Source: Clostridia bacterium (lineage in GTDB: Bacteria > Bacillota > Clostridia > Oscillospirales > Acutalibacteraceae). Taken from it: 64,000 nt of DNA. The notes below the pieces were generated by a model. The model was not told where the DNA came from. It saw nothing but the letters and a program-made list of their open reading frames with translations, and made no database searches. A program made the position numbers and the translations under genes. Location: assembly GCA_017407705.1 (NCBI GenBank), contig JAFQWA010000027.1, positions 1-64,000 of the forward strand, in the 5' to 3' direction. This document shows, in pieces, positions 1 to 64,000 of this stretch; positions within the stretch are counted from its first letter, which is position 1, and every line of letters starts with the position of its first letter.

Positions 1-325
1 TAACGCCTGTTGCTGCCTGTGCAGCGTTGCAAACAAAGTCAAACTGAAGACCTGTTGCGCCAACTGCGTTTGCAGGAGTCAGTGCGCTTGACTGCCATGC
101 GCCAACCTGGAACATATTTACTTCTTTTGTTGAGCCGGCAAATTTCAATGTGCCGTCAGAAGTGAATGACCAAACGTTTTGGTCGGAAGCCCAGCAGCTG
201 CCGTCTTTCCACACAAGAACAGTTGCAAGTGTGTCAGCAGATGCGGATACGCCTGCCATTACTGCCATTGATACTACCAATGTCAATGCCAGAACGATAG
301 CAAGAGCTTTCTTTACCATTTTCAT
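1..325 (-). CDS. Secreted protein, C-terminus beyond window edge
   Basis: The gene reads leftward and runs off the window, so only the first 108 residues are visible. The ATG at 325 has AGGAGG eight bases upstream. The N-terminus is a classical Sec signal peptide: basic residues (KMVKK), a hydrophobic core at about residues 7-26, and an Ala-Ser-Ala signal peptidase I site at residues 28-30. The mature part begins DTLATVLVWKDG and is rich in Trp, Thr and Ser. I do not recognise a family from this fragment. Because so little is visible, only extracytoplasmic export can be supported. Confidence 0.75.
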   Translation of the reverse strand, partial: MKMVKKALAIVLALTLVVSMAVMAGVSASADTLATVLVWKDGSCWASDQNVWSFTSDGTLKFAGSTKEVNMFQVGAWQSSALTPANAVGATGLQFDFVCNAAQAATGV

Positions 326-387
326 TTTTAAATCCTCCTAAAAGAATATTTTTATTAATAGAGCGAACTGCGTCTATTGATACAAAT

Positions 388-416
388 ATATTATCATATT
401 TAACGCTTTAATGCAA
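388..416 (-). promoter_or_regulatory. SigA-type promoter for the secreted protein gene
   Basis: On the minus strand TTGCAT (411-416) and TAATAT (388-393) are separated by 17 bases. Transcription would start near 381, giving a leader of about 55 bases. Confidence 0.55.
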
Positions 417-515
417 TAGATACAAGAAAATTACCTGAACTTTGGTGCATCTGCACAAAGAAAAAGCTTGTTTTTTATGGAATACCACAAGACCTCGTCC
501 TTCGATTAGGATTCA

Positions 516-540
516 TTTAAGGGGCACCCCCTAAAAATCT
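516..540. repeat. Short GC hairpin, TTTAAGGGG..CCCCTAAAAATC
   Basis: A G/C-rich inverted repeat (TAAGGGG / CCCCCTA) followed by AAAAATC just upstream of the phosphatase promoter. A similar TTTAAGGG..CCCTTAAAAATC element is found at 60393-60418, so this may be a copy of a dispersed repeat. Confidence 0.35.
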
Positions 541-569
541 TTGACATTTGAAAAAAGCCGTTTTATAAT
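541..569 (+). promoter_or_regulatory. Consensus SigA promoter
   Basis: TTGACA (541-546), a 17-base spacer and TATAAT (564-569): a perfect housekeeping promoter for the tyrosine phosphatase gene. Confidence 0.85.
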
Positions 570-595
570 GGGATAAAAGGTCAGAGGTGATTTTT

Positions 596-1048
596 GTGAA
601 AAAGGTAATGTTTTTGTGCCACGGCAACATCTGTCGCTCACCCATAGCGGAGTTTGTTTTTAAGGATATGGCAAAGGATTATGACGTTCATATTGAGTCT
701 AAAGCGGTGTCCCGTGAGGAGATCGGCAACGGGATTTACCCTAAGGCCGCTGACGTGTTGCGACGTAACGGCATTGCTTTCGGCGGACACAGTGCACGGC
801 AGATAACCCGTGGTGATTATGATGAATTTGACTATATTATCGTAATGGAGCAGTATAATCTGCCACGACTTATGAGTATTATCGGCAGTGATGACCAAGG
901 CAAGGTCAGCCGTCTTTTGGATTTTACGCCAGCACCCGATGACATTGAAGATCCTTGGTACAGTGGCAACTTTGATAAGGTGTATGCCCAGATCCGTTCA
1001 GGCTGCGGTGCTTTACTGGAGCATATGAAACAAAACGGTGAGATATAA
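596..1048 (+). CDS. Low-molecular-weight protein-tyrosine phosphatase
   Basis: Cytoplasmic phosphatase of the LMW-PTP family, which hydrolyses phosphotyrosine on proteins through a cysteinyl-phosphate intermediate. The P-loop CX5RS is intact (CHGNICRS, Cys8 to Ser15), and the general acid Asp of the DPW(Y) motif is present near residue 119. At 150 residues the length is normal. I chose the GTG at 596 because AGAGGTGA lies six bases upstream; an in-frame GTG at 587 falls inside that ribosome binding site. Monocistronic, with its own consensus promoter and a strong terminator. No cognate tyrosine kinase is next to it, so the substrate is unknown. Confidence 0.9.
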   Translation: MKKVMFLCHGNICRSPIAEFVFKDMAKDYDVHIESKAVSREEIGNGIYPKAADVLRRNGIAFGGHSARQITRGDYDEFDYIIVMEQYNLPRLMSIIGSDDQGKVSRLLDFTPAPDDIEDPWYSGNFDKVYAQIRSGCGALLEHMKQNGEI

Positions 1049-1050
1049 AA

Positions 1051-1080
1051 AAAGGTCCTTTCAATTTGAAAGGACCTTTT
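1051..1080. terminator. Bidirectional terminator
   Basis: 13-base perfect stem (AAAGGTCCTTTCA / TGAAAGGACCTTT) with A- and T-runs on both sides, between the convergent phosphatase and DUF2752 genes. Confidence 0.9.
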
Positions 1081-1093
1081 TTCGGCTAAACGC

Positions 1094-1492
1094 TTAAATG
1101 TGTAAAATATTTCGGACTACGCCCCACAGCACGACCACTGCAAGAACCGTAATGTCCAGTGCTATGGCAGGGGATTGGTATGAGAACTTTTTGTTTTTCA
1201 GATAATTAAGGCAGCAAAAAACATACACGTAAATTATATAAAGGTACTCTATAAGAAAAATTGCGTTATAAGAAAACGCTTCTGAAAAATTCAATTTAAC
1301 AATAGCCATAGCCGCCCGTGTGTTTCCGCAACCGGGGCAGTAAAGTCCGGTGATTTCGTAAAACACGCAAGGCAGTCCCACTCCTGCAAATGCAAAGACA
1401 AGCACTGTCGTGGCCACCGCTAAAGCGATTGCTGTCAGTATGGCTATATGCTTATACCGACTGCTTTTTTCTTCTTTGCGTAAAAATTTCAT
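1094..1492 (-). CDS. DUF2752 membrane protein
   Basis: Small integral membrane protein of 132 residues. After a basic N-terminus there is a hydrophobic segment (about residues 16-38), then the family signature: PCVFYEITGL followed by YCPGCGNTRA, including the CxxCG pair, then two more membrane segments. The function of DUF2752 is unknown. The Cys pair could bind metal or be redox active, but that is inference. An AAGGTG ribosome binding site precedes the ATG at 1492. It stands alone, convergent with the phosphatase gene. Confidence 0.8.
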   Translation of the reverse strand: MKFLRKEEKSSRYKHIAILTAIALAVATTVLVFAFAGVGLPCVFYEITGLYCPGCGNTRAAMAIVKLNFSEAFSYNAIFLIEYLYIIYVYVFCCLNYLKNKKFSYQSPAIALDITVLAVVVLWGVVRNILHI

Positions 1493-1653
1493 ACCAACAA
1501 CACCTTAGTTTAATCCTCATCATATAATTCGTTTGATGCACATATAATCAAATATCTTTCACTGAATTTATTTTAATATTTTCTGCTTAAAAACGCAATA
1601 TGCTTTATAAAAAATAAAGTTCGACAAACTGTTCATAAAATCGACAAAATATA

Positions 1654-1683
1654 TTGACAACTATTGCCTGTTTGTAGTAAAAT
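1654..1683 (+). promoter_or_regulatory. SigA promoter
   Basis: TTGACA (1654-1659), an 18-base spacer and TAAAAT (1678-1683) in front of the DUF4234 gene. Confidence 0.7.
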
Positions 1684-1709
1684 AAAGTAAAACTTTAGGA
1701 GGTTTTCTT

Positions 1710-2045
1710 ATGAACTTAAAATCACGTAATCCCATCACTTCAATCCTTCTCACTATTGTAACCTGCGGTATCTATGGTATTTATTGGGCTATTTGTATCG
1801 CACGTGACGCTGTGTCTGTAAAGGATCCTTCTGACAGCGGTTTGTTGGAAATCGTGCTTATGATTTTCCTGCCTTTCGTAGGTTTCTACCTTGCAGAGCA
1901 GAAGCTGGCTGCCGGTTGTGCTGACAAGGGTATCGAGCATAAAGACAATTCTATTCTTTACCTCGTGCTTGGTTTGGTTGGTCTTGGCATCGTTAACTTC
2001 TTTATGATGCAGAGCGACCTTAACAAAATTGCTGAAGCACAATAA
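1710..2045 (+). CDS. DUF4234 family membrane protein
   Basis: 111-residue membrane protein. Near the N-terminus it carries the DUF4234 signature: a polar start (LKSRNP), then a helix ending in TCGIYGIYW. Two further hydrophobic stretches follow at about residues 46-64 and 84-98. AGGAGG precedes the ATG. The family has no established biochemical role and often occurs as stand-alone genes in Firmicutes. It has its own promoter and terminator here. Confidence 0.8.
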   Translation: MNLKSRNPITSILLTIVTCGIYGIYWAICIARDAVSVKDPSDSGLLEIVLMIFLPFVGFYLAEQKLAAGCADKGIEHKDNSILYLVLGLVGLGIVNFFMMQSDLNKIAEAQ

Positions 2046-2063
2046 GTGATACGTTTAATATTT

Positions 2064-2093
2064 AAAGCCGATAGGTATTAACCTATCGGCTTT
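2064..2093. terminator. Bidirectional terminator
   Basis: 13-base stem AAAGCCGATAGGT / ACCTATCGGCTTT with a T-rich tail, shared by the convergent DUF4234 and serpin genes. Confidence 0.85.
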
Positions 2094-2132
2094 ATTTTTA
2101 TTCTTCCCAAACGCACAGCTTGGTTTCCCGTT

Positions 2133-3386
2133 TTACTTCACGCTCATTGTTGCGCCTATAAATATCGGCAGGTTGGTGGAATTGTCAATTATCATATACA
2201 CAAACGGACGGTCCAGCACAACTGTTATCGGCATCGGTGCCACCGCAGTGTCCTTGAGCTCAACTATTGTCACTGCGCCGGCTTTAGTGCCACGCTCGTC
2301 CACCGAGATAAATGTTTTATGTATAACCTGATCCAAATGCACCTTTGATGAGGTCATTTTTGAAAAATCTGCGCTTATAGGATCAAACGCACTGTTTATT
2401 CCAAGACTTCTCAAAACGTCCTTCATATTTAAGCTGTACTCATAGCTGAATTTGGGTATAGTTGCAGATACCGGACGATGCTCTGCATTTTGGAGGGTGT
2501 TCATCAGCCCTTCTGCCGTCAATCCCCGAATATACTCATCAATGCTAACCCCTTCATTTGGCAACAGGGCTGCTATGCTGTACTTATAGTTTTTGTAATT
2601 TTTAACAAAGCCCTTTGCACTGCCGTCGTTAAGATACAAATTCTCCTCAGAACGCATCATTTTTACCGATTGCTTTTCCTTTGATGCCGAGGTAAACTCA
2701 CCGTCGTAAACGTCGTCCTTCTCGTAGGGCGTTTGCCACCGTGCGTCAAACATAAGTGCGTTGATAAGATACATAACCGAGTTGGGATCTATTTCGTTTA
2801 AAGCATTGTCTATCATACTGTCGGTGTTAATATCTATCCAGTTGTTGATGTCCTTTAAGGTTTGGCCGTCAAAGGCGGATTTGAAAATCTGAGCGTTGTA
2901 ATAGTTGGCATTGGTTTGCAGAAAATCCTTTTCAACAGTTAGTCTGTCTTTATCATCTCTAAACCAAATGGAGTTTGCGATCTTTAGTTTATTATCCTTT
3001 TCATCGGGCAGACTTTCAACATAGGTGTGCAAATATTCGTTCAGCTCCTGTAAGCTGATCTCACCACCCAACAGCTGTTCCATTTCCTGCTTTGTTTTGC
3101 CGTTGGCACCGTTGGCGGTCATAGCCAGAGCCAGTTGTATGGACAAGGGAGATATCAATAGATTTTCGCCTGTATTTTTACTTGACGAGGCTTTAAACAG
3201 TTCTACGGCCAGTCTTATTTGCGACGCTTTAAAGCTATCGTCAGGTTGCCTTTCCGGTACGGAATTTGCTGTAACACCCTTGCTTAGGTCCTCAGCCTGA
3301 ACTCTTGTGCAGCTTGTAAGATTAAAGGTGAGAGTACATATTAAGATCAAACTTAGTGTAATAAGGATATTTCGGTTTAATTTCAT
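2133..3386 (-). CDS. Serpin family serine protease inhibitor, predicted lipoprotein
   Basis: 417 residues, the usual size of a serpin. A signal peptide ends in a lipobox (LTSC), so the mature protein is probably anchored outside the membrane. The serpin fold is recognisable from the N-terminal helix region (ISPLSIQLALAMTANGA) to the C-terminal strands (RPFVYMIIDNSTNLPIFIG). The reactive-centre hinge DERGTKAGAVT (about residues 363-373) has the small residues needed for loop insertion, so inhibition is likely. Counting from the hinge puts P1 near Thr380; the loop is slightly long, so the exact P1 is uncertain. Third gene of an operon with a sigma factor and a membrane protein. Serpins are uncommon in bacteria but known in gut clostridia. 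Confidence 0.9.
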   Translation of the reverse strand: MKLNRNILITLSLILICTLTFNLTSCTRVQAEDLSKGVTANSVPERQPDDSFKASQIRLAVELFKASSSKNTGENLLISPLSIQLALAMTANGANGKTKQEMEQLLGGEISLQELNEYLHTYVESLPDEKDNKLKIANSIWFRDDKDRLTVEKDFLQTNANYYNAQIFKSAFDGQTLKDINNWIDINTDSMIDNALNEIDPNSVMYLINALMFDARWQTPYEKDDVYDGEFTSASKEKQSVKMMRSEENLYLNDGSAKGFVKNYKNYKYSIAALLPNEGVSIDEYIRGLTAEGLMNTLQNAEHRPVSATIPKFSYEYSLNMKDVLRSLGINSAFDPISADFSKMTSSKVHLDQVIHKTFISVDERGTKAGAVTIVELKDTAVAPMPITVVLDRPFVYMIIDNSTNLPIFIGATMSVK

Positions 3387-3407
3387 AATGATCCTCCCTT
3401 TGACTTT

Positions 3408-4265
3408 TTATTTATTTTTAAGCGAGTATTTGTCTATCATTTCCTGTTGTATATGACTATAAACATGGTCGGGATCCACCTTGCTTGCAAAAATTGATAT
3501 TGCAAAAACATCATCTATAATATCATATCCAAAGTGGTCACTTCCAAGTTTTATAGGTTCTTTATGCAAATAAATATAAAAAATTGCTTCATCATCAGGA
3601 ACGGGCCTGGTTTCAATACAGGAATAATCCCAACCGGAATTGTCAGGTCGGATAGAAATCTTTTGTTCGCACTGATTAAACAAAACCAATCTATCACCCC
3701 TTACATAGTTAGACCTACCGTCTAAAATCACTTGATTTATAACCTCGGTGATTTCAATTTCAGTTAAAACAAAACTCCTGATATCCCTTGTTTTAATTTT
3801 GCTGCTCTTATACTCTGGACTTTGGTAGTAACCACAATCCTTATGATAGTGTGCAGAATCAATTTTTTTGCCTTTTATCACAAGATATTCTGCATAAAGT
3901 TTCTCATGACCTATATCATAAAAGTCTTTTTCATATTCTTTTAAGGAATTCCAGGATTGTATGATGGCGTTCTCAGAATAAGCGTTTTGATCTAATTTAT
4001 AATTTTCATTTACTTCGTATCCGTTATCTCTTAAGATTTGACTTTTCTCAGGCAATATACGTGCAACATCCTCGCTAATATTCATTCCGTCATTACCTTT
4101 AGTATCATCGTGGATTGTGGGCTGGAGTAGCACAACTGAGGATACGGCTATACAAATAACCAGCGGTATGCAGGCAAACAACAGCTTTGTTCTCTTTTTT
4201 CGGTTTGCTATTCTTTTTTCACTGCGGAGAAATATCTCCTGTCTGCGCTCATCAAAACTTCTCAT
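3408..4265 (-). CDS. Single-pass membrane protein, probable anti-sigma factor
   Basis: 285 residues. A basic N-terminal region (RSEKRIANRKKRTK) is followed by one transmembrane helix at about residues 28-47 and an outside domain that I cannot assign. Its ATG overlaps the stop of the upstream ECF sigma gene, implying translational coupling. Sigma gene, then overlapping gene with a short basic cytoplasmic part and one membrane span, is the usual layout of an ECF sigma and its anti-sigma. No zinc-binding HxxxCxxC motif is visible, so it would be an atypical one. The role is inferred from position and topology. Confidence 0.6.
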   Translation of the reverse strand: MRSFDERRQEIFLRSEKRIANRKKRTKLLFACIPLVICIAVSSVVLLQPTIHDDTKGNDGMNISEDVARILPEKSQILRDNGYEVNENYKLDQNAYSENAIIQSWNSLKEYEKDFYDIGHEKLYAEYLVIKGKKIDSAHYHKDCGYYQSPEYKSSKIKTRDIRSFVLTEIEITEVINQVILDGRSNYVRGDRLVLFNQCEQKISIRPDNSGWDYSCIETRPVPDDEAIFYIYLHKEPIKLGSDHFGYDIIDDVFAISIFASKVDPDHVYSHIQQEMIDKYSLKNK

Positions 4266-4810
4266 AACAGCAGCTCACCTTCCTTTCCAAGAATGGTGCG
4301 TAACTCCTTTTTGGCACGATATAACAGATTGTCGATCTGCTTTTTGTTCTTTTTCATTACCTTTGCCGCCTGCTCATAAGACAGCTCCTCAAAGTAAACC
4401 AAATGCACCGCAGCCCTCATATCATCGGGCAACCGATCAACTGCGCTGTTTATAACACGTGCTCTGGTGTCTGCAAGGACAATATCCTCAAGACTGCTGC
4501 AATCATCTGCTTTCATCGACTCCTCAAGGGGTGTCATTACAATATGATTTCTGCGTTTTATGTAGTTAAGAGCACGGCTGCGACCTATCATAAACAAATA
4601 GGTTTTCAACGTTACCTTGAAATTGTACCGAGACTTATGCACCACAAGATCCGAAAAGGTATCAATGGCAATATCCTCGGCGGCGTGGGTGTCCTTGACA
4701 TAGCGGTAAATGAAAAAGACTAAATTATCAAACAGCTCTCTCATTATATCGTCAAAGGCAGCTTCGTCACCATCAAGAAAACGGCGGTAGCTACTTGCAC
4801 CGTTATCCAT
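4262..4810 (-). CDS. ECF-type RNA polymerase sigma factor
   Basis: 182 residues from the ATG at 4810, which has GGGGGA upstream; an in-frame upstream extension has no ribosome binding site. Region 2 is clear (FDNLVFFIYRYVKDTHAAED), followed by the helix around YLFMIGRSRALNYIKRR. Region 4 contains the helix-turn-helix LSYEQAAKVMKKNKKQIDNL. Size and two-domain layout fit an extracytoplasmic-function sigma factor. First gene of the sigma / membrane protein / serpin operon. An extended -10 (TGGTATAAT) is at 4857-4865 on the minus strand. It probably directs expression of the serpin, but that is inference. Confidence 0.85.
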   Translation of the reverse strand: MDNGASSYRRFLDGDEAAFDDIMRELFDNLVFFIYRYVKDTHAAEDIAIDTFSDLVVHKSRYNFKVTLKTYLFMIGRSRALNYIKRRNHIVMTPLEESMKADDCSSLEDIVLADTRARVINSAVDRLPDDMRAAVHLVYFEELSYEQAAKVMKKNKKQIDNLLYRAKKELRTILGKEGELLL

Positions 4811-4897
4811 ACGATTTCCCCCTGACTTGATTGAGGTAATATTTACCCTTTCACTTATTATACCACTAAAATTGAAAAAGTCCTTATAAAAAATAAA

Positions 4898-4930
4898 ACA
4901 GCACCCGATTTTTATAAAAACGGGTGCTGT
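4898..4930 (-). terminator. Terminator of the antiporter gene
   Basis: 10-base stem ACAGCACCCG / CGGGTGCTGT, followed on the minus strand by TTTATTTTTT. Confidence 0.85.
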
Positions 4931-4941
4931 TATCAATAAAT

Positions 4942-6234
4942 TTATGCTTTTGTGGGTTCGGGTTGCTTGTTGCTGTCCAGCTTACGGGCACTAACTGCAC
5001 CTTCGGGCTGAATCTCACCGGCTTTAAGCAAGGATACTTTTGTAAGGAAGGGACCTACAAGTTCGTAGATTAAAACTGAGAACAGTATAATATTTGTAAC
5101 TATCATGCCCTGCTCACCCAACTGCTCAGCCTTCATAGCCATACCCAGTGCTACACCTGCCTGAGGCAGCAAGGTTATACCCAAGTATTTTACTATGTTG
5201 GGGTCGCATTTGACTGCCTTCGCACTGATACCCGCTCCTGTGTACTTACCCAGTGAGCGTGCGGCAATGTATGCCAGACCTATCATTACCACCACAATGT
5301 CTTTGAAGGTGGAAAGCTCCAGCTCTGCACCGCTGATAACAAAGAACAGTATGAACAGAGGTGCTGTCCAACGGTCCAGACGGTCCATAAGCTCTTCGGA
5401 GAAGTCACACATATTGCAGAACACGGTACCCAGCATCATACAAACAAGCAGTGATGAAAATGCGATATGTATTCCGCCAATTTCAAATTTCAGCATAGAC
5501 AGTGCCACTGTTACCATAACAAATGTAACTGACATAGCCAAACGTTTTGATCTTGAATGGAAAAATCTTTCGAAGAAGGTAAACAGCATACCCATAAAGA
5601 AGCCGAGTCCTAAGGAGAGTACCACCTCTAAGATGGGCTCCAAAATAACCGAGATAACGTCCACGTGACCTGCAATTAAAGCCTTGGCAACGCCAAAAGA
5701 AACAGCAAACAGCACAAGACCAACTGCATCGTCAAGGGCAACTATGGGCAGCAAAATATCGGTAAGGGGTCCTTTCGCTTTATACTGACGCACTACCATC
5801 AGTGTAGCGGCAGGGGCAGTTGCCGATGCTACGGCACCCAGCACGATAGCTGAGGGGAGAGGCAGCTTGTCGGGGATGAGAAGATGCAGTCCGATCAACG
5901 CAGCATCTACCAACAAGGTGGTGAATACCGCCTGGAAAATGCCGATAATAGTTGCCTGCTTGCCGGTTTTTTTCAGCTGTGCCAAACGGAACTCGTTGCC
6001 GATGGAAAAAGCAATAAAGCCCAAAGCTACATCGGATAAAACACCGTAGCTTTTAATGTCCTCCATACTGATAAAGCCCAGTCCGGGGACCTTGAAGGCA
6101 CCAAGCAAGTAAGGACCGATCAAAATACCTGCCACCAAATAGGCAGTTACTGCCGGCAGTTTAACCAACTTTGCCAGACGGGACAGCATAAGTCCCACAA
6201 ACAGTGCCACAGATAAGCTAAGTAAGATTTGCAT
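4942..6234 (-). CDS. Cation:proton antiporter (CPA2/KefB-like)
   Basis: 430-residue polytopic membrane protein with the Na+/H+ exchanger fold and about a dozen hydrophobic segments. Characteristic stretches are PAVTAYLVAGILIGPYLLG at the N-terminus, a glycine/alanine-rich block (GAVASATAPAATLMVVRQ) and the LDDAVGLVLFA segment with the acidic pair that binds ions in this family. No RCK/TrkA nucleotide-binding domain follows the membrane part, so it is a short form. It exchanges protons for Na+ or K+; which ion cannot be read from the sequence. The gene has its own promoter and a leader containing a terminator hairpin. Confidence 0.9.
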   Translation of the reverse strand: MQILLSLSVALFVGLMLSRLAKLVKLPAVTAYLVAGILIGPYLLGAFKVPGLGFISMEDIKSYGVLSDVALGFIAFSIGNEFRLAQLKKTGKQATIIGIFQAVFTTLLVDAALIGLHLLIPDKLPLPSAIVLGAVASATAPAATLMVVRQYKAKGPLTDILLPIVALDDAVGLVLFAVSFGVAKALIAGHVDVISVILEPILEVVLSLGLGFFMGMLFTFFERFFHSRSKRLAMSVTFVMVTVALSMLKFEIGGIHIAFSSLLVCMMLGTVFCNMCDFSEELMDRLDRWTAPLFILFFVISGAELELSTFKDIVVVMIGLAYIAARSLGKYTGAGISAKAVKCDPNIVKYLGITLLPQAGVALGMAMKAEQLGEQGMIVTNIILFSVLIYELVGPFLTKVSLLKAGEIQPEGAVSARKLDSNKQPEPTKA

Positions 6235-6279
6235 AAAAAGACCTTCCTTTTTACGGTTTAAAAACCTTATAATTGCATT

Positions 6280-6363
6280 AAAAAAGGCTCCACCGAAGCT
6301 AAGCCTTTAAAAATATTTTATTTACTACCAACGCATTATAGCACAGTATTTCAATTTATTCAA
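6280..6363 (-). promoter_or_regulatory. Antiporter promoter and leader with terminator hairpin
   Basis: On the minus strand TTGAAT (6358-6363) and TATAAT (6335-6340) are 17 bases apart. The roughly 95-base leader contains AAAGGCT..AGCCTTTTTT (6280-6308 region) with a TTCG loop and T-run, a plausible intrinsic terminator upstream of the start codon. It may also terminate the TetR transcript. Premature termination in response to a signal is inferred. Confidence 0.6.
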
Positions 6364-6426
6364 TGGGTTTACCTACAAAATTTCTTCCACAAGCATGTTA
6401 AAATCTATACTTTATTAAAATATATG

Positions 6427-6945
6427 CTATCTGCCCTTGTATTCTTGCTTTATTATCTCTGCCATTTCCTCAGGCGACTCAACACATCCGCCGTTTAACC
6501 ACATTTTTATTATGGCGTTAATGCCGTTACGGAAAAATTCAATATGATATTTTATATGGCTGTTGTTAAAGTCCTGCTGAGCACGCTGAACGTCGTAAAC
6601 CGTTATTTGAGTTTTTTCATCGTAGCCCAGCTTGAAATAGGTTTTATAAAATATCTGATTTTCCTTTATATGAGTAAACATTTTCAAGGCACCGTTTTGC
6701 TCTCTGTTGCTATGGTCATCTTTAAACAGCTGAGAAAACTCAGTTTCCAGTTTGTCACGAAGCTTGTCGGCAAGGTCGTAAATATCCAGATAATTGGCAT
6801 AGAAGGTGCTGCGGTTAAGCTGAGTTATTTTGCAGATATCCGAAACCGATATCTCTTTAAGGTCTTTGGTCTGCAACAACTCCACAAAGGCCTTCTCAAT
6901 CTTCTCGATAGACTCCCGTCTTCTTTTGTTGTTCTTGGTATTCAT
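6427..6945 (-). CDS. TetR/AcrR family transcriptional regulator
   Basis: 172 residues. The N-terminal DNA-binding domain is typical: SIEKIEKAFVELLQTKDLKE, then VSDICKITQLNRSTFYANY, the TetR helix-turn-helix. The C-terminal ligand-binding half is diverged. I took the ATG at 6945 because GGTGGAG precedes it; the upstream in-frame start lacks a binding site. Divergent from two membrane protein genes and separated from them by paired palindromes, so it probably represses them and itself. Confidence 0.9.
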   Translation of the reverse strand: MNTKNNKRRRESIEKIEKAFVELLQTKDLKEISVSDICKITQLNRSTFYANYLDIYDLADKLRDKLETEFSQLFKDDHSNREQNGALKMFTHIKENQIFYKTYFKLGYDEKTQITVYDVQRAQQDFNNSHIKYHIEFFRNGINAIIKMWLNGGCVESPEEMAEIIKQEYKGR

Positions 6946-6962
6946 ACTCCACCTCATTATTC

Positions 6963-7043
6963 CAACACTTGTTGCGAAATTGATGATTGTTTTATTGCTT
7001 AGTGGGTATTATACTATACTTGCATTAAAAACACAAGTGTTGG
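6963..7043. promoter_or_regulatory. Divergent promoters with paired TetR-like operators
   Basis: Plus promoter: TTGTTT (6987-6992), 17 bases, TATACT (7010-7015). Minus promoter: TTGTGT (7031-7036), 17 bases, TATAAT (7008-7013). Two 12-base palindromes, CAACACTTGTTG (6963-6974) and AACACAAGTGTT (7030-7041), flank them; the second covers the minus -35. The outer parts are inverted copies (CCAACACTTGT / ACAAGTGTTGG). Confidence 0.7.
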
Positions 7044-7064
7044 TTTAATGAAAGGAGAATATTT

Positions 7065-7433
7065 ATGAAAAAGAGTAGTTTTGTAGCGATGGTACTGGGT
7101 ACTGTCAGCGGAGTTTTATTTGCACTGGGAATGTGTATGGCACTGCTTCCTGAGTGGGATGCATTTTTAGAGGGCGTAATATTCGGCTCGGTTGGTTTGG
7201 TGTTGGGTATTATCACCCTGCTTGTTTGGCGTAAAATGGAAAACAAAGCACCCTTAAAGCTCAACCCAAAAACCGTTTTGCTGGTTGCTTTCGGCATAAT
7301 CGGTGCACTAATACTGGGACTTGGTATGTGCTTTTGCATGGTATGGGAAAACATCATAGTCGGCACACTTATCGGTCTTGTGGGCATAGTTATGCTGATT
7401 TCACTTATCCCTATGGTTAAAGGCATAAAATGA
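7065..7433 (+). CDS. Small four-helix membrane protein
   Basis: 122 residues with four predicted transmembrane helices in two hairpins joined by a short basic loop (WRKMENKAPLKLNPK). No family is recognised. AAAGGAG precedes the ATG. The stop overlaps the start of the next gene (ATGA), so the two are translationally coupled. The arrangement next to a divergent TetR suggests a regulated transporter or efflux-related pair, but nothing in the sequence fixes the function. Confidence 0.7.
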   Translation: MKKSSFVAMVLGTVSGVLFALGMCMALLPEWDAFLEGVIFGSVGLVLGIITLLVWRKMENKAPLKLNPKTVLLVAFGIIGALILGLGMCFCMVWENIIVGTLIGLVGIVMLISLIPMVKGIK

Positions 7434-8215
7434 AAAAGCTAACCGTTGAAAACCTGACTCTTATGAGTCTTGCAACTAACCTATCCTTTGCGGTGTATAA
7501 CTGCGTGGTGGGTCTTTCCTCTAAATCCTGGTGGTATATTACACTGGGCATTTACTACGTTATTTTATCTGTAATGCGACACGCTCTGTTGCAGATAAAG
7601 CGAAAAGCAAGCAGTGATGAGTCTTACCAACGCTTCGTCAAAAGATTTACGGGATTTATGCTAATGGCACTTTCGGTAAGTCTGGTGGGTACGGTTATTT
7701 TATCAGTGGTAACCGATCGTGGCACTAAACACCACGAGATCGTTATGATAACCATAGCCCTGTATGCCTTCACCAAGGTAACACTGGCTATCATCAATCT
7801 TGTTAAAGCAAGAAAAAACGACTCAGCAATAATAAAAGCACTGCGAAACGTATCCTTTGCAGATGCACTGGTGTCTATATTTTCACTGCAACGGTCTATG
7901 CTGGTATCCTTTGGCGGTATGGACCCCGATACTATAAAACTGTTTAACATCTTAACCGGGGCCGGCGTTTGCATTTTAGTGTTTTTACTGGGACTCAATC
8001 TTGTTGGAGGAAGGAGAATCAGTATGGCAAAATCTAAAATAGTTAAAGCAAATGAAAACATCGCTAAGGCGGTGGTTGGCGGATATAAAAAGGTAGAAAA
8101 CGCCGTTGTTGGCGGATACACCAAAATAGAAGACAAGTTTGTGGATATGTATTTAACCCGTGAGGGCGAAACTGTTGAACAGGCAAAACAACGTCTTAAA
8201 AATCAGAATAAATAA
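7430..8215 (+). CDS. Polytopic membrane protein with charged C-terminal tail
   Basis: 261 residues. About six hydrophobic helices occupy residues 10-190. The C-terminal 70 residues are soluble and helical and carry a near-duplicate motif, AVVGGYKKVENAVVGGYTKIEDKFVD, given here only in part: VVGGYKKVENA and VVGGYTKIEDK. It overlaps the upstream membrane protein gene by four bases. I do not recognise a family; both genes are probably controlled by the divergent TetR. Confidence 0.7.
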   Translation: MKKLTVENLTLMSLATNLSFAVYNCVVGLSSKSWWYITLGIYYVILSVMRHALLQIKRKASSDESYQRFVKRFTGFMLMALSVSLVGTVILSVVTDRGTKHHEIVMITIALYAFTKVTLAIINLVKARKNDSAIIKALRNVSFADALVSIFSLQRSMLVSFGGMDPDTIKLFNILTGAGVCILVFLLGLNLVGGRRISMAKSKIVKANENIAKAVVGGYKKVENAVVGGYTKIEDKFVDMYLTREGETVEQAKQRLKNQNK

Positions 8216-8216
8216 T

Positions 8217-8250
8217 AAAAGCTCTTGGGACTTAAATTCCAAGAGCTTTT
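8217..8250. terminator. Bidirectional terminator
   Basis: Stem AAAAGCTCTTGG / CCAAGAGCTTTT between convergent genes, with a T-run after the plus-strand copy. Confidence 0.85.
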
Positions 8251-8258
8251 TTATATAC

Positions 8259-10280
8259 CTATTTAGATTTAGGTCTTCCTCTGCCTTTTCTTTTCAGCAC
8301 CATAGCACTGCGGCAGGGCAGATAGCACTTAAATCCGATCCAATTATCGGGAGTGGTGACGGTTTTGTATTCAACCCGGTTATCCACTCTGTCAAATCCG
8401 CCGAACACGGCATCGTCGGAATTTAAAACTACCTTATATGTACCCGACTTGCCCACCGGAACGAAGTATCCGTCAAAGGATTTTGACGGGTGGAAGTTGA
8501 AAATAAACACTGTATCTTCCTTGGTGTAGATGATGATTTTATCATCCTGATGCATCCAACGGTTTTGGGCAGGTACACTTAACAGCTGCCCCTTTTTCAG
8601 CAGCTCCACCATAGCCTTGTCAAACTCATTGAGCTGACAGTAACGCAGATCTTTATTATCCACCAGACTCCACTGCCTACGGCAATAGTGATAGCTCCAG
8701 TTGTTGCCCTCACGGGGGAAGTCTATCCACTCGGGGTGACCAAACTCATTTCCCATAAAGTTCAGATATCCCTCTCCTGCCAGCGAAGCGGTAAGCAGAC
8801 GTATCATTTTATGCAACGCAACGCCACGGTCGATCTCGATATTAACCCCCGACTTACTCATACCCGTGTACATTGCGGCATCGCACAAGCGGAACATTAT
8901 GGTTTTATCGCCCACCAACGCCTGATCGTGGGACTCACAGTAGCCGATGTTTTTCTCGTTTGCTCTGCGGCCGGTAAGCTCATACCAAAGCTTTATAATA
9001 TCCCAGTTGTCGTCGCTGTATTCCTTTAACAGCTTGATCCACAGATCCGGCACACCCATCGAAAGACGATAGTCAAAGCCGATACCACCGTCGGCTATGG
9101 GAATACACATTCCCGGCATACCCGACATATCCTCTGCCACTGTTATGGCATTGGGATTAAGCTGATGTATCAGCTCATTTGCCAGCTGCAGATATGTAAC
9201 GGCAGACGTGTCGGTGTTCATAGAAAAGTACATACTATAATCGGTAAAGGCACTGCCAAGTCCGTGGTCTAAATACAGCATAGAGGTAACTCCGTCAAAA
9301 CGGAAGCCGTCGAAATGGAATATCTCCATCCAGTATTTAAGGTTAGACAGTAAAAAGTGCAATACCTCGTTTTTATCGTAGTTAAACAGCTTGGTGCCCC
9401 AGGCACTGTGGTCGCCCTTCTCACCCTCGTGGAAAAACTGATACACTGTGCCGTCAAACTCGTTAAGTCCCTCGTTGGTGTTTTTCACTGCGTGGGAGTG
9501 GACTACATCGAGCAGCACCGCAATACCCATTTTATGGGCGGTGTTTATAAGCTCTTTAAGTTCAAAGCTGGTGCCATAACGGGAGGATGCCGCAAAAAAG
9601 TTAGACACCTGATACCCGAAAGAGCCGTAATAAGGGTGCTCCATTATCGCCATTATCTGTATGGTGTTGTAGCCTAAATCCTTTATTCGGGGCAGAATGT
9701 TTTGTGTGAATTCCTTGTATGTACCCACTGCACCCTTTTCCTGAGCCATACCAATATGACATTCATAAATAAAGGGTGTTTTTTCCGGCTTAAACCTTTT
9801 GTCAGTCCAATTAAAAGGCGCCAACGTATCCTCTATCTGGGCACACCAGGAGTTATCAACAGGGTCCTGCACTACTCTGGTAGCATAAAGGGGAATTCTG
9901 CGAAGGGTTTGTCCGTTGTGAATAACAACAGCCTGTACCCTTTGGCCGTTTTTCAGGGCATCTTTACCCTTCAAGCACACTTCAAACACGCCGTTTTCCA
10001 GCTTTTCCATAGGTAGGCCGTAAACGTCCCAATTGTTGAAATCGCCGGTAAGATACATCTTTTCAGCGGCAGGTGCCCACTCTCTGTAAACCCAACCGTC
10101 TTTTGTGGGGTGAATGCCGAAATACTCGTAGCCGTTGGCAAAGTCCACCAGACTTTCTGCATCACAAAGCAACTCTTTCCGCTTAGCCGAAAAGAGGGCC
10201 ATTCTCAAATCTATATCATTTTCAAAGGGCTTTAAATAAGGATCTATCTCGGTGATCTTTGTTTTACGGTCCTTTATCAT
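8259..10280 (-). CDS. glgB: 1,4-alpha-glucan branching enzyme, eukaryotic-type
   Basis: Transfers segments of an alpha-1,4-glucan chain to form alpha-1,6 branches in glycogen. Order: N-terminal CBM48 (WAPAAEKMYLTGDFNNW), a GH13 barrel with nucleophile region FDGFRFDGVTSMLY, acid/base region TVAEDMSGMPG and the third-carboxylate region YCESHDQALVGDK, then a C-terminal beta domain. From AIMEHPYYGSFGYQVSNFFA through EGYLNFMGNEFGHPEWIDFP the text resembles animal and plant branching enzymes (GH13_8) more than bacterial GlgB. The tail KRKGRGRPKSK is basic and AT-hook-like. Start at 10280 chosen for its GGGGG upstream. No other glycogen genes are nearby. Confidence 0.9.
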   Translation of the reverse strand: MIKDRKTKITEIDPYLKPFENDIDLRMALFSAKRKELLCDAESLVDFANGYEYFGIHPTKDGWVYREWAPAAEKMYLTGDFNNWDVYGLPMEKLENGVFEVCLKGKDALKNGQRVQAVVIHNGQTLRRIPLYATRVVQDPVDNSWCAQIEDTLAPFNWTDKRFKPEKTPFIYECHIGMAQEKGAVGTYKEFTQNILPRIKDLGYNTIQIMAIMEHPYYGSFGYQVSNFFAASSRYGTSFELKELINTAHKMGIAVLLDVVHSHAVKNTNEGLNEFDGTVYQFFHEGEKGDHSAWGTKLFNYDKNEVLHFLLSNLKYWMEIFHFDGFRFDGVTSMLYLDHGLGSAFTDYSMYFSMNTDTSAVTYLQLANELIHQLNPNAITVAEDMSGMPGMCIPIADGGIGFDYRLSMGVPDLWIKLLKEYSDDNWDIIKLWYELTGRRANEKNIGYCESHDQALVGDKTIMFRLCDAAMYTGMSKSGVNIEIDRGVALHKMIRLLTASLAGEGYLNFMGNEFGHPEWIDFPREGNNWSYHYCRRQWSLVDNKDLRYCQLNEFDKAMVELLKKGQLLSVPAQNRWMHQDDKIIIYTKEDTVFIFNFHPSKSFDGYFVPVGKSGTYKVVLNSDDAVFGGFDRVDNRVEYKTVTTPDNWIGFKCYLPCRSAMVLKRKGRGRPKSK

Positions 10281-10310
10281 CAGGCTACCCCCTTTTATAT
10301 TCATATAGTA

Positions 10311-10340
10311 ATTATATCAAATTTCGGTAACAAATAGCAA
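10311..10340 (-). promoter_or_regulatory. Promoter of the branching enzyme gene
   Basis: Minus strand TTGCTA (10335-10340), 18 bases, TATAAT (10311-10316). Confidence 0.55.
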
Positions 10341-10438
10341 TAGAATTTACAAGTTTTTTCACCGATTGCAGATTGTTTAATAATTACACTTTTAGTTATA
10401 ATTGGAAAATTACGGTTAAAAATATGTAAAAGGCTTAC

Positions 10439-10467
10439 TTGCATCTTTTTAACGTTTATACTAAAAT
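10439..10467 (+). promoter_or_regulatory. Promoter of the hydrolase gene
   Basis: TTGCAT (10439-10444), 17 bases, TAAAAT (10462-10467). It places the transcript start near 10475 and so excludes coding starts upstream of that. Confidence 0.65.
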
Positions 10468-10486
10468 AAAACACGGAGATGATTTT

Positions 10487-11428
10487 GTGGAAATATTTTT
10501 TGTTATATTAGGGCTTATGGCAGTAATCGCCGTAATAGTGCTGACTATTGTCTACATCTGCTTTCGTATGGCGTTTTACGCACCACGTAAAAAAGCGGCA
10601 GACAGCGATGAGATCTCGTTGCCAAAGGGCAGTATATATCATCCGTTTCACGATAGTATGAGAAAATGGGCGCTCCAGACCCGTGCTGCACCCCACAAGG
10701 ATTTTTGCATCACCTCTTTTGACGGGCTTACCCTTTACGGCAAGTATTACGAATACTCCCCCGACGCACCCATTGAAATAATGTTCCACGGCTACCGTGG
10801 AAATGCTGAGCGTGACCTTTCGGGCGGTATGCAGCGTTGCTTTAAGTTAAAGAGAAATGCGTTGATAGTGGATCAGCGTTGCAGCGGCAGGTCTGAGGGC
10901 AATGTGATAAGCTTTGGTATAAACGAGCACAGAGATTGCCTTGGTTGGGTGGATTTTGTGGTGAACACCTTCGGTAAAGACGTCAAGATTATCTTAACGG
11001 GCATCTCAATGGGTGCTGCCACCGTTTTAATGGCGGCAGGCAAGCCGTTGCCACCCAATGTGGTGGGTGTGTTGGCAGACTGCGGTTACAGCAGTCCCCG
11101 TGAGATCATAATGAAGGTAATGCGGGATATGAAACTGCCCCCAAAGCTCTGTTATCCCTTTGTAAAGCTGGGTGCCAAAGTTTTCGGGCATTTTGATTTA
11201 GAGGAATATTCGCCCTGTGAGGCGGTTGCCCACTGCAAGGTGCCGGTTATTTTCTTTCACGGCGATGACGACAGGTTTGTCCCCTGCCAAATGAGTAAGG
11301 TGAATTTTGACGCTTGCAAATCCAGAAAAAAACTGGTTACTGTTAAAGGCGCAGGTCATGGAATGTGCTGTCTTATGGACCCCGACACCTACTACAGCTC
11401 ACTTGAAGAATTTTTCAGCGGAATATAA
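10487..11428 (+). CDS. Alpha/beta hydrolase, membrane-anchored
   Basis: 313 residues from the GTG at 10487, which follows GGAGATG. One N-terminal transmembrane helix (about residues 3-27) anchors a serine hydrolase domain. The oxyanion region is MFHGYRGN, the nucleophile elbow GISMGA, the acid probably within FFHGDDDRFVP and the histidine in GAGHG, so the triad is complete. The layout resembles the YqkD-like hydrolases of Firmicutes. Substrate unknown. Monocistronic, ending at a strong terminator. Confidence 0.85.
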   Translation: MEIFFVILGLMAVIAVIVLTIVYICFRMAFYAPRKKAADSDEISLPKGSIYHPFHDSMRKWALQTRAAPHKDFCITSFDGLTLYGKYYEYSPDAPIEIMFHGYRGNAERDLSGGMQRCFKLKRNALIVDQRCSGRSEGNVISFGINEHRDCLGWVDFVVNTFGKDVKIILTGISMGAATVLMAAGKPLPPNVVGVLADCGYSSPREIIMKVMRDMKLPPKLCYPFVKLGAKVFGHFDLEEYSPCEAVAHCKVPVIFFHGDDDRFVPCQMSKVNFDACKSRKKLVTVKGAGHGMCCLMDPDTYYSSLEEFFSGI

Positions 11429-11467
11429 ACAAAACCCCCGATGCTAAACGCATCGGGGGTTTTATTT
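11428..11467. terminator. Terminator, copy 1 of a duplicated element
   Basis: 10-base stem CCCCCGATGC / GCATCGGGGG with TTTTATTTT. Bases 11432-11475 recur exactly at 12372-12415. Confidence 0.9.
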
Positions 11468-11475
11468 TGATCAAT
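11432..11475 (+). repeat. 44-bp direct repeat, copy 1
   Basis: An exact 44-base copy of 12372-12415, covering a terminator plus TTTTGATCAAT. The two copies bracket the XRE regulator gene. Confidence 0.9.
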
Positions 11476-11486
11476 AGGATTACTTT

Positions 11487-12293
11487 TTATCCTGCATCCC
11501 AAGTGGGCAACGCTTTGTTGATGAGGCGTCCCACCTCTCCCTCACGGTCACTGTCATCAAGTCCGATTATCCTTGAAAAAGCGATGCCCCCGTTTTGAGC
11601 GCCTATCTTAATTTCAAACACAAATCTTCTGTTGCTTTCGTAATCATACACTATAAGTGTAGTATATCCGAAAACTGCGTACTCGTGCTCATACATATCC
11701 GATACCAAAACTTTTTCAATTCTTATGGCGTCATCTAACTCTTCCATGAATTTACACCACTGACTTTGCGTGGCTTCAAGATCTTCGGTATAAAAACCGA
11801 TAAGTTGAACCGCTTTATCAAATTTGCCTTTATCAATATACTCTGCAACCTGTTCTGCCTTGCGGGTGTAATATGCAGAAGAAAAAGAATGTCCTTCCCC
11901 TCGCAATTGAGCCAACAAGCGTTCACCAAACATTGGTCCGTACAATATGCCGAAAAATGCCGTAATTACCGCCAATACAACTGCCAAAACAGTGGACTGG
12001 CGGCGTTTTTTTATTTCCTTTTCCCGCTCTGAAAGTGTGGTTATTATGTTTTCGTTTGCAACGCTGAGGATTTCTTGCTCGTGGATCCGTTCACCCTTTA
12101 ACAGCTCGTTTACAGATATGGAAAGTGCATCACATAAAGGCGTTATCAACGACAAATCAGGAAGGCCTCTGCCGTTTTCCCATTTTGATACAGCTCTGTC
12201 GGTAACTCCTAATTTGGTCGCCAAATCAAGTTGTGTCATATTTTGTTTTTTGCGTAATTCTGCAATAAATTTTCCGATTTTTATTTGATCCAT
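11487..12293 (-). CDS. XRE-family regulator with membrane anchor
   Basis: 268 residues. Residues 1-66 form a Cro/CI-type helix-turn-helix (IAELRKKQNMTQLDLATKLG, then VTDRAVSKWENGRGLPD). A coiled linker is followed by one transmembrane helix (about residues 100-122) and an outer or C-terminal domain of unknown type. This makes it a one-component, membrane-attached regulator. A palindrome sits inside its own promoter, suggesting autorepression. Gene and promoter lie between two exact 44-base direct repeats, which suggests arrival as a cassette. Confidence 0.85.
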   Translation of the reverse strand: MDQIKIGKFIAELRKKQNMTQLDLATKLGVTDRAVSKWENGRGLPDLSLITPLCDALSISVNELLKGERIHEQEILSVANENIITTLSEREKEIKKRRQSTVLAVVLAVITAFFGILYGPMFGERLLAQLRGEGHSFSSAYYTRKAEQVAEYIDKGKFDKAVQLIGFYTEDLEATQSQWCKFMEELDDAIRIEKVLVSDMYEHEYAVFGYTTLIVYDYESNRRFVFEIKIGAQNGGIAFSRIIGLDDSDREGEVGRLINKALPTWDAG

Positions 12294-12316
12294 TTCCTCA
12301 CTGCCTTTCTAAAACA

Positions 12317-12345
12317 ATTATATTATATTGCCCCAATATTGTAAA
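12317..12345 (-). promoter_or_regulatory. Promoter with embedded operator
   Basis: Minus strand TTTACA (12340-12345), 17 bases, TATAAT (12317-12322). The palindrome ATATTG-CCC-CAATAT (12325-12339) fills the spacer. Confidence 0.65.
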
Positions 12346-12368
12346 CAAACGCTGCGTAGAGTTATAGT

Positions 12369-12408
12369 AACAAACCCCCGATGCTAAACGCATCGGGGGT
12401 TTTATTTT
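12369..12408. terminator. Terminator, copy 2 of a duplicated element
   Basis: Same stem and tail as at 11428-11467, placed at the end of the SipW-associated gene. Confidence 0.85.
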
Positions 12409-12415
12409 GATCAAT
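12372..12415 (+). repeat. 44-bp direct repeat, copy 2
   Basis: Exact copy of 11432-11475. It includes the stop codon of the SipW-associated gene (12411-12413). Confidence 0.9.
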
Positions 12416-13523
12416 TTTCCTGAACAAGCTGTCGCATAGTCTTGCCGCTGTCGGATACCCAAGTATCTGTGTTAAAGGAGTTAGCACTACCGTAACCACC
12501 GTAGTTGTTAGCGTCTGCCGTGCCCTTTGTCAGCGGTACAAGGTCAGTCCACTCACTTGCACCTGCCGGCTTTGTAAAGGCAGCAGCGTAAACAACTACC
12601 TCTTTACCGCTGGATACGTTATTAAGGTTTTCAGATGTAATATAAAGTGTCATCTCAACGCCGTTTACCGTGTAATTACGGCCCCAACTGCTATAGGAAT
12701 AAGAGTCACCCGTTGAGTTGTCGTTATCGAGATTTTCTCTTTTTATCATCATTGTTATGGGTTCGGCTTTACCGTCACCGTCTAAATCCATAGACATAAA
12801 TTCCTGACCGAACAAGGTCTGTATAACCTGCGAATCCTCACTGGAGGAGCCGGACACGTTACCGATATATGTAACAGCCGATGCCTTGTTGAAGCCGGAA
12901 CGGTCGTTCATAGCGTTTTCCAAGGTCTGATAGGAGTCGTTAAACACCTTGTTGTTCAGAATATCTCTGAATCTGTCAACAGCAGTCTGTGCAACTATAG
13001 TGCCGATAGAATCCTTATCTACAACAAAGTTGAAATGCAGAGTGGAGTAAAGCGAACGGTTGCTCATATTGCTTCCGTCATAAGCAAAGGTTACATACAC
13101 CGTCTTGAAAGTCTTAGGCGGTACCTCGTCCTTTTGCTGAATTCCGCTAACAGTGTAACCGATCCGCTCGTTGTCTGTTGCCACAGTCTCAGTTTTGTTG
13201 TAATAGTAGCTTACGTCTGTACTGTTATAAAAAGTCACCGCCACAGTAACCGTTGAGGACCGGCTGGATTTAAGTGCAAGGTCTGCACAAATATTCACAT
13301 CCGACACCTTAGTGACGTTTGCTCTGTCATAGTCGCCGCCCTGCAACGACACTTCTGTTATATAAAGTGTTCCGTATCTGAAGTCGTTTGTTGTAATGGG
13401 AACGTCCTGTTCCTGAGTTTTAGTAGGAGCGTAATAGATCCACAGGGCATACACTCCCGAAACCGCAAGGCACAGTGCTAAAAACAGCGAAATTATACAA
13501 AGGGGCAAATAACTGCGTTTCAC
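12411..13523 (-). CDS. SipW-associated exported protein
   Basis: 370 residues starting at the GTG at 13523, which shares a base with the sipW stop (TAGTG), so translation is coupled. The N-terminus (RSYLPLCIISLFLALCLAVS followed by GVYALWIYY) is the SipW-cognate signal-peptide type seen in TasA-like proteins. The remainder is Ser/Thr/Asp/Tyr-rich and beta-like with no enzymatic motif (for example YGTLYITEVSLQGGDYDRA). Probably a secreted fibre or accessory component processed by the adjacent SipW peptidase. The stop codon lies inside a 44-base repeat. Confidence 0.7.
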   Translation of the reverse strand: MKRSYLPLCIISLFLALCLAVSGVYALWIYYAPTKTQEQDVPITTNDFRYGTLYITEVSLQGGDYDRANVTKVSDVNICADLALKSSRSSTVTVAVTFYNSTDVSYYYNKTETVATDNERIGYTVSGIQQKDEVPPKTFKTVYVTFAYDGSNMSNRSLYSTLHFNFVVDKDSIGTIVAQTAVDRFRDILNNKVFNDSYQTLENAMNDRSGFNKASAVTYIGNVSGSSSEDSQVIQTLFGQEFMSMDLDGDGKAEPITMMIKRENLDNDNSTGDSYSYSSWGRNYTVNGVEMTLYITSENLNNVSSGKEVVVYAAAFTKPAGASEWTDLVPLTKGTADANNYGGYGSANSFNTDTWVSDSGKTMRQLVQEN

Positions 13524-13524
13524 A

Positions 13525-14358
13525 CTATTTCGCCTCCGTTTTATCAGAGGATTCTTCAGAATCTTCACTGCTTTCATCTGTGGCAATAACGCCGATCTGC
13601 ATTAGTCGCTCTCTCTTTGCTTTTAACAGCTTTTTCTCAGCAATGGGAGTGGCTATTACCGCAAAGATTATCAGCAGAATACACAAGTAACCTGCAGGAG
13701 ATTGCATAAACGCAAAAAAGCTACCCACAAACTTTACGTGCTTACCTCTGTATATAGCACGCATCTGCTCATATAAAACAGGGTACTCATCGGAATATTT
13801 CACCGCATCTCCACGAAGCATAAAGTGACGTTTATCGGGATGCTCAGCATTAGGCTCCTCAATATGAACTATACGGTGAACTATGGGCTGGCCGTGGTAC
13901 TCATAAACCACAATGTCATAAAGCTTAAGATCAAATTCATCGGGGAGCTTTTCGGTGAAAATAAGATCGAAGGTGTCAAACTGATCGTTAAGATCGTTTT
14001 TTATAAGGTAATCATTTTCCTTATTTTTTATAGACATAGATGATGAAAGAACCACCTTCGGAATAGCAACGTTACCCGTTACCTTGCTGGGTGAAAGCTG
14101 TATTGCCACCGAAAATGCAAATGCAAAAACAACCGCAATAAGCAATACTGCAGTTATAATATTAGAAGCGATCTTCCCAAACACATTGGAAGACTGGCTT
14201 TTTCTATATTCTTTTGTAATTCGCTCATCCTCTAAGCCGTGTTTTATTGAATTCAATGTCAGCTTGATAATGTAATGGAGCATTACCGAAAAGAGTACTG
14301 TCAAAAGAGTGAATACAATAACACACAAAAACAAAATATAAAGATCGTATCCTGACAT
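13525..14358 (-). CDS. sipW: Type I signal peptidase, SipW-like
   Basis: 277 residues, longer than B. subtilis SipW because of an extra N-terminal membrane segment and cytoplasmic linker. The catalytic serine lies in VVLSSSMSIK. The box YDIVVYEYHGQPIVHRIV supplies a histidine where bacterial type I peptidases have lysine, which marks the ER/SipW (Ser-His) class. RGDAVKYSDEYPV is the conserved third box. A C-terminal membrane helix follows. It would cleave the SipW-type signal peptides of the two flanking genes. A 14-base terminator upstream separates it from the abundant-substrate gene. Confidence 0.88.
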   Translation of the reverse strand: MSGYDLYILFLCVIVFTLLTVLFSVMLHYIIKLTLNSIKHGLEDERITKEYRKSQSSNVFGKIASNIITAVLLIAVVFAFAFSVAIQLSPSKVTGNVAIPKVVLSSSMSIKNKENDYLIKNDLNDQFDTFDLIFTEKLPDEFDLKLYDIVVYEYHGQPIVHRIVHIEEPNAEHPDKRHFMLRGDAVKYSDEYPVLYEQMRAIYRGKHVKFVGSFFAFMQSPAGYLCILLIIFAVIATPIAEKKLLKAKRERLMQIGVIATDESSEDSEESSDKTEAK

Positions 14359-14370
14359 TTTCCGCTCCTA

Positions 14371-14407
14371 AAAACATTATCCCACGTAAAACATGGGATA
14401 ATGTTTT
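14371..14407 (-). terminator. Internal terminator between substrate gene and sipW
   Basis: 14-base perfect stem AAAACATTATCCCA / TGGGATAATGTTTT. It would reduce read-through from the TasA-like gene into sipW. Confidence 0.8.
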
Positions 14408-14428
14408 ATAGTATTATACTTTACTTAA

Positions 14429-14980
14429 TTATTCTACCTCAGAAACGCTGATCTTGATAGAACCACTGTGAAGTGCCTGTTTGAAAGCATCGTAATCAGC
14501 CTTAGTGGGAAGTGAAAGAGCGTTCAAGCTGATCAGGTCTTTAAGCTCTGCGCCGGTAATTGTAAAGGTCTTTTCAGCTGTAGCTCTCTGCTGTACAGTA
14601 GTCTCTACTGTGAAAATGTCAGCGCTGTTGTACTTATAGTCGTCAGTTGTTGAGAGAGACCACTGCATTCTGATACCGTTTGTTGCAACATCATTACTTG
14701 CACCAACGTTAGGTGTAAAGTTTACAGTAACGTAATCAGCATCGTCAATGATAAGCTCACCTTTATAATCGCCGTTGGTATCATCAATGATAATATTCAG
14801 GTTGCTGGTGTCAACAGTGATAGTACCTTTTGCTGTAGCGCTTGTGCTTGCAGTAATTATTGTTGAATCATCAAAATACTTTTCTGCACTGGTTTTGCCT
14901 TCAGCATAATTCCAGGTAGCGTAAACGCCGCCAACGGTAACACAAAGGATCAATGCAACTAACATACTGAGTTTTTTCAT
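14429..14980 (-). CDS. TasA-like secreted protein with SipW-type signal peptide
   Basis: 183 residues from the ATG at 14980, preceded by GGAGG. The N-terminus MKKLSMLVALILCVTVGGVY then ATWNYAEG is the SipW-cognate signal class. The mature protein is Thr/Ser/Asp-rich, lacks cysteine and looks entirely beta-structured, as in TasA/camelysin-type matrix fibre proteins. It has its own strong promoter and a terminator before sipW, giving high structural protein and low peptidase. Fibre formation is inferred from family and context. Confidence 0.75.
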   Translation of the reverse strand: MKKLSMLVALILCVTVGGVYATWNYAEGKTSAEKYFDDSTIITASTSATAKGTITVDTSNLNIIIDDTNGDYKGELIIDDADYVTVNFTPNVGASNDVATNGIRMQWSLSTTDDYKYNSADIFTVETTVQQRATAEKTFTITGAELKDLISLNALSLPTKADYDAFKQALHSGSIKISVSEVE

Positions 14981-15016
14981 GGTTATAACCTCCAAAAAAA
15001 TATTTTCTTTGTTAAA

Positions 15017-15044
15017 ATTATATCACTATATTTTGCTTTGTCAA
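15017..15044 (-). promoter_or_regulatory. Strong promoter of the SipW operon
   Basis: Minus strand TTGACA (15039-15044), 16 bases, TATAAT (15017-15022). Confidence 0.75.
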
Positions 15045-15119
15045 TATGTACAAAAAAATTTTAACAAGAAAAAATATCATTGTGCAAACACCACTGACAT
15101 AGTGCTTTTCCACAGTGTT

Positions 15120-16139
15120 CTAAATAAGAAATTGCAAAGCGCAAAAAGCAGCGTAAATGCCCAGCAATATAACGCCCTGCCAACGGTAAATCTTCTGACT
15201 GATAAGGGTTGGCACCGTAAGGATCAGCATTACTGCCAACATAACGGGTATGTCCAGCACCAAAGATGAGTTAATGCCGCCGATAAGTCCCGACACAGGC
15301 ACTGCAAAGGGGCTGATAGTAACAGCCGCACCGCTTACCAGCACAAGATTGAACAGGTTTGCGCCGATAATGTTGCCAAGAGATAAGGAGCCGTGTCCTT
15401 TTACAAGGGCGGTTATTGCCGTTACCAGTTCGGGCAGTGATGTGCCCAGCGCAACGATAGTCAGGCCGATAACCTTTTCAGAAACGCCGAATTTTTCCGC
15501 AATAATAATGGCGTTGTCAACCAACAAGTCAGCACCCACAGCGATCATGGCTGCACCCAAAATCAGCAGCACAATATCCTTGACCAAACTGTCCTTAGTG
15601 CCTGCCGCCACAGATTCCACCACGTGATCCTCACCGGTAGCTGCTTCCAGCTCTAATTCAGTGGCGTTTTCAATGGCAGGTGAGTTTTTCATTTTCAATA
15701 CGGTCATCACCATATAGGCAACGAAAACCGAAAGTAAAATAATACCGATAACACGAGAGAAAGTGCCCAACACATAGGCGGACAAACAGTAAATTCCTGC
15801 TGCGCCAAAGAAAAACGCAACCGGCAGTATCATACTTTTTCTCGCTGCCACACCGGGTTTTATGGCAACCGTCAACGCCAATATCAGCGATGTGTTGCAA
15901 ATAATGGAGCCGATAGCGTTACCGTATGCAATAGAGCCGCTGCCCTGCAACGCCGCTCCTGCCGATACCATAACCTCAGGCAGCGTTGTTCCAATGGAAA
16001 CAACCGTTGCGCCAATTAAAATCTCAGGCAAATTAAAACGACGTGCTATGCCTGATGCACCGTCAACAAACCAGTCGCCGCCCTTAATGAGCAGCACAAA
16101 GCCAACAGCAAGTAAGATCGCAGGAATCCACATATTCAT
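15120..16139 (-). CDS. Calcium/sodium antiporter (CaCA, YrbG-like)
   Basis: 339 residues, about ten transmembrane helices in two inverted halves. Each half carries the alpha-repeat of the family: GATVVSIGTTLPEVMVSAGA and GLTIVALGTSLPELVTAITA, with the acidic residue that coordinates cations. The halves are joined by an acidic cytoplasmic loop (ENATELELEAATGEDH). It exports Ca2+ in exchange for Na+ or H+. Monocistronic. Fold and family are certain; ion preference is not. Confidence 0.92.
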   Translation of the reverse strand: MNMWIPAILLAVGFVLLIKGGDWFVDGASGIARRFNLPEILIGATVVSIGTTLPEVMVSAGAALQGSGSIAYGNAIGSIICNTSLILALTVAIKPGVAARKSMILPVAFFFGAAGIYCLSAYVLGTFSRVIGIILLSVFVAYMVMTVLKMKNSPAIENATELELEAATGEDHVVESVAAGTKDSLVKDIVLLILGAAMIAVGADLLVDNAIIIAEKFGVSEKVIGLTIVALGTSLPELVTAITALVKGHGSLSLGNIIGANLFNLVLVSGAAVTISPFAVPVSGLIGGINSSLVLDIPVMLAVMLILTVPTLISQKIYRWQGVILLGIYAAFCALQFLI

Positions 16140-16256
16140 TCCCCTTTACATTAAAACGTCCATATACCTTAATTGAATATAACATAAAAATTAAAATTTA
16201 AAACTGTAAAAATCAAAAAACTTTAACGTCTTTTGCTCCAAACAAGTGTGCACTTA

Positions 16257-16886
16257 TTAAATACCGATGGGAGCGTCTGTGTAAAGCTCCTCTTTGTAGG
16301 TTAAATGCTCATCAAGTCCTAAAGCAGGGACTATGTGTCTGAGCACCTGATTGGTGAATGCCTCAGTACCTGCGGGAGTGTAGTAATGCACCGGGTCGGA
16401 GTGGGCACTATCGGGTAAAGTTATCGATAAAGCATACAGGTCGTTTACCTCAAACCCGTATTTTTTAACAATATTCACCGCCGCTTTGTTGTATTCCTCT
16501 ATTTCTTGGTTTCTGCGTTTAAAGTCCTTTTTTATCTCCTCCACCTGCACACTGGTTGAGGTTGCAAAAATAACCTTTGCGTTGGGATATACCTTTTTAA
16601 TACGACGGCAGATGCGATCAATGTAATACTCGTAAATTTCAATGGGAGTGTGGGGGTCCTCGTCAAACAAGCGAAGGGTGTCCCACAAGCCTGCGTTCCA
16701 ATGTATTACATCAAAATCCTCACCGTTTGCCATATCCTTGTACTCGTGAATGTAACGCAAAATATAGGCAGCAAAACGACAGTTCTCTCCGGGGAAATAC
16801 ACGTTAGCCTTGCCCTCAAGAGTTTTCTTGACCGCCTTGTCATAGCCCATACGAATGGAGTCGCCCACCAATAATACGTTTTTCAC
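16257..16886 (-). CDS. SGNH/GDSL hydrolase family protein
   Basis: 209 residues, cytoplasmic (no signal peptide). Block I is LLVGDSIRMGY with the nucleophile serine. The block III equivalent is IHWNAGLWD, with Asn in the oxyanion hole. The C-terminal block is DPVHYYTPAGTEAF, with the catalytic Asp/His pair. The family comprises esterases and acyl hydrolases on sugars or lipids. The length is normal and all catalytic blocks are present. No neighbours indicate a substrate. Confidence 0.85.
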   Translation of the reverse strand: MKNVLLVGDSIRMGYDKAVKKTLEGKANVYFPGENCRFAAYILRYIHEYKDMANGEDFDVIHWNAGLWDTLRLFDEDPHTPIEIYEYYIDRICRRIKKVYPNAKVIFATSTSVQVEEIKKDFKRRNQEIEEYNKAAVNIVKKYGFEVNDLYALSITLPDSAHSDPVHYYTPAGTEAFTNQVLRHIVPALGLDEHLTYKEELYTDAPIGI

Positions 16887-16927
16887 ACAATCAACCCCTT
16901 TAGGTTCGATTATACTATATTAAAGAA

Positions 16928-17758
16928 TTACTGATCTTCCCCTAAAAACACCTTGCTGCAGCTTTTGCATTTATAGCAGGTGTTGGGTAAATGACGGCGA
17001 ATACGGTTGCGTTTGACAATATTCTTTGAAATAATATTGCCCAAAACACCGCCAACTACAGCGCCTACTAAGGTAAACAAAACCACCAAGCCAAACATAT
17101 CGTATGGAATGATAAATGTGGAAAGAATAAAAAACACAAACAATCCGGCGATTGCCAGAGCGGGAATTAACAGCATAGTGCTTAGTTCCGCAACACCGCT
17201 GCGTTTAACACGTTTGGGAAGAAGGGTCAATTCATCACTGCCGCAAGCAGGGCATACCGTTTCACCTAAATATACAGGTGCGGCCTTTTTAGAGGACTTT
17301 TCAGGCTTTTGTTCCTCTGTCAAAACGGCAACCGACTCAGACTCAGCTACAGAGGCAGAGGGAGCGTCTATAATTCCACGAATTCGGCTGATAAGTGTTT
17401 CCATTGCTTCAGCCTTTTTCTGGTAGGCTGCATAACGCTGTGCACCTGTCAGCAAGAAATTAAATTCATCGTTTAAAATGCACTCTTCAAGCATAAAGGG
17501 CAGAATCACCTTACCGCAATTAACAGCGGAATCCAACTCTTTAAGCACCCACTGAGAGCTTTGCGCATTTTTAGATAAGATCAAAACAAATACTTTGCAA
17601 TTACGAATGGCAATAGGGATTTCTCTGGTATAGTTAGACCCACCGGGGATATCACGCGGCGCCATCCAACAGGATAATCCGTTTTTCTCCAAAACGTTGC
17701 GTACAGTTTCCGCATTAGCTGCATCAACCGTGCTGTAGCTGATAAATACCTCTTTCAT
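16928..17758 (-). CDS. TIR-domain protein with two membrane helices and zinc ribbons
   Basis: 276 residues from the ATG at 17758 (GGAGGG upstream). Residues 1-130 form a TIR domain: VFISYSTVD, then CWMAPRDIPGG, then SQWVLKELDSA, whose Glu is in the position of the NADase catalytic glutamate. A linker leads to CPACGSDE, two adjacent transmembrane helices, a basic stretch (KNIVKRNRIRRH) and a closing CYKCKSCSKVF. The Cys pairs before and after the membrane hairpin could form one zinc ribbon. TIR proteins hydrolyse NAD in anti-phage defence, but no defence partner is adjacent, so the role is open. Confidence 0.8.
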   Translation of the reverse strand: MKEVFISYSTVDAANAETVRNVLEKNGLSCWMAPRDIPGGSNYTREIPIAIRNCKVFVLILSKNAQSSQWVLKELDSAVNCGKVILPFMLEECILNDEFNFLLTGAQRYAAYQKKAEAMETLISRIRGIIDAPSASVAESESVAVLTEEQKPEKSSKKAAPVYLGETVCPACGSDELTLLPKRVKRSGVAELSTMLLIPALAIAGLFVFFILSTFIIPYDMFGLVVLFTLVGAVVGGVLGNIISKNIVKRNRIRRHLPNTCYKCKSCSKVFLGEDQ

Positions 17759-17873
17759 TTTTGACCCTCCGTAATAAATACCTATTTCACCAAGCAGTAT
17801 ATCACACCCCGATAATTCTGTCAATTTTTCTGCAATAAACACAGGATAAAAAAAGAATAGTGAAAAAGTAAAA

Positions 17874-17896
17874 CTCCCCGTTCTTACGAACGAGGA
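17874..17896 (-). terminator. Weak terminator
   Basis: Stem CTCGTTC / GAACGGG on the minus strand, followed by AGTTTTACTTTTTC, downstream of the 114-residue gene. Confidence 0.5.
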
Positions 17897-17936
17897 TTTT
17901 TGGCTGTTCCGAACCATTATGATGCCCAACTTTATA

Positions 17937-18281
17937 TTACAAATTCTTAATTTCTTCTCCTGACATTTCAATATATCTTTCATCTATAAACAAAGTTTCG
18001 GTGGTGTCATGTAATTTAGATAAAAGTTTAGCTGTATCAATATTACTTTGCAAATATTCATTTTCACCATAGTCATTTCTTGCTGCGCAAATGAACTCAC
18101 CGGTATCCCAATTTATATCAAAATGTGTAACAATTTTAGTGCCATCCGTCACATCAAAAAACTTTTCTTGATTATCAATAATATATTCACGAAGGACCTC
18201 ATAAATAGCGTCCTTGCCGATTTTTATAATTCTATAGGTCCCTTGGGGAATTGTTTTTTCTTTTTTCTTGAAAATGGACAT
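17937..18281 (-). CDS. Hypothetical protein, 114 residues
   Basis: Soluble acidic protein with a basic N-terminus (SIFKKKEKTIPQGTY). Its middle part (DINWDTGEFICAARNDYG) looks like an alpha/beta domain. No family recognised. The ATG at 18281 is preceded by a weak GGCGG-type site. It lies upstream of the TIR gene in the same direction with 178 bases and a weak terminator between them, so a functional link is possible but unproven. Confidence 0.6.
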   Translation of the reverse strand: MSIFKKKEKTIPQGTYRIIKIGKDAIYEVLREYIIDNQEKFFDVTDGTKIVTHFDINWDTGEFICAARNDYGENEYLQSNIDTAKLLSKLHDTTETLFIDERYIEMSGEEIKNL

Positions 18282-18376
18282 TTAACCACCGCCTTTGTTA
18301 GATTATAACACAACGCAAATAAATAAGCAATATTAACACTTTCCGATAGCTCGAATCCACATTGACGGAGATTTTA

Positions 18377-18556
18377 GTGAAATCGTTCGCTAACGCTCAC
18401 GGTGAAATATTCCACTTCGTGAATTGTGAAATTTGATGCTGTCGCATCAAGTGAAATTAAATCCACCCACTCGCCGTCGAGGCGAATTTCACACGCCGTA
18501 GGCGTATTTCACATTGCAAAGCAATATTTCACCCACCCGTAAGGGTGGATTTAGTT
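18377..18556. repeat. GTGAAAT-spaced hairpin array
   Basis: Seven short hairpins with different stems are separated by a 7-base unit. GTGAAAT occurs at 18377, 18402, 18426 and 18451; its complement ATTTCAC at 18486, 18506 and 18526, so the array is symmetrical about TAAATCCACCCA. Stems include CGTT/AACG, TTGATGC/GCATCAA, TCGCC/GGCGA, ACGCC/GGCGT, ATTGC/GCAAT and CACCC/GGGTG. Loops are 3-5 bases. It is noncoding. Confidence 0.85.
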
Positions 18557-18589
18557 GAAAAAAGCACCGACAAAGTCGATGCTTTTTTC
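18557..18589 (-). terminator. Terminator after the tRNA genes
   Basis: Minus strand AAAAAAGCATCGAC-TTT-GTCGGTGCTTTTTT, immediately after the tRNA-Tyr 3' end. Confidence 0.85.
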
Positions 18590-18674
18590 TGGTGGGAGCG
18601 GGTGGATTCGAACCACCGAAGTCAGAGACAACAGAGTTACAGTCTGCCCCCTTTGGCCGCTCGGGAACACTCCC
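18590..18674 (-). tRNA. tRNA-Tyr (GTA)
   Basis: 85 bases with encoded CCA. Acceptor GGGAGTG pairs with CGCTCCC. Anticodon loop CTGTAAC gives GTA. A long variable arm (type II) is present as expected for bacterial tRNA-Tyr, and the T arm is GGTGG-TTCGAAT-CCACC. Confidence 0.97.
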
Positions 18675-18703
18675 ACATATTCACTTTTTCAGGCTAAGCC
18701 TGA

Positions 18704-18779
18704 TGGAGCTGGTGGACGGACTTGAACCCCCGACCTGCTGATTACAAATCAGCTGCTCTACCAACTGAGCTACACCAGC
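18704..18779 (-). tRNA. tRNA-Thr (TGT)
   Basis: 76 bases with encoded CCA. Acceptor GCTGGTG pairs with CACCAGC. The anticodon arm CTGAT-TTGTAAT-CAG gives TGT. D and T arms are canonical. Transcribed before tRNA-Tyr from the same strand. Confidence 0.97.
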
Positions 18780-18888
18780 GTATTTTTCAGCAAGAACTAA
18801 TATAACACATCCGATTATTTCTGTCAAGTGTTTTAATTAAAAAATATTTATTTTTTTAAAAACTTCCAAAACATACCTTATTAATATA

Positions 18889-18917
18889 TTGTGAAAAAAA
18901 TATATTTGTGATATAAT
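18889..18917 (+). promoter_or_regulatory. Promoter of the tepA-ftsK cluster
   Basis: TTGTGA (18889-18894), 17 bases, TATAAT (18912-18917). Confidence 0.65.
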
Positions 18918-18979
18918 TAAGCGTGTATGTTTATTTTCTCTTTCTTTTGACACACTAAATTAAAAAAGGAAGATGATAA

Positions 18980-19726
18980 ATGAACAAAGATAACACTTTT
19001 ATAACAGCTCCCGGACAGGTGGATCCACAGCAGGATAACGCTGATGAAAACACCGACGAGGTGGGTATAAGTGAGCATCAGGCTGACCAGATAAAAGAGA
19101 TGGGCTCGGTTACTCCCAAAGGACTTAACCCCATTCACTGTCTTACCATAATCGGTCAGATTGAGGGACATTACATTCTGCCCTCTCAAAACAAAGCCAC
19201 TAAATACGAGCACGTTATTCCTCAGCTTATGGCAGTTGAGGAAGAAGACGAGATCAAGGGCCTTTTGGTGATACTCAACACTGTGGGCGGCGACGTGGAA
19301 GCAGGTCTTGCCATTGCAGAACTTATAGCGGGTATGAAAAAGCCCGTGGTATCACTGGTTTTGGGTGGCGGACACTCTATCGGCGTGCCGCTGGCGGTAT
19401 GTGCAAAGCGCTCCTTTATCGTGCCCTCCGCTACTATGACGGTGCATCCCGTCAGAATGAGCGGACTTGTAGTTGGCGTACCTCAAACCTACTCCTACTT
19501 TGAAAAAATGCAGGATAGGATAGTGAAGTTCATCTGCGACAATTCCAAGGTGCAGGAATTTCAGCTGCGTAAAATGCTGCACAACACCACTGAGCTGGCT
19601 ACCGATATCGGTACTGTTTTAAACGGTGATGAGGCGGTGGAGTGCGGTCTTATTGACGAGATCGGATCTCTCAGCGATGCTCTTGACTGCTTAAAACAAA
19701 TGATAAAACAATCCTCCGATGCGTAA
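18980..19726 (+). CDS. tepA: ClpP-family serine protease, TepA-like
   Basis: 248 residues with the ClpP/crotonase fold. After a polar N-terminus the recognisable blocks are LVILNTVGGDVEAGLAIAEL, then VVSLVLGGGHSIGVPLAVCA with a Ser at the nucleophile position, then TMTVHPVRMSG with the His. These match the YmfB/TepA branch, reported to aid protein translocation in Bacillus. The gene sits directly before ftsK/spoIIIE, as ymfB does in B. subtilis, which supports the call. Confidence 0.88.
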   Translation: MNKDNTFITAPGQVDPQQDNADENTDEVGISEHQADQIKEMGSVTPKGLNPIHCLTIIGQIEGHYILPSQNKATKYEHVIPQLMAVEEEDEIKGLLVILNTVGGDVEAGLAIAELIAGMKKPVVSLVLGGGHSIGVPLAVCAKRSFIVPSATMTVHPVRMSGLVVGVPQTYSYFEKMQDRIVKFICDNSKVQEFQLRKMLHNTTELATDIGTVLNGDEAVECGLIDEIGSLSDALDCLKQMIKQSSDA

Positions 19727-19769
19727 AGGCATCGGGTACATATTACATAAGAAAGGTTAGATTTTACTT

Positions 19770-22187
19770 ATGGCGACAAAGAAAAAGAGAGGACGTCCTG
19801 CAGGCAGCAAAAACACTGCATCTGCACCTCAGACAAAATCTCCTGCAAAAGCAGAGTCTAAAGAAAACTCCAAAGGCAAGGCAAAAAGACAGGCATTGGC
19901 GATAGTTTTATTTACTGTATCGCTGTTTTTGCTGTTTGTGGTTTTGATCGAAGGACAAAACGTTTGGTCTATGATGCACTATTTTCTGTTTGGAATTTTC
20001 GGAATTTGTGCTTACATATTACCCTTTATCCTTTGCTATGTTTCCATTATGCTGGCACTGGATAAAATGTTTGAAAAGATCCGTATTAAAATATTCGAGG
20101 CTTGCGCACTGATCTCCCTGATCGGTGCCGCCATTGAGGTGTTTACCCACAGCGCAGGAACTGAGGGCTTTTTCGCCTTTTTAAGTCAGGCATACAAGAG
20201 CGGTCTGGAAATTAAAGGCGGCGGCTTTTTGGGAAGTGTTATAAGTTATCCCTTGCAGTACCTTTTTGGCTCCACCGGTGCTAAGATCACTGTTGTTTTG
20301 CTGGTGTTTGCACTGCTTATGCTGATTACCGGTACCACTCTGATGTCTTTGTTCAAAACTGCCGCAAAGCCGGTACAGAACATACAGAAGCATTACATTG
20401 AAAAGCGTGAAAGCAAAGCTAAGTTTGATATCGACGTGGATTTAGGCGCTATGCCTGAGCATCCCGTTGAGTCATCACTGCCTTTCTTTGACGAGGGTGA
20501 GGACTCTCCCGCAGATAAAAGTCAGCGACTTATTGACGCTTACAACGACAATCCTCCAAAGGAAAAGGATGCTGAGCCCAAGTTAGAGGAAATAGTTGAC
20601 CGTGAGGCTAAAAAGCAGGAAGAAAAAGAGGAAGAGAAGCCTAAAAAATCTGCTAAAAAGGATAATGATATGCCGCCCACCGGCGTTACTGTTGAAAGCG
20701 CGACCCCTGCAGTTTACCGTTATCCTCCCGTTTCACTGCTTAATCGAAACATCGGCGCCAACAGTGCTCAGATTGGCGACGAATTAAAAGCCAACGCAGA
20801 AAAGCTGGTTAATACCTTAAAGAGCTTTGGCGTTGAAACAAGAATTATCAACATCAGCCGCGGACCTGCCGTAACCCGTTATGAGCTGCAGCCCTCCGCA
20901 GGTGTTAAGATCAGCAAAATTACAAATCTTGCTGACGATATTGCCTTAAATCTTGCGGCCTCTGCCGTTAGAATCGAGGCTCCTATTCCCAACAAATCGG
21001 CGGTTGGTATTGAGATCCCCAACAAGCTCACCAGTGTGGTTTCTATGAGTGAGATTGTGGAATCCGCCGCCTTTACCTCACAAAAATCCAAGCTTACCGC
21101 GGCACTGGGTAAGGATATTTCCGGTAACATCGCCACCTGCGATATTGCCAAGATGCCCCACATGCTGATTGCCGGCTCCACCGGTTCAGGTAAGTCGGTT
21201 TGCATTAACTCCATTATCATCAGCTTACTTTACAAGGCATCGCCTGATGAGGTCAAGCTGCTGATGATCGACCCGAAGGTGGTTGAGTTGGGCGTTTACA
21301 ACGGTATTCCTCATTTGCTGGTTCCCGTTGTTACCGACCCCAGAAAGGCTGCAGGTGCTTTGGGTTGGGCAGTTACCGAAATGCTTAAACGTTACAAGAT
21401 CTTTGCAGATAACAGCGTTAGAGACCTTGCATCCTACAACTCACTGTGCAAAGAGCGTGATGACCTTAACCCCATGCCCCAGATAGTTATAGTTATCGAC
21501 GAGTTGGCTGACCTTATGATGGCGGCACCCAACGAGGTTGAGGACTCTATCTGCCGTTTGGCACAGATGGCTCGTGCGGCAGGTATGCACCTGCTGATTG
21601 CTACTCAACGTCCTTCTGTTGACGTTATTACAGGTATTATCAAAGCCAACATCCCCAGCCGAATCGCTTTTGCAGTTTCATCTCAGGTGGACTCCCGTAC
21701 TATTCTTGATATGGGCGGTGCTGAGAAGCTGATGGGTAAGGGTGATATGTTGTATTTCCCCATTGGTATGTCAAAGCCTTTACGTGTTCAGGGCTGCTTT
21801 GTTTCCGATAAAGAAATAAATGCGGTCGTTGACTTTATTAAAAATTCCGCTGAAACAAACGAGTATGACCAAGAGGTTATCAGCGAGATCGAAAAGCAGG
21901 CTGTTGTGGAGAAAAAAGGCAGAGCCTCTGAGGATTCCGACTCTGACGGCGGTGACGGTGATGAGCGTTTGAACGACGCAATCGAAGTGGTGGTTGAAGC
22001 AGGAATTGCATCTACCTCACTGTTGCAGAGAAAATTGAAATTAGGCTACGCCCGTGCGGCAAGAATAATTGATGAAATGGAAGAAAAGGGTATTGTTGGT
22101 CCCTTTGAGGGCTCCAAACCCAGAAAAGTTTTAATAACAAAACAACAATGGCTTGAAAGACAAGCAAGAGGAAACGATGACGAATAA
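19770..22187 (+). CDS. ftsK: DNA translocase FtsK/SpoIIIE
   Basis: 805-residue double-stranded DNA pump that clears chromosomes from closing septa. A basic N-terminus (TKKKRGRPAGSKN) leads to about four transmembrane helices (residues 48-200), a charged Lys/Glu linker (residues 210-305), the alpha/beta RecA-like motor with Walker A GSTGSGKS (about residue 470) and Walker B IVIVIDELADLM, and a C-terminal gamma winged helix (SLLQRKLKLGYARAARIIDE) that reads KOPS/SRS. Size and order are normal. In a spore former this is probably SpoIIIE. Confidence 0.96.
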   Translation: MATKKKRGRPAGSKNTASAPQTKSPAKAESKENSKGKAKRQALAIVLFTVSLFLLFVVLIEGQNVWSMMHYFLFGIFGICAYILPFILCYVSIMLALDKMFEKIRIKIFEACALISLIGAAIEVFTHSAGTEGFFAFLSQAYKSGLEIKGGGFLGSVISYPLQYLFGSTGAKITVVLLVFALLMLITGTTLMSLFKTAAKPVQNIQKHYIEKRESKAKFDIDVDLGAMPEHPVESSLPFFDEGEDSPADKSQRLIDAYNDNPPKEKDAEPKLEEIVDREAKKQEEKEEEKPKKSAKKDNDMPPTGVTVESATPAVYRYPPVSLLNRNIGANSAQIGDELKANAEKLVNTLKSFGVETRIINISRGPAVTRYELQPSAGVKISKITNLADDIALNLAASAVRIEAPIPNKSAVGIEIPNKLTSVVSMSEIVESAAFTSQKSKLTAALGKDISGNIATCDIAKMPHMLIAGSTGSGKSVCINSIIISLLYKASPDEVKLLMIDPKVVELGVYNGIPHLLVPVVTDPRKAAGALGWAVTEMLKRYKIFADNSVRDLASYNSLCKERDDLNPMPQIVIVIDELADLMMAAPNEVEDSICRLAQMARAAGMHLLIATQRPSVDVITGIIKANIPSRIAFAVSSQVDSRTILDMGGAEKLMGKGDMLYFPIGMSKPLRVQGCFVSDKEINAVVDFIKNSAETNEYDQEVISEIEKQAVVEKKGRASEDSDSDGGDGDERLNDAIEVVVEAGIASTSLLQRKLKLGYARAARIIDEMEEKGIVGPFEGSKPRKVLITKQQWLERQARGNDDE

Positions 22188-24078
22188 TACGGATTTTTTA
22201 CCTATTTCAAAAGAGGATATGCTCTCTAAGGGTTGGAATGAGGTGGACTTTGTAGTGGTCACAGGTGACTGCTATGTGGACCACCCCAGCTTTGGCTCGG
22301 CTATTATTTCCCGTGTGCTGGAAAATGAGGGCTTTAGAGTTGGTATTATTGCCCGTCCTGACACAAAGGACCCTGATGCCTTTAAGGTTTTCGGCAAGCC
22401 CCGTTTGGGCTTTATGGTGGGTAGCGGTGTTATCGACTCCATGGTGCTTAACTATACCGTTGCAAAGAAGCGTCGCAGTGAGGACTTGTATGCGCCAAAG
22501 GGCTACAGCATAAGCCGACCTGACAGAGCGCTGACTGTGTATTCCAAGCAAATTAAAAAGACCTATCCCGACTGTCCCATAATAATCGGTGGTATTGAGG
22601 CGTCGTTACGCCGTTTTGCCCATTACGATTACTGGGATGATAAGGTGCGTCCTTCTGTTATGCTGGATTGCGGCGCCGACCTTTTGACCTACGGAATGGG
22701 TGAAAAGCAGACTGTTGAGATCGCAAACCGACTACGTGACGGCGAAAGCATAAAAGATCTTACCGACATCCGTGGCACCTGTTACGTTGCAAGAGACGTT
22801 AGTGGGCTCAGCGGCACTCGGTTACATTCATATAAGCAGGTGTGCAGTGATAAGGCTATGTATGCCGCTGACTGCAAGGTGCAATTAGAGGAGCAGGACC
22901 ACGTTACGGGAAAGCGTCTTATTCAGGAACACGACAACAAGTTTATAGTGCAAAACCCGCCTATGCCGCCCCTTAAAACCCATGAGCTTGATGCAGTGTA
23001 TGCCTTGCCTTACGCCCGAACCTATCACCCCATATACGAGCCTTACGGCGGCGTTGACGCTATAAAAGAGGTCAGGTTTTCCATAACCCACAACCGAGGC
23101 TGCTTTTCTGCCTGCAATTTCTGTGCTTTAAACTTTCACCAGGGCAGAAGTGTTACCTCCCGTAGTGAGGAGTCGGTGGTAGAGGAAGCTAAGCTTTTAA
23201 CAACGTTGCCTGATTTCAAAGGATATATCCACGATGTGGGCGGCCCCACCGCCAACTTCCGTCATTCCTCCTGCCAAAAGCAGCTTAAATCGGGAATGTG
23301 CAAAAACAAACGTTGCCTTGCACCCCAAATGTGCAAAAATCTGGAGGTTGACCACAGCGAATACCTTTCTATTTTACGCAAACTTCGTGCATTAAAGGGC
23401 GTAAAGCGTGTGTTTGTCCGCTCAGGCATCAGGTTTGACTACCTTATTGCCGATAAAGATAAAAGTTTCTTTAAGGAGCTGGTGGAGCATCATATAAGCG
23501 GTCAGCTGAAAGTGGCTCCCGAGCATTGCAGTGCGGCAGTGCTGGAGTTAATGGGCAAACCCTACATCAGCAGCTACAAGGAATTTTCCAAGCAGTTTTA
23601 TCAGATAACGGGTAAGCTTAACAAGGAACAGTATCTTGTGCCTTACCTTATGTCTTCCCACCCGGGCTCCACGTTAAAATCTGCTGTGGAACTGGCATTG
23701 TTCTTAAAATCCGAAAACATCCGACCTCAGCAGGTGCAGGACTTTTACCCCACACCGGGTACTATCTCCACCTGTATGTTCTACACGGGACTTAACCCCT
23801 ACACTATGGCACCCGTGTTTGTTCCCAAATCACCCCACGAAAAAGCCTTGCAACGAGCACTTTTGCAGTATTTTCTGCCCCAAAACCGTGCTCTTGTAAT
23901 AGAAGCGTTGCAAAAGGCAGGTCGCACCGACCTTATCGGCAACGATGCAAAATGTCTGATACGTCACGGTGCCGATACCCGTTCTTTAGCGGCGAAAAAC
24001 GTAAAGTCTGTTAAACAAAATTCACACAGATCACCTAAAAAAGGCGGTGGACACAAATGGCAAAAAGGAAAAAGATAA
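22177..24078 (+). CDS. YgiQ family radical SAM protein
   Basis: 633 residues from the ATG at 22177, overlapping the end of ftsK by 11 bases with AGAGG upstream. An N-terminal B12-binding-like region is followed by the radical SAM core with the [4Fe-4S] motif CFSACNFC. Further Cys clusters occur (CKNKRCLAPQMCKN), and the C-terminus is basic (RSPKKGGGHKWQKGKR). YgiQ proteins are widespread; their reaction is not established. Length is typical. Cotranscribed with ftsK by overlap. Confidence 0.9.
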   Translation: MTNNTDFLPISKEDMLSKGWNEVDFVVVTGDCYVDHPSFGSAIISRVLENEGFRVGIIARPDTKDPDAFKVFGKPRLGFMVGSGVIDSMVLNYTVAKKRRSEDLYAPKGYSISRPDRALTVYSKQIKKTYPDCPIIIGGIEASLRRFAHYDYWDDKVRPSVMLDCGADLLTYGMGEKQTVEIANRLRDGESIKDLTDIRGTCYVARDVSGLSGTRLHSYKQVCSDKAMYAADCKVQLEEQDHVTGKRLIQEHDNKFIVQNPPMPPLKTHELDAVYALPYARTYHPIYEPYGGVDAIKEVRFSITHNRGCFSACNFCALNFHQGRSVTSRSEESVVEEAKLLTTLPDFKGYIHDVGGPTANFRHSSCQKQLKSGMCKNKRCLAPQMCKNLEVDHSEYLSILRKLRALKGVKRVFVRSGIRFDYLIADKDKSFFKELVEHHISGQLKVAPEHCSAAVLELMGKPYISSYKEFSKQFYQITGKLNKEQYLVPYLMSSHPGSTLKSAVELALFLKSENIRPQQVQDFYPTPGTISTCMFYTGLNPYTMAPVFVPKSPHEKALQRALLQYFLPQNRALVIEALQKAGRTDLIGNDAKCLIRHGADTRSLAAKNVKSVKQNSHRSPKKGGGHKWQKGKR

Positions 24079-24995
24079 GCTCTGTATTTATATCACTTTT
24101 TCTGTTTGTTTTAGTGGGTTGCATAGCCATTACTCTTTCCTCATATAATCTGTTGCCGGGAAATATCCCCACCTGGGACGATATATTGGGGAAAACTGAG
24201 GTTCCCACTGCAGTTATTACCGACGGTGGTGATGCCGTGCATTTTATAGATTGTTGGCAGGGAGACAGTGCGGTTATTATGTCGGATAATACCGTTACGG
24301 TAATTGACGCAGGTCCCGGCAAGTATGCCAACGACGTGGTGGACTATCTTAAGCAGCAGAACATTACTAAAATAGATAACCTTATCCTGACTCATCCTCA
24401 CGAGGACCACATCGGCGGTGCTGATGACGTTGTGAAAAGCTTTGAGGTGGGTAAGGTGTATATGAAAAAGCCCTCAAAGGGCAACGAGCCCACCAGCAAG
24501 ACCTATGAAAATCTGCTGAAAGCGATTTCGGCTAAACAGCTGAAAATAACTGATCCTGCCGTTGACAGCACTATTTCAGCAGGTAATTTTACACTTAAGG
24601 TGTTGGGTCCGCTTAAGGATTACGATGATTATAACGAAAACTCCATTATAATCAAAGCAGAGTATAACGATATTTCCTTTGTGTTCACAGGCGATGCCGA
24701 AAAAGGCTCTGAGGCTGACTTAGTTAAAACCTATGGCAATCAGCTCAACGCTGATGTTTTAAAGGTAGGACATCACGGCAGCAGCACCTCATCAAGCAAA
24801 AGCTTTATTGCAAAGGTAAAGCCCTCTTACGCCATTATTTCCTGCGGTGCAGATAACAGCTATAATCATCCTCACAGCGAGGCTGTGAACACTCTTAAAG
24901 ATACAAATGCCAAGATCTACCGAACCGATCTTTCAGGCAATATAGTTGTAAAGACCGACGGTAAGGCAGTTGAAATATTAACGGAGAAAAAATGA
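24057..24995 (+). CDS. ComEC/Rec2-like metallo-beta-lactamase-fold hydrolase
   Basis: 312 residues. One N-terminal membrane helix (or signal anchor) puts the MBL domain outside the membrane. Metal ligands are visible in LILTHPHEDHIGGADD, FTGDAEKG and LKVGHHGSSTSS. This matches the detached C-terminal nuclease-like domain of ComEC. Overlaps ygiQ by 22 bases and the next gene by four. The DUF3006 partner immediately downstream is a frequent companion. Probably an extracellular nuclease or phosphodiesterase; the substrate is inferred only from the family. Confidence 0.88.
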   Translation: MAKRKKISSVFISLFLFVLVGCIAITLSSYNLLPGNIPTWDDILGKTEVPTAVITDGGDAVHFIDCWQGDSAVIMSDNTVTVIDAGPGKYANDVVDYLKQQNITKIDNLILTHPHEDHIGGADDVVKSFEVGKVYMKKPSKGNEPTSKTYENLLKAISAKQLKITDPAVDSTISAGNFTLKVLGPLKDYDDYNENSIIIKAEYNDISFVFTGDAEKGSEADLVKTYGNQLNADVLKVGHHGSSTSSSKSFIAKVKPSYAIISCGADNSYNHPHSEAVNTLKDTNAKIYRTDLSGNIVVKTDGKAVEILTEKK

Positions 24996-25207
24996 TGAAT
25001 ACATTTATAATTGACCGATTTGAAGGTGACTTCGCAGTTTGCGAAGCAAATGAGGAAATGGTGAATATACCAAAAGCCCTGCTACCTGATGAGGCAAAAG
25101 AGGGCGACGTTATTACTGAACAAGATGGTAAATATACCGTTGATGCTGATGAAACTAAAAATCGTCGTAAAAACATTCAAAAGCTTATCGACGATCTATG
25201 GGGGTAA
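24992..25207 (+). CDS. DUF3006 domain protein
   Basis: 71 residues. The family pattern is clear: FIIDRFEGDFAVCE, a middle NIPKALLPDEAKEGDVI, and a basic tail DETKNRRKNIQKLIDDLW. The ATGA overlap with the MBL-fold gene implies translational coupling. DUF3006 proteins typically accompany ComEC-like MBL proteins; the molecular role is unknown. Confidence 0.88.
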   Translation: MMNTFIIDRFEGDFAVCEANEEMVNIPKALLPDEAKEGDVITEQDGKYTVDADETKNRRKNIQKLIDDLWG

Positions 25208-25213
25208 ATAATT

Positions 25214-26956
25214 ATGAATTACTTAACCGAAACCTTTGATGTTGTAGTTGTTGGCGGTGGACTGTCGGGAATTTGTGCAGCTATTGCTTCTGCCCGTCAC
25301 GGAGCCAAAACTGCTCTTATCCACAACCGTCCCGTGCTGGGCGGCAACGCTTCCAGTGAAATTCGTATGCACATTTGCGGTGCAGACGTTCACGGTAGTC
25401 GTGCTAACTTTCGTGAGACCGGTATCGTTGAGGAGCTGCAGCTTAAAAACAAGTACCGCAACCATTATCACTCTTACGCTTTGTTTGACTCGGTTTTGTG
25501 GGAGATGTGCAGCTTTGAGCCTAATTTGTCGCTGTACCTTAACACCCATATTGACTGCGTCGAGGTTGAAGACGGCAAGATAGTTTCGGTGGAGGGCACT
25601 CAGAACACCACTGAAAAAACCTTCGCCTTTTTAGGTGACATATTTATTGACACCACCGGCGAGGGTACTGTTGGTGCTTTAGCAGGCGCTGAGTTTATGT
25701 ACGGCAGAGAGGATAAGTCTGCCTTTGATGAGCCCCACGCCCTTGATAAAGCTGATAATTTTACTATGGGTAACAGCTTAATGTTTGTTTCCGAGGATAT
25801 GGGCAAACCCGTTAAATTTGAAAAGCCCTTCTGGGCAAATACATATACTGAAGATGAGCTGAATTTGCGTCATCACGGTGATATAAATTCAGGTTATTGG
25901 TGGATCGAGCTGGGCGGCACCGATATGCACATTATTGACGACGCTGAGAAGATCCGTGATGAGCTTATCAAAGCGGTTTACGGCATTTGGGATCACATCA
26001 AAAACAGCGGTGACCACGGCGCTGAAAATCACGAGCTGACCTGGGTGGGTATGCTGCCGGGTAAACGTGAGAGTCGCCGACTGCTGGGTGATTACGTGCT
26101 TAACGAGACCGACTGTGTAACCTCAAGACGTTTTGAGGATGCGGTGGCTTACGGCGGTTGGTATATTGATGCCCACGCTATGGGCGGTCTTACTGCAAAA
26201 AATGACGAGCCCACCACTTATCTTTATTTTGACGACGTTTACACTATCCCTTACCGCTCACTGGTCTCAAAAAACATTGATAACCTGCTGTTGGGCGGCA
26301 GAGCTATCAGTGCCAGTCACCTTGCTTTTGCTTCCTCACGAGTTATGGCAACCTGCGGTGTTGTAGGTCAGGCAGTAGGTACTGCCGCTGCCGAGGCTAT
26401 CAAGAAAGGCATTATGCCAAGGGATATGTATGACCACATAAAAGAGCTTCAGCAAATGCTGCTTAAAGACGATTGCTACATTCCTTCGGTTAAAAACTGT
26501 GATGAAAAGGACCTTGCATTAACCAGTAAAGTCACCGCCGATAATGAAGGTGCTGAGGTGCTGATAAACGGTGTTGACCGTACGGTGGGTGATGAAAGCA
26601 ACTCTTATGTGGCAAAGCTTGGTGAGAAGATTTATTTTGACCTTGATAAGGCTAAGGATGTTAGTGAGGTTATTCTTAAATTTGACAGTAACCTGTCTAA
26701 AGAGGTAACTATCAGTATCATCGGTCACGTTAAGGCAAAGCAGCAGCCCGGTGCACCCTGTGAGCTGGTTAAGGATTACAGCCTTTCATTTTATAAAGAC
26801 GGTGAGTGTGTGCATCAGGTTAAGGTGGATAACAACCATCTTCGTTACAACCGCATCACACTGGATAAGGCTGTTTTGTGTGACAGAGTTTGCCTTGAAA
26901 TAGAGGCTACCTGCGGCTGCGAAAACCCCCGTATTTTCGAAGTGCGTATATATTGA
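25214..26956 (+). CDS. FAD-dependent oxidoreductase (FAD_oxidored family)
   Basis: 580 residues. The N-terminal dinucleotide-binding fold is VVVVGGGLSGICAAIASARHG, here read through its key residues GGGLSG and the Arg/His end, followed by RPVLGGNASSEIRMHICG. The C-terminal FAD-binding segment is LLLGGRAISASHLAFAS. About 130 C-terminal residues form a separate beta-rich domain. There is no signal peptide. The family is often found near carbohydrate genes; the substrate is unknown. It follows the DUF3006 gene by six bases, so it probably belongs to the same operon. Confidence 0.85.
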   Translation: MNYLTETFDVVVVGGGLSGICAAIASARHGAKTALIHNRPVLGGNASSEIRMHICGADVHGSRANFRETGIVEELQLKNKYRNHYHSYALFDSVLWEMCSFEPNLSLYLNTHIDCVEVEDGKIVSVEGTQNTTEKTFAFLGDIFIDTTGEGTVGALAGAEFMYGREDKSAFDEPHALDKADNFTMGNSLMFVSEDMGKPVKFEKPFWANTYTEDELNLRHHGDINSGYWWIELGGTDMHIIDDAEKIRDELIKAVYGIWDHIKNSGDHGAENHELTWVGMLPGKRESRRLLGDYVLNETDCVTSRRFEDAVAYGGWYIDAHAMGGLTAKNDEPTTYLYFDDVYTIPYRSLVSKNIDNLLLGGRAISASHLAFASSRVMATCGVVGQAVGTAAAEAIKKGIMPRDMYDHIKELQQMLLKDDCYIPSVKNCDEKDLALTSKVTADNEGAEVLINGVDRTVGDESNSYVAKLGEKIYFDLDKAKDVSEVILKFDSNLSKEVTISIIGHVKAKQQPGAPCELVKDYSLSFYKDGECVHQVKVDNNHLRYNRITLDKAVLCDRVCLEIEATCGCENPRIFEVRIY

Positions 26957-26957
26957 T

Positions 26958-26986
26958 TTGACATTTACACTGTTTTGTTGTATAGT
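26958..26986 (+). promoter_or_regulatory. SigA promoter
   Basis: TTGACA (26958-26963), 17 bases, TATAGT (26981-26986), directly after the FAD gene stop; it drives the upstream ORF and CorC-like gene. Confidence 0.75.
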
Positions 26987-27022
26987 AGTGTATATTAAAT
27001 ACCCGAAAGGAGAAAATTTTTC

Positions 27023-27109
27023 ATGGACGATCCTTACCCTGCTGATACTAGCTGTAAGCAGATGCTTTGCGTATCCTTTAACTTAGGAGGTAGAGCATTA
27101 TGTCAGTAG
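27023..27109 (+). CDS. 28-residue upstream ORF, possible leader peptide
   Basis: An ATG at 27023 follows AAAGGAG at ten bases. The frame encodes MDDPYPADTSCKQMLC and twelve more residues, and ends with TAG at 27107. It overlaps the start of the CorC-like gene (27100) in the +1 frame relative to it. The downstream Shine-Dalgarno GGAGG is translated within this frame (LGGR). It could couple translation or act as a regulatory leader. Too short for homology, so function is inference. Confidence 0.5.
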   Translation: MDDPYPADTSCKQMLCVSFNLGGRALCQ

Positions 27110-28440
27110 TTCTTAAGCTTGCTTTGCTTTTTGTGCTTATTCTTGTTAATGCTTTCTTCTCAATGAGTGAGATCGCTATTATTTCACTAAACGATAACAA
27201 GATCAGGAAAATGGCGGAAGACGGTCATAAAAAAGCCAAAAAGATTTTAAAGCTTACGGAGGAATCTTCAAGTTTTCTTTCAACTATTCAGGTCGGCGTT
27301 ACGCTGGCAGGATTTTTGACCTCTGCATCGGCATCACAAAACTTTGCCGATATTCTTAACCATAAGTTGGTTTCGTGGTTTAGCATCACCGATCCCACAG
27401 GTAAATCTGTTATTTACGGCGTGTCGGTTGTTGTTATCACCCTTATTACATCTTACTTTTCATTGGTACTGGGCGAGTTGGTGCCCAAAAAGATCGCTAT
27501 GCAAAAGGCTGAAAGAGTGTCCTTTGCGGTGGTTGGCCCCTTGCTTACAATAAAAGCACTGTTACGCCCTGTTATCGCATTTTTATCTGTATCTACCAAC
27601 GGCTTGGTTCGTTTGTTCGGTATCGACCCCAATGCAAATTTGGAGGAGGTTACCGAGGAAGAGATCCGTATGCTGGTGGATGTGGGTGAAGAAAAAGGCG
27701 TTATCGAGGAAAGTCAGCGAGAAATGATCAACAACATTTTCGAGTTTGACGATATTGACGTTAGTGACGTTATGCGTCATCGCACCGAGATCAGCGCTGT
27801 TGAGATCACTGACGATCTTAACGCTGTTATTCAGATCGCTATTGAAGAGGGATATTCACGTATTCCCGTTTTTAAAGAGGATCTTGATAACATCGTTGGT
27901 ATAATCTATATTAAAGACCTGCTGAAATTCATCGGCAAACGTATGCCGGACGGCGGCGTGGCAAGAGACGTTATGCGTCGTGCTTATCACGTGCCTGAGA
28001 GCAAGCGTTGCGGTGAGCTGTTTAAGGAAATGACCGAAAAAAGAATTCAGATGGCTGTGGTTGTTGACGAGTATGGCGGCACTGCCGGTCTGGTTACTTT
28101 GGAGGATCTTATTGAGTCTATCTTGGGTAATATTCAGGACGAGTATGACGATGAAGATGAGGAGATCCAGAAGGTTAATGACACCACCTTCACTATCGAC
28201 GGTATGTGTGATATTGAAGAGGTTGCCGAAATGCTGGGTACTGAGTTGCCCGAAGGCGATTACGATACCTTAGGTGGTCTGATACTTTCTATTTTAGGAC
28301 GTATTCCTACAGAAGGTGAGAACCCCGTGGTGGAATGCTCCGGCTACAGATTTACTGTTGAAACTATTGACGAGCGTCGTATAGATACAGTTAAGGCTGA
28401 AAAATTACCTGAGCCCCAGTCCCAAGAGGATGAGGACTAA
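27100..28440 (+). CDS. Hemolysin-family/CorC-like transporter (DUF21-CBS-CorC_HlyC)
   Basis: 446 residues. The N-terminal DUF21/CNNM membrane domain (about residues 1-195, four hydrophobic segments, with MSEIAIISLN and QVGVTLAGF) is followed by a CBS pair (VSDVMRHRTEISAVE and VARDVMRRAYHVPESK, ending VVDEYGGTAGLVTLEDLIE) and a C-terminal CorC_HlyC domain. Members act in Mg2+ efflux or resistance, as shown for MpfA and YhdP. The ion here is inferred. AGGAGG precedes the ATG but lies within an upstream 28-codon ORF. Confidence 0.92.
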   Translation: MSVVLKLALLFVLILVNAFFSMSEIAIISLNDNKIRKMAEDGHKKAKKILKLTEESSSFLSTIQVGVTLAGFLTSASASQNFADILNHKLVSWFSITDPTGKSVIYGVSVVVITLITSYFSLVLGELVPKKIAMQKAERVSFAVVGPLLTIKALLRPVIAFLSVSTNGLVRLFGIDPNANLEEVTEEEIRMLVDVGEEKGVIEESQREMINNIFEFDDIDVSDVMRHRTEISAVEITDDLNAVIQIAIEEGYSRIPVFKEDLDNIVGIIYIKDLLKFIGKRMPDGGVARDVMRRAYHVPESKRCGELFKEMTEKRIQMAVVVDEYGGTAGLVTLEDLIESILGNIQDEYDDEDEEIQKVNDTTFTIDGMCDIEEVAEMLGTELPEGDYDTLGGLILSILGRIPTEGENPVVECSGYRFTVETIDERRIDTVKAEKLPEPQSQEDED

Positions 28441-28449
28441 TTTTAATAA

Positions 28450-28491
28450 CGGTCAGTCGCAATTACCTGACCTTAAACAAAACAAGAAAGG
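28450..28491 (+). promoter_or_regulatory. preQ1-I riboswitch (Tte-like)
   Basis: Stem GGTCAG (28451-28456) / CTGACC (28467-28472), with loop TCGCAATTAC and the A-rich tail TTAAACAAAACAAG ending in AAAGG. Loop and tail match the Thermoanaerobacter tengcongensis preQ1-I aptamer (TCGCAGTAACC; TTAACAAAACAAGG). The tail overlaps the Shine-Dalgarno of queT, so binding of preQ1 would block translation. Confidence 0.88.
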
Positions 28492-28501
28492 TTTGATTTC
28501 A

Positions 28502-29020
28502 ATGAAAAAGTCAACATTTTATTTAGTAAAAAGCGCCTTAATAGGCGCTTTTTATGCTGTTTTAACGGTGGTGTCCACTCTGATAGTGCCCTATCTCACC
28601 TTTGGCCCCATTCAGCTAAGATTATCCGAGGCTTTGGTGGTGCTGCCGCTATTCACACCTGCCGCTGTACCCGGTCTTTTTGTGGGCTGCGTTATATCTA
28701 ACGCAGTGGGCGTTGCGCTGGGAGCAAACATTGCAGGGGTATGGGACATACTTATAGGCTCTGCCGCTACCTTACTTGCCGCACTCTTTACCCGTTGGCT
28801 GCGTAACATAAAATTTAAAGGTATGCCGCTGCTTGCCTTGTTGCCGCCGGTTATATTCAACGCACTTATAGTGGGCTTTGAGCTATCCTTCTTTTTGCCT
28901 GAGCTTTCTTATTTGATTGGATTTTTGCAGGTGGGTGTATCTGAGCTTATCGTGGTTTACGCACTGGGTCTGCCCTTGTATTTTGCCATCAAAAAGTCGG
29001 GGCTTGATAAAAGACTGTAA
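28502..29020 (+). CDS. queT: Queuosine precursor transporter QueT
   Basis: 172 residues, ECF-type substrate-binding membrane subunit (S component). It has about six helices with typical stretches PYLTFGPIQLRLSEALVVLP and SNAVGVALGANIAGVWDI. It imports queuosine precursors (preQ0/preQ1 or queuine) with a shared ECF energy module, which is not in this window. The ATG at 28502 is chosen because the riboswitch tail supplies its binding site; an upstream in-frame ATG lies inside the preceding gene. The riboswitch makes the assignment mutually supporting. Confidence 0.93.
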   Translation: MKKSTFYLVKSALIGAFYAVLTVVSTLIVPYLTFGPIQLRLSEALVVLPLFTPAAVPGLFVGCVISNAVGVALGANIAGVWDILIGSAATLLAALFTRWLRNIKFKGMPLLALLPPVIFNALIVGFELSFFLPELSYLIGFLQVGVSELIVVYALGLPLYFAIKKSGLDKRL

Positions 29021-29041
29021 TTTTGTATTCGGCAAAATTTG

Positions 29042-29071
29042 TTGATATTCCCTTTTAAATGGGTGTATAAT
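29042..29071 (+). promoter_or_regulatory. Promoter of the YihY gene
   Basis: TTGATA (29042-29047), 18 bases, TATAAT (29066-29071). Confidence 0.6.
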
Positions 29072-29105
29072 GTAAAGAGAAGCTAGTTTAAAAGAGGTGA
29101 GCAGT

Positions 29106-29960
29106 GTGAAAATAAAATTACCCAAAAAACTACAAAAGACCGTGGATAGATTTACCCCTGTGTTTACACGGATTTCTAATGACAGAATAACGGTTTATGC
29201 GGCGCAGGCATCCTTTTTCGTTATAATTTCCGCCATACCCTTTGTTATGCTGCTCATTCTTATGCTGCAGACCTTTATGCCCGTTGACAAAAATCAGATG
29301 ATGCAGATAATGTATCAGTATTTGCCGCCGTCACTTATTGATTTCGCCACTCAGATAATGGATGAAATTTTTTCAAGAGCACATTTTTCGGTGTTGTCAG
29401 TGGCGGCAGTTGCCATTTTGTGGACCTCATCACGAGGCTTGTCGGGAATAAGTCAGGGTATTAAAAACGTTTACCGTTGTCCGCCTGGGAAAATATTTGT
29501 TTTAGACTATCTGTTTTCACTGCTTTACACTTTAGTTTTTATCGGGATTATGAGTGCGTCGGTGATAATACTGGTTTTCGGCGGTTACATTCAAAACATA
29601 TTGCGTCAGCACTCCGCCGCTTTGGCAGGTATTGTGGATAAGCTGATGTTTTTGCGTGGGGCAATATTCCTTGTTTTCCTCACACTGATATTTATGTTGG
29701 CTTATAAGGTGCTGGGTAAAAGCGAAATGAAGTTTAAGCGGCAGTTTCCCGGGGCTCTGTTTGCCGCTGTGGGTTGGATAGTGTTTTCCTTCGGCTATTC
29801 AATATATATCAACAACTTTTCCAATTACTCCTACGTTTACGGCAGTTTAGCTGCTATAATGCTGTTGATGCTGTGGCTGTATATGTGTATGATAATACTG
29901 CTGCTGGGCGCCGAACTGAATATTATGCTTTATGAAAAAAAGACCTACATTAACACTTAA
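29106..29960 (+). CDS. YihY/BrkB family membrane protein
   Basis: 284 residues from the GTG at 29106 (AGAGGTGA upstream). Six hydrophobic helices. Family features are RITVYAAQASFFVIISAIPF at the first helix, ILWTSSRGLSGISQGIKNVY in the middle, and LWLYMCMIILLLGAELNI at the end. The family was once called ribonuclease BN in error; its members are membrane proteins of unknown activity. Monocistronic. Confidence 0.9.
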   Translation: MKIKLPKKLQKTVDRFTPVFTRISNDRITVYAAQASFFVIISAIPFVMLLILMLQTFMPVDKNQMMQIMYQYLPPSLIDFATQIMDEIFSRAHFSVLSVAAVAILWTSSRGLSGISQGIKNVYRCPPGKIFVLDYLFSLLYTLVFIGIMSASVIILVFGGYIQNILRQHSAALAGIVDKLMFLRGAIFLVFLTLIFMLAYKVLGKSEMKFKRQFPGALFAAVGWIVFSFGYSIYINNFSNYSYVYGSLAAIMLLMLWLYMCMIILLLGAELNIMLYEKKTYINT

Positions 29961-29989
29961 TGTTCTTATCGAAAAAATCGCATAATTTA

Positions 29990-30027
29990 AAATTCCCACA
30001 GACCAAATAAGCGGTTTGTGGGAATTT
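29990..30027 (+). terminator. Terminator of the YihY gene
   Basis: Stem AAATTCCCACA / TGTGGGAATTT followed by CATTTTATC. Confidence 0.75.
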
Positions 30028-30060
30028 CATTTTATCATCAAAAACAGTGGTTTGCACCAA

Positions 30061-30105
30061 GCCTTCTCCAGTGGGAGAAGGTGGCGGCGAAGCCGACGGA
30101 TGAGG
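30061..30105 (+). repeat. Left structured repeat of the DUF559 element
   Basis: Hairpin 1 has arms CCTTCTCC and GGGAGAAGG with loop AGT. Hairpin 2 has arms CGGC and GCCG with loop GAA. It ends ACGGATGAGG. Confidence 0.9.
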
Positions 30106-30107
30106 TG

Positions 30108-30482
30108 TTATCGCACCGGCTTTAAATCGGAAAAATCCAAGTCAAGATTTTTCAAGATATCCTCCGCAACAGCATTAAAGTTTCTTCGTATGCTGTCGTT
30201 TGAATATCGCAAAACGGTGATGTTCCAACAAGCCAATGCGGCATCTCTTTGCCGATCGGCTTCTTTGTGTTCTGGGGCGGTGTGCTGTATTCCATCTATT
30301 TCAATAACAATTTTCTTTTCTGCAATATAAAAATCAACAATATAATTTTCAATATTGTGCTGACGCCTAACATTAAGCGGTAGCCTTTTCAGAAAATCAT
30401 ACCACAAGTGTTTTTCTTCAGGTGTCATATTTTTACGCAGAGTTTGTGCGTTTGACACAAGCTTTTTATTATATGGAATCAT
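30108..30482 (-). CDS. DUF559 (Vsr-like, PD-(D/E)XK-type) endonuclease-domain protein
   Basis: 124 residues, entirely a DUF559 domain. It begins with RKNMTPEEKHLWYDFLKRLP, followed by VRRQHNIENYIVDFYI (Asp50), then KIVIEIDGIQH (Glu61, Asp63, His67), the probable metal-binding core of this Vsr-like fold, and closes with RYSNDSIRRN. DNA cleavage is expected from the fold but not proven for the family. The Shine-Dalgarno GAGGAG overlaps the end of the right-hand repeat, and the stop is three bases from the left repeat, so gene and repeats look like one unit. Confidence 0.88.
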   Translation of the reverse strand: MIPYNKKLVSNAQTLRKNMTPEEKHLWYDFLKRLPLNVRRQHNIENYIVDFYIAEKKIVIEIDGIQHTAPEHKEADRQRDAALACWNITVLRYSNDSIRRNFNAVAEDILKNLDLDFSDLKPVR

Positions 30483-30489
30483 TCTTACT

Positions 30490-30534
30490 CCTCATCCACC
30501 GCTTCGCGGTCCCCCTTCTCCCGCAGGAGAAGGC
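30490..30534 (-). repeat. Right structured repeat of the DUF559 element
   Basis: Inverted relative to the left copy. Hairpin 1 stem is identical (loop TGC). Hairpin 2 has arms ACCGC and GCGGT with loop GAA: sequence changed, pairing kept. It ends GGATGAGG, which serves as the ribosome binding site of the DUF559 gene. Confidence 0.9.
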
Positions 30535-30563
30535 TTTTTTATTGCAACTAAGCTCGTGCCCAT

Positions 30564-30592
30564 ATTATAGCACAAGAACCGCAGAAAAACAA
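30564..30592 (-). promoter_or_regulatory. Promoter reading into the DUF559 element
   Basis: Minus strand TTGTTT (30587-30592), 17 bases, TATAAT (30564-30569). It lies outside the repeats. A 10-base hairpin (AGAACCGCAG / CTGCGGTTCT, 30575-30603) overlaps its -35. Confidence 0.55.
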
Positions 30593-30653
30593 TCTGCGGT
30601 TCTAAGTTTATTTCTTTGTTAGGAATAAAAAAGAAAAAATGTGAGGATTTCTT

Positions 30654-33266
30654 TTATTTCCCAAGCTTTGCTGAGATTTTCTTTTGTATTTCCACCACTA
30701 CCAAAGGCAGCAGTGAAAGTGTGGCAACGATACCCCACTGAACAAAGTTAAGGGGTACTGTTTTAAACACCGTTGACAGTGCAGGTACTGTAATAACCAT
30801 TACCTGCAGTGAAGCACACAGCAAAAACGACAGATTCATTCGCATATTGCTAAACAGCCCCACTGAAAATACCGAGTGTTTGCTACGCACGTTAAAAGCG
30901 TGAATAAGCTGGGATAGGCTGAGCACCGCAAACGCCATAGTACGCCCTACAAAGGGAATAGCGGTAACGTCAAACACTGTTCTTCCGATGGTAAACGCCA
31001 GCAGAGTAAAGGCGCCTATCATACAGCCCTCCACCAAAATATCCACACCCATACCGTCAGCAAACAGACTTTTTTTGCGGTCTATGGGCTTACGGTACAT
31101 AATATCCGGCTCAGTAGCTTCCAAGCCTAAGGAAATGGCAGGAAGTGAGTCGGTGACTAAATTTACCCACAAAAGCTGAATGGCAAGTAAGGGCGATGGC
31201 AGGGATAAAAGTGATGCCACAAACACAGTGAGTATCTCACCGATGTTGCAGGACAACAAAAAGTGCACCGCTTTTTTTATGTTATCGTAAATGCCACGAC
31301 CTTCCTTTACTGCGGCTACGATAGTGGAGAAATTGTCATCGGTCAGCACCATATCCGATGCGTTTTTTGCCACCTCAGTGCCGCCTTTACCCATAGCACA
31401 GCCAATATCCGCCGCTTTTAAGGCAGGTGCATCGTTAACGCCGTCACCGGTCATCGCCACCACCTGACCTTTTCGCTGAAACGCCTTAACTATCCTCACC
31501 TTGTGCTCCGGCGTTACTCGGGCAAACACTGTGCAGGAGTCTATACTCTTTTGCAGCTGCTTGTCGTCCATTTCGTCAAGCTGAGCGCCGCTCAGTGCCT
31601 TTTGGTCGCCGCTGATTATTCCTATCTGCTTGGCTATTGCCGTGGCGGTGACTATATGATCTCCCGTTATCATCACCGGCTTTATACCCGCTCTGCGACA
31701 CACCGCCACCGCCTCCTTTACGTCCTCTCTTGGCGGGTCGATCATGCCGATAAGTCCACAAAACTGCAGATCACGCTCAACTAACTTATCCTCTTTCGGT
31801 ACACTGCTTACATCTCTGTAAGCCACCGCAATAACACGCAAGGCTCTGCTTGCCATATCGTAATTTTTGCCCTCTGCAAGTTTTATTTCACTGCCCTTTA
31901 ATGAGCTGCACAGCGGCAACAACATATCGGGAGCACCTTTGGTAATTATTCTGAAATTGCCCTTTGGCAGCTTATGAACGGTGGTCATCAGTTTACGGTT
32001 GGAGTCAAAGGGAATTTCCCTGACTCTTACAAACTGACTGTCCAACCCCTGTTTGGTAATGCCCTGCTGGGCACAGGCAGTGATAATGGCCAGCTCGGTG
32101 GGATCGCCTTTTGCTATTAACTCACCGTTACTGCGTTGCATAGATGAGTTGTTGCAAAGAGATGCAAGGGAAAGTATGTTTTTGGCGGTATCACTGTTTA
32201 AACTCAGCTTGCCGCTTATGTCTGCCACCTCACAGACCGTCATTTTATTTTGAGTGAGTGTGCCGGTTTTATCTGAACATATTACCGTAGCACCACCTAA
32301 GGTCTCCACTGCAGGAAGTCTGCGGATTATGGCGTTTTTCTTTGCCATTTTCTGCACACCCAACGCCAGTACAATAGTGACGATAGCAGGCAGTCCCTCG
32401 GGAATCGCCGCCACCGCTAAGGATACCGAGATCATAAAGGTGTCAAGGGGCGGGACTTTTTGTATCAGCCCCATTATAAATATGAGTAAGCAGATGCCAA
32501 GTGCGGCTATACCCAACATTTTGCCGGTGTGTGCCAGTCGTTGCTGCAGCGGTGTGGAGGTATCCTCCTGCTGATCTATCATACTTGCAATGTTGCCGAT
32601 CTGGGTGTTCATACCCGTTGCCACCACTATTGCCTTACCCTTTCCTGCCACTACCACACTGCCTGAATACACCATATTTTTGCGGTCGGATATTACACTT
32701 TTTCCTTTTAAGGTCACACCCGCAGACTTTTCCACAGGCAGTGATTCTCCTGTTAAAGATGATTCCTCGGTCTTTAAATTTATGCTTTCGCAAAGACGGG
32801 CGTCTGCAGGGACTAAGTCTCCTGCTTCAAGTAAAATCAAATCGCCGCATACCAGCTGAGATGAAGGGATCTTGACTTTGTCGCCCTGACGTATGACGGT
32901 GGTTTCGGGTGCTGTTATCTTCTGCAAAGCCGCAATAGCCTGCTCAGCCTTGCTTTCCTGCACCACGCCGATCACCGCGTTTATCACAACGATAGCCAGT
33001 ATTATGATCGGGTCGATTATGTCACCGTCAGGCTGCATAAAGGCGGTCACAAAGGACACAGCCGCCGCCAACAGCAATATGATTATCATAAAATCGCAAA
33101 ACTGCATTAAAAATTTCACAAGCAGACTTTTTCGTTTTTTAGCAGTCAGCACATTTTCGCCCTGCTCCGCTAAACGTATGGCGGCCTGAGTGTCGCTGAG
33201 GCCCTTGTTAATGTCGGTGTTAAGCTGCTTTTGAACCTCAAAAAAGGATAGGTTTTGCCAGTCCAT
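30654..33266 (-). CDS. Calcium-type P-type ATPase (P2)
   Basis: 870 residues. The N-terminal cation ATPase region is followed by the actuator motif LTGES (171-175), the M4 ion-binding PEGLP (289-293), the phosphorylation site SDKTGT (Asp332), a nucleotide domain, the hinge TGDGVNDAPAL, and four to six C-terminal helices. All catalytic motifs are intact. The PEGLP motif and length fit SERCA/PMCA-like Ca2+ pumps of bacteria. Monocistronic, divergent from spoVAD. Confidence 0.93.
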   Translation of the reverse strand: MDWQNLSFFEVQKQLNTDINKGLSDTQAAIRLAEQGENVLTAKKRKSLLVKFLMQFCDFMIIILLLAAAVSFVTAFMQPDGDIIDPIIILAIVVINAVIGVVQESKAEQAIAALQKITAPETTVIRQGDKVKIPSSQLVCGDLILLEAGDLVPADARLCESINLKTEESSLTGESLPVEKSAGVTLKGKSVISDRKNMVYSGSVVVAGKGKAIVVATGMNTQIGNIASMIDQQEDTSTPLQQRLAHTGKMLGIAALGICLLIFIMGLIQKVPPLDTFMISVSLAVAAIPEGLPAIVTIVLALGVQKMAKKNAIIRRLPAVETLGGATVICSDKTGTLTQNKMTVCEVADISGKLSLNSDTAKNILSLASLCNNSSMQRSNGELIAKGDPTELAIITACAQQGITKQGLDSQFVRVREIPFDSNRKLMTTVHKLPKGNFRIITKGAPDMLLPLCSSLKGSEIKLAEGKNYDMASRALRVIAVAYRDVSSVPKEDKLVERDLQFCGLIGMIDPPREDVKEAVAVCRRAGIKPVMITGDHIVTATAIAKQIGIISGDQKALSGAQLDEMDDKQLQKSIDSCTVFARVTPEHKVRIVKAFQRKGQVVAMTGDGVNDAPALKAADIGCAMGKGGTEVAKNASDMVLTDDNFSTIVAAVKEGRGIYDNIKKAVHFLLSCNIGEILTVFVASLLSLPSPLLAIQLLWVNLVTDSLPAISLGLEATEPDIMYRKPIDRKKSLFADGMGVDILVEGCMIGAFTLLAFTIGRTVFDVTAIPFVGRTMAFAVLSLSQLIHAFNVRSKHSVFSVGLFSNMRMNLSFLLCASLQVMVITVPALSTVFKTVPLNFVQWGIVATLSLLPLVVVEIQKKISAKLGK

Positions 33267-33402
33267 ATATCATCCGCTCCTTGTACAGTTTTGTCCTTTT
33301 TCAAGTATATTCATCAAATAAAAGGTAAATTACATAAAAAGAATATTTAACCCCTTTTTGCGGATAATAATTACACTATTATTTAAAATCAGGAGAGTTG
33401 TT

Positions 33403-34407
33403 ATGTCGCAAAGAATCGGAAGATACACACTGCAATTATCCACTCCCGTTATTACGGGATTTGCAGGAGTGGCAGGTAAAAAAGAGGGCGAAGGACCTTT
33501 GGGTGAGTACTTTGATAAGGTGTTCGAGGACACAAAGTTGGGTCAAAAAAGCTGGGAGGCCGCAGAAAGTGCGTTGCTCACCTCAGCGGTGACCACAGCC
33601 ATCACTAAAGCAGGAATTTCCTCGGATAAAATAGATATGATTTTTGTAGGCGACTTGCTTAACCAGAGCATTGCATCCACCTTCGGCGTAAAGGATTTGG
33701 CAGTGCCACACATCGGTTTGTTCGGCGCTTGCTCCACTATGGCACTATCGCTGTGCTTAGCAGGTGTGTTTGTGGACGCAGGCTCGGCAGACTGTGCCGT
33801 TGCCGCCACCAGCTCCCATTTCTGTTCTACAGAACGGCAGTTTCGTTTCCCGCTGGAATACGGCGGCAAACGCACACCCACCTCTCAGTGGACCGTAACC
33901 GGCTCAGGCGCTGCTGTGGTTGAAGCAAAAGGTGACGGAGTTAAGATAAACGCCGTGACCTTCGGCAAAATTATGGATTACGATATTAAAGATGCCAACA
34001 ATATGGGTGCTGCTATGGCACCTGCCGCTTGTGATACTCTGAAAAGATTTTTTGAAGATACCGACAGCCGTCCTGAGGACTACGACCTGATATTAACAGG
34101 TGATTTAGGCAAAGTGGGTGCAGATCTGCTGTGCCAGTTGTTGGAGCGTGAGGGGTATGTGTTGGGTGAAAACTACAACGATTGTGGTTTGATGATATTT
34201 GATCTTAAACAGCAGCAGGTGGACGCAGGCGGCTCAGGATGTGGCTGCAGCGGAGCGGTGCTGTGTTCGCTGATATTAAATGAAATGCTAAAGGGCAAGT
34301 ATAAAAAGGTGTTGTTTGTGGGAACAGGCGCTCTGATGTCACCCACCTCTACCCAGCAGGGACAAGCCATTCCTGCCGTTGCCCACTTGGTTATGCTCAC
34401 TGCTTAA
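33403..34407 (+). CDS. spoVAD: Stage V sporulation protein AD
   Basis: 334 residues from the ATG at 33403 (AGGAGAG upstream). Thiolase-like fold: GDLLNQSIASTFG, GLFGACSTMALSL (Cys at the thiolase position), and a C-terminal GSGCGCSGAVLC. SpoVAD binds dipicolinic acid for uptake into the forespore together with SpoVAC and SpoVAE. Neither partner is beside it here, although they are normally in one operon. No clear sigma-G promoter could be picked with confidence. Confidence 0.93.
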   Translation: MSQRIGRYTLQLSTPVITGFAGVAGKKEGEGPLGEYFDKVFEDTKLGQKSWEAAESALLTSAVTTAITKAGISSDKIDMIFVGDLLNQSIASTFGVKDLAVPHIGLFGACSTMALSLCLAGVFVDAGSADCAVAATSSHFCSTERQFRFPLEYGGKRTPTSQWTVTGSGAAVVEAKGDGVKINAVTFGKIMDYDIKDANNMGAAMAPAACDTLKRFFEDTDSRPEDYDLILTGDLGKVGADLLCQLLEREGYVLGENYNDCGLMIFDLKQQQVDAGGSGCGCSGAVLCSLILNEMLKGKYKKVLFVGTGALMSPTSTQQGQAIPAVAHLVMLTA

Positions 34408-34426
34408 AGCGGTGGGCATAATTTAT

Positions 34427-34455
34427 TTGCAGTTTTTAAAAGAGTATGCTAAACT
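34427..34455 (+). promoter_or_regulatory. Promoter of the barnase-barstar cassette
   Basis: TTGCAG (34427-34432), 17 bases, TAAACT (34450-34455). Confidence 0.6.
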
Positions 34456-34462
34456 GAAAACG

Positions 34463-34520
34463 CAAGGCAAAAATTTGTAAATTTTAAAAGAGTTGCCTTG
34501 AAAAAGGCAACTTTTATTTA
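34463..34520 (+). promoter_or_regulatory. Attenuator-like leader of the barnase cassette
   Basis: AGTTGCCTT (34491-34499) pairs with AAGGCAACT (34504-34512) before TTTATTTATTTT: an intrinsic terminator. Its left arm can instead pair with CAAGGCAA (34463-34470), which matches TTGCCTTG (34493-34500). The two structures exclude each other. It could also be just the spoVAD terminator. Confidence 0.6.
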
Positions 34521-34577
34521 TTTTCTCCTTATCTACAGAGAGGTTTTTACCTCTTACAAAAATAAAGGAGAAAAAAT

Positions 34578-35174
34578 ATGGGGTATTATGTAAGAAAAAT
34601 TTATATTCAACCACCATTTTTAGAGTTGGAGACAAAGAAAGATTTATTAGAATCTTTCAAACCGTCTGTGCATCTTAGTTCAAAATATAAAAACTGGATA
34701 ACAAAGTTGGATCTTAAAACCTGTTTGATATGCAGATCAATGCACGGTAAGATATATTTAGCAGAGGATTTTGCAATTTTGGAACCGCCTATACATCCAA
34801 ATTGCCGTTGTACAATCGAATTAATGAAAGCAATCACAGTTGGAACAGCCACTATTAACGGAATTGATGGTGCAGATTGGTGGATAAAATTTACTGGCAA
34901 ATTACCGGATTATTATGTTTCTCAAAAGGAATTAGAGAACTTGGGCTGGCGCCGAGGCAATAAAGTCTCAAAATTTATTGAGAAAAAAATGTTGTTTGGT
35001 GGGGTATATAAAAACAAAAACAATCATTTGCCAGAAACAAAAAATCGTATATGGTATGAGGCAGATATAAATTATACGCAAGGAAAGCGAAATAGCCAAC
35101 GTATTTTATGGTCCAACGATGGATTAATATTTGTTACATATGACCATTACCAAACATTTTATGAAATTGTTTAG
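34578..35174 (+). CDS. Barnase-like ribonuclease with phage MuF-type N-terminal segment
   Basis: 198 residues. The C-terminal 100 residues align by eye with barnase: KLPDYYVSQKELENLGW, then WYEADINYTQGKRNSQRILW containing the catalytic Glu and Arg, then YDHYQTFYEI with the catalytic His. The N-terminal part carries TCLICRSMHGKIY and PIHPNCRC, the Cys/His signature at the end of phage Mu F/SPP1 gp7-like head proteins. There is no signal peptide. Two barstar genes follow at once. Fusions of MuF domains to toxins are known from temperate phages, but no other phage gene is present and the MuF part is truncated. Locally AT-rich, suggesting transfer. Confidence 0.88.
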   Translation: MGYYVRKIYIQPPFLELETKKDLLESFKPSVHLSSKYKNWITKLDLKTCLICRSMHGKIYLAEDFAILEPPIHPNCRCTIELMKAITVGTATINGIDGADWWIKFTGKLPDYYVSQKELENLGWRRGNKVSKFIEKKMLFGGVYKNKNNHLPETKNRIWYEADINYTQGKRNSQRILWSNDGLIFVTYDHYQTFYEIV

Positions 35175-35192
35175 AAAAGGAGTTTTTATAAA

Positions 35193-35483
35193 ATGAATAA
35201 AAAAACGGCAATATTGGATTTAACAGGATGTAAATATTTAGGAGAATTGCATCAAAGAATTAAAAGCGCGCTTGATTTTCCCGAATACTATGGAGGAAAT
35301 TGGGATGGCTTGTGGGATTGCCTAAATAGAGATTGCGATGTTAATATTGTGACCATAAAAGGCAGCACAAAAGTTGCGGAAGAATTAAAGTCCAGTGTTA
35401 TAACTATGATTGAAATTTTTGACGAGAACAAGCAATATTGGGCAAATACGGATTACCCGTTTGACTATGAAATTATAAGTTAA
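35193..35483 (+). CDS. Barstar-family RNase inhibitor 1
   Basis: 96 residues. The barstar core is clear: ILDLTGCKYLGELHQRIKSA, then FPEYYGGNWDGLWDCL, including the Tyr and Asp residues that plug the barnase active site. AAAGGAG precedes the ATG, 18 bases after the RNase stop. Expected to neutralise the upstream barnase-like enzyme in the cytoplasm. It is clearly diverged from the second copy. Confidence 0.92.
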   Translation: MNKKTAILDLTGCKYLGELHQRIKSALDFPEYYGGNWDGLWDCLNRDCDVNIVTIKGSTKVAEELKSSVITMIEIFDENKQYWANTDYPFDYEIIS

Positions 35484-35497
35484 AGGATAATAACCTT

Positions 35498-35827
35498 ATG
35501 AACAACATTAATAAACAACAGGAAAACGCATTTAAGCCTATAAAAGAAAATCCAATTATTCTTGATTTTACCGGTTGCAATTACGTTGGAGAAATCCATC
35601 AAGTCTTAAAACAAAAATTTGGGTTGCCCGAATACTATGGAGAAAATTGGGACGCCTTGTGGGATTGCTTAGACGGCAGGTTTGACGAAACTATCAATTT
35701 TAAAGTAGAAATATACGGATACAATACTTTAGATAAAGGAATTCGTGATTATTGTGCTACAATGTTGGAAGTTTTTAATGACGTGGAGAAACAATCCCCA
35801 AATGTAAACTTTGTTATGATTTCATAA
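35498..35827 (+). CDS. Barstar-family RNase inhibitor 2
   Basis: 109 residues. An N-terminal extension of about 16 residues precedes the barstar core ILDFTGCNYVGEIHQVLKQK and LPEYYGENWDALWDCLDGRF. It lies 14 bases after inhibitor 1 and shares the same key residues, but most other positions differ. That suggests an old duplication or separate acquisition, possibly to cover another barnase variant. Confidence 0.92.
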   Translation: MNNINKQQENAFKPIKENPIILDFTGCNYVGEIHQVLKQKFGLPEYYGENWDALWDCLDGRFDETINFKVEIYGYNTLDKGIRDYCATMLEVFNDVEKQSPNVNFVMIS

Positions 35828-35837
35828 AATATATTTT

Positions 35838-35940
35838 CAACTTTTTATGATGTTCTCTTGATATTTAACCCGCTATCATAAAAAGTTGTATAACCTTTCA
35901 AAAACTTGCCAAAAATGTTATTGATAAGCTTTTTGAAAGG
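35838..35940 (+). promoter_or_regulatory. Two tandem long-loop hairpins, the second covering a Shine-Dalgarno
   Basis: Hairpin 1: CAACTTTTTATGA (35838-35850) / TCATAAAAAGTTG (35876-35888). Hairpin 2: CCTTTCAAAAA (35894-35904) / TTTTTGAAAGG (35930-35940). Both loops are 25 bases. The right arm of hairpin 2 contains the GAAAGG of the next gene. Confidence 0.7.
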
Positions 35941-35952
35941 TGAGATTTTAAT

Positions 35953-36237
35953 ATGATAAAGGGCGTTAACAAAAACATTATCGAGGTGGCAAACACCGGC
36001 AACCGTTATTTTGATAAAGCCATTTTGTTTGTGAAACCCCGATACAACACCGAAACTACCCATAAGCTTGAGGATGAGGCAAGGCAATACTTAAAATCTG
36101 TGGGAATACCGTCTAACATCAAAAAAGGGGCACGTCAGAAGCTTTACAAAACCAAAAAACTGCGAAAATTACTGACTTTCATTGCAGTGGGCGTTGTTGC
36201 TTTGATCATAGGACTTGTTTACTTGAAATATTCATAA
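35953..36237 (+). CDS. Small C-tail-anchored membrane protein
   Basis: 94 residues: a soluble, basic helical N-terminal part (RYFDKAILFVKP, then KLEDEARQYLKSVGIPSNIK) and one C-terminal transmembrane helix (about residues 73-91). No family recognised. AAAGGTGAG precedes the ATG but is buried in a hairpin, suggesting translational control. A strong terminator follows. Confidence 0.7.
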   Translation: MIKGVNKNIIEVANTGNRYFDKAILFVKPRYNTETTHKLEDEARQYLKSVGIPSNIKKGARQKLYKTKKLRKLLTFIAVGVVALIIGLVYLKYS

Positions 36238-36239
36238 AT

Positions 36240-36293
36240 TAAACCCGTAAAATTCACAAAAGGACTTGAATTTTACGGGTTTATTGGTATAAT
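36240..36293 (+). terminator. Terminator fused with the next promoter
   Basis: A stem of about 16 bases, AAACCCGTAAAATTCA / TGAATTTTACGGGTTT (36241-36282). The right arm also contains TTGAAT (36266-36271), which with TATAAT (36288-36293) at 16 bases forms the GH30 promoter. Confidence 0.75.
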
Positions 36294-36329
36294 ACAATTA
36301 ACTAAATAAATCATAAAGGAGTTTCGTTT

Positions 36330-37667
36330 ATGAAAGGTATAAGAGTAGAAACCAATTTTAGAAACGATATTAAACTTCAGGAGGTCGGCACCTTCGAGTT
36401 TGAGAAGGATACGCTTACCGAATGGCAAACAGTTAACATTTATCCTAACCTGAAATATCAGGAGTGGGTTGGCTTCGGCGGTGCGTTTACTGAGGCTGCC
36501 GGCTACACATTGTCAAAAATGTCACCTGACAAGCAGGACGAAATGATCAACGCTTACTTCGGTGAAAACGGTATCAACTACAACTTCTGCCGTAACCACA
36601 TCAACAGCTGTGACTTTGCTCTGGGCAACTACGCTTACGTTGAGGACGAGAACGACAAGGATTTTGAAACCTTTAATATTGACCGTGACCGTCAGTACAT
36701 AATTCCTATGATCAAAAAAGCTCAGGCTGTTTCTAAGAACAAGATCAGATTCTTAGCATCTCCCTGGAGTCCGCCTGCATTTATGAAGGACACTAAAATG
36801 ATGAACCGTGGCGGTAAGCTTTTACCTGAATATTACACTCCTTGGGCTAAATATATTGCTCGTTACATTAAAGAGTACAAAAAAGAGGGCATTGACATCT
36901 TTGTTCTCACCGTTCAGAACGAGCCCAACGCTACTCAGACTTGGGATTCCTGCGTTTACAACGGTACTGAGGAAATGATCTTTATCCGTGATCATCTTGC
37001 TCCCGTTTTGAAAGAGGAAGGTCTTGAGGACGTTAAGATCATGTTCTGGGATCACAACAAAGAGCGTGTGTTTGAACGTGCATGTGAGACCATGGCTGAT
37101 AAAGACGCTAAAGACGCTATCTGGGGCGTGGCTTTCCACTGGTACACCGGTGACCACTTTGAAGCTCTGCGTATGACTAAGGATATGTTCCCCGACAAGC
37201 ACCTTATCTTTACAGAGGGCTGTGTTGAGGCTTATGTTATGAAGGATCCCATCCAGAACGCTGAGCGTTATGCTCACGATATTATCGGTGACCTTAACAA
37301 CGGTTGTGACGGTTTTATCGACTGGAATATGTTCCTTGATGAGATCGGCGGTCCTAACCACGTTAAGAACTACTGTGCCGCTCCCATTCAGGCTGATACC
37401 ACCAAAAACGAGATCATCTACAACCCCACTTACTACTACATCGGTCAGTTCAGTAAGTACATTCCTGCAGGTTCTGTTAAGATCGGAAGCTCCTCCTTCA
37501 GCGACAAGGTTGAGGTTACTGCATTCTTAACTCCCGAAAACAAGAGAGTTGTGGTTGCTCTTAACCGTTCTGAGGATGAGTGGTACTTTAACCTCCGTGA
37601 CAGCGGTGAGGTTGTACAGCATACTATCGCACCCCGTTCCATTATCACTTTGGTTTACGGCGACTAA
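36330..37667 (+). CDS. Glycoside hydrolase family 30 enzyme
   Basis: 445 residues with no signal peptide, so intracellular. The (beta/alpha)8 barrel carries the acid/base in TVQNEP (Glu198) and the nucleophile in IFTEGC (Glu296), the GH30 pair. FLASPWSPPAFMKD and the start WVGFGGAFTEAAG are family hallmarks. A C-terminal beta-sandwich side domain is present. GH30 enzymes include glucosylceramidases, beta-1,6-glucanases and xylanases; this text resembles the GH30_1/_3 types, but specificity is inferred. Well expressed, judging from its uniform codon use. Monocistronic. Confidence 0.92.
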   Translation: MKGIRVETNFRNDIKLQEVGTFEFEKDTLTEWQTVNIYPNLKYQEWVGFGGAFTEAAGYTLSKMSPDKQDEMINAYFGENGINYNFCRNHINSCDFALGNYAYVEDENDKDFETFNIDRDRQYIIPMIKKAQAVSKNKIRFLASPWSPPAFMKDTKMMNRGGKLLPEYYTPWAKYIARYIKEYKKEGIDIFVLTVQNEPNATQTWDSCVYNGTEEMIFIRDHLAPVLKEEGLEDVKIMFWDHNKERVFERACETMADKDAKDAIWGVAFHWYTGDHFEALRMTKDMFPDKHLIFTEGCVEAYVMKDPIQNAERYAHDIIGDLNNGCDGFIDWNMFLDEIGGPNHVKNYCAAPIQADTTKNEIIYNPTYYYIGQFSKYIPAGSVKIGSSSFSDKVEVTAFLTPENKRVVVALNRSEDEWYFNLRDSGEVVQHTIAPRSIITLVYGD

Positions 37668-37675
37668 TTTTAATT

Positions 37676-37708
37676 TGCAAAGCACCTATCTTTTGATAGG
37701 TGCTTTTA
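37676..37708 (+). terminator. Terminator of the GH30 gene
   Basis: Stem AAAGCACCTATC / GATAGGTGCTTT with tail TATTTT. Confidence 0.9.
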
Positions 37709-37740
37709 TTTTATGAATTTATGTCGCCATACCTCTTTCG

Positions 37741-37769
37741 TTGACATTTAAAATGCCCCGTGATATAAT
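37741..37769 (+). promoter_or_regulatory. Consensus SigA promoter of the TIR-PP2C pair
   Basis: TTGACA (37741-37746), 17 bases, TATAAT (37764-37769): a perfect match. Confidence 0.85.
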
Positions 37770-37798
37770 CAAAACATACAGAAAAGGGAGGGAAAAGC

Positions 37799-39031
37799 AT
37801 GAATATAAGGGAATCAGTGGAGTTTTTGGAATCATTGCCTCACGAAAAATCCCGTGAATACGAAGTGTCGGTAACTGCTTTTGCAACGAGTCTGCCGTCA
37901 TCTCAGGCAGAAACCATACTGACCGAGATAATTTACGGCGATTATTCCGATAAGGTCTGCTACAATGCTTTTTACTGTTTAAACGTTGTGTATCGTCGCA
38001 CAAAGGATTACTACAAGCTTAAAGAGCTGTTAGAAAGTCTTGCCTCCCGTTTTGACAGACATATTACCTTTGACCATCTGGACGCTTTGTACAATCTCGA
38101 AAGTGACGCAATTTACGATTATACCGAGCTTTTGAAGAAAACCCATAAGGATGCGGAGTTTTTGAATGACAACGCAGGCTTTGTGCATCTGTTTGCAGAC
38201 GTTTTTGCAACCATTTACGAGAAAGACGGTCTTCGTGATAAGGAGAAGTATATAAAAGACTGGTGTGAGGATGCACTTAACGCTGTTAACCGTGCTATTG
38301 AGCTGGACTCTTCTTATGCAAAATATTATTGCACAAAAGCCCGAATCCTCAGCATAAACGGTGAATATTCCCAAGCCCTTTATAATGTGGACAAGGCTAT
38401 CGGCCTTGAAAATTCAAAACGTGCAGATTATTCCTTGCGTATATCCACCTATCAGTATCATAAAATGATGATATATACCCAAATGAAGCTGCACGAGCTG
38501 GAAAAAAGACTTACTGCAGATATGCCCAAAATCACCGCTGAGCAGCTTATAGCTGATGAAATTCCCGAAAAAACAGAACAACCGGCAAACGACACCGAGT
38601 TTAAAGCGTTGAAAAACTATCAGGATGGGGAGCCCTTTGTATTTATAAGCTATTCTCATAAAGACAGCGAAAAGGTGTATCATATAATTAACCTGCTTCT
38701 CAAAAAAGGCGTAAGACTTTGGTGTGATGTGGACAGCATACCCACAGGAAACGATTATACTGAGTATATTGCTGAGAAAATTGTAAATTGCAAGATTTTT
38801 ATGCCGATTATTTCATCAAACTCAGTTAAGTCGGAATACGTTAGAAAAGAGATAGGAATGGCAAGTCGAAAGGAAAAGAAATTCTTCCCGATTTTGCTGG
38901 AGGATATTATTTTGAGTCCGGGTATGGACCTGCAGATCAACAGCAGTCAGCGAGTGGACTGGAATCGTGCACCCGAAGACAAAAATATTGATACCATTAT
39001 CAGGTATCTCCCTTCAGATATGTTTATTTAA
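37799..39031 (+). CDS. TPR-like repeat protein with C-terminal TIR domain
   Basis: 410 residues. The N-terminal 250 are helical, with TPR-like repeats best seen in KYYCTKARILSINGEYSQAL. The C-terminal TIR domain starts at about residue 278: FVFISYSHKD, then LWCDVDSIPTG, then SEYVRKEIGMA with the Glu expected for NADase activity, then FPILLED. No transmembrane segment. GGGAGG precedes the ATG. A PP2C-like phosphatase gene follows by 20 bases, so the two are probably cotranscribed. TIR plus a repeat sensor fits defence or signalling; that is inference. Confidence 0.85.
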   Translation: MNIRESVEFLESLPHEKSREYEVSVTAFATSLPSSQAETILTEIIYGDYSDKVCYNAFYCLNVVYRRTKDYYKLKELLESLASRFDRHITFDHLDALYNLESDAIYDYTELLKKTHKDAEFLNDNAGFVHLFADVFATIYEKDGLRDKEKYIKDWCEDALNAVNRAIELDSSYAKYYCTKARILSINGEYSQALYNVDKAIGLENSKRADYSLRISTYQYHKMMIYTQMKLHELEKRLTADMPKITAEQLIADEIPEKTEQPANDTEFKALKNYQDGEPFVFISYSHKDSEKVYHIINLLLKKGVRLWCDVDSIPTGNDYTEYIAEKIVNCKIFMPIISSNSVKSEYVRKEIGMASRKEKKFFPILLEDIILSPGMDLQINSSQRVDWNRAPEDKNIDTIIRYLPSDMFI

Positions 39032-39051
39032 GTGACAGAAAGGACCCCAAA

Positions 39052-39846
39052 ATGCTGAAAATAACCGATCAGATCTCAAAAGCGGGAAATATCCGCAACG
39101 AAGATATATATGCTTACAGCGAAAACACCCTGCTTATACTTGACGGTTCAAGCGGTTTGGTTCCCAATGCCCCTGATGCACAGTATTTTGTTACGGAATA
39201 CTCCCGTATTTTTATGGAGAAAATCGCAAAAACCAAGGATCTGTGCTGGTCTGTAAATTATTCTTTGCTGGAGCTTTCTAAGCTATATGACAGAGAAATC
39301 GCCCAAGACTTTGTCGTTTTGCCCTCTGCCTCACTTATGGCAGTGCAGCAAAAAGACGGTAAGCTGAGATTTCTTTCAGTGGGTGACTGCACCGCTTTTA
39401 TAAAAACCAAAGATCAGCTGTTTACCCTTTACTGCAATCAGGTGGAAGGCTTTGATAACGCAGTGAAGGCTCAGGCAATGAAAGTCCATAAGCAAACGGG
39501 AGAGGATATTTGCAATATTATGCAAACTCCCTCTATAAAGCAGATGCTTTTTAACAACCGCCTGAAAATGAACGCTCCTGACGGCTATGAAATTCTCGCT
39601 TTTAATATGACACCCCGTAATGAGAGTCATATAATCGAGTTTGATGCGTCTGAAATTGAGGAAGTGGTTGTGTTTACCGACGGGTTTGACAGTATGAGCC
39701 ATGAACTGGCAAAAATTCCTTGTCCACCCTTATCTGATGTTTATGAAAAACTGCGTGAGCAAGAAAAAGCCGACAGCACCTTTAACAAATTCCCCAGATT
39801 TAAGCTTAGTGACGATGCTACCGCAGTGGTATTTAAAGTAGAGTAA
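39052..39846 (+). CDS. PP2C-like serine/threonine phosphatase
   Basis: 264 residues, soluble. PP2C motifs visible: LLILDGSSGL (metal-binding Asp), RFLSVGDCTAFI, EVVVFTDGFDSM and LSDDATAVVF, so the Asp ligands are kept. The family uses Mn2+/Mg2+ to remove phosphate from Ser/Thr. It follows the TPR-TIR gene by 20 bases after a purine-rich site (GAAAGGA). A partner kinase is not in the window. Confidence 0.85.
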   Translation: MLKITDQISKAGNIRNEDIYAYSENTLLILDGSSGLVPNAPDAQYFVTEYSRIFMEKIAKTKDLCWSVNYSLLELSKLYDREIAQDFVVLPSASLMAVQQKDGKLRFLSVGDCTAFIKTKDQLFTLYCNQVEGFDNAVKAQAMKVHKQTGEDICNIMQTPSIKQMLFNNRLKMNAPDGYEILAFNMTPRNESHIIEFDASEIEEVVVFTDGFDSMSHELAKIPCPPLSDVYEKLREQEKADSTFNKFPRFKLSDDATAVVFKVE

Positions 39847-39847
39847 A

Positions 39848-39882
39848 AAAGACGGTTGGAAAAATCCAACCGTCTTTTATCA
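39848..39882. terminator. Bidirectional terminator
   Basis: Stem AAAAGACGGTTGGA / TCCAACCGTCTTTT between convergent genes. Confidence 0.9.
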
Positions 39883-40701
39883 TTTTTCTATAATGTTAAG
39901 ATTAGAAGTATCGTACAAAACCTTTGCGTGATTATCCCTCAAAAGCTCTTTAGACAAAAGGTTTCCTGTTTTTTTATCAATACAGCTGCGATATACCTGA
40001 CCTTTGCGGTAAACCTGCCCGTTTTCACGGATAAAATGCTCATTTTCCGACTCTATGTGATACTTCACAGATAGCTCAGCGTCGGTAAGCAGTTCACCGC
40101 ACAAATGGGTGTCGGTCACATAGGAGATAAGCTGATAGGTGTTGTTTGTGTTGTTTTTGAAGCGGTAGTCCACGTGGTTATATGCCACCGAGGTGCCGGT
40201 GCCAAAAGGAACCTGACGGTTAAAGTCGGGAAAAAGGTCATAGCCGTCGTGGTGGTGATGCTCGACTATGTCTAAAGGAGAATGCAGCACCATCCAGTGG
40301 ATTAAGTTGGTAAACTGACAAATTCCGCCACCCACTCCCGAGGCGGTCTTTTCACCTGAAATGATAAGTCCTTCCTTATAGCCCTTGTTGGCTGACAGAT
40401 TTCCTGCCAATTTCCAAAAGGAGAACACCTCTCCGGGACGAATCAGCACTCCGTTTATTTTGGGAGCGGTAAGGGCAAGGTTTACAGCCTTGTTTTCCTG
40501 AAGCTGAGGCTGTACGTTACCTAATGTGCGGCGGATAAGAGATTTGTGCTTGTAAACCGCCACGGGCAGCTTGTCCTCACTTTTTACCGTTGCAAAAGGG
40601 TGTTTGCTGAAAGCGTTTTTCAAATGTCGCAGAGTGCGGCATTTGAGCACGGAAATTTTGTAGGTCAGCGGTGAAATTTCGCAGAAAAGTTTACGGCTCA
40701 T
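39880..40701 (-). CDS. VanW family protein
   Basis: 273 residues. VanW-type domain: NGVLIRPGEVFSFWKLAGNL, then SGVGGGICQFTNLIHWMVLH, then FGTGTSVAYNHVDYRFKN. The family is named after a vancomycin-cluster gene of unknown function and is common in Firmicutes, often surface-linked. No signal peptide is visible in this short form. GGGGG precedes the ATG. No van resistance genes are nearby. Confidence 0.9.
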   Translation of the reverse strand: MSRKLFCEISPLTYKISVLKCRTLRHLKNAFSKHPFATVKSEDKLPVAVYKHKSLIRRTLGNVQPQLQENKAVNLALTAPKINGVLIRPGEVFSFWKLAGNLSANKGYKEGLIISGEKTASGVGGGICQFTNLIHWMVLHSPLDIVEHHHHDGYDLFPDFNRQVPFGTGTSVAYNHVDYRFKNNTNNTYQLISYVTDTHLCGELLTDAELSVKYHIESENEHFIRENGQVYRKGQVYRSCIDKKTGNLLSKELLRDNHAKVLYDTSNLNIIEK

Positions 40702-40779
40702 ATATTATCCCCCCTTTTTGATACGCTGTTGGCATATCCTTCCTGATTTCAGTATATACAGCCGCAAAGCATAAGTCCA

Positions 40780-40816
40780 GTTACAATTTTGTAACCTTGG
40801 GTTACAGTTTTGTAAC
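40780..40816. promoter_or_regulatory. Tandem GTTAC-N6-GTAAC palindromes
   Basis: GTTACAATTTTGTAAC (40780-40795) and GTTACAGTTTTGTAAC (40801-40816), 21 bases apart, upstream of a minus-strand TGGACT-17-TATACT for vanW. Spacing of two helical turns suggests cooperative regulator binding. Confidence 0.6.
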
Positions 40817-40836
40817 TTTTTATTTTTAAATTAGTT

Positions 40837-41259
40837 TTACGGTATGAATTTAATCTCCCGATTTTTCTTTTTTGCATATTCTAATGTTTTTGCCGCTCCG
40901 CCCCACCTATACCTGACACAAGCAACCAAAATATCGGCATTATCAACCAACCATTGATTGCGTTTTAATATTGCAAAACGCTCAGGTACATTTTCTAACG
41001 GCGGATATATTGAATAATCATACAGCTCAAATTGAAAATTGCGATTAAGATACGGAACAACTAACACTGCTTTAATATATGGAAACTCTAATTTTAAAGA
41101 ATTTACCGTGTGAGTAGCCAAACAATCAAAATTTCCATAACCACCAATTAAAAAGTCAGTTGCACCGTGTTCAATTAGTTCACGGACACAGTTATGTAAC
41201 CTTAGCTTCGTCTTTTCGCCATAATAAACATCGCCATGTCCACAAAATGTAACCTTCAT
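40837..41259 (-). CDS. SLOG/DUF1273-like nucleotide-binding protein
   Basis: 140 residues from the ATG at 41259 (GAGG nine bases upstream; a TTG at 41268 is the alternative). A Rossmann-like fold is suggested by KVTFCGHGDV, FLIGGYGNFDCLA and the C-terminal RYRWGGAAKTLEYAKKK. These match the SLOG-type proteins that bind nucleotides and sometimes sense defence signals. Divergent from an XRE regulator across a 35-base palindrome. Function unknown. Confidence 0.7.
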   Translation of the reverse strand: MKVTFCGHGDVYYGEKTKLRLHNCVRELIEHGATDFLIGGYGNFDCLATHTVNSLKLEFPYIKAVLVVPYLNRNFQFELYDYSIYPPLENVPERFAILKRNQWLVDNADILVACVRYRWGGAAKTLEYAKKKNREIKFIP

Positions 41260-41283
41260 AATAATCAACCTCGTCTTTCTAAT

Positions 41284-41318
41284 AATAAATTTTAAGGGAA
41301 TATCCCTTAAAATTTATT
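41284..41318. promoter_or_regulatory. 35-bp near-perfect palindrome between SLOG and XRE genes
   Basis: Arms AATAAATTTTAAGGGA (41284-41299) and TCCCTTAAAATTTATT (41303-41318), three-base centre. A partial repeat, GGCATATTCCCTTATT, follows at 41321-41336. Likely operator for the XRE protein. Confidence 0.75.
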
Positions 41319-41364
41319 AAGGCATATTCCCTTATTGTATGATTTAACCGAGGTGATTGTTTTG

Positions 41365-41589
41365 TTGCATCGTATTCGGGATCTGCGTGAAGATAAGGAT
41401 CTGTCGCAAAAGTTCATTGCACAAATGTTAAACATACATCAAACTACGTATTCAGATTATGAACTCGGCAATTTGAATGTTCCTATCTCAATATTATCTA
41501 AGTTGGCTGATTTTTATAATACCAGCATTGATTATCTGGCTGATAGAACAGACGAGATTAAACCTTATCCTATAAAGAACAAAAAATAA
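41365..41589 (+). CDS. Small XRE-family regulator
   Basis: 74 residues, almost only a Cro/CI helix-turn-helix (HRIRDLREDKDLSQKFIAQM, then QTTYSDYELGNLNVPISILS). TTG at 41365 is preferred, with GAGGTGA seven bases upstream; TTG at 41362 is possible. Probably represses itself and the divergent SLOG gene through the palindrome between them. Confidence 0.85.
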   Translation: MHRIRDLREDKDLSQKFIAQMLNIHQTTYSDYELGNLNVPISILSKLADFYNTSIDYLADRTDEIKPYPIKNKK

Positions 41590-41626
41590 AACACAAAGAG
41601 TTCTAATAAATTGCTTTGTGTTTTTT
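41586..41626 (+). terminator. Terminator of the XRE gene
   Basis: Stem AAACACAAAG / CTTTGTGTTT followed by TTT. Confidence 0.75.
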
Positions 41627-41680
41627 AATGCCGGAAGGAACCTGCGGAGCTTTAAATTTAATCAAACTTTACTGTAACGC

Positions 41681-41774
41681 ACTCTCCCTCAGTCAGCTTT
41701 GCTGACTCGGAGAGGGTAAATACTAAAATAACCCTCTCACCCGCTGTTGCGGGAGCTCTCCCAAAGGGAGAGCC
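41681..41774. repeat. Paired structured repeat, probable relative of the DUF559-flanking repeats
   Basis: Right unit (41731-41774, read on the minus strand): hairpin CTCTCCC-TTT-GGGAGAG, hairpin CCCGC-AACA-GCGGG, then TGAGAGGG. Left unit (41681-41717) has hairpin AGTCAGC-TTT-GCTGACT and ends GGAGAGGGT. The units face each other across a 13-base spacer. The order hairpin-hairpin-TGAnnGG matches the repeats at 30061 and 30490, but no gene lies between. Confidence 0.75.
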
Positions 41775-41780
41775 TTAAAA

Positions 41781-41822
41781 AAACAACCCCCGACAGATTT
41801 TAGTCTGTCGGGGGTTGTTTTT
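41781..41822 (-). terminator. Terminator of the deacetylase gene
   Basis: Stem AACAACCCCCGACAGA / TCTGTCGGGGGTTGTT with flanking A/T runs. Confidence 0.9.
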
Positions 41823-41833
41823 TTATTAATTTA

Positions 41834-42805
41834 TTATTTTACGTTTGTGTACATTGTATTCTTTTTACGCTCTACTGCTTTAAGCTTGAACAAGTCGCTT
41901 ACTGTTACAAACTTATATCCCTGATTTTTCAAGGTAGGGATAATGGTATCCAATGCTTCAACGGTAAGACTGTTACCTGCAAAATCGTGAAGCAGAATAA
42001 TGTCACCGTCTTTAACGTTGTTGATGATCATATCTGCACGCTGTTTAGCAGAAACATTGTTATCCCAGTCGTTTGCACCGATTCCACAAATAAATGTAAG
42101 AGGAATGTTGTTATACATAGTCTGACTTACATCAATAAAGGGCGGACGGAAGGTAGTGGGAGTTACACCTGCATATCTCTCAATAACGTCCTGAGTATCC
42201 TCGATCTCTTCTCTGATCTCAGCGGCGGACATAGCCCCCATTCTTCTGTGAGTATAGGAGTGATTTCCCAGCTCACAGCCCAAGTCCAGTGTACGTTTCA
42301 TAACAGCCTGAGTTCCTGAATGAACGTTTTGACCGATAAGCATAAAGGTTGCAACAACGTTGTACTTCTCAAGCTTATCAAGAACTAAATTTGTGGTCTG
42401 AATTGAGGGGCCGTCGTCAAAAGACAGAGCAACCAGCTTATCCTTTGATGCAGTTCCCTTAGGAACAGTGGTAAGCATAGGATTTTTTGTAGCTGCGGGT
42501 TTTTCGGTCTTTTTAGCGGTGGTTGTGATCTTCAAATTGTCGGGCATAGTCGTTTTCACCTGTGTAGTAGTTTTTTGTGCAGAGGCAGTAGTGGTTATAC
42601 CTGCCACCTGCTGAGCAGTGGTAGTATCACTGCCTAAAGTAGTGGTTTGCACTTGACCTTCGTTGACGGTGGTTGTGGGGTTAGTTACGGGTTTTGCAGT
42701 GGTGGTAGCATCTGTGGGAGCGGGGGTTTGTCCGCTGCAGCCGACAAACGTCAGCATCAGCGCCATGGCCATAACAACAGCAAGAAATCTAACGACCTTT
42801 TTCAT
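41834..42805 (-). CDS. Polysaccharide deacetylase, lipoprotein
   Basis: 323 residues. Signal peptide with lipobox FVGC, then a Thr/Pro-rich spacer (about residues 25-110) that reaches through the wall. The NodB domain follows: LSFDDGP (catalytic Asp and metal Asp), NHSYTHRRM (metal His pair), FRPPFIDVS, and DIILLHDF near the end. It removes N-acetyl groups from peptidoglycan or chitin-like sugars outside the cell. The motifs are intact. AAGGAGG precedes the ATG. Monocistronic. Confidence 0.92.
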   Translation of the reverse strand: MKKVVRFLAVVMAMALMLTFVGCSGQTPAPTDATTTAKPVTNPTTTVNEGQVQTTTLGSDTTTAQQVAGITTTASAQKTTTQVKTTMPDNLKITTTAKKTEKPAATKNPMLTTVPKGTASKDKLVALSFDDGPSIQTTNLVLDKLEKYNVVATFMLIGQNVHSGTQAVMKRTLDLGCELGNHSYTHRRMGAMSAAEIREEIEDTQDVIERYAGVTPTTFRPPFIDVSQTMYNNIPLTFICGIGANDWDNNVSAKQRADMIINNVKDGDIILLHDFAGNSLTVEALDTIIPTLKNQGYKFVTVSDLFKLKAVERKKNTMYTNVK

Positions 42806-42840
42806 TTTAATATCCTCCTTAAAATAAGCAGAAATATATA

Positions 42841-43422
42841 TTAGTCCTGCAGCAGCACCGCTCTGCAGGGAGCACCGTCAGCGCCTTGAACGCTTAACGG
42901 AAAAGCCGATAAAATGTAGTCACCCTCGGGTACCTGAGCTAAATTCAAGCCTTCCAGTATAACAATGTCGTTGTGCAACAAAATCAAATGCACCGGAGCC
43001 TGTTGACCGTCGATCCCAACAGTTTGATTATCAATTCCCACCAGCTTAACGCCTTTATCCAGCAAGGCAGTGGCGGCTGACTGAGTCAGTGCGCCGTTTA
43101 CAGTGGTTTTTATTAGCAGTCTATAGGTATCGTCGGGCACTAAGTTGTCTATCATCTCGCCGGTGATGATCTCCTCGGGAATAAACACCACTCTGCACTC
43201 GCCGATGAATGTTTCAAGCTCCATCTGATCGATGCTCTGGGCACCCTCAACAAAGTGGCAAGGAGCATCAATATGTGTGCCGTTGTGCAAACACATTGAA
43301 ATCTTGCTCAAATTACAAGCCGCACCCTCTGAAATGCTCAGCAGTTGAGTCTTTTCGGGGGTAGGGTCACCGGGATAAACCTTAGATGACAGTATTTCCT
43401 GAGAAATATCATAAATTCTCAT
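42841..43422 (-). CDS. Cyclase family protein (kynurenine formamidase-like)
   Basis: 193 residues. The metal-binding motif HNGTHIDAPCHF defines the cyclase/KynB family, with an N-terminal YDISQEILSSKVYPGDP start typical for it. Such enzymes hydrolyse N-formylkynurenine or related cyclic amides. No tryptophan-degradation genes are nearby, so the substrate is open. It is 17 bases downstream of serS and probably cotranscribed. Confidence 0.88.
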   Translation of the reverse strand: MRIYDISQEILSSKVYPGDPTPEKTQLLSISEGAACNLSKISMCLHNGTHIDAPCHFVEGAQSIDQMELETFIGECRVVFIPEEIITGEMIDNLVPDDTYRLLIKTTVNGALTQSAATALLDKGVKLVGIDNQTVGIDGQQAPVHLILLHNDIVILEGLNLAQVPEGDYILSAFPLSVQGADGAPCRAVLLQD

Positions 43423-43439
43423 AAGATAACTCCGTAAAA

Positions 43440-44708
<1,269 letters not shown>

Positions 44709-44732
44709 TTAAAACAACCCTTTCAAAACACT

Positions 44733-45569
44733 TTACTTATTAAATACCATTTCTATTAAATCGGCAAGGTCCTGCTCACCGTAAAATTCTATCTCTAAGG
44801 TGCCTTTGGTTTTACCCATCTGAACCTTTACCCGTCTGCCCAGTTCCTCTTTCAAAGCCAGCTCAACTTCGCTGTAATAGGGGATCTTCACCGGGGCCGC
44901 CGTTGCAGACTTAGCATTTGCCTTAGCTTTTTTGCCCATCTGCTCAATATCACGTACTGATGCGCCTTTTTTAATAAACTCAACTGCAAAAGCTCTGTCT
45001 TCAGGACTCAGTGCCAGTAAGGCTCTGCCGTGTCCTGCGGAGATAACTCCTGCGGCGATCAGGTCGATATACTCTTCCAGTTCCAGCAATCTCAAGGAGT
45101 TTGCCACAGCGGAACGGGATTTGCCAACTTTCTTTGATACTTCCTCTTGAGTCATACCAAAAGCCGTCATCAGCTGTTTGTAGCCCTGAGCCTCTTCGAT
45201 AGGATTCAAGTCCTCACGCTGAAGGTTCTCAATTAGGGCTATTTCCATAGTTTGCTCATCGGAAAGCTCTTTTATAACCACAGGAACGGTGGTGAGACCT
45301 GCCTGACGGCAAGCACGCCATCTGCGTTCACCTGCAACTATCTGATACCCACCGTTTATAAGCGGACGCACCACAATAGGCTGTAACAAGCCATACTGGG
45401 CGATATTATCGCTTAATTCGTCCAACGCCGCCTGATCAAAATGCTTTCGGGGCTGATCTCGGTTCGGCTCGATGTCCGACAGTCTTACCTCAACCGCAGA
45501 GTTTTCGTCGGTTGCGTTATCATTAAGAAGAGCGCTGTAACCACGTCCTAATCCTGATTTACGTGCCAT
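44733..45569 (-). CDS. parB: Chromosome partitioning protein ParB (Spo0J)
   Basis: 278 residues. The N-terminal CTPase/partition domain has the conserved GERRWRACRQAG. A helix-turn-helix follows (MTQEEVSKKVGKSRSAVANS) that binds parS, and the C-terminal dimer domain ends the protein. Loads onto the two parS sites next to parA and spreads to organise the origin. Seven bases from parA, same operon. Confidence 0.97.
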   Translation of the reverse strand: MARKSGLGRGYSALLNDNATDENSAVEVRLSDIEPNRDQPRKHFDQAALDELSDNIAQYGLLQPIVVRPLINGGYQIVAGERRWRACRQAGLTTVPVVIKELSDEQTMEIALIENLQREDLNPIEEAQGYKQLMTAFGMTQEEVSKKVGKSRSAVANSLRLLELEEYIDLIAAGVISAGHGRALLALSPEDRAFAVEFIKKGASVRDIEQMGKKAKANAKSATAAPVKIPYYSEVELALKEELGRRVKVQMGKTKGTLEIEFYGEQDLADLIEMVFNK

Positions 45570-45575
45570 TTCAAC

Positions 45576-46352
45576 TTACACCCTTTCTCTTTTATTGTTT
45601 TTTATGATTTCCTTTGCCAACGCTGTGTAAGCGTGGGAGCCTTTGGAATTTTTATCGTAATATAAGATAGGCTCACCGTAGCTGGGGGCTTCCGACAGTC
45701 TTACCGATCGGGGAATTACGTTAGCAAACACCTTTTTCGGGAAAAAGCGTTTGATTTCCGCTACCACCTGCTGTGTCAGGTTCAGTCTGCCGTCATACAT
45801 AGTAAGCAAAACACCCTCTAACTCCAGCTGAGGATTGTGCAATCGCTTTATCTGACGCACAGTGGTCATCAGCTGTGACAAGCCCTCCAATGCGTAGTAC
45901 TCACACTGAATGGGTACCAGCACTGTATCCGCTGCACAAAGGGAGTTTATTGTTATCATTCCTAAGGACGGCGGACAGTCTAATATAATGTAGTCGTAGG
46001 CGTCTTTTATGGGAGCAATGGCCTTTTTCAAGCAAAACTCACGCTCCTCTAACTCCACCAACTCCACCTCTGCTCCTGAAAGGTTCATATTTGAGGGAAT
46101 TACATCTACGTTTTTAAAGTTGGTCTTTACTGCAATATCCTTTGCTTCGGCGTTGCCGATCAGCAAATCATAAGACGATGCAGATATATCTCGTTTGCTT
46201 ATACCGTAGCCACTGGTGGCGTTGCCCTGAGGGTCGATGTCGATAAGCAAACACTTTTTGCCTTTATCACCCATAGCTGCCGTAAGATTTACCGACGTGG
46301 TGGTTTTTCCCACGCCGCCCTTCTGGTTAACTATGGCTATTACCTTACCCAA
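45576..46352 (-). CDS. parA: Chromosome partitioning ATPase ParA (Soj)
   Basis: 258 residues from TTG at 46352. That start is chosen because AAAGGAGGT lies five bases upstream, and the resulting N-terminus GKVIAIVNQKGGVGKTTT fits ParA exactly. Deviant Walker A KGGVGKTT, then IDIDPQGNAT, then DYIILDCPPS are all present. It acts with ParB on origin segregation and, in Bacillus relatives, on DnaA. The two parS sites are directly upstream. Confidence 0.97.
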   Translation of the reverse strand: MGKVIAIVNQKGGVGKTTTSVNLTAAMGDKGKKCLLIDIDPQGNATSGYGISKRDISASSYDLLIGNAEAKDIAVKTNFKNVDVIPSNMNLSGAEVELVELEEREFCLKKAIAPIKDAYDYIILDCPPSLGMITINSLCAADTVLVPIQCEYYALEGLSQLMTTVRQIKRLHNPQLELEGVLLTMYDGRLNLTQQVVAEIKRFFPKKVFANVIPRSVRLSEAPSYGEPILYYDKNSKGSHAYTALAKEIIKNNKRERV

Positions 46353-46436
46353 ACTGTTACCTCCTTTGGAATGTGTAATGCGTTTATATGTATTATAGCA
46401 CAAGCCAATCGGGATTAAAAGTGTTTTTTCAAAAAA

Positions 46437-46452
46437 TGTTTCACGTGAAACA
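46437..46452. promoter_or_regulatory. parS site 1
   Basis: TGTTTCACGTGAAACA, the perfect 16-base Spo0J/ParB binding palindrome. Confidence 0.97.
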
Positions 46453-46475
46453 TAATTTTAGAAGCAGGGCATAAA

Positions 46476-46491
46476 TGTTTCACGTGAAACA
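46476..46491. promoter_or_regulatory. parS site 2
   Basis: TGTTTCACGTGAAACA again, 39 bases from site 1; the palindrome extends to 22 bases including the flanking AAA/TTT. Confidence 0.97.
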
Positions 46492-46572
46492 TTTGGTTTG
46501 GTCGAAATAACAGATAATTTGCGCACGAATTGTTAAAATTAACCAAAAATTAGAAAATATTGTAAAAAGTTC

Positions 46573-46601
46573 TTTACAAATGGAAAAAAATGTATTAAAA
46601 T
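46573..46601 (+). promoter_or_regulatory. Promoter of the AbrB-like gene
   Basis: TTTACA (46573-46578), 17 bases, TAAAAT (46596-46601). Confidence 0.6.
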
Positions 46602-46649
46602 GAATATAACAAAAAAAGAATTAACTCGTAAAGCAAAGGAGAGTTTAAT

Positions 46650-46892
46650 ATGGCATTTACAGGTATTGAAAGAAGATTGGACGAACTGGGAAGAGTTGTT
46701 ATTCCCAAGGAGTTAAGAAACAGCTTGAACATCCCCACCGGTACACCTTTGGCAATTTATGTTGAGGGTAGCAGAATTATCTTGGAAAAGAGCGCAGGCA
46801 CTTGTGCTATCTGCGGCAGCTCTGAAAACGTAAAAGAGTTTGGCGGCAAGGGTATTTGCGAGCATTGCATTGAAAAAATAAAATCACTGTAA
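46650..46892 (+). CDS. AbrB/SpoVT-type transition-state regulator with zinc finger
   Basis: 80 residues. The swapped-hairpin AbrB fold is plain: RRLDELGRVVIPKELRNSLN, then LAIYVEGSRIILEK. After it comes a small C-terminal zinc finger, CAICGSS..CEHC. AAAGGAGAG precedes the ATG. Such proteins bind AT-rich promoters as tetramers and time stationary-phase and spore genes. Monocistronic with promoter and terminator. Confidence 0.93.
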   Translation: MAFTGIERRLDELGRVVIPKELRNSLNIPTGTPLAIYVEGSRIILEKSAGTCAICGSSENVKEFGGKGICEHCIEKIKSL

Positions 46893-46898
46893 AAAAGC

Positions 46899-46927
46899 AA
46901 ACCCTCCGATAAAGCATCGGAGGGTTT
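46899..46927. terminator. Bidirectional terminator
   Basis: Stem AAACCCTCCGAT / ATCGGAGGGTTT between convergent genes. Confidence 0.9.
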
Positions 46928-46934
46928 TGTTTAG

Positions 46935-47243
46935 CTAACTAAACACCATAAAAACATATTTCAGCACTCGCTCTAATCGGCTTCGTGCCCGAAACAGTAT
47001 GCGGCTTACGCTAGACTTGTTCACCGCCAAAATTTCTGCTATGTGGGGAATGGTTACGTTTTCAAAGTAGTACAGCTCCACCACCTGCTTTTGGATAGGC
47101 GTCAGCTCGTTGCTGATAGCCGACTTTAACGCCATAAGCAGCTTGGATCTAAGCTCAGCGTTGGTGTTGCCCAGAGCGTTGATGTACTGCTTAAAGCAAA
47201 AAACGTCCTCGGCGCCGAAATTTAACGAAACCTTTTTAGCCAC
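46935..47243 (-). CDS. Sigma-70 region 4-like DNA-binding protein
   Basis: 102 residues from the GTG at 47243 (AAAGGCGGTGA upstream). Residues 50-100 form a sigma region 4 helix-turn-helix: LTPIQKQVVELYYFENVTIP, then HIAEILAVNKSSVSRILFRA. The N-terminal part has no sigma region 2, so it is not a full sigma factor. Similar short proteins occur as phage or element regulators (ArpU-like) and as host genes. It follows the 75-residue gene closely and is probably cotranscribed. Confidence 0.75.
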   Translation of the reverse strand: MAKKVSLNFGAEDVFCFKQYINALGNTNAELRSKLLMALKSAISNELTPIQKQVVELYYFENVTIPHIAEILAVNKSSVSRILFRARSRLERVLKYVFMVFS

Positions 47244-47260
47244 CTTAATCACCGCCTTTA

Positions 47261-47488
47261 TCAAACGCCGAAAAAGTTGTATTCCACCACGTCGTCGTAG
47301 TAGCGGTCTAAGTGGGCGCCGGTGCGGTGACACACTAAGGCTGTGGCATACAATCGGCAAATACGGGTCTCCACCTCCTTTTTTGCCTCACCACGCAATC
47401 CGTCGAGCAAATCGGTGAGTTCTGAAATTCGGGTTCTGATTATTTTTTCCTGCTGAAAATACTGAGCAGCCAATTCTTTTAACGTCAT
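47261..47488 (-). CDS. Hypothetical 75-residue protein
   Basis: Helical soluble protein (QQEKIIRTRISELTDLLDGL, then KEVETRICRLYATALVCHRT). No family recognised. AGAAGG precedes the ATG. Its stop lies within the ribosome binding region of the sigma-region-4 protein gene, so the two are coupled. The pair has higher G+C than the surrounding noncoding DNA, but that is expected for coding sequence. Confidence 0.65.
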   Translation of the reverse strand: MTLKELAAQYFQQEKIIRTRISELTDLLDGLRGEAKKEVETRICRLYATALVCHRTGAHLDRYYDDVVEYNFFGV

Positions 47489-47803
47489 AATACTTTTACC
47501 TTCTTTTTCAAAAAATAAAAGTGCCTTTGCCGCAACAATCGTGATTTGACACGAACAAAAACAGTCCGCACTTAAAAGCTTTTCTTTTAAATGCAGATTA
47601 CTTTTGGTTTATTGCTAGCAAAAACACTATAAATATGTTAACATTATTCACATTAAAAAGCAACACATTTTTGTTAATTACAAAATTATAACGCACAAAA
47701 GTGCGTAAATAATGGGGTTTTCCGAGTTTAATGCTCTTGAAGAAGGCATAAAAATATGTTACAATGTCTGTGGAGTATATTCACTGTGCAAAGGAGAGTT
47801 TTT
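47489..47803 (+). promoter_or_regulatory. Intergenic region with operator-like palindrome and promoter
   Basis: AT-rich 315 bases without a gene. It holds ACGCACAAAAGTGCGT (47691-47706), a candidate operator for the XRE gene, and TTGAAG (47737-47742)-17-TACAAT (47760-47765) as the promoter of that gene. Nothing else recognised. Confidence 0.6.
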
Positions 47804-48175
47804 ATGTTTTCTGAAAAGCTTAGGTCAATAAGGCAAAAAAACAATATGACACAAAAGGAGTTTGCCCGTTATTTAGGCATATCTCCCAGCACCATCAGTA
47901 TGTATGAACGAGGTGAGCGTATGCCCACCAGCACCATACTGAGAAAAATCTCGGCATCTTCAGAAATTTCTATGGACTATTTTGTTAATCAGGAGCCTGT
48001 TAGCAGTGATGTTATGGCGATAATCCAAAGCACCTGCGATATTATCAGAGATAAAGATAATCTGACCTATAAGGCAAAGCCTGTGGACGCTGAAAAAATA
48101 AAAAAACTCACCGATAGCATTTTGCTTATCAGTGAGCTGATATTAGATGAACACATTGTAAAATTAAGGAGATGA
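47804..48175 (+). CDS. XRE-family regulator
   Basis: 123 residues from the ATG at 47804 (AAAGGAGAG upstream). The N-terminal helix-turn-helix is LRSIRQKNNMTQKEFARYLG, then ISPSTISMYERGERMPTSTI. The C-terminal half is helical with no known domain. It precedes a WYL regulator by four bases; both appear to form one operon. It probably binds the palindrome upstream of its own promoter. Confidence 0.88.
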   Translation: MFSEKLRSIRQKNNMTQKEFARYLGISPSTISMYERGERMPTSTILRKISASSEISMDYFVNQEPVSSDVMAIIQSTCDIIRDKDNLTYKAKPVDAEKIKKLTDSILLISELILDEHIVKLRR

Positions 48176-48179
48176 TGTT

Positions 48180-49163
48180 GTGGCTAAGTCTGCAAATCAA
48201 AAGCTGAAAATTTTATATTTACTGAAAATTCTGCAATCCCAAACCGACGAGGACCACGCTTTAACTATGAACCAGTTAATAGACCGCCTGGCTGAGTATG
48301 ACATTACCGCTGAGCGAAAAAGTCTTTACGACGATATAAAGTCGTTGCAGGATTTTGGGGTTGATATAATTTGCGACCGCTCCAAAAACGGTGGCTACCG
48401 TGTGGTGGGCAGAGATTTTCAGCTTCCTGAATTAAAGCTGTTGGTGGACTCGGTGCAGTCATCAAAGTTTTTGACTCATAAAAAGTCGGCGGAGATGATA
48501 AAAAAGCTGGAAAGCTTGTGCAGTGAGCACGAGGCAAAGCAGCTGCAACGTCAGGTGTACGTTGCCAACCGAGTGAAAAATATGAATGAAAGCATATACC
48601 ACAACGTTGACCACATCCACAACGGCATTTTGCAGAACAAGAAAATAAAGTTCAAATACTTTGAATATACCGTTGATAAAGAGCGTGTGTTCCGTAAAAA
48701 CGGCGAGTTTTACGTTATAAGTCCCTATGCTTTGATGTGTGATGACGAAAATTATTATATGTTAGGTTACGACTTAGAGGCAGGTATTATGAAGCATTAC
48801 CGTGTGGATAAAATGATGCACATTGATCTGTGCGACCAGCCGCGTGACGGAGAAAAACAGGCAGAAAAGCTGGACATCGGCGCTTACTCGGGCAAGCTGT
48901 TTTCTATGTTTGGCGGCGATGAGCAGCTGGTGAAGATAGAGTTTGATAATTCCCTTATCGGCGTTGTAATCGACCGTTTCGGCAAGGACGTTTCTGTTAT
49001 CAAAACCGATGACAACCATTTTGCAGTGCATATAAAAGCAGTGGTAAGTCCGCAGTTTTTTGGCTGGTTGGCAGGACTGGGCGTGGGTGCAAAAATTTTG
49101 TACCCCTCAGACGTGCAGCAAAAAATGAAGGAATACATTAAGTCAATAGCAAAGCTGTATTAA
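48180..49163 (+). CDS. WYL-domain transcriptional regulator
   Basis: 327 residues from GTG 48180. An N-terminal winged helix (LKILYLLKILQSQ, then ITAERKSLYDDIKSLQDFGV) is followed by the WYL domain with KFKYFEYTVDKERV and FYVISPYALMCDDENYYMLG, and a C-terminal WCX region. WYL domains sense nucleic acids or nucleotides and control DNA repair, defence and other genes. No obvious target gene is adjacent. Confidence 0.92.
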   Translation: MAKSANQKLKILYLLKILQSQTDEDHALTMNQLIDRLAEYDITAERKSLYDDIKSLQDFGVDIICDRSKNGGYRVVGRDFQLPELKLLVDSVQSSKFLTHKKSAEMIKKLESLCSEHEAKQLQRQVYVANRVKNMNESIYHNVDHIHNGILQNKKIKFKYFEYTVDKERVFRKNGEFYVISPYALMCDDENYYMLGYDLEAGIMKHYRVDKMMHIDLCDQPRDGEKQAEKLDIGAYSGKLFSMFGGDEQLVKIEFDNSLIGVVIDRFGKDVSVIKTDDNHFAVHIKAVVSPQFFGWLAGLGVGAKILYPSDVQQKMKEYIKSIAKLY

Positions 49164-49165
49164 AT

Positions 49166-49207
49166 TAAAAAACACCCCGATGACATCGGTCATCGGGGTG
49201 TTTTTAT
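49166..49207. terminator. Bidirectional terminator
   Basis: AAAACACCCCGATGAC / GTCATCGGGGTGTTTT stem between convergent genes. Confidence 0.9.
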
Positions 49208-49208
49208 A

Positions 49209-49880
49209 TTACCAAATAAATGGTATTAAACGGTATTTAACCTTTTGCTTGTACTCACAGTATCCCGCAAGCTCTTTTTCAAGAAAAGCTTCCTCGTCTT
49301 TAATTCTTTTGACAATGATAAAGGGGTATGCCAGAAAAATTATAAATGAATACACCGAGCCCAGCACCAGCGGCATAGATAAAAACAAAAGCAGGGTTAC
49401 GCTGTACATAGGGTGTCTGACAATGCCGTACAACCCTGTGTCTATGACCTTTTGGTTTTCCTGCACTTTAATGGTGCGGCTTAGATAGGTGTTTTCTCTG
49501 AGCACCTCTGCATAAAGTGTGTATGCCGCCAAAAACACCACCGTTGCGCCAATCACAACAGCTTTTGGCAAGGCATACCAATTGAAACGAACACCAAGTC
49601 CGGCAACAATAAATCCTGCTAAAAACATAACTCCGCTTAGCTTCACGACCAGACTTTGTTCTTTTCTGTTTTCTTTTGCGTCCAGTCGACTTTTTAATAG
49701 GTCGGGGTTTTTGAACATCATTACAAATCCTGCAATCAGCATTGGAACAAATAAAATCCCCATAAACAACCAGCCGTTAAAAAACGAAAAAGTCCCTGCA
49801 GGTAAAAATATTAAAAGCCCCACCAAAACAACGCCTAATAAAAATTTTGTTATTGCTTGGATGAACAATTTAAATCCCAT
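49209..49880 (-). CDS. Isoprenylcysteine carboxyl methyltransferase-like membrane protein
   Basis: 223 residues from the ATG at 49880 (GGGAGGGG upstream; the upstream extension has no such site). Five to six membrane helices. The C-terminal signature GLYGIVRHPMYSVTLLLFLS, then IKDEEAFLEKELAGYCEYKQ, is that of the ICMT/PEMT family of SAM-dependent membrane methyltransferases. Substrates in bacteria are mostly unknown (lipids or small isoprenoids). Monocistronic. Confidence 0.85.
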   Translation of the reverse strand: MGFKLFIQAITKFLLGVVLVGLLIFLPAGTFSFFNGWLFMGILFVPMLIAGFVMMFKNPDLLKSRLDAKENRKEQSLVVKLSGVMFLAGFIVAGLGVRFNWYALPKAVVIGATVVFLAAYTLYAEVLRENTYLSRTIKVQENQKVIDTGLYGIVRHPMYSVTLLLFLSMPLVLGSVYSFIIFLAYPFIIVKRIKDEEAFLEKELAGYCEYKQKVKYRLIPFIW

Positions 49881-49909
49881 AACAACCCCTCCCATTACAA
49901 TTATACAAC

Positions 49910-49944
49910 AAAATCGGCAGAGGAACAACACCTCTGCCGATTTT
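49910..49944 (-). terminator. Terminator of the Cys-rich small protein gene
   Basis: Stem AAAATCGGCAGAGG / CCTCTGCCGATTTT. Confidence 0.9.
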
Positions 49945-49968
49945 TACAAACATCATTATAAAATCAAA

Positions 49969-50172
49969 CTATTCAGCGCAGTCGCATTCTGTCTCACAGT
50001 CACATTCCTCGTCGCAACAGCAATCGTCACTGCAGTCAAACTCATAGCTTGCCAAACAACGGGGTCTTTTTCTCTCCAAATAAGTGTAAATTTCATAGGC
50101 TGCCGCAGCCACTGTGGCAATAACGCCGATAACTGCAAAAACCGTAGTAAGAACGTCAGATTTTCTTCCCAT
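49969..50172 (-). CDS. Small membrane protein with acidic Cys-rich tail
   Basis: 67 residues. One transmembrane helix (about residues 8-28) is followed by a short basic stretch (LERKRPRC) and a tail in which Cys alternates with Asp/Glu: CSDDCCCDEECDCETECDC. That tail has nine cysteines in 19 residues and could bind soft metals or clusters. AAAGGAG precedes the ATG, and a good terminator follows, so it is a real gene. It lies just after the LCP-like gene. No family recognised. Confidence 0.75.
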   Translation of the reverse strand: MGRKSDVLTTVFAVIGVIATVAAAAYEIYTYLERKRPRCLASYEFDCSDDCCCDEECDCETECDCAE

Positions 50173-50191
50173 TTTAATTACTCCTTTTACT

Positions 50192-51079
50192 TTATTTAAA
50201 AGCTTCCTTTAAATTTTTCAGAGTATCCTCGGAAGCCTTGAAGCCACGGTCCTTAGTACCGCTTACCGAAATTACCTTCGCAGGAGTTTTTGCGTTAACA
50301 AACACGCTGTATTTTTCCTGCAACTCTAAAATATCCATAACCGAAACGTCGGTATTCAGCTGATTTACCACGTCTGAAAAAAGCTGTGGTATTTTCTTTG
50401 CGGTATCCTCTGTTGCATACTGATTTATGGCGGCATTAAACAGCTTTGCACACTCGTTTGCCGACTCAGCATCGTCACCCCACTTAGGATAGCGTAAAAA
50501 CTTAACTACCTGCTGACCGTTTAATGTCTGGGTGCCTTTTTTCAGGTCAGTAAGCACTGCACCGGAGGAATCCTTATAATACAACTCCTCCTGCAACGTG
50601 TATTCCACGCCGCCTAAATTTTCAACGGTCTGCTCCAGTGCGCCCAGAGGACAGACAATATGCTTGTCAACGGATATACTCAGTGCGTTTTCCACTGCCG
50701 CTCTCACCTGCAAAGGTCCGCCATACTCAAACTGCTCACGCAAACTGCCGTTTTTATATTTAACGGTGGTTTCCATAGTGTCGGGTAAAGCAGCAACCGA
50801 TATTTTCGACTGCTGATCGTTGAAATTTATCAGAATAAACTTCATCAGGTCCTGACCTGTGCTATCGGTAAGTATTACAAGTGCATTTTTATTATAAACA
50901 CTTGGTGCAGAGGGATCACCGATAAATTGTGAGTTGTCCTCGGATTGCTTTTGGATTTCCTTGGAAATAAATAAAAATCCGAATCCCAGTAATAAAACAA
51001 TCAGCAACCACGTAGTAATCAGCAACGCTTTTGTAACTTTTGTGGATTTTCTCTTTTGTCTGTAACTACCCGGTGCCAT
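50192..51079 (-). CDS. LytR-CpsA-Psr-like extracellular protein
   Basis: 295 residues. A basic N-terminus and one transmembrane helix (about residues 18-38) place the rest outside. The LCP-like part shows LVILTDSTGQDLMKFILINF, a beta strand block SVAALPDTM, LGGVEYTLQEELYYKDSSG, and LNGQQVVKFLRYPKWGDDAE, matching the order of LCP enzymes that attach teichoic acid or polysaccharide to peptidoglycan. Several usually conserved Arg/Asp positions are not obvious, so catalysis is uncertain. It is close to the pseudo-ATPase gene, on the same strand. Confidence 0.7.
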   Translation of the reverse strand: MAPGSYRQKRKSTKVTKALLITTWLLIVLLLGFGFLFISKEIQKQSEDNSQFIGDPSAPSVYNKNALVILTDSTGQDLMKFILINFNDQQSKISVAALPDTMETTVKYKNGSLREQFEYGGPLQVRAAVENALSISVDKHIVCPLGALEQTVENLGGVEYTLQEELYYKDSSGAVLTDLKKGTQTLNGQQVVKFLRYPKWGDDAESANECAKLFNAAINQYATEDTAKKIPQLFSDVVNQLNTDVSVMDILELQEKYSVFVNAKTPAKVISVSGTKDRGFKASEDTLKNLKEAFK

Positions 51080-51134
51080 TGATATGCAACTCACCTTTCT
51101 TTTATATTATTAAAAATTTTTCAAGTATTATACC

Positions 51135-53930
51135 CTAACTTCTACCGATAGCAGGGATAACAAGTACAATAAATGCAACTATAAGCTGATATGCCATTAT
51201 TAAATGAGGAACTATCATATTAAATTCCTGAGTTAAGGCAAAGAACATAATCGCACCAAAACCCAGTATAACACCGATAGTCTGCAATATAGTGGCAAGT
51301 ACCACCTTAAATCTTAAATTCTTACAAGCAACTATACCTGCGGCAAAACCGGAGATAGAGTTGTTATGAGCCATAAGTCCGCTACCGTTTTCACCGGGCA
51401 GTGTAACACTGTCGTACTTATCCACCGAGTGAGAAGGCATAATTTTAACGTATTCCTCGGGAATATCGAACAAACGGGAAATAAGCGAGGGTGTGATGTT
51501 GGGGTCGCTGGTTTTGATAAGTAAGGTAACGCCCTTGTTTGCCAAACGGTAAAGCTGTTCCGACATTTCCTCATCACTTACGGTATATTTTATAATGAAC
51601 ATACCGCTGAGCACACCGTCAATAGCCAGATACACAGGATAGGTTTCATTACGCAATATTCTACGCTCGATCTCAATATCAGGCAGATTGGTAACGCCCA
51701 ACTCTTCCATAAGCACACGCTTACCGATCTGAACCCACTTGCCGCCTACAGTACCGCTGATGCCCTTACCGTCGTGATATTTAAGGTCCTGAGGTTTGGG
51801 CAGCATTTTTCTTCTGCCCTCGATCATACGGTCAAAAATATCAGCTAAAGGACCTCCTGCGGAAATAGCTACTGATGCGGCATCTAAAATAACGTTGTCA
51901 ATAGAAACGTCACCTAAGGTCTTAAGACTCATCAACTCAGCAGAGCCTGATGGGAACAGCTCCTCTGCATTAACAGCAACACAGTCAACGTCGGCAAACT
52001 CCTCAACAGCATTGTAGCCTGAAAGCATACAGCCTCTTTCTCTGAGCATTCTTGATGCGGAAAGTAAGGGTGAGTTGGTTGCAAGTAAGGAGGTTAACGG
52101 CACACAAGTGGTTGCAACCGCGGCAAAGGTAGTTAAAGCAAAGGTTAAGCTTGATGTGGTGAAATAGATAAGTGCACCTGCAACTAAAGATGCAATAAGT
52201 CCGATAGGTGAAAGGGTCTGACACATATTATCGGCAGGATCCTCACAAAATGCGTTGTTTAAGTAGCCCTGCAGATTTATAACGCTACGGTCACAGCAAA
52301 GATAAGGCTGACCCACCACTGCATCCTCTGCAATGATGATAGCGTCGTTATCGTTAACGATAAAGCAGCTCTGTTTAACGTTGGTGGTTGCTACCAACTC
52401 AAAGTTGCTGTAAACACGGGAGATCATACATTTTTTGCCCAGCAGATTGAATATCATAGCCATTACTGCCACGGCGGTGTATATCATAACGCTGCCGTTA
52501 GCCAGGTCTGACTGATGCCAGAACAAATACACCGACTGAACGCAGGATGCAATCACCGACAGGCTGACAGTGGTATCAATATCCGGCTTTAATCTGATAA
52601 GATTGAAAAATCCACGTAAAATTCCCGAAAGGTTTATAATAACCGCCAAAGCCATAAGCGCTGAGTTGATTATCAAAAAGGTCTGGGGATTTTTTAAGGG
52701 TGAAATGATTTCGGGCAGCTGTAAGCCCAGTGAGGGCACTATGGTAAGTGCTGCCAAAATAACGCCCACCACAGTGGTGAAGGTGATTTTCTTGGAAAGA
52801 CGTGCCGAGCGGGTCTCTAAGTCGATTTTAATGGATTCCGCATCCTCAATGGTGTGGTAATCGTCGATCTCCTCGTCCTCAGGCTCGTATTCAATGCCTT
52901 CGCCGTCCTCATTATCCTGCTCCTCACCGCCGACAGCAAAGCCCTTTATCTCACGGGTGAAGGTTTTGGGCGGCATATTGCTGTGGCCGATCCTAAAGTC
53001 CTCCGACAAAGCATCTGCTAAATCCACAAATTCCTCGGTTTCCTCAGCAGTTTCAACGGTCTGCTCAGGTTCTTCCTCTTGCTCCTCTTGTATTTCAAAA
53101 GTGGGCTCCTCGGTATCTTTGTGGATAGACGAGCTGTAAATATCCTGAGAAGAAAACGCATCCTCAGCTTCTTCTTGCTCGTTTTGGGGCAACTCACCGA
53201 TCACAACGGTATCGTCTGTCACCTCATCATCGGGCTCAGACTTGCTGATCTCAATAACACGGGTTGCCTCCAGCTCCTCTTTAGGCTGCTCTATCTCATT
53301 AACGTCAAACACAACGGTTTCGTCGGTCACTTTAGTGGGTTCAGTCTCTGCCTCATCAGCAACAATGTTAAAGCCGTTTACTATTTTTTCCTCTTTAGGC
53401 TGTTTTTTGTCAATAGCATCAAGATCCAACTCAAAGCCACCGATATCCGCTTTATGTATGTTTTTAAACATTTTTGCGGTATCAATATCATCTTTGGGAG
53501 CCTTGTTGATCTCATCCACTGTCAGCACGTGCGGTGCACGGCGGTTTTTCTTTTTAAAAGGCTCAATAACCTCATCCTGACCGAACAAAGCGTTGATCTG
53601 CTGCTTTGCCGATTCAGACTTACCTGGCACATAGCCTCTGTCTTTAGTTTTTGAAAGGAACTTGCTTAGCTTGTCCTCACCTGCAAAGGAGGTTTCCTCG
53701 GTTTTAGGCTCCTCTTTGGGCGCTACTTTTTCCTCTGCCTTAGGCTCAGCTTTAGGTTCCTCTTTAGGCTCGTTCTCTTTAAAAGGCACTTCCTTTTCAG
53801 GCTTAGGGGGTTCTATATTTATTTCCGACTTCTCAGGTGTCGGGGCAGATTTTGCCTCACGCATAAGTCGGACTTCTTTTAAAATATCGTCCACCGAAGG
53901 GGTGCTTTTCGGATAAAAATTATCTGACAT
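51135..53930 (-). CDS. Large protein with degenerate P1B-type ATPase core and disordered N-terminus
   Basis: 931 residues. Residues 1-375 are disordered, very acidic and Lys/Glu/Pro-rich (EEPKAEPKAEEKVAPKEEPK). Residues 380-500 and 575-610 contain helices laid out as in heavy-metal P-type ATPases (RLKPDIDTTVSLSVIA). At 640-662, where DKTGTLT should be, it reads AVEEFADVDCVAVNAEELFP, with Asn654 in place of the phosphorylated Asp. The N-domain remains recognisable (HDGKGISGTVGGKWVQIGKR), but TGES, CPC and GDGxND motifs are missing. It cannot be an ordinary pump; a structural or sensory role is inferred. It is the third gene after rlmB in this direction. Confidence 0.7.
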   Translation of the reverse strand: MSDNFYPKSTPSVDDILKEVRLMREAKSAPTPEKSEINIEPPKPEKEVPFKENEPKEEPKAEPKAEEKVAPKEEPKTEETSFAGEDKLSKFLSKTKDRGYVPGKSESAKQQINALFGQDEVIEPFKKKNRRAPHVLTVDEINKAPKDDIDTAKMFKNIHKADIGGFELDLDAIDKKQPKEEKIVNGFNIVADEAETEPTKVTDETVVFDVNEIEQPKEELEATRVIEISKSEPDDEVTDDTVVIGELPQNEQEEAEDAFSSQDIYSSSIHKDTEEPTFEIQEEQEEEPEQTVETAEETEEFVDLADALSEDFRIGHSNMPPKTFTREIKGFAVGGEEQDNEDGEGIEYEPEDEEIDDYHTIEDAESIKIDLETRSARLSKKITFTTVVGVILAALTIVPSLGLQLPEIISPLKNPQTFLIINSALMALAVIINLSGILRGFFNLIRLKPDIDTTVSLSVIASCVQSVYLFWHQSDLANGSVMIYTAVAVMAMIFNLLGKKCMISRVYSNFELVATTNVKQSCFIVNDNDAIIIAEDAVVGQPYLCCDRSVINLQGYLNNAFCEDPADNMCQTLSPIGLIASLVAGALIYFTTSSLTFALTTFAAVATTCVPLTSLLATNSPLLSASRMLRERGCMLSGYNAVEEFADVDCVAVNAEELFPSGSAELMSLKTLGDVSIDNVILDAASVAISAGGPLADIFDRMIEGRRKMLPKPQDLKYHDGKGISGTVGGKWVQIGKRVLMEELGVTNLPDIEIERRILRNETYPVYLAIDGVLSGMFIIKYTVSDEEMSEQLYRLANKGVTLLIKTSDPNITPSLISRLFDIPEEYVKIMPSHSVDKYDSVTLPGENGSGLMAHNNSISGFAAGIVACKNLRFKVVLATILQTIGVILGFGAIMFFALTQEFNMIVPHLIMAYQLIVAFIVLVIPAIGRS

Positions 53931-53951
53931 AACCTTTAAGTTCCTTTCTGT

Positions 53952-54731
53952 TTATTTTTGCAAACGCTGACGGACAGTTTCGTACATAAGAGCTCCTGCC
54001 GCAACTGAAGCATTAAGGGAATTTATTTGTCCAAACATAGGAAGTTTAACTAAAAAGTCGCAGTTTTCTTTGACCAAACGGCTGATGCCTCTACCCTCAG
54101 AGCCGATAACCAGTGCAATATTACCGGTAAGATCGGTGTTGTAAACGGTATCGCCGTCCATATCGGCGCCATACACCCAAATGCCGTTTTCTTTTAGGGT
54201 GTCAATAGCGGCGCAGATGTTTGAAACTCTTGCAACCGGCACGTATTCCAAAGCTCCGGATGCCACCTTTGCCACTGTCTGGGTAAGTCCTGCACTGCGG
54301 CGTTTGGGGATAATAATTCCGTCCACTGAGGAAGCCTCTGCTGTACGGATTATAGCACCTAAGTTGTGGGGGTCCTCAAGCTCGTCCAAAATCAAAATAA
54401 AAGCATTAGTTCCCTTATCTTTGGCGGCTTTCAGAATATCCTCAAGCTCAGCATACTGAGCGCAGGACACCACCGCCGCAATTCCTTGATGATTTATTCC
54501 CGGCAGCTTCTGGTCCAGTGTCTGACGGGGCATCTCCTTAACGGGAATACCTCTCTTTTTGCACTGGGATATAAGGGGCAGCACCGAACCGCCTGCACCT
54601 TTTGCCACCATAATATTTTCTATTTCTCTGCCGGACTTTAATGCCTCGCTAACGGCATTTCTTCCGGCGATAATTCCGGTATCACGCTCTGCTCTTTCAG
54701 GCAAGAATGTCACCGCACCTTTCACTTTCAA
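53952..54731 (-). CDS. rlmB: TrmH/SpoU-family RNA 2'-O-ribose methyltransferase
   Basis: 259 residues. An N-terminal substrate-binding domain (GRNAVSEALKSGREIENIMV) leads to the knotted SPOUT domain with the three motifs: ELEDPHNLGAIIRTAEA, IALVIGSEGRGISRLV and LPMFGQINSLNASVAAGALM. This is the pattern of RlmB, which methylates G2251 of 23S rRNA; other TrmH members cannot be excluded. The start is uncertain: TTG at 54731 is close to the likely transcript start, and a GTG at 54713 is an alternative. Confidence 0.9.
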   Translation of the reverse strand: MKVKGAVTFLPERAERDTGIIAGRNAVSEALKSGREIENIMVAKGAGGSVLPLISQCKKRGIPVKEMPRQTLDQKLPGINHQGIAAVVSCAQYAELEDILKAAKDKGTNAFILILDELEDPHNLGAIIRTAEASSVDGIIIPKRRSAGLTQTVAKVASGALEYVPVARVSNICAAIDTLKENGIWVYGADMDGDTVYNTDLTGNIALVIGSEGRGISRLVKENCDFLVKLPMFGQINSLNASVAAGALMYETVRQRLQK

Positions 54732-54852
54732 ATATACACAATAATTATAACACCTTTCAGAAAAAAATTAAACACCAAAAGACAAAAAATCTTAATATTT
54801 TTTATATATATAAATAATATCTTTAATTTATATATAAACATATAGGTTTTAA

Positions 54853-54881
54853 TTGAATTTTTCGCAGTTTTCTGTTATAAT
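54853..54881 (+). promoter_or_regulatory. Promoter of mnmG
   Basis: TTGAAT (54853-54858), 17 bases, TATAAT (54876-54881). It excludes coding starts upstream of about 54888. Confidence 0.75.
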
Positions 54882-54918
54882 GATTTGTAATTATATCAAA
54901 GTAAAGGAAGCGAAAAAC

Positions 54919-56787
54919 TTGCAATATTTTGCATCAAATTTAGATGTTGCCGTTATCGGTGCCGGTCACGCAGGTATTGAGGCGGCTTTAGCGGCGGCAC
55001 GTCTTTCGTGCAAAACTGCAATTTTTACCATAAATCTTGATTCAGTGGGAAATCTGCCCTGCAACCCTGCCATCGGTGGCACTGCAAAGGGCCATCTTGT
55101 GCGAGAGCTGGATGCTTTGGGCGGTGAAATGGGTAAAGCCGCAGACGAAACCTTTATCCAGTCGAGAATTTTAAATCGCGGCAAGGGCCCGGCGGTACAT
55201 AGCCTTAGAGCACAGATAGACCGTCGTAAGTACAGTGACCGAATGAAGCACTGCCTTGAGCTGCAACAAAATCTGCAGCTTATTCAGGCGGAAGTGGTTG
55301 ACATAAAACAAGAAAACGGCAGTTGGCGTATTGCCACCAAAATGGGTGCTTATTACATCTGCAAAACCGTTATAATCTGCACCGGCACCTTCCTTGGCGG
55401 CAGGATTTACGTGGGTGAGGTATCTTATGAAAGCGGTCCTGACGGATTGTTCCCTGCAACTGAGCTGGCTGTGTCATTAAAGCAGTTGGGTATTCCGTTG
55501 CGTAGATTCAAAACAGGCACTCCTGCCCGTGTTTTAAAAAGCAGTATCGACTTTTCGCAGTTAGAGGAGCAGTATGGCGATGAGCCGGTAACTCCCTTCT
55601 CTTACGATACCGAAATCCCCGGTGAAAACAGAGTGGTTTGCCATATTACCTGGACTAATGAGGATACCAAAAAAATAATCCTGGAAAACTTACACCGCTC
55701 ACCCTTGTACGGTGGAAAAATCGAGGGTGTCGGCCCCAGATATTGTCCCAGTATCGAGGATAAGATAGTGCGTTTTGCAGATAAACAGCGTCATCAGGTG
55801 TTTATCGAGCCTTGCGGACTTTCCACTGAGGAAATGTATCTGCAGGGTGTGTCCACCTCTCTGCCTGAGGAGGTACAGCACAAGCTGTATCAAACCATAA
55901 AGGGTCTTGAAAACGTTAAAATTATGCGTACGGCTTACGCCATTGAATATGATTGTGTGGACCCCACCGCACTGCACCCCACACTGGAGTTTATGGACTA
56001 TGAGGGTCTGTTTGGCGCAGGTCAGTTTAACGGCTCATCGGGTTATGAGGAAGCCGCCGCACAGGGCTTTGTGGCAGGTGTTAACGCCGCTCACAAGGTG
56101 TTAAACAGAGATAAATTCATTCTGTCCAGAGCGGATTCTTATATCGGCACACTGATAGACGATTTGGTGACTAAAGGCTGCAACGACCCTTACCGTATGA
56201 TGACTTCCCGTTCTGAGTACCGTTTGGTGTTGCGTCAGGATAACGCTGATGAACGTCTTATGCCCATGGGCAGAGAATTAGGCCTTATAAACGATGACCA
56301 GTGGGATAGATTTTTAGCACGAAAACAAGCTAAAGAGCAGGAAATATTACGTGCTGAGCAAACCGTGTTCCCACCCAGTGATACTCTTAACAAGATTTTA
56401 ACCGAAAACGGCACTGCCCCGGTATCCACGGGAGTGCGTTTGGCAGATTTGCTCCGTCGTCCGCAGCTTAATTATGAGTTGCTTCGTGAGATTGACACAG
56501 ACCGACCCGATCTGCCGGAAAGTATTCTTGAAAAAGCTCAGACCGAGATAAAATACGAGGGATATATCAAGCGTCAGAACGCTCAGATAAAAGAGGCAAA
56601 ACGTTTGGAAGATCGCATTTTGCCAAAAGATATCGACTATAATTTAATTGCAGGACTTCGTTTGGAAGCAAGAGAAAAGCTGACTAACATCCGACCCGTA
56701 AACGTGGGTCAGGCATCCCGTGTTTCCGGCGTTTCACCTGCGGATATTTCAGTTTTGCTTATTTGGTTGGAGAAAAACAGTAAATAG
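54919..56787 (+). CDS. mnmG: tRNA uridine-5-carboxymethylaminomethyl modification enzyme MnmG
   Basis: 622 residues from TTG at 54919 (AAAGGAAG eight bases upstream; longer frames overlap the promoter). The FAD-binding VIGAGHAGIEAALAAARL, the motif NPAIGGTAKGHLVRELDALG, and GRGPAVHSLRAQ-type region (here GKGPAVHSLRAQ) are all present, and the C-terminal helical domain is full length. With MnmE it installs cmnm5U at the wobble base. mnmE is normally next door in Firmicutes but is absent from this window. Confidence 0.96.
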   Translation: MQYFASNLDVAVIGAGHAGIEAALAAARLSCKTAIFTINLDSVGNLPCNPAIGGTAKGHLVRELDALGGEMGKAADETFIQSRILNRGKGPAVHSLRAQIDRRKYSDRMKHCLELQQNLQLIQAEVVDIKQENGSWRIATKMGAYYICKTVIICTGTFLGGRIYVGEVSYESGPDGLFPATELAVSLKQLGIPLRRFKTGTPARVLKSSIDFSQLEEQYGDEPVTPFSYDTEIPGENRVVCHITWTNEDTKKIILENLHRSPLYGGKIEGVGPRYCPSIEDKIVRFADKQRHQVFIEPCGLSTEEMYLQGVSTSLPEEVQHKLYQTIKGLENVKIMRTAYAIEYDCVDPTALHPTLEFMDYEGLFGAGQFNGSSGYEEAAAQGFVAGVNAAHKVLNRDKFILSRADSYIGTLIDDLVTKGCNDPYRMMTSRSEYRLVLRQDNADERLMPMGRELGLINDDQWDRFLARKQAKEQEILRAEQTVFPPSDTLNKILTENGTAPVSTGVRLADLLRRPQLNYELLREIDTDRPDLPESILEKAQTEIKYEGYIKRQNAQIKEAKRLEDRILPKDIDYNLIAGLRLEAREKLTNIRPVNVGQASRVSGVSPADISVLLIWLEKNSK

Positions 56788-56798
56788 GATGGTGGGTT

Positions 56799-58349
56799 AT
56801 GGCAGTTGCTGTTGTAGGAGATAGAAAACTGAATATGGCTGACGGCACCAGGCTTTACGACGCCCTCTGCAACAACGGTATTTTTATCGACGCTCCCTGC
56901 GGCGGTACCGGAAAGTGCGGAAAATGCAAGGTAAAGGCCTTTGGCGAGCTGTCCCCACTGTCTGACACAGAGCTGGCGTTGTTATCCGATCAGGAGATAA
57001 AAAACAATGTTCGTCTTAGCTGTGAATGTTACGTTTTAGGCGAGTGTCAGGTTGACATAATGTCAAACGCCCAAATCCACACCCACACCGACTTTTCTGA
57101 TATGGACCTGCCCTTGTCCGATTCCCAAAAAACCGAAGGTTACGGTATGGCGGTGGATATCGGCACCACAACGGTAGCGGCATATTTCTATGACTTGAAA
57201 ACCGCAAGGTCGGTTGACATAAAAAGCGCTATGAATGCTCAGCGTGAGTTTGGCGCTGACGTTATTTCACGTATTGCCAGGATTGATGAAAGCGGCGACA
57301 ATTTAGATGCTATGGCAAACAGCATTTGTAATCAGATAAACGGGTTTATTGACGAGGTGGGCGTAGAGGTTTGTTGTGCGGTTATCGGTGCAAACACCAC
57401 TATGCTGCATATTTTGGCAAGGCTGAACCCTTCCTCTATTGCTAAATCACCCTTCACACCCCAGTCTTTGTTCGGCATTGAATACCGTGGTGATCAGCTG
57501 GGCTTGAAGGTTAGCGGCGGCGTGTATCTTGCCCCTTGCATTTCCGCTTACGTGGGCGGCGATATAACTGCAGGAATGACTGCTTGTGATATGGATAAGT
57601 TAACAAACACAGTAAAAAATATTTTCTACATAGATATTGGCACCAACGGAGAAATGGCGCTGTTATCAAACGGCGTGATCTACTGTTGTTCCACTGCTGC
57701 CGGTCCTGCCTTTGAGGGTGCTTCTATCAGCTGCGGAACGGGGTCAATACCAGGTGCGGTAAATCGTGTTTACATTGAAAACGGTGATATTGCTTACAAA
57801 ACGGTGGGTGATAAAGCCCCTTGCGGAATTTGCGGATCGGGACTTATTGATGCAGTGGCTTGTATGCTCAGTTTAGGCGTTATAGATGAAACGGGACGTC
57901 TTTTGGATGACGATGAGTTGCCCAAAAACCTGCAATACCGCCTAAATGACGAGGGTTTTGTTATTGCAGATAACGTGGTCCTTACTCAAAAGGATATTCG
58001 TGAGGTGCAGTTGGCAAAGGCCGCTATTGCCGCGGGAACTGACTGTTTGTTTAACAAGGCGCAGATAAATTTTGCCGACACTGATAAAGCTATCGTCGCC
58101 GGCGGATTTGGTGCATCGGTTAATATGGAAAACGCCGCTAAGATCGGACTTATTCCTAAGCAGTTTTGTGACTGTATTGAGTTTATCGGCAACGGCTCGG
58201 GACTGGGTGCCTCTAAGGCGCTGCTTAGTGAACAGTTTAAGCTGCGACTGGACGGTATATCCGAAAAATGCAGTTATATGGAGCTTTCGGGAGACAGCTA
58301 TTTCTCCGACAGATATATTGAACGAATGATTTTTGAGGAGCTGGAGTAA
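56799..58349 (+). CDS. 2Fe-2S / ASKHA-domain protein (RACO-like, DUF4445)
   Basis: 516 residues. The N-terminal plant-type ferredoxin domain holds the cluster ligands CGGTGKCGKC and a later Cys in RLSCECYV. The rest is an actin-like ASKHA ATPase: YGMAVDIGTTTVAAYFYDL, then FYIDIGTNGEMALLSNG, then GGFGASVN. Such proteins reactivate corrinoid (B12) enzymes by ATP-driven reduction of Co(II). No corrinoid methyltransferase is adjacent, so the client is unknown. It follows mnmG by 11 bases. Confidence 0.9.
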   Translation: MAVAVVGDRKLNMADGTRLYDALCNNGIFIDAPCGGTGKCGKCKVKAFGELSPLSDTELALLSDQEIKNNVRLSCECYVLGECQVDIMSNAQIHTHTDFSDMDLPLSDSQKTEGYGMAVDIGTTTVAAYFYDLKTARSVDIKSAMNAQREFGADVISRIARIDESGDNLDAMANSICNQINGFIDEVGVEVCCAVIGANTTMLHILARLNPSSIAKSPFTPQSLFGIEYRGDQLGLKVSGGVYLAPCISAYVGGDITAGMTACDMDKLTNTVKNIFYIDIGTNGEMALLSNGVIYCCSTAAGPAFEGASISCGTGSIPGAVNRVYIENGDIAYKTVGDKAPCGICGSGLIDAVACMLSLGVIDETGRLLDDDELPKNLQYRLNDEGFVIADNVVLTQKDIREVQLAKAAIAAGTDCLFNKAQINFADTDKAIVAGGFGASVNMENAAKIGLIPKQFCDCIEFIGNGSGLGASKALLSEQFKLRLDGISEKCSYMELSGDSYFSDRYIERMIFEELE

Positions 58350-58351
58350 AA

Positions 58352-59530
58352 ATGACAAGTTTATTGCTAAAGCTTTTTGTAAAAGACTATAAAAACACCA
58401 AAAACGAACAGGTGCGTCACCGTTACGGCAGTTTGGGTGGTACAGTGGGCATTGTTTTGAACATATTTTTGTTTATAATAAAAATAGTTGCAGGAACGCT
58501 GACCGGTTCAATCTCCGTTACAGCCGATGCTTTTAACAACTTATCCGACGCAGGCTCGTCTATCATAACGTTGGTTGGTTTTAAAATGGCAAATATGCCT
58601 AACGATAAGGAGCATCCCTTTGGTCACGGCAGATTTGAGTATATTGCAGGACTGGGTATTGCCTTTATCATTATTTTGGTGGGCTTTGAGCTTTTGAAAA
58701 CCTCTTTTGATAAAATACTCAACCCCTCAAACGTGGCGTTTAGTCTGGTATCCTTAATAATTTTGATAATTTCCGTTTTAACCAAGCTTTGGATGGGTCT
58801 TTTCAACAAAAAACTGGGCACCGCTATCGACTCTGCCGCTTTAAAAGCCACCGCCACCGATTGTCTTAGTGACGTGTGCGCTACCTTGGCGGTTATTATC
58901 GGTCTTGTGGTTGGCGGACTTACCGGCTTTAATCCCGACGGTTATATAGGTATTTTAGTGGCTGGATTTATTATGTTTGCAGGTATTAAGGCTGCAAAAG
59001 AAACTTTAGGTCCACTGCTTGGTGCCGCTCCCGATGTCGAGCTGGTAAACGGTATTCGTGACACGGTTTTGTCTTATGAAGACGTTTCGGGTATCCACGA
59101 TATGATCATCCACGACTACGGCCCCGGCAGAACAATTATTTCTTTGCATGCAGAAGTTCCGTCAGATGGGGACATAATAAAGATACACGACACCATTGAT
59201 CTTATTGAAATGGAGTTAAGGGAGAAGTTTGGCTGTGATGCCACTATCCATATGGACCCCTTGGCTAAAAACGATGAGTTTACCAATCAGCTTTATAACA
59301 AGGTGTATGAGCTGGTGAGGTCGGTTGACGGGGCTTTGAGCATCCACGATTTTCGTGTTACCAGCGGCCCCACTCATACCAATCTCATTTTTGACGTGGT
59401 GGCGCCTTTTAAATTTAAAATGACCGACGATCAGCTTATATCCACCTTAAAAGAGCTGATTCACAACGAAAATCCCCAGTATTTTGCGGTTATTCAGGTG
59501 GATAAGGATTATACCGCATCCAACTGGTAA
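58352..59530 (+). CDS. Cation diffusion facilitator family transporter
   Basis: 392 residues. Six transmembrane helices: SVTADAFNNLSDAGSSIITL contains the metal-binding Asp pair, and HPFGHGRFEYIAG the His/Asp motif. A cytoplasmic ferredoxin-like domain is followed by a second C-terminal extension of about 90 residues (VYELVRSVDGALSIHDFRVT), longer than most CDF proteins. It exports Zn2+, Mn2+ or Fe2+ using protons; the ion cannot be told. Two bases from the ASKHA gene, so same operon. Confidence 0.92.
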   Translation: MTSLLLKLFVKDYKNTKNEQVRHRYGSLGGTVGIVLNIFLFIIKIVAGTLTGSISVTADAFNNLSDAGSSIITLVGFKMANMPNDKEHPFGHGRFEYIAGLGIAFIIILVGFELLKTSFDKILNPSNVAFSLVSLIILIISVLTKLWMGLFNKKLGTAIDSAALKATATDCLSDVCATLAVIIGLVVGGLTGFNPDGYIGILVAGFIMFAGIKAAKETLGPLLGAAPDVELVNGIRDTVLSYEDVSGIHDMIIHDYGPGRTIISLHAEVPSDGDIIKIHDTIDLIEMELREKFGCDATIHMDPLAKNDEFTNQLYNKVYELVRSVDGALSIHDFRVTSGPTHTNLIFDVVAPFKFKMTDDQLISTLKELIHNENPQYFAVIQVDKDYTASNW

Positions 59531-59542
59531 AGGAGGAGCAAG

Positions 59543-60244
59543 GTGAAAAAGACCGATAACCAAAATTACAACTTAAGCGTTAAACGTTTGAGCGACTGGT
59601 TGTATCAAAACGAGTTAGAGCGCCGCAGATGGTCCCACGAATACTGGCAGCATCCCGGCGGCAGAGCCTTTAACATCAGCAAAATACTTATTCCCATACT
59701 CTCAGCGGCGTCTATTATGAGCGTTATTCTTTACTGCCTTATCAGAGATATGCAGGTGTCTATGACCGCTGAGGGCAGCTTAGCTTACGAGGCAGATACC
59801 AAAAACGTTCAGCTTTACTTTGCGTTGGTGCTGAGTATGTGTGGCGTGATAATGGTGGGAAATATACTGCTGTTTTTGAAAAAGTATATTGTCGGCTGTG
59901 TGTCCACCGCAGTGGCAACGGTAGTGGTTCTGGGACATATATTTACCCAGATAAACATTCCTATGCCACCCGATCCTGTCAGCGATTACAAGATTTTCTG
60001 CTGGGTTAGTATTGCGATGTATTTTGCGCTGATACTGTGCTGTGTTGCTATCGTGTTCATTTTGCTTTATGATAAGCATGAGCTGAACCGAATGGTTGAG
60101 AACACCTTGATTAAAATTGCAGGCAGTCAGAAGCAGGATACTATGTTGGATCTTGACACTTATGCTCAGATGATAGATAAGTATATCGACGTTGAGAAGG
60201 AAAAGCAGCAAAGCCGACAGAAAAACAATAAGAACAAAAAATAG
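59543..60244 (+). CDS. Four-helix membrane protein of unknown function
   Basis: 233 residues from GTG 59543 (AAAGGAGG upstream). A hydrophilic, aromatic N-terminus (SDWLYQNELERRRWSHEYWQ) precedes four transmembrane helices (about residues 50-190), and a charged, basic, Lys/Gln/Asn-rich tail ends it (KEKQQSRQKNNKNKK). No family recognised. Last gene of the mnmG cluster, followed by a terminator. Confidence 0.75.
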   Translation: MKKTDNQNYNLSVKRLSDWLYQNELERRRWSHEYWQHPGGRAFNISKILIPILSAASIMSVILYCLIRDMQVSMTAEGSLAYEADTKNVQLYFALVLSMCGVIMVGNILLFLKKYIVGCVSTAVATVVVLGHIFTQINIPMPPDPVSDYKIFCWVSIAMYFALILCCVAIVFILLYDKHELNRMVENTLIKIAGSQKQDTMLDLDTYAQMIDKYIDVEKEKQQSRQKNNKNKK

Positions 60245-60258
60245 ATGTTTTAAAACTA

Positions 60259-60298
60259 ACAAAACCGCAGGCTTTTAATTAAAGGCTTGCGGTTTTTG
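60259..60298 (+). terminator. Terminator of the mnmG cluster
   Basis: Stem AAAACCGCAGGCTTTT / AAAGGCTTGCGGTTTT followed by T (one G:T pair). Confidence 0.9.
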
Positions 60299-60328
60299 CA
60301 TAATTTTTTCGCTCATGCCGCTTTGGCA

Positions 60329-60418
60329 CCCCTTTTCTTTATGCGAAGAAAAAGGGGAAAAGACGCAGCAAGGGAAAACCCTTTCCCGAATGGTTTAAGG
60401 GCTCGCCCTTAAAAATCC
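60329..60418. repeat. Cluster of three G/C inverted repeats
   Basis: CCCCTTTTCTTT / AAGAAAAAGGGG (60329-60357), AAGGGAAAACCCTT (60370-60383), and TTAAGG-GCTCGC-CCTTAA (60395-60412) followed by AAAAATCCCC. No ORF. The last element resembles 516-540. Possibly a dispersed repeat. Confidence 0.45.
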
Positions 60419-60473
60419 CCATTGAGTCTGAGGAAATTTGTAAAAATAAAATTCTGTCTATTTTCGTTATATA

Positions 60474-60507
60474 AAAAATCGGTTGTGGTAAAACACAACC
60501 GATTTTA
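60474..60507 (-). terminator. Terminator of the jag operon
   Basis: Stem AAAATCGGTTGTG / CACAACCGATTTT. Confidence 0.9.
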
Positions 60508-60512
60508 CTTTT

Positions 60513-61412
60513 TTATTTTATAATTCCGTAAAGGGGAAGGTCCTCTGTGTCTTTTCTGGGCTCACGGCTGGGTGCCGCATTCACTCTCTGGCTTTCCTTT
60601 TTACGGTTATCTCTTCTGCCTCTGCCGTTTCTGCGATTTGGCTCAAAGGGCTTGTTATCTTTGCCGGTACCGATGCAAACACGTCTGTGCTCGTTCTCGC
60701 CGATAGACCAGCTTGTAACACCCTCAATATCCTGAACTGTGTTATGAATGATTCTTCTTTCATAGGAGTTCATAGGATCTAAAATAACGTTTCTCTTAGA
60801 CTTAAGTGCCTGCTCTGCAGAACGGGTAGCAATACCGATAAGTGTTTCCTCTCTTTTCTGACGGTATCCGCCGGGATTAAGAGTAACTCTTACGTAATCG
60901 TTATGGCTTCTGTTGGCAACCAAGGAAGTCAGGTGCTGGATAGAATCCAATGTTTCACCCTTTCTGCCGATTGCAACGCCAAGTCCGTCACCGTCGAAAT
61001 TGATCTTAATGCCGTCATCATCGGTAACAACGTCAATCTCTAAGTTGGTAACGCCCATTAAAGTGAGCATATTTTTAAGATAATCAACTGTTGTGTTGAT
61101 CTGCTCATCGTCATAAACCACGGGAGCTTTAGGCTCAGTAGCCTTTTCCTCTTTAACCTCTGTCTTAACGGTTTTTTCTTCTTTAACGGGTTTTTTATCT
61201 TTTTTGGGTTTTGCTTCGGGTTTGGGGTCTGCAACAGTGGCAAACGCCTTTACCTGTGCCAAAGAACCGCCAAACAAGCCTAATTTCTTTTTCTGGGGTA
61301 ATGATATAATTTCAAAGTCAACGTCGGCATCGGCAGGAGCACCAAGTGCTAACAACGCTGCTTCCTGTGCTTCTTCAATGGTATTTCCGGAAGCGGTAGC
61401 TTCTATAATCAT
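60513..61412 (-). CDS. jag: RNA-binding protein Jag/KhpB
   Basis: 299 residues. A Jag_N domain (EATASGNTIEEAQEAALLAL) is followed by a Lys/Glu linker (residues 70-100), a KH domain with IGRKGETLDSIQHL, an R3H domain (DPMNSYERRIIHNTVQ), and a basic tail (RRNGRGRRDNRKKE). It binds RNA and works with KhpA; it is classically encoded downstream of spoIIIJ, as here. AAAGGAAG precedes the ATG. Confidence 0.96.
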   Translation of the reverse strand: MIIEATASGNTIEEAQEAALLALGAPADADVDFEIISLPQKKKLGLFGGSLAQVKAFATVADPKPEAKPKKDKKPVKEEKTVKTEVKEEKATEPKAPVVYDDEQINTTVDYLKNMLTLMGVTNLEIDVVTDDDGIKINFDGDGLGVAIGRKGETLDSIQHLTSLVANRSHNDYVRVTLNPGGYRQKREETLIGIATRSAEQALKSKRNVILDPMNSYERRIIHNTVQDIEGVTSWSIGENEHRRVCIGTGKDNKPFEPNRRNGRGRRDNRKKESQRVNAAPSREPRKDTEDLPLYGIIK

Positions 61413-61428
61413 TCTAATCTTCCTTTCA

Positions 61429-62208
61429 CTATTGGTCGCTTGATTTTTTTATCTTTTCAAGCTCGAATTTTCTTCTCTTTGATCCTTCTTTTGCTGTTTC
61501 AATAGCTATAAGTGTGTCAACTGAATAAAACTTATTTACGATTGCCTGAATTATTGTAGTAACAATGTTAGAGCATGCCCAATAAAGACCAACTGCACCG
61601 GGAACGGTAAAGGAGATCCACAATGACATTATAGGCATAAACAACAGCATCATCTTCATAGAGCCGCCTGCCTGCTCCATTTGGGGGTTGTTTTTCTTCT
61701 GCTGAGCATTTGAAATAAGCATCGACAAAAATGATGTGCCAAAAGAAATCAACGGAATGATCCAGATAAGCTGAAAATCCTCAATTATGTTAGTGGAGAA
61801 TTTGGGAGTTTGAGCCAGATCAATGCCGAAAAAATCAAAGTTAGAGTTTCCTGCGGCAACCAGATTACGTACAGCCTGATAAACACCGATCAAAATAGGC
61901 ATTCTGATAAGCATCGGCAAGCAACCACCTGTGGGGCTTATGCCTTCCTTCTGATACAGTTCAGACATAGCTGTGCTGTACTTCATTCTGTCATCGCCGT
62001 ACTTTTCTTTTAAAGCGTCCAGCTTAGGCTTTAATTTTGCCTGTTTAACCATAGACTTCTGCTGTTTTACATTAAGGGGAAACAGAGCAACGTTTACAAT
62101 CAATGTAAATACAAAAATTGAGAGAGTATAGTTATTGAAAATTGAGTTGAAAAATTGCAACACATATTGCAGAGGCACACCGATAAGGTTTAATAAGAAT
62201 TCCATTTT
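61429..62208 (-). CDS. yidC: Membrane protein insertase YidC/SpoIIIJ
   Basis: 259 residues from the ATG at 62208 (AAAGGAC upstream). The five-helix Oxa1/YidC core shows VFTLIVNVALFPLNVKQQKS, with the hydrophilic-groove region, the charged helical hairpin (KPKLDALKEKYGDDRMKYST), and GGCLPMLIRMPILIGVYQAV. There is no lipobox, unlike B. subtilis SpoIIIJ. Inserts membrane proteins alone or with SecYEG. Part of the conserved origin operon. Confidence 0.96.
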   Translation of the reverse strand, partial: KMEFLLNLIGVPLQYVLQFFNSIFNNYTLSIFVFTLIVNVALFPLNVKQQKSMVKQAKLKPKLDALKEKYGDDRMKYSTAMSELYQKEGISPTGGCLPMLIRMPILIGVYQAVRNLVAAGNSNFDFFGIDLAQTPKFSTNIIEDFQLIWIIPLISFGTSFLSMLISNAQQKKNNPQMEQAGGSMKMMLLFMPIMSLWISFTVPGAVGLYWACSNIVTTIIQAIVNKFYSVDTLIAIETAKEGSKRRKFELEKIKKSSDQ

Positions 62209-62236
62209 ATTTTGTCCTTTCACTGAAAAAACAGTA

Positions 62237-62482
62237 TTACTTTAAGTTCTTACGGTCTTTTTTTGGCGGTACGGGATCATAAGGATCATAACCCGCTTTG
62301 TGAAAAGGGTGACATCTTAATATACGCTTTACGCTAAGATAAAAACCCTTTGCTGCTCCGTGAACTTGTATTGCCTCAATGGCATACTGAGAACAGGTAG
62401 GAATAAAAATACAGCTTGGCTTTTTTAACGGGGATATTCTTTTCTGATAAAATCTTATCAGACTAATCATTATCCGCTTCAT
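62237..62482 (-). CDS. yidD: Membrane protein insertion efficiency factor YidD
   Basis: 81 residues. Standard motif: [20 protein letters not shown], then [13 protein letters not shown], then [16 protein letters not shown]. Overlaps rnpA by 20 bases and precedes yidC, the usual order. Confidence 0.96.
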
Positions 62483-62834
62483 TTTTTAAAATACCCGCTT
62501 TTTCAAATAATTTAAGTAAAACACTTTCTGCCTCGGTGCTTTTAATGTAAGCAGTTTTTGTTCTTGCAACAATAACAAAATCATAACCTGCATTTACATT
62601 ACCCACACACTTGCGAAATGCTTCCTTTATAACACGCTTTGCCCGATTTCTCTTTACGGCACAGCCTATTTTTTTACTTGTAGTTATTCCTAAGCGACAA
62701 AATCCCGCGCGGTTTTTAGTATAATAAACTACCAGCGCAGGACTGACAAACGATTTTCCTCTATTATAAATTCTACGGAAATCCCTATTCTCATTGAGCA
62801 TTATAAAATCATTCAATTTTAATACCCTTGGCAT
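62463..62834 (-). CDS. rnpA: Ribonuclease P protein component
   Basis: About 123 residues. [20 protein letters not shown], then the RNR signature [15 protein letters not shown]. It binds the RNA subunit to mature tRNA 5' ends. The start is uncertain: ATG 62834 is used; TTG 62816 has the better AAGGG site and gives the usual short N-terminus; ATG 62846 is almost on the rpmH stop. Confidence 0.95.
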
Positions 62835-62850
62835 AAAAATGCCCATTCAA

Positions 62851-62985
62851 TTAGTGTGAAAGACGAGCTCTTCCTTTTGCTCTTCTACGAGCCAAAACTT
62901 TACGGCCGTTAGCATCAGACATACGTTTTCTGAAACCGTGTACCTTTTTACGATGCAATTTTTTGGGCTGATATGTTCTTAACAT
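62851..62985 (-). CDS. rpmH: 50S ribosomal protein L34
   Basis: 44 residues, very basic: [20 protein letters not shown], then [20 protein letters not shown], ending RLSH. This is a textbook L34. AAAGGTGA precedes the ATG at 62985. First gene of the rpmH-rnpA-yidD-yidC-jag operon, divergent from dnaA. Confidence 0.97.
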
Positions 62986-63414
62986 ACTTCATTCACCTTT
63001 CTTAAAATATTTATTTATATTTTATCTGTTGTTGCCTTAATTAAGTTTGTGAGGGCGGCATCTGATACAAGATAAAAATACATAACTATTTTTGAATTAT
63101 AAACTATTTTCCCTGTTTCGTCAACATAATTTTTTGTATTTTCACTGAGTTTTTTCAGCGTATCCCATATATAGAAAGTATTTTTATTCAAACACTATAT
63201 GTATTATTTTTTTGTATTATTATATATATAAATATATTTAGATAAATTATTAACAAATACTTGAAACTCTGTGGAAAATATGCTAAAATAGTAAATGTAA
63301 AATTATTATTGGGGAACTATGCAATAAACATTATTTTTACATATTTATTCCGTGCCGATGACGGAATAATTTTTATGTTTTTTTTTACATATCATCGGGG
63401 AATGGAGAAAATAA
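62986..63414. promoter_or_regulatory. rpmH-dnaA intergenic, origin-associated region
   Basis: 429 very AT-rich bases. Holds a TTGAAA (63261-63266)-17-TAAAAT (63284-63289) promoter for dnaA with a DnaA-box-like TGTGGAAAA (63270-63278) in its spacer. I see no cluster of TTATCCACA boxes, so the main unwinding site may lie downstream of dnaA, outside the window. Confidence 0.6.
63345..63379 (+). terminator. Terminator-like hairpin in the dnaA leader
   Basis: Stem TTATTCCGT (63345-63353) / ACGGAATAA (63361-63369), followed by TTTTTATGTTTTTTTTT. It lies between the dnaA promoter and the ATG. Confidence 0.65.
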
Positions 63415-64000
63415 ATGAATTCATTAAATGATGTATGGCAGAGTGTGTGTGTTTACTGTAAACAGCAGATAAATGAAGTTACTTTTAACACCTGGCTTGC
63501 TGAACTCAAGCTTGTTGATATTTACGGAACTGAAATGAAGTTTATGATAAAGACTAATTTTCAGAAAAAGATAATTTTGGAAAATTATAAAGGTCTTTTG
63601 GAAGATGCTTTTGAGTGGGTTTTGAAATTTCCTGTAAAGATCACTATAAATACCGAAGAGGATGAAGAGGAGGAAACTCCTTTAAGCGTAAATAACAGTG
63701 CACAGTATGAATATACCTTCGATACCTTTATCGTTGGCGGTTCTAACCGTTTTGCACATGCTGCGTCATTGGCAGTTGCAGAAAATCCCGCAGTTGTTTA
63801 CAACCCCTTATTTATTTACGGAAACTCAGGTCTTGGTAAAACTCATCTTCTTAATGCTATTGATAATCGCATTAAAGAAAAATATCCCGATAAAATAATT
63901 GCATCCTTAAGCTGTGAAACCTTTGGTAATGATTTTATTAACTCACTTCGTGAGGGTACTATAAACGAATTCAGAGAAAAATACCGTAATGTTGACGTTT
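63415..64000 (+). CDS. dnaA: Chromosomal replication initiator DnaA, 3' end beyond window
   Basis: The first 195 residues are visible. Domain I (NDVWQSVCVYCKQQINEVTF, then NTWLAELK) is followed by a short acidic linker (TEEDEEEETP) and the start of the AAA+ domain III: YTFDTFIVGGSNRFAHAASL, then Walker A GNSGLGKT (about residues 136-143). GGAGA precedes the ATG at 63415. The gene continues past the right edge. Confidence 0.97.
   Translation, partial: MNSLNDVWQSVCVYCKQQINEVTFNTWLAELKLVDIYGTEMKFMIKTNFQKKIILENYKGLLEDAFEWVLKFPVKITINTEEDEEEETPLSVNNSAQYEYTFDTFIVGGSNRFAHAASLAVAENPAVVYNPLFIYGNSGLGKTHLLNAIDNRIKEKYPDKIIASLSCETFGNDFINSLREGTINEFREKYRNVDV

Follow-up and report, generated by a model that had tools for sequence, protein, structure and literature searches.

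Hairpin repeats rank with the most frequent non-coding sequences in bacteria, and the closest described systems are the RAYT/TnpA-REP elements (REPtrons). In these, inverted hairpin repeats that end in a conserved tail enclose a small gene, gene-less copies are numerous and dispersed in the genome, recognition is structure-aware, and the ends are specific to each lineage of the Y1 HUH tyrosine enzyme. Insertion sequences and MITEs likewise have inverted ends, a target duplication at the orthologous empty site, and internally deleted non-autonomous derivatives. The longest comparable duplications noted are those of the IS1202 group, at 16-28 bp (PMC10132070). CGTC-tagged REPs without a transposase are palindromic repeats scattered through genomes, and no enzyme is known to mobilise them (PMC3733652). 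A further point of comparison is provided by Vsr and the EDxHD homing endonucleases such as I-Bth0305I, nucleases with conserved acidic residues and a histidine. The homing enzymes are encoded within introns or inteins or as free-standing genes, and spread by cleavage of the cognate empty allele, bringing no ends of their own.

Here we describe a DUF559 gene flanked by hairpin repeats in a 64,000-nucleotide stretch of Clostridia bacterium DNA (the window). Gene and repeats probably form one transposon-like element, whose Vsr/EDxHD-fold DUF559 nuclease mobilises the hairpin ends. Such elements measure about 450-570 bases and are laid out as end A (two hairpins and a tail), the DUF559 gene, and end B (two hairpins and a tail, inverted). 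They share with RAYT/TnpA-REP the small gene between inverted repeats, the conserved tail, the many dispersed gene-less copies and the lineage-specific ends, and structure-aware recognition by DUF559 may be a further likeness. Unlike REPtrons, they encode a Vsr/PD-(D/E)XK-like nuclease, carry two hairpins per end, end in the tails GGATGAGG, GAGGGA, GGGTGGT or GGAAGGAG with no GTAG or CGTC tag (which also separates them from the CGTC-tagged REPs), and show target duplications of 25-56 nt. The DUF559 element thus resembles RAYT/REP in its workings yet falls outside that group, since it has neither an HUH enzyme nor a GTAG tag and its target duplications are long. The features listed above for insertion sequences and MITEs are all found here, although a 124-aa protein takes the place of a DDE, HUH, serine or tyrosine recombinase, and the duplications are longer still than those of the IS1202 group. 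The predicted fold and conserved residues are those of the EDxHD homing endonucleases and Vsr, but the DUF559 gene lies outside any intron or intein, brings both hairpin ends into sites that lacked them, and duplicates the target.

Architecture of the window element

The features of the locus are as follows.

30108 to 30482, minus strand: DUF559 gene, 124 aa, Vsr/EDxHD-like nuclease (ORF; Pfam PF04480; AlphaFold2 and Foldseek)
30490 to 30536, minus strand: upstream end (sequence reading, inverted-repeat search, folding; conserved in loci L202-L204)
30060 to 30105, plus strand: downstream end, inverted (sequence reading, inverted-repeat search, folding; conserved in L203-L204)
29982 to 30035, no strand assigned: outer terminator-like hairpin ATTCCCACAGACC..GGTTTGTGGGAAT (inverted repeat; carried with the element in L202-L204)
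29966 to 30540, minus strand: stretch that the mobile unit probably covers in the clade of the window element (common to L202-L204)

The left copy, read on the plus strand, consists of hairpin 1 (CCTTCTCC-AGTG-GGAGAAGG, 30062-30081), hairpin 2 (CGGC-GAA-GCCG, 30085-30095) and the tail GGATGAGG (30098-30105). The right copy, on the minus strand, has hairpin 1 at 30514-30533, hairpin 2 (ACCGC-GAA-GCGGT) at 30498-30510 and the same tail at 30490-30497, in the position of the ribosome-binding site of the DUF559 gene. The tail faces the gene in both copies; 2 bases separate the end of the ORF from the left copy, and 7 bases its start from the right one. This pair is the best inverted repeat found in the window search (26 nt, 88%), and on folding both copies beat nearly all shuffles (z -4.2 and -3.7). 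The exact pattern of the window type occurs nowhere else in the 1.6-Mb genome, and a search of Rfam gave nothing above the gathering threshold at these repeats. A preliminary description of the locus had placed the gene between inverted bipartite hairpin repeats and had taken the right tail for a ribosome-binding site; direct reading bears out its sequences and positions, while the terminator-like hairpin at 29982-30035, which belongs to the conserved unit, had been missed.

The assignment of the protein rests on profile and fold together. The ORF matches the Pfam family DUF559 with an E-value of 6e-28 and 97 bits (cut-off 20.6), and the AlphaFold2 model (pLDDT 90.5) finds 3hrl (a DUF559 protein), 3r3p and 1vsr in Foldseek, with Vsr and the homing endonuclease I-Bth0305I, the closest characterised fold, among the matches. 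All 12 aligned rows (11 distinct sequences) carry E23, D50, E61, D63 and H67. In Caulobacter cells that lack a cytosine methylase, the DUF559 protein VsrA is required for a DNA-damage response (PMC12907096), which fits an active nuclease.

The nearest relatives of the window element occur in five MAGs, at 75-84% amino-acid identity. In L202-L204 homology to the window begins at 29960, 29967 and 29989, respectively, and extends to 30540 and no further, at 77-81% DNA identity; the common stretch includes the terminator-like hairpin outside end B. The BrkB-like and P-type ATPase genes that flank the window element are absent beside all three, and the flanks of L202-L204 also differ from one another. 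Since the unit is shared but the flanks are not, the window-type unit occupies different places. At the window copy itself no target duplication was detectable, and no empty site was found among relatives, none of which has both flanking genes in place.

Inverted repeats at other DUF559 genes

The genome of the window holds three DUF559 genes, all of which lie between inverted two-hairpin repeats, each with its own repeat family (GCCTCC..GAGGGAG and GCCTCCCTTGCC..GGAGGGA for the other two). In relatives, too, the repeat family varies gene by gene, while the two copies around one gene match. We reverse-complemented each downstream flank, compared it with the upstream one and counted a score of at least 18 as a match, using 103 DUF559 genes of the same order, all with 200 nt or more on each side, and, as controls, 414 other ORFs of the same loci. 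Matching inverted flanks were found at 43% of the DUF559 genes versus 0.5% of the controls and 6% of random flank pairs, and about 37% of the DUF559 genes in this set had no inverted flanks (score below 12). In a replication on 73 independent genome loci from named records, among them L241 from an Anaerolineaceae bacterium, the figures were 44% versus 7% of random pairs. The inverted flanks at the window gene are therefore more than chance.

The association reaches well beyond the order. Among 20 named loci that lie on plasmids or chromosomes of other groups, nine have inverted flanks (four Deinococcus, two Sinorhizobium, and one each from Azospirillum, Qipengyuania and Picosynechococcus), similar repeats lie beside DUF559 in Chloroflexota, and 2 of 8 usable full-length DUF559 loci on viral contigs have them as well.

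Individual placements were seen in some of these records. In three Deinococcus plasmids (L389, L402, L408) a DUF559 element sits in the same hpa operon, at a different place in each, another element lies between paaD and paaZ (L393), and one in Sphingomonas lies between sufB and sufC (L387). The DUF559 gene of Neisseria gonorrhoeae (L392) is flanked by a direct repeat containing CCCCTCTCCC (alignment score 78), possibly a target duplication.

Co-divergence and structure of the ends

Protein similarity and end similarity are correlated across 65 elements with clear ends (Mantel Spearman 0.44, reached in 0 of 1,000 permutations), and the correlation is 0.28 for pairs below 0.6 protein similarity. 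The preliminary description had called the second hairpin structure-conserving from the two window copies, and the same holds on a larger scale. Among 113 distinct ends, hairpin 1 and the tail are conserved; hairpin 2, by contrast, was usable in 104 ends and has 81 distinct stems among them, with 89% of its outer pairs kept versus 62% when halves are exchanged between ends. Hairpin 2 is accordingly read as structure (a variable stem with pairing kept), and hairpin 1 and the tail as sequence. The placement of A upstream and B downstream is a tendency (upstream, A 30 versus B 18; downstream, B 21 versus A 7), and a strict rule to this effect was dropped.

Gene-less copies and the distribution of repeats

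Gene-less miniatures of about 130 bp, in which A and B are joined by a spacer, occur in the window genome (L038, L364, L366) and in relatives, and solo ends are abundant in genus g40. In two 208-bp copies of genome G016 the first and last parts of the DUF559 gene survive but the middle is missing; being internally deleted DUF559 elements, these copies tie the miniatures to the full element by descent.

Across 295 genomes, a pattern that covers two common repeat families only was present in 79, and the reversed pattern gave zero matches. A strong DUF559 hit was found in 75 of the genomes, 48 of which had the pattern; of the other 220, 31 had it (odds ratio 10.8, p 8e-16). The p-values here and below are indicative only, as the genomes are related and not phylogenetically independent. 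Repeat copies thus track DUF559. The 27 DUF559 genomes without the pattern have to be read against its coverage of only some repeat families, and the 31 genomes with repeats but no strong hit against loss, MAG gaps or another mobiliser.

This last category bears on the most serious alternative, namely that DUF559 is cargo and that a different enzyme, for instance a Y1/RAYT or DDE transposase, moves the A-B ends in trans. It would account for the 31 of 79 repeat-bearing genomes that have no strong DUF559 hit, and miniatures need a trans-acting enzyme anyway. Against it, the repeats show no association with strong Y1_Tnp hits (odds ratio 1.5, p 0.22; for any Y1_Tnp hit 1.9, p 0.03), and any match to Y1_Tnp is absent from 11 of 27 repeat-rich genomes, in comparisons that cover Y1_Tnp among the candidate transposases. 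The ends, moreover, co-diverge with the DUF559 protein, two of the miniatures are deletions of the DUF559 element itself, and the 449-478 bp between the target duplications of L009, L071, L135 and L220 hold DUF559 as their only gene. We regard the cargo explanation as unlikely.

Some miniatures have histories of their own. About ten 130-bp DUF559-type miniatures of G016 (L370-L375, L377, L378) lie inside a larger dispersed repeat, GGGCTGTTGCAC..TGCGACAGC, which seems to have carried them along. A full A-B miniature of G039 (L184:3769-3924) corresponds in the sister G083 to a lone hairpin 1 (L196:19515-19532), perhaps a product of collapse or excision. A different miniature of about 270 bp, with ends TGTCATCCTGAGC..GTCGAAGGATCT (L189:2622-2891, G039), is absent in the sister species (L198, G083), and its target, the small hairpin GCGGCGAAGCCGCG, is duplicated.

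Target duplications and empty sites

Insertion polymorphism is evident at orthologous sites. The L009 element is found in two species of one genus and is absent in two sister species, whose empty sites have no repeat and a single copy of a 39-nt sequence that stands on both sides of the filled site. The L135 element interrupts a gene near its 3' end and has a 45-nt duplication on either side; in three congeners the site has one copy of this sequence and no repeat. L071 (56 nt) and L220 (31 nt) have the same anatomy, in which the gene lies between end A and end B, and 4-7 nt on the A side and 7-9 nt on the B side separate the ends from the duplications. Further duplications were found at L003 of the window genome (25 nt) and at L136 (47 nt). 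The L113 element is absent in G338 and shows no clean duplication. Direct repeats of at least 20 nt free of end motifs flank 9 of 176 DUF559 genes versus 1 of 414 controls. Comparison of sequences thus shows insertion of the whole unit with a target duplication of 25-56 bases, and also ends matched to the protein lineage, derivative miniatures and solo ends.

The empty sites also speak to a homing-like origin, in which REP-type hairpins came first and an EDxHD-like nuclease gene homed into existing repeat pairs, with repair from the filled copy. Such an origin agrees with the resemblance to I-Bth0305I and with the frequency of gene-less repeats. But five orthologous empty sites (L152, L153, L411, L412, L414) have neither gene nor repeats, so that the whole unit with both ends arrived together; a target duplication is present, which homing does not leave; and no site at which a repeat pair had gained the gene only was seen among the orthologous sites compared. 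Homing is, on this evidence, highly improbable. It is scarcely credible that a resident nuclease gene has ordinary terminators or regulatory hairpins that pair by coincidence, even though one tail has the position of a ribosome-binding site and hairpins are common at gene ends, given the flank enrichment over control ORFs, the inverted matched family at each gene, the solo and miniature copies, the target duplications, and the empty sites, the last of which refute this reading for at least two elements.

Duplicated targets tend to be palindromic (z -4.3, -2.7 and -2.4 for three of eight), in a sample of eight that is too small for a claim; hairpin targets would suit a structure-guided nuclease. 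Two other sites were considered. E. coli ycjD was set aside as a population-level empty site, as it alternates with the eef efflux operon and is not clean (PMC12817139), and no clean empty site for the S. meliloti Ak57 copy was found in other S. meliloti plasmids.

Proposed mechanism and significance

If gene and repeats are one transposon-like element, catalysis would fall to DUF559. The protein, a single-domain nuclease of Vsr/EDxHD type, would recognise its own hairpin ends and cut there, and would also cut the target by two nicks about 25-55 nt apart, giving rise to the long duplication. Joining would be left to host replication and repair, and gene-less ends, mobilised in trans, would accumulate as REP- or MITE-like repeats. 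A hydrolytic nuclease is not known to have strand-transfer chemistry, which at the joining step counts against the proposal. The RAYT/REP-like system with an unrelated enzyme suggested in the preliminary description is supported by flank enrichment, co-occurrence, empty sites with duplications and gene-deleted miniatures, and neither of the two outcomes that it had named as fatal, repeats not enriched beside DUF559 genes and absence of insertion polymorphism, was observed; for its other part, recognition and cutting of the repeats by DUF559, co-divergence and the nuclease fold are suggestive.

On balance we favour the wider view that DUF559 nucleases mobilise a class of autonomous DNA transposons that spans phyla and is the smallest of its kind (about 450 bp, a single nuclease of 120 aa, duplications of 25-56 nt), and that they gave rise to many of the ubiquitous hairpin repeats in bacteria of hitherto unexplained origin, e.g., CTTCTCC..GGATGAGG, CTCCCT..GAGGGA and CCCTCACCC..CTCTCCC. 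Gene-less relatives may thus explain some common bacterial repeats. In the open-access literature searched, no link of DUF559 to repeats or mobility was found, and within that literature the enzyme has not previously been tied to mobilising such elements. If true, this view would add a new enzyme class to those of DNA transposition, assign a role to a domain that is widespread but of unknown function, account for part of the bacterial hairpin repeats, and offer a minimal mobile element of about 450 bp with one nuclease gene that is attractive for mechanism work. It makes directly testable which enzyme moves REP-like repeats without RAYT.

A neighbouring gene group

Elsewhere in the window, at 34578-35827, an ORF with a barnase-like C-terminus is followed by two barstar-like ORFs (35193-35483 and 35498-35827), which to the eye look like a toxin with duplicated immunity genes.
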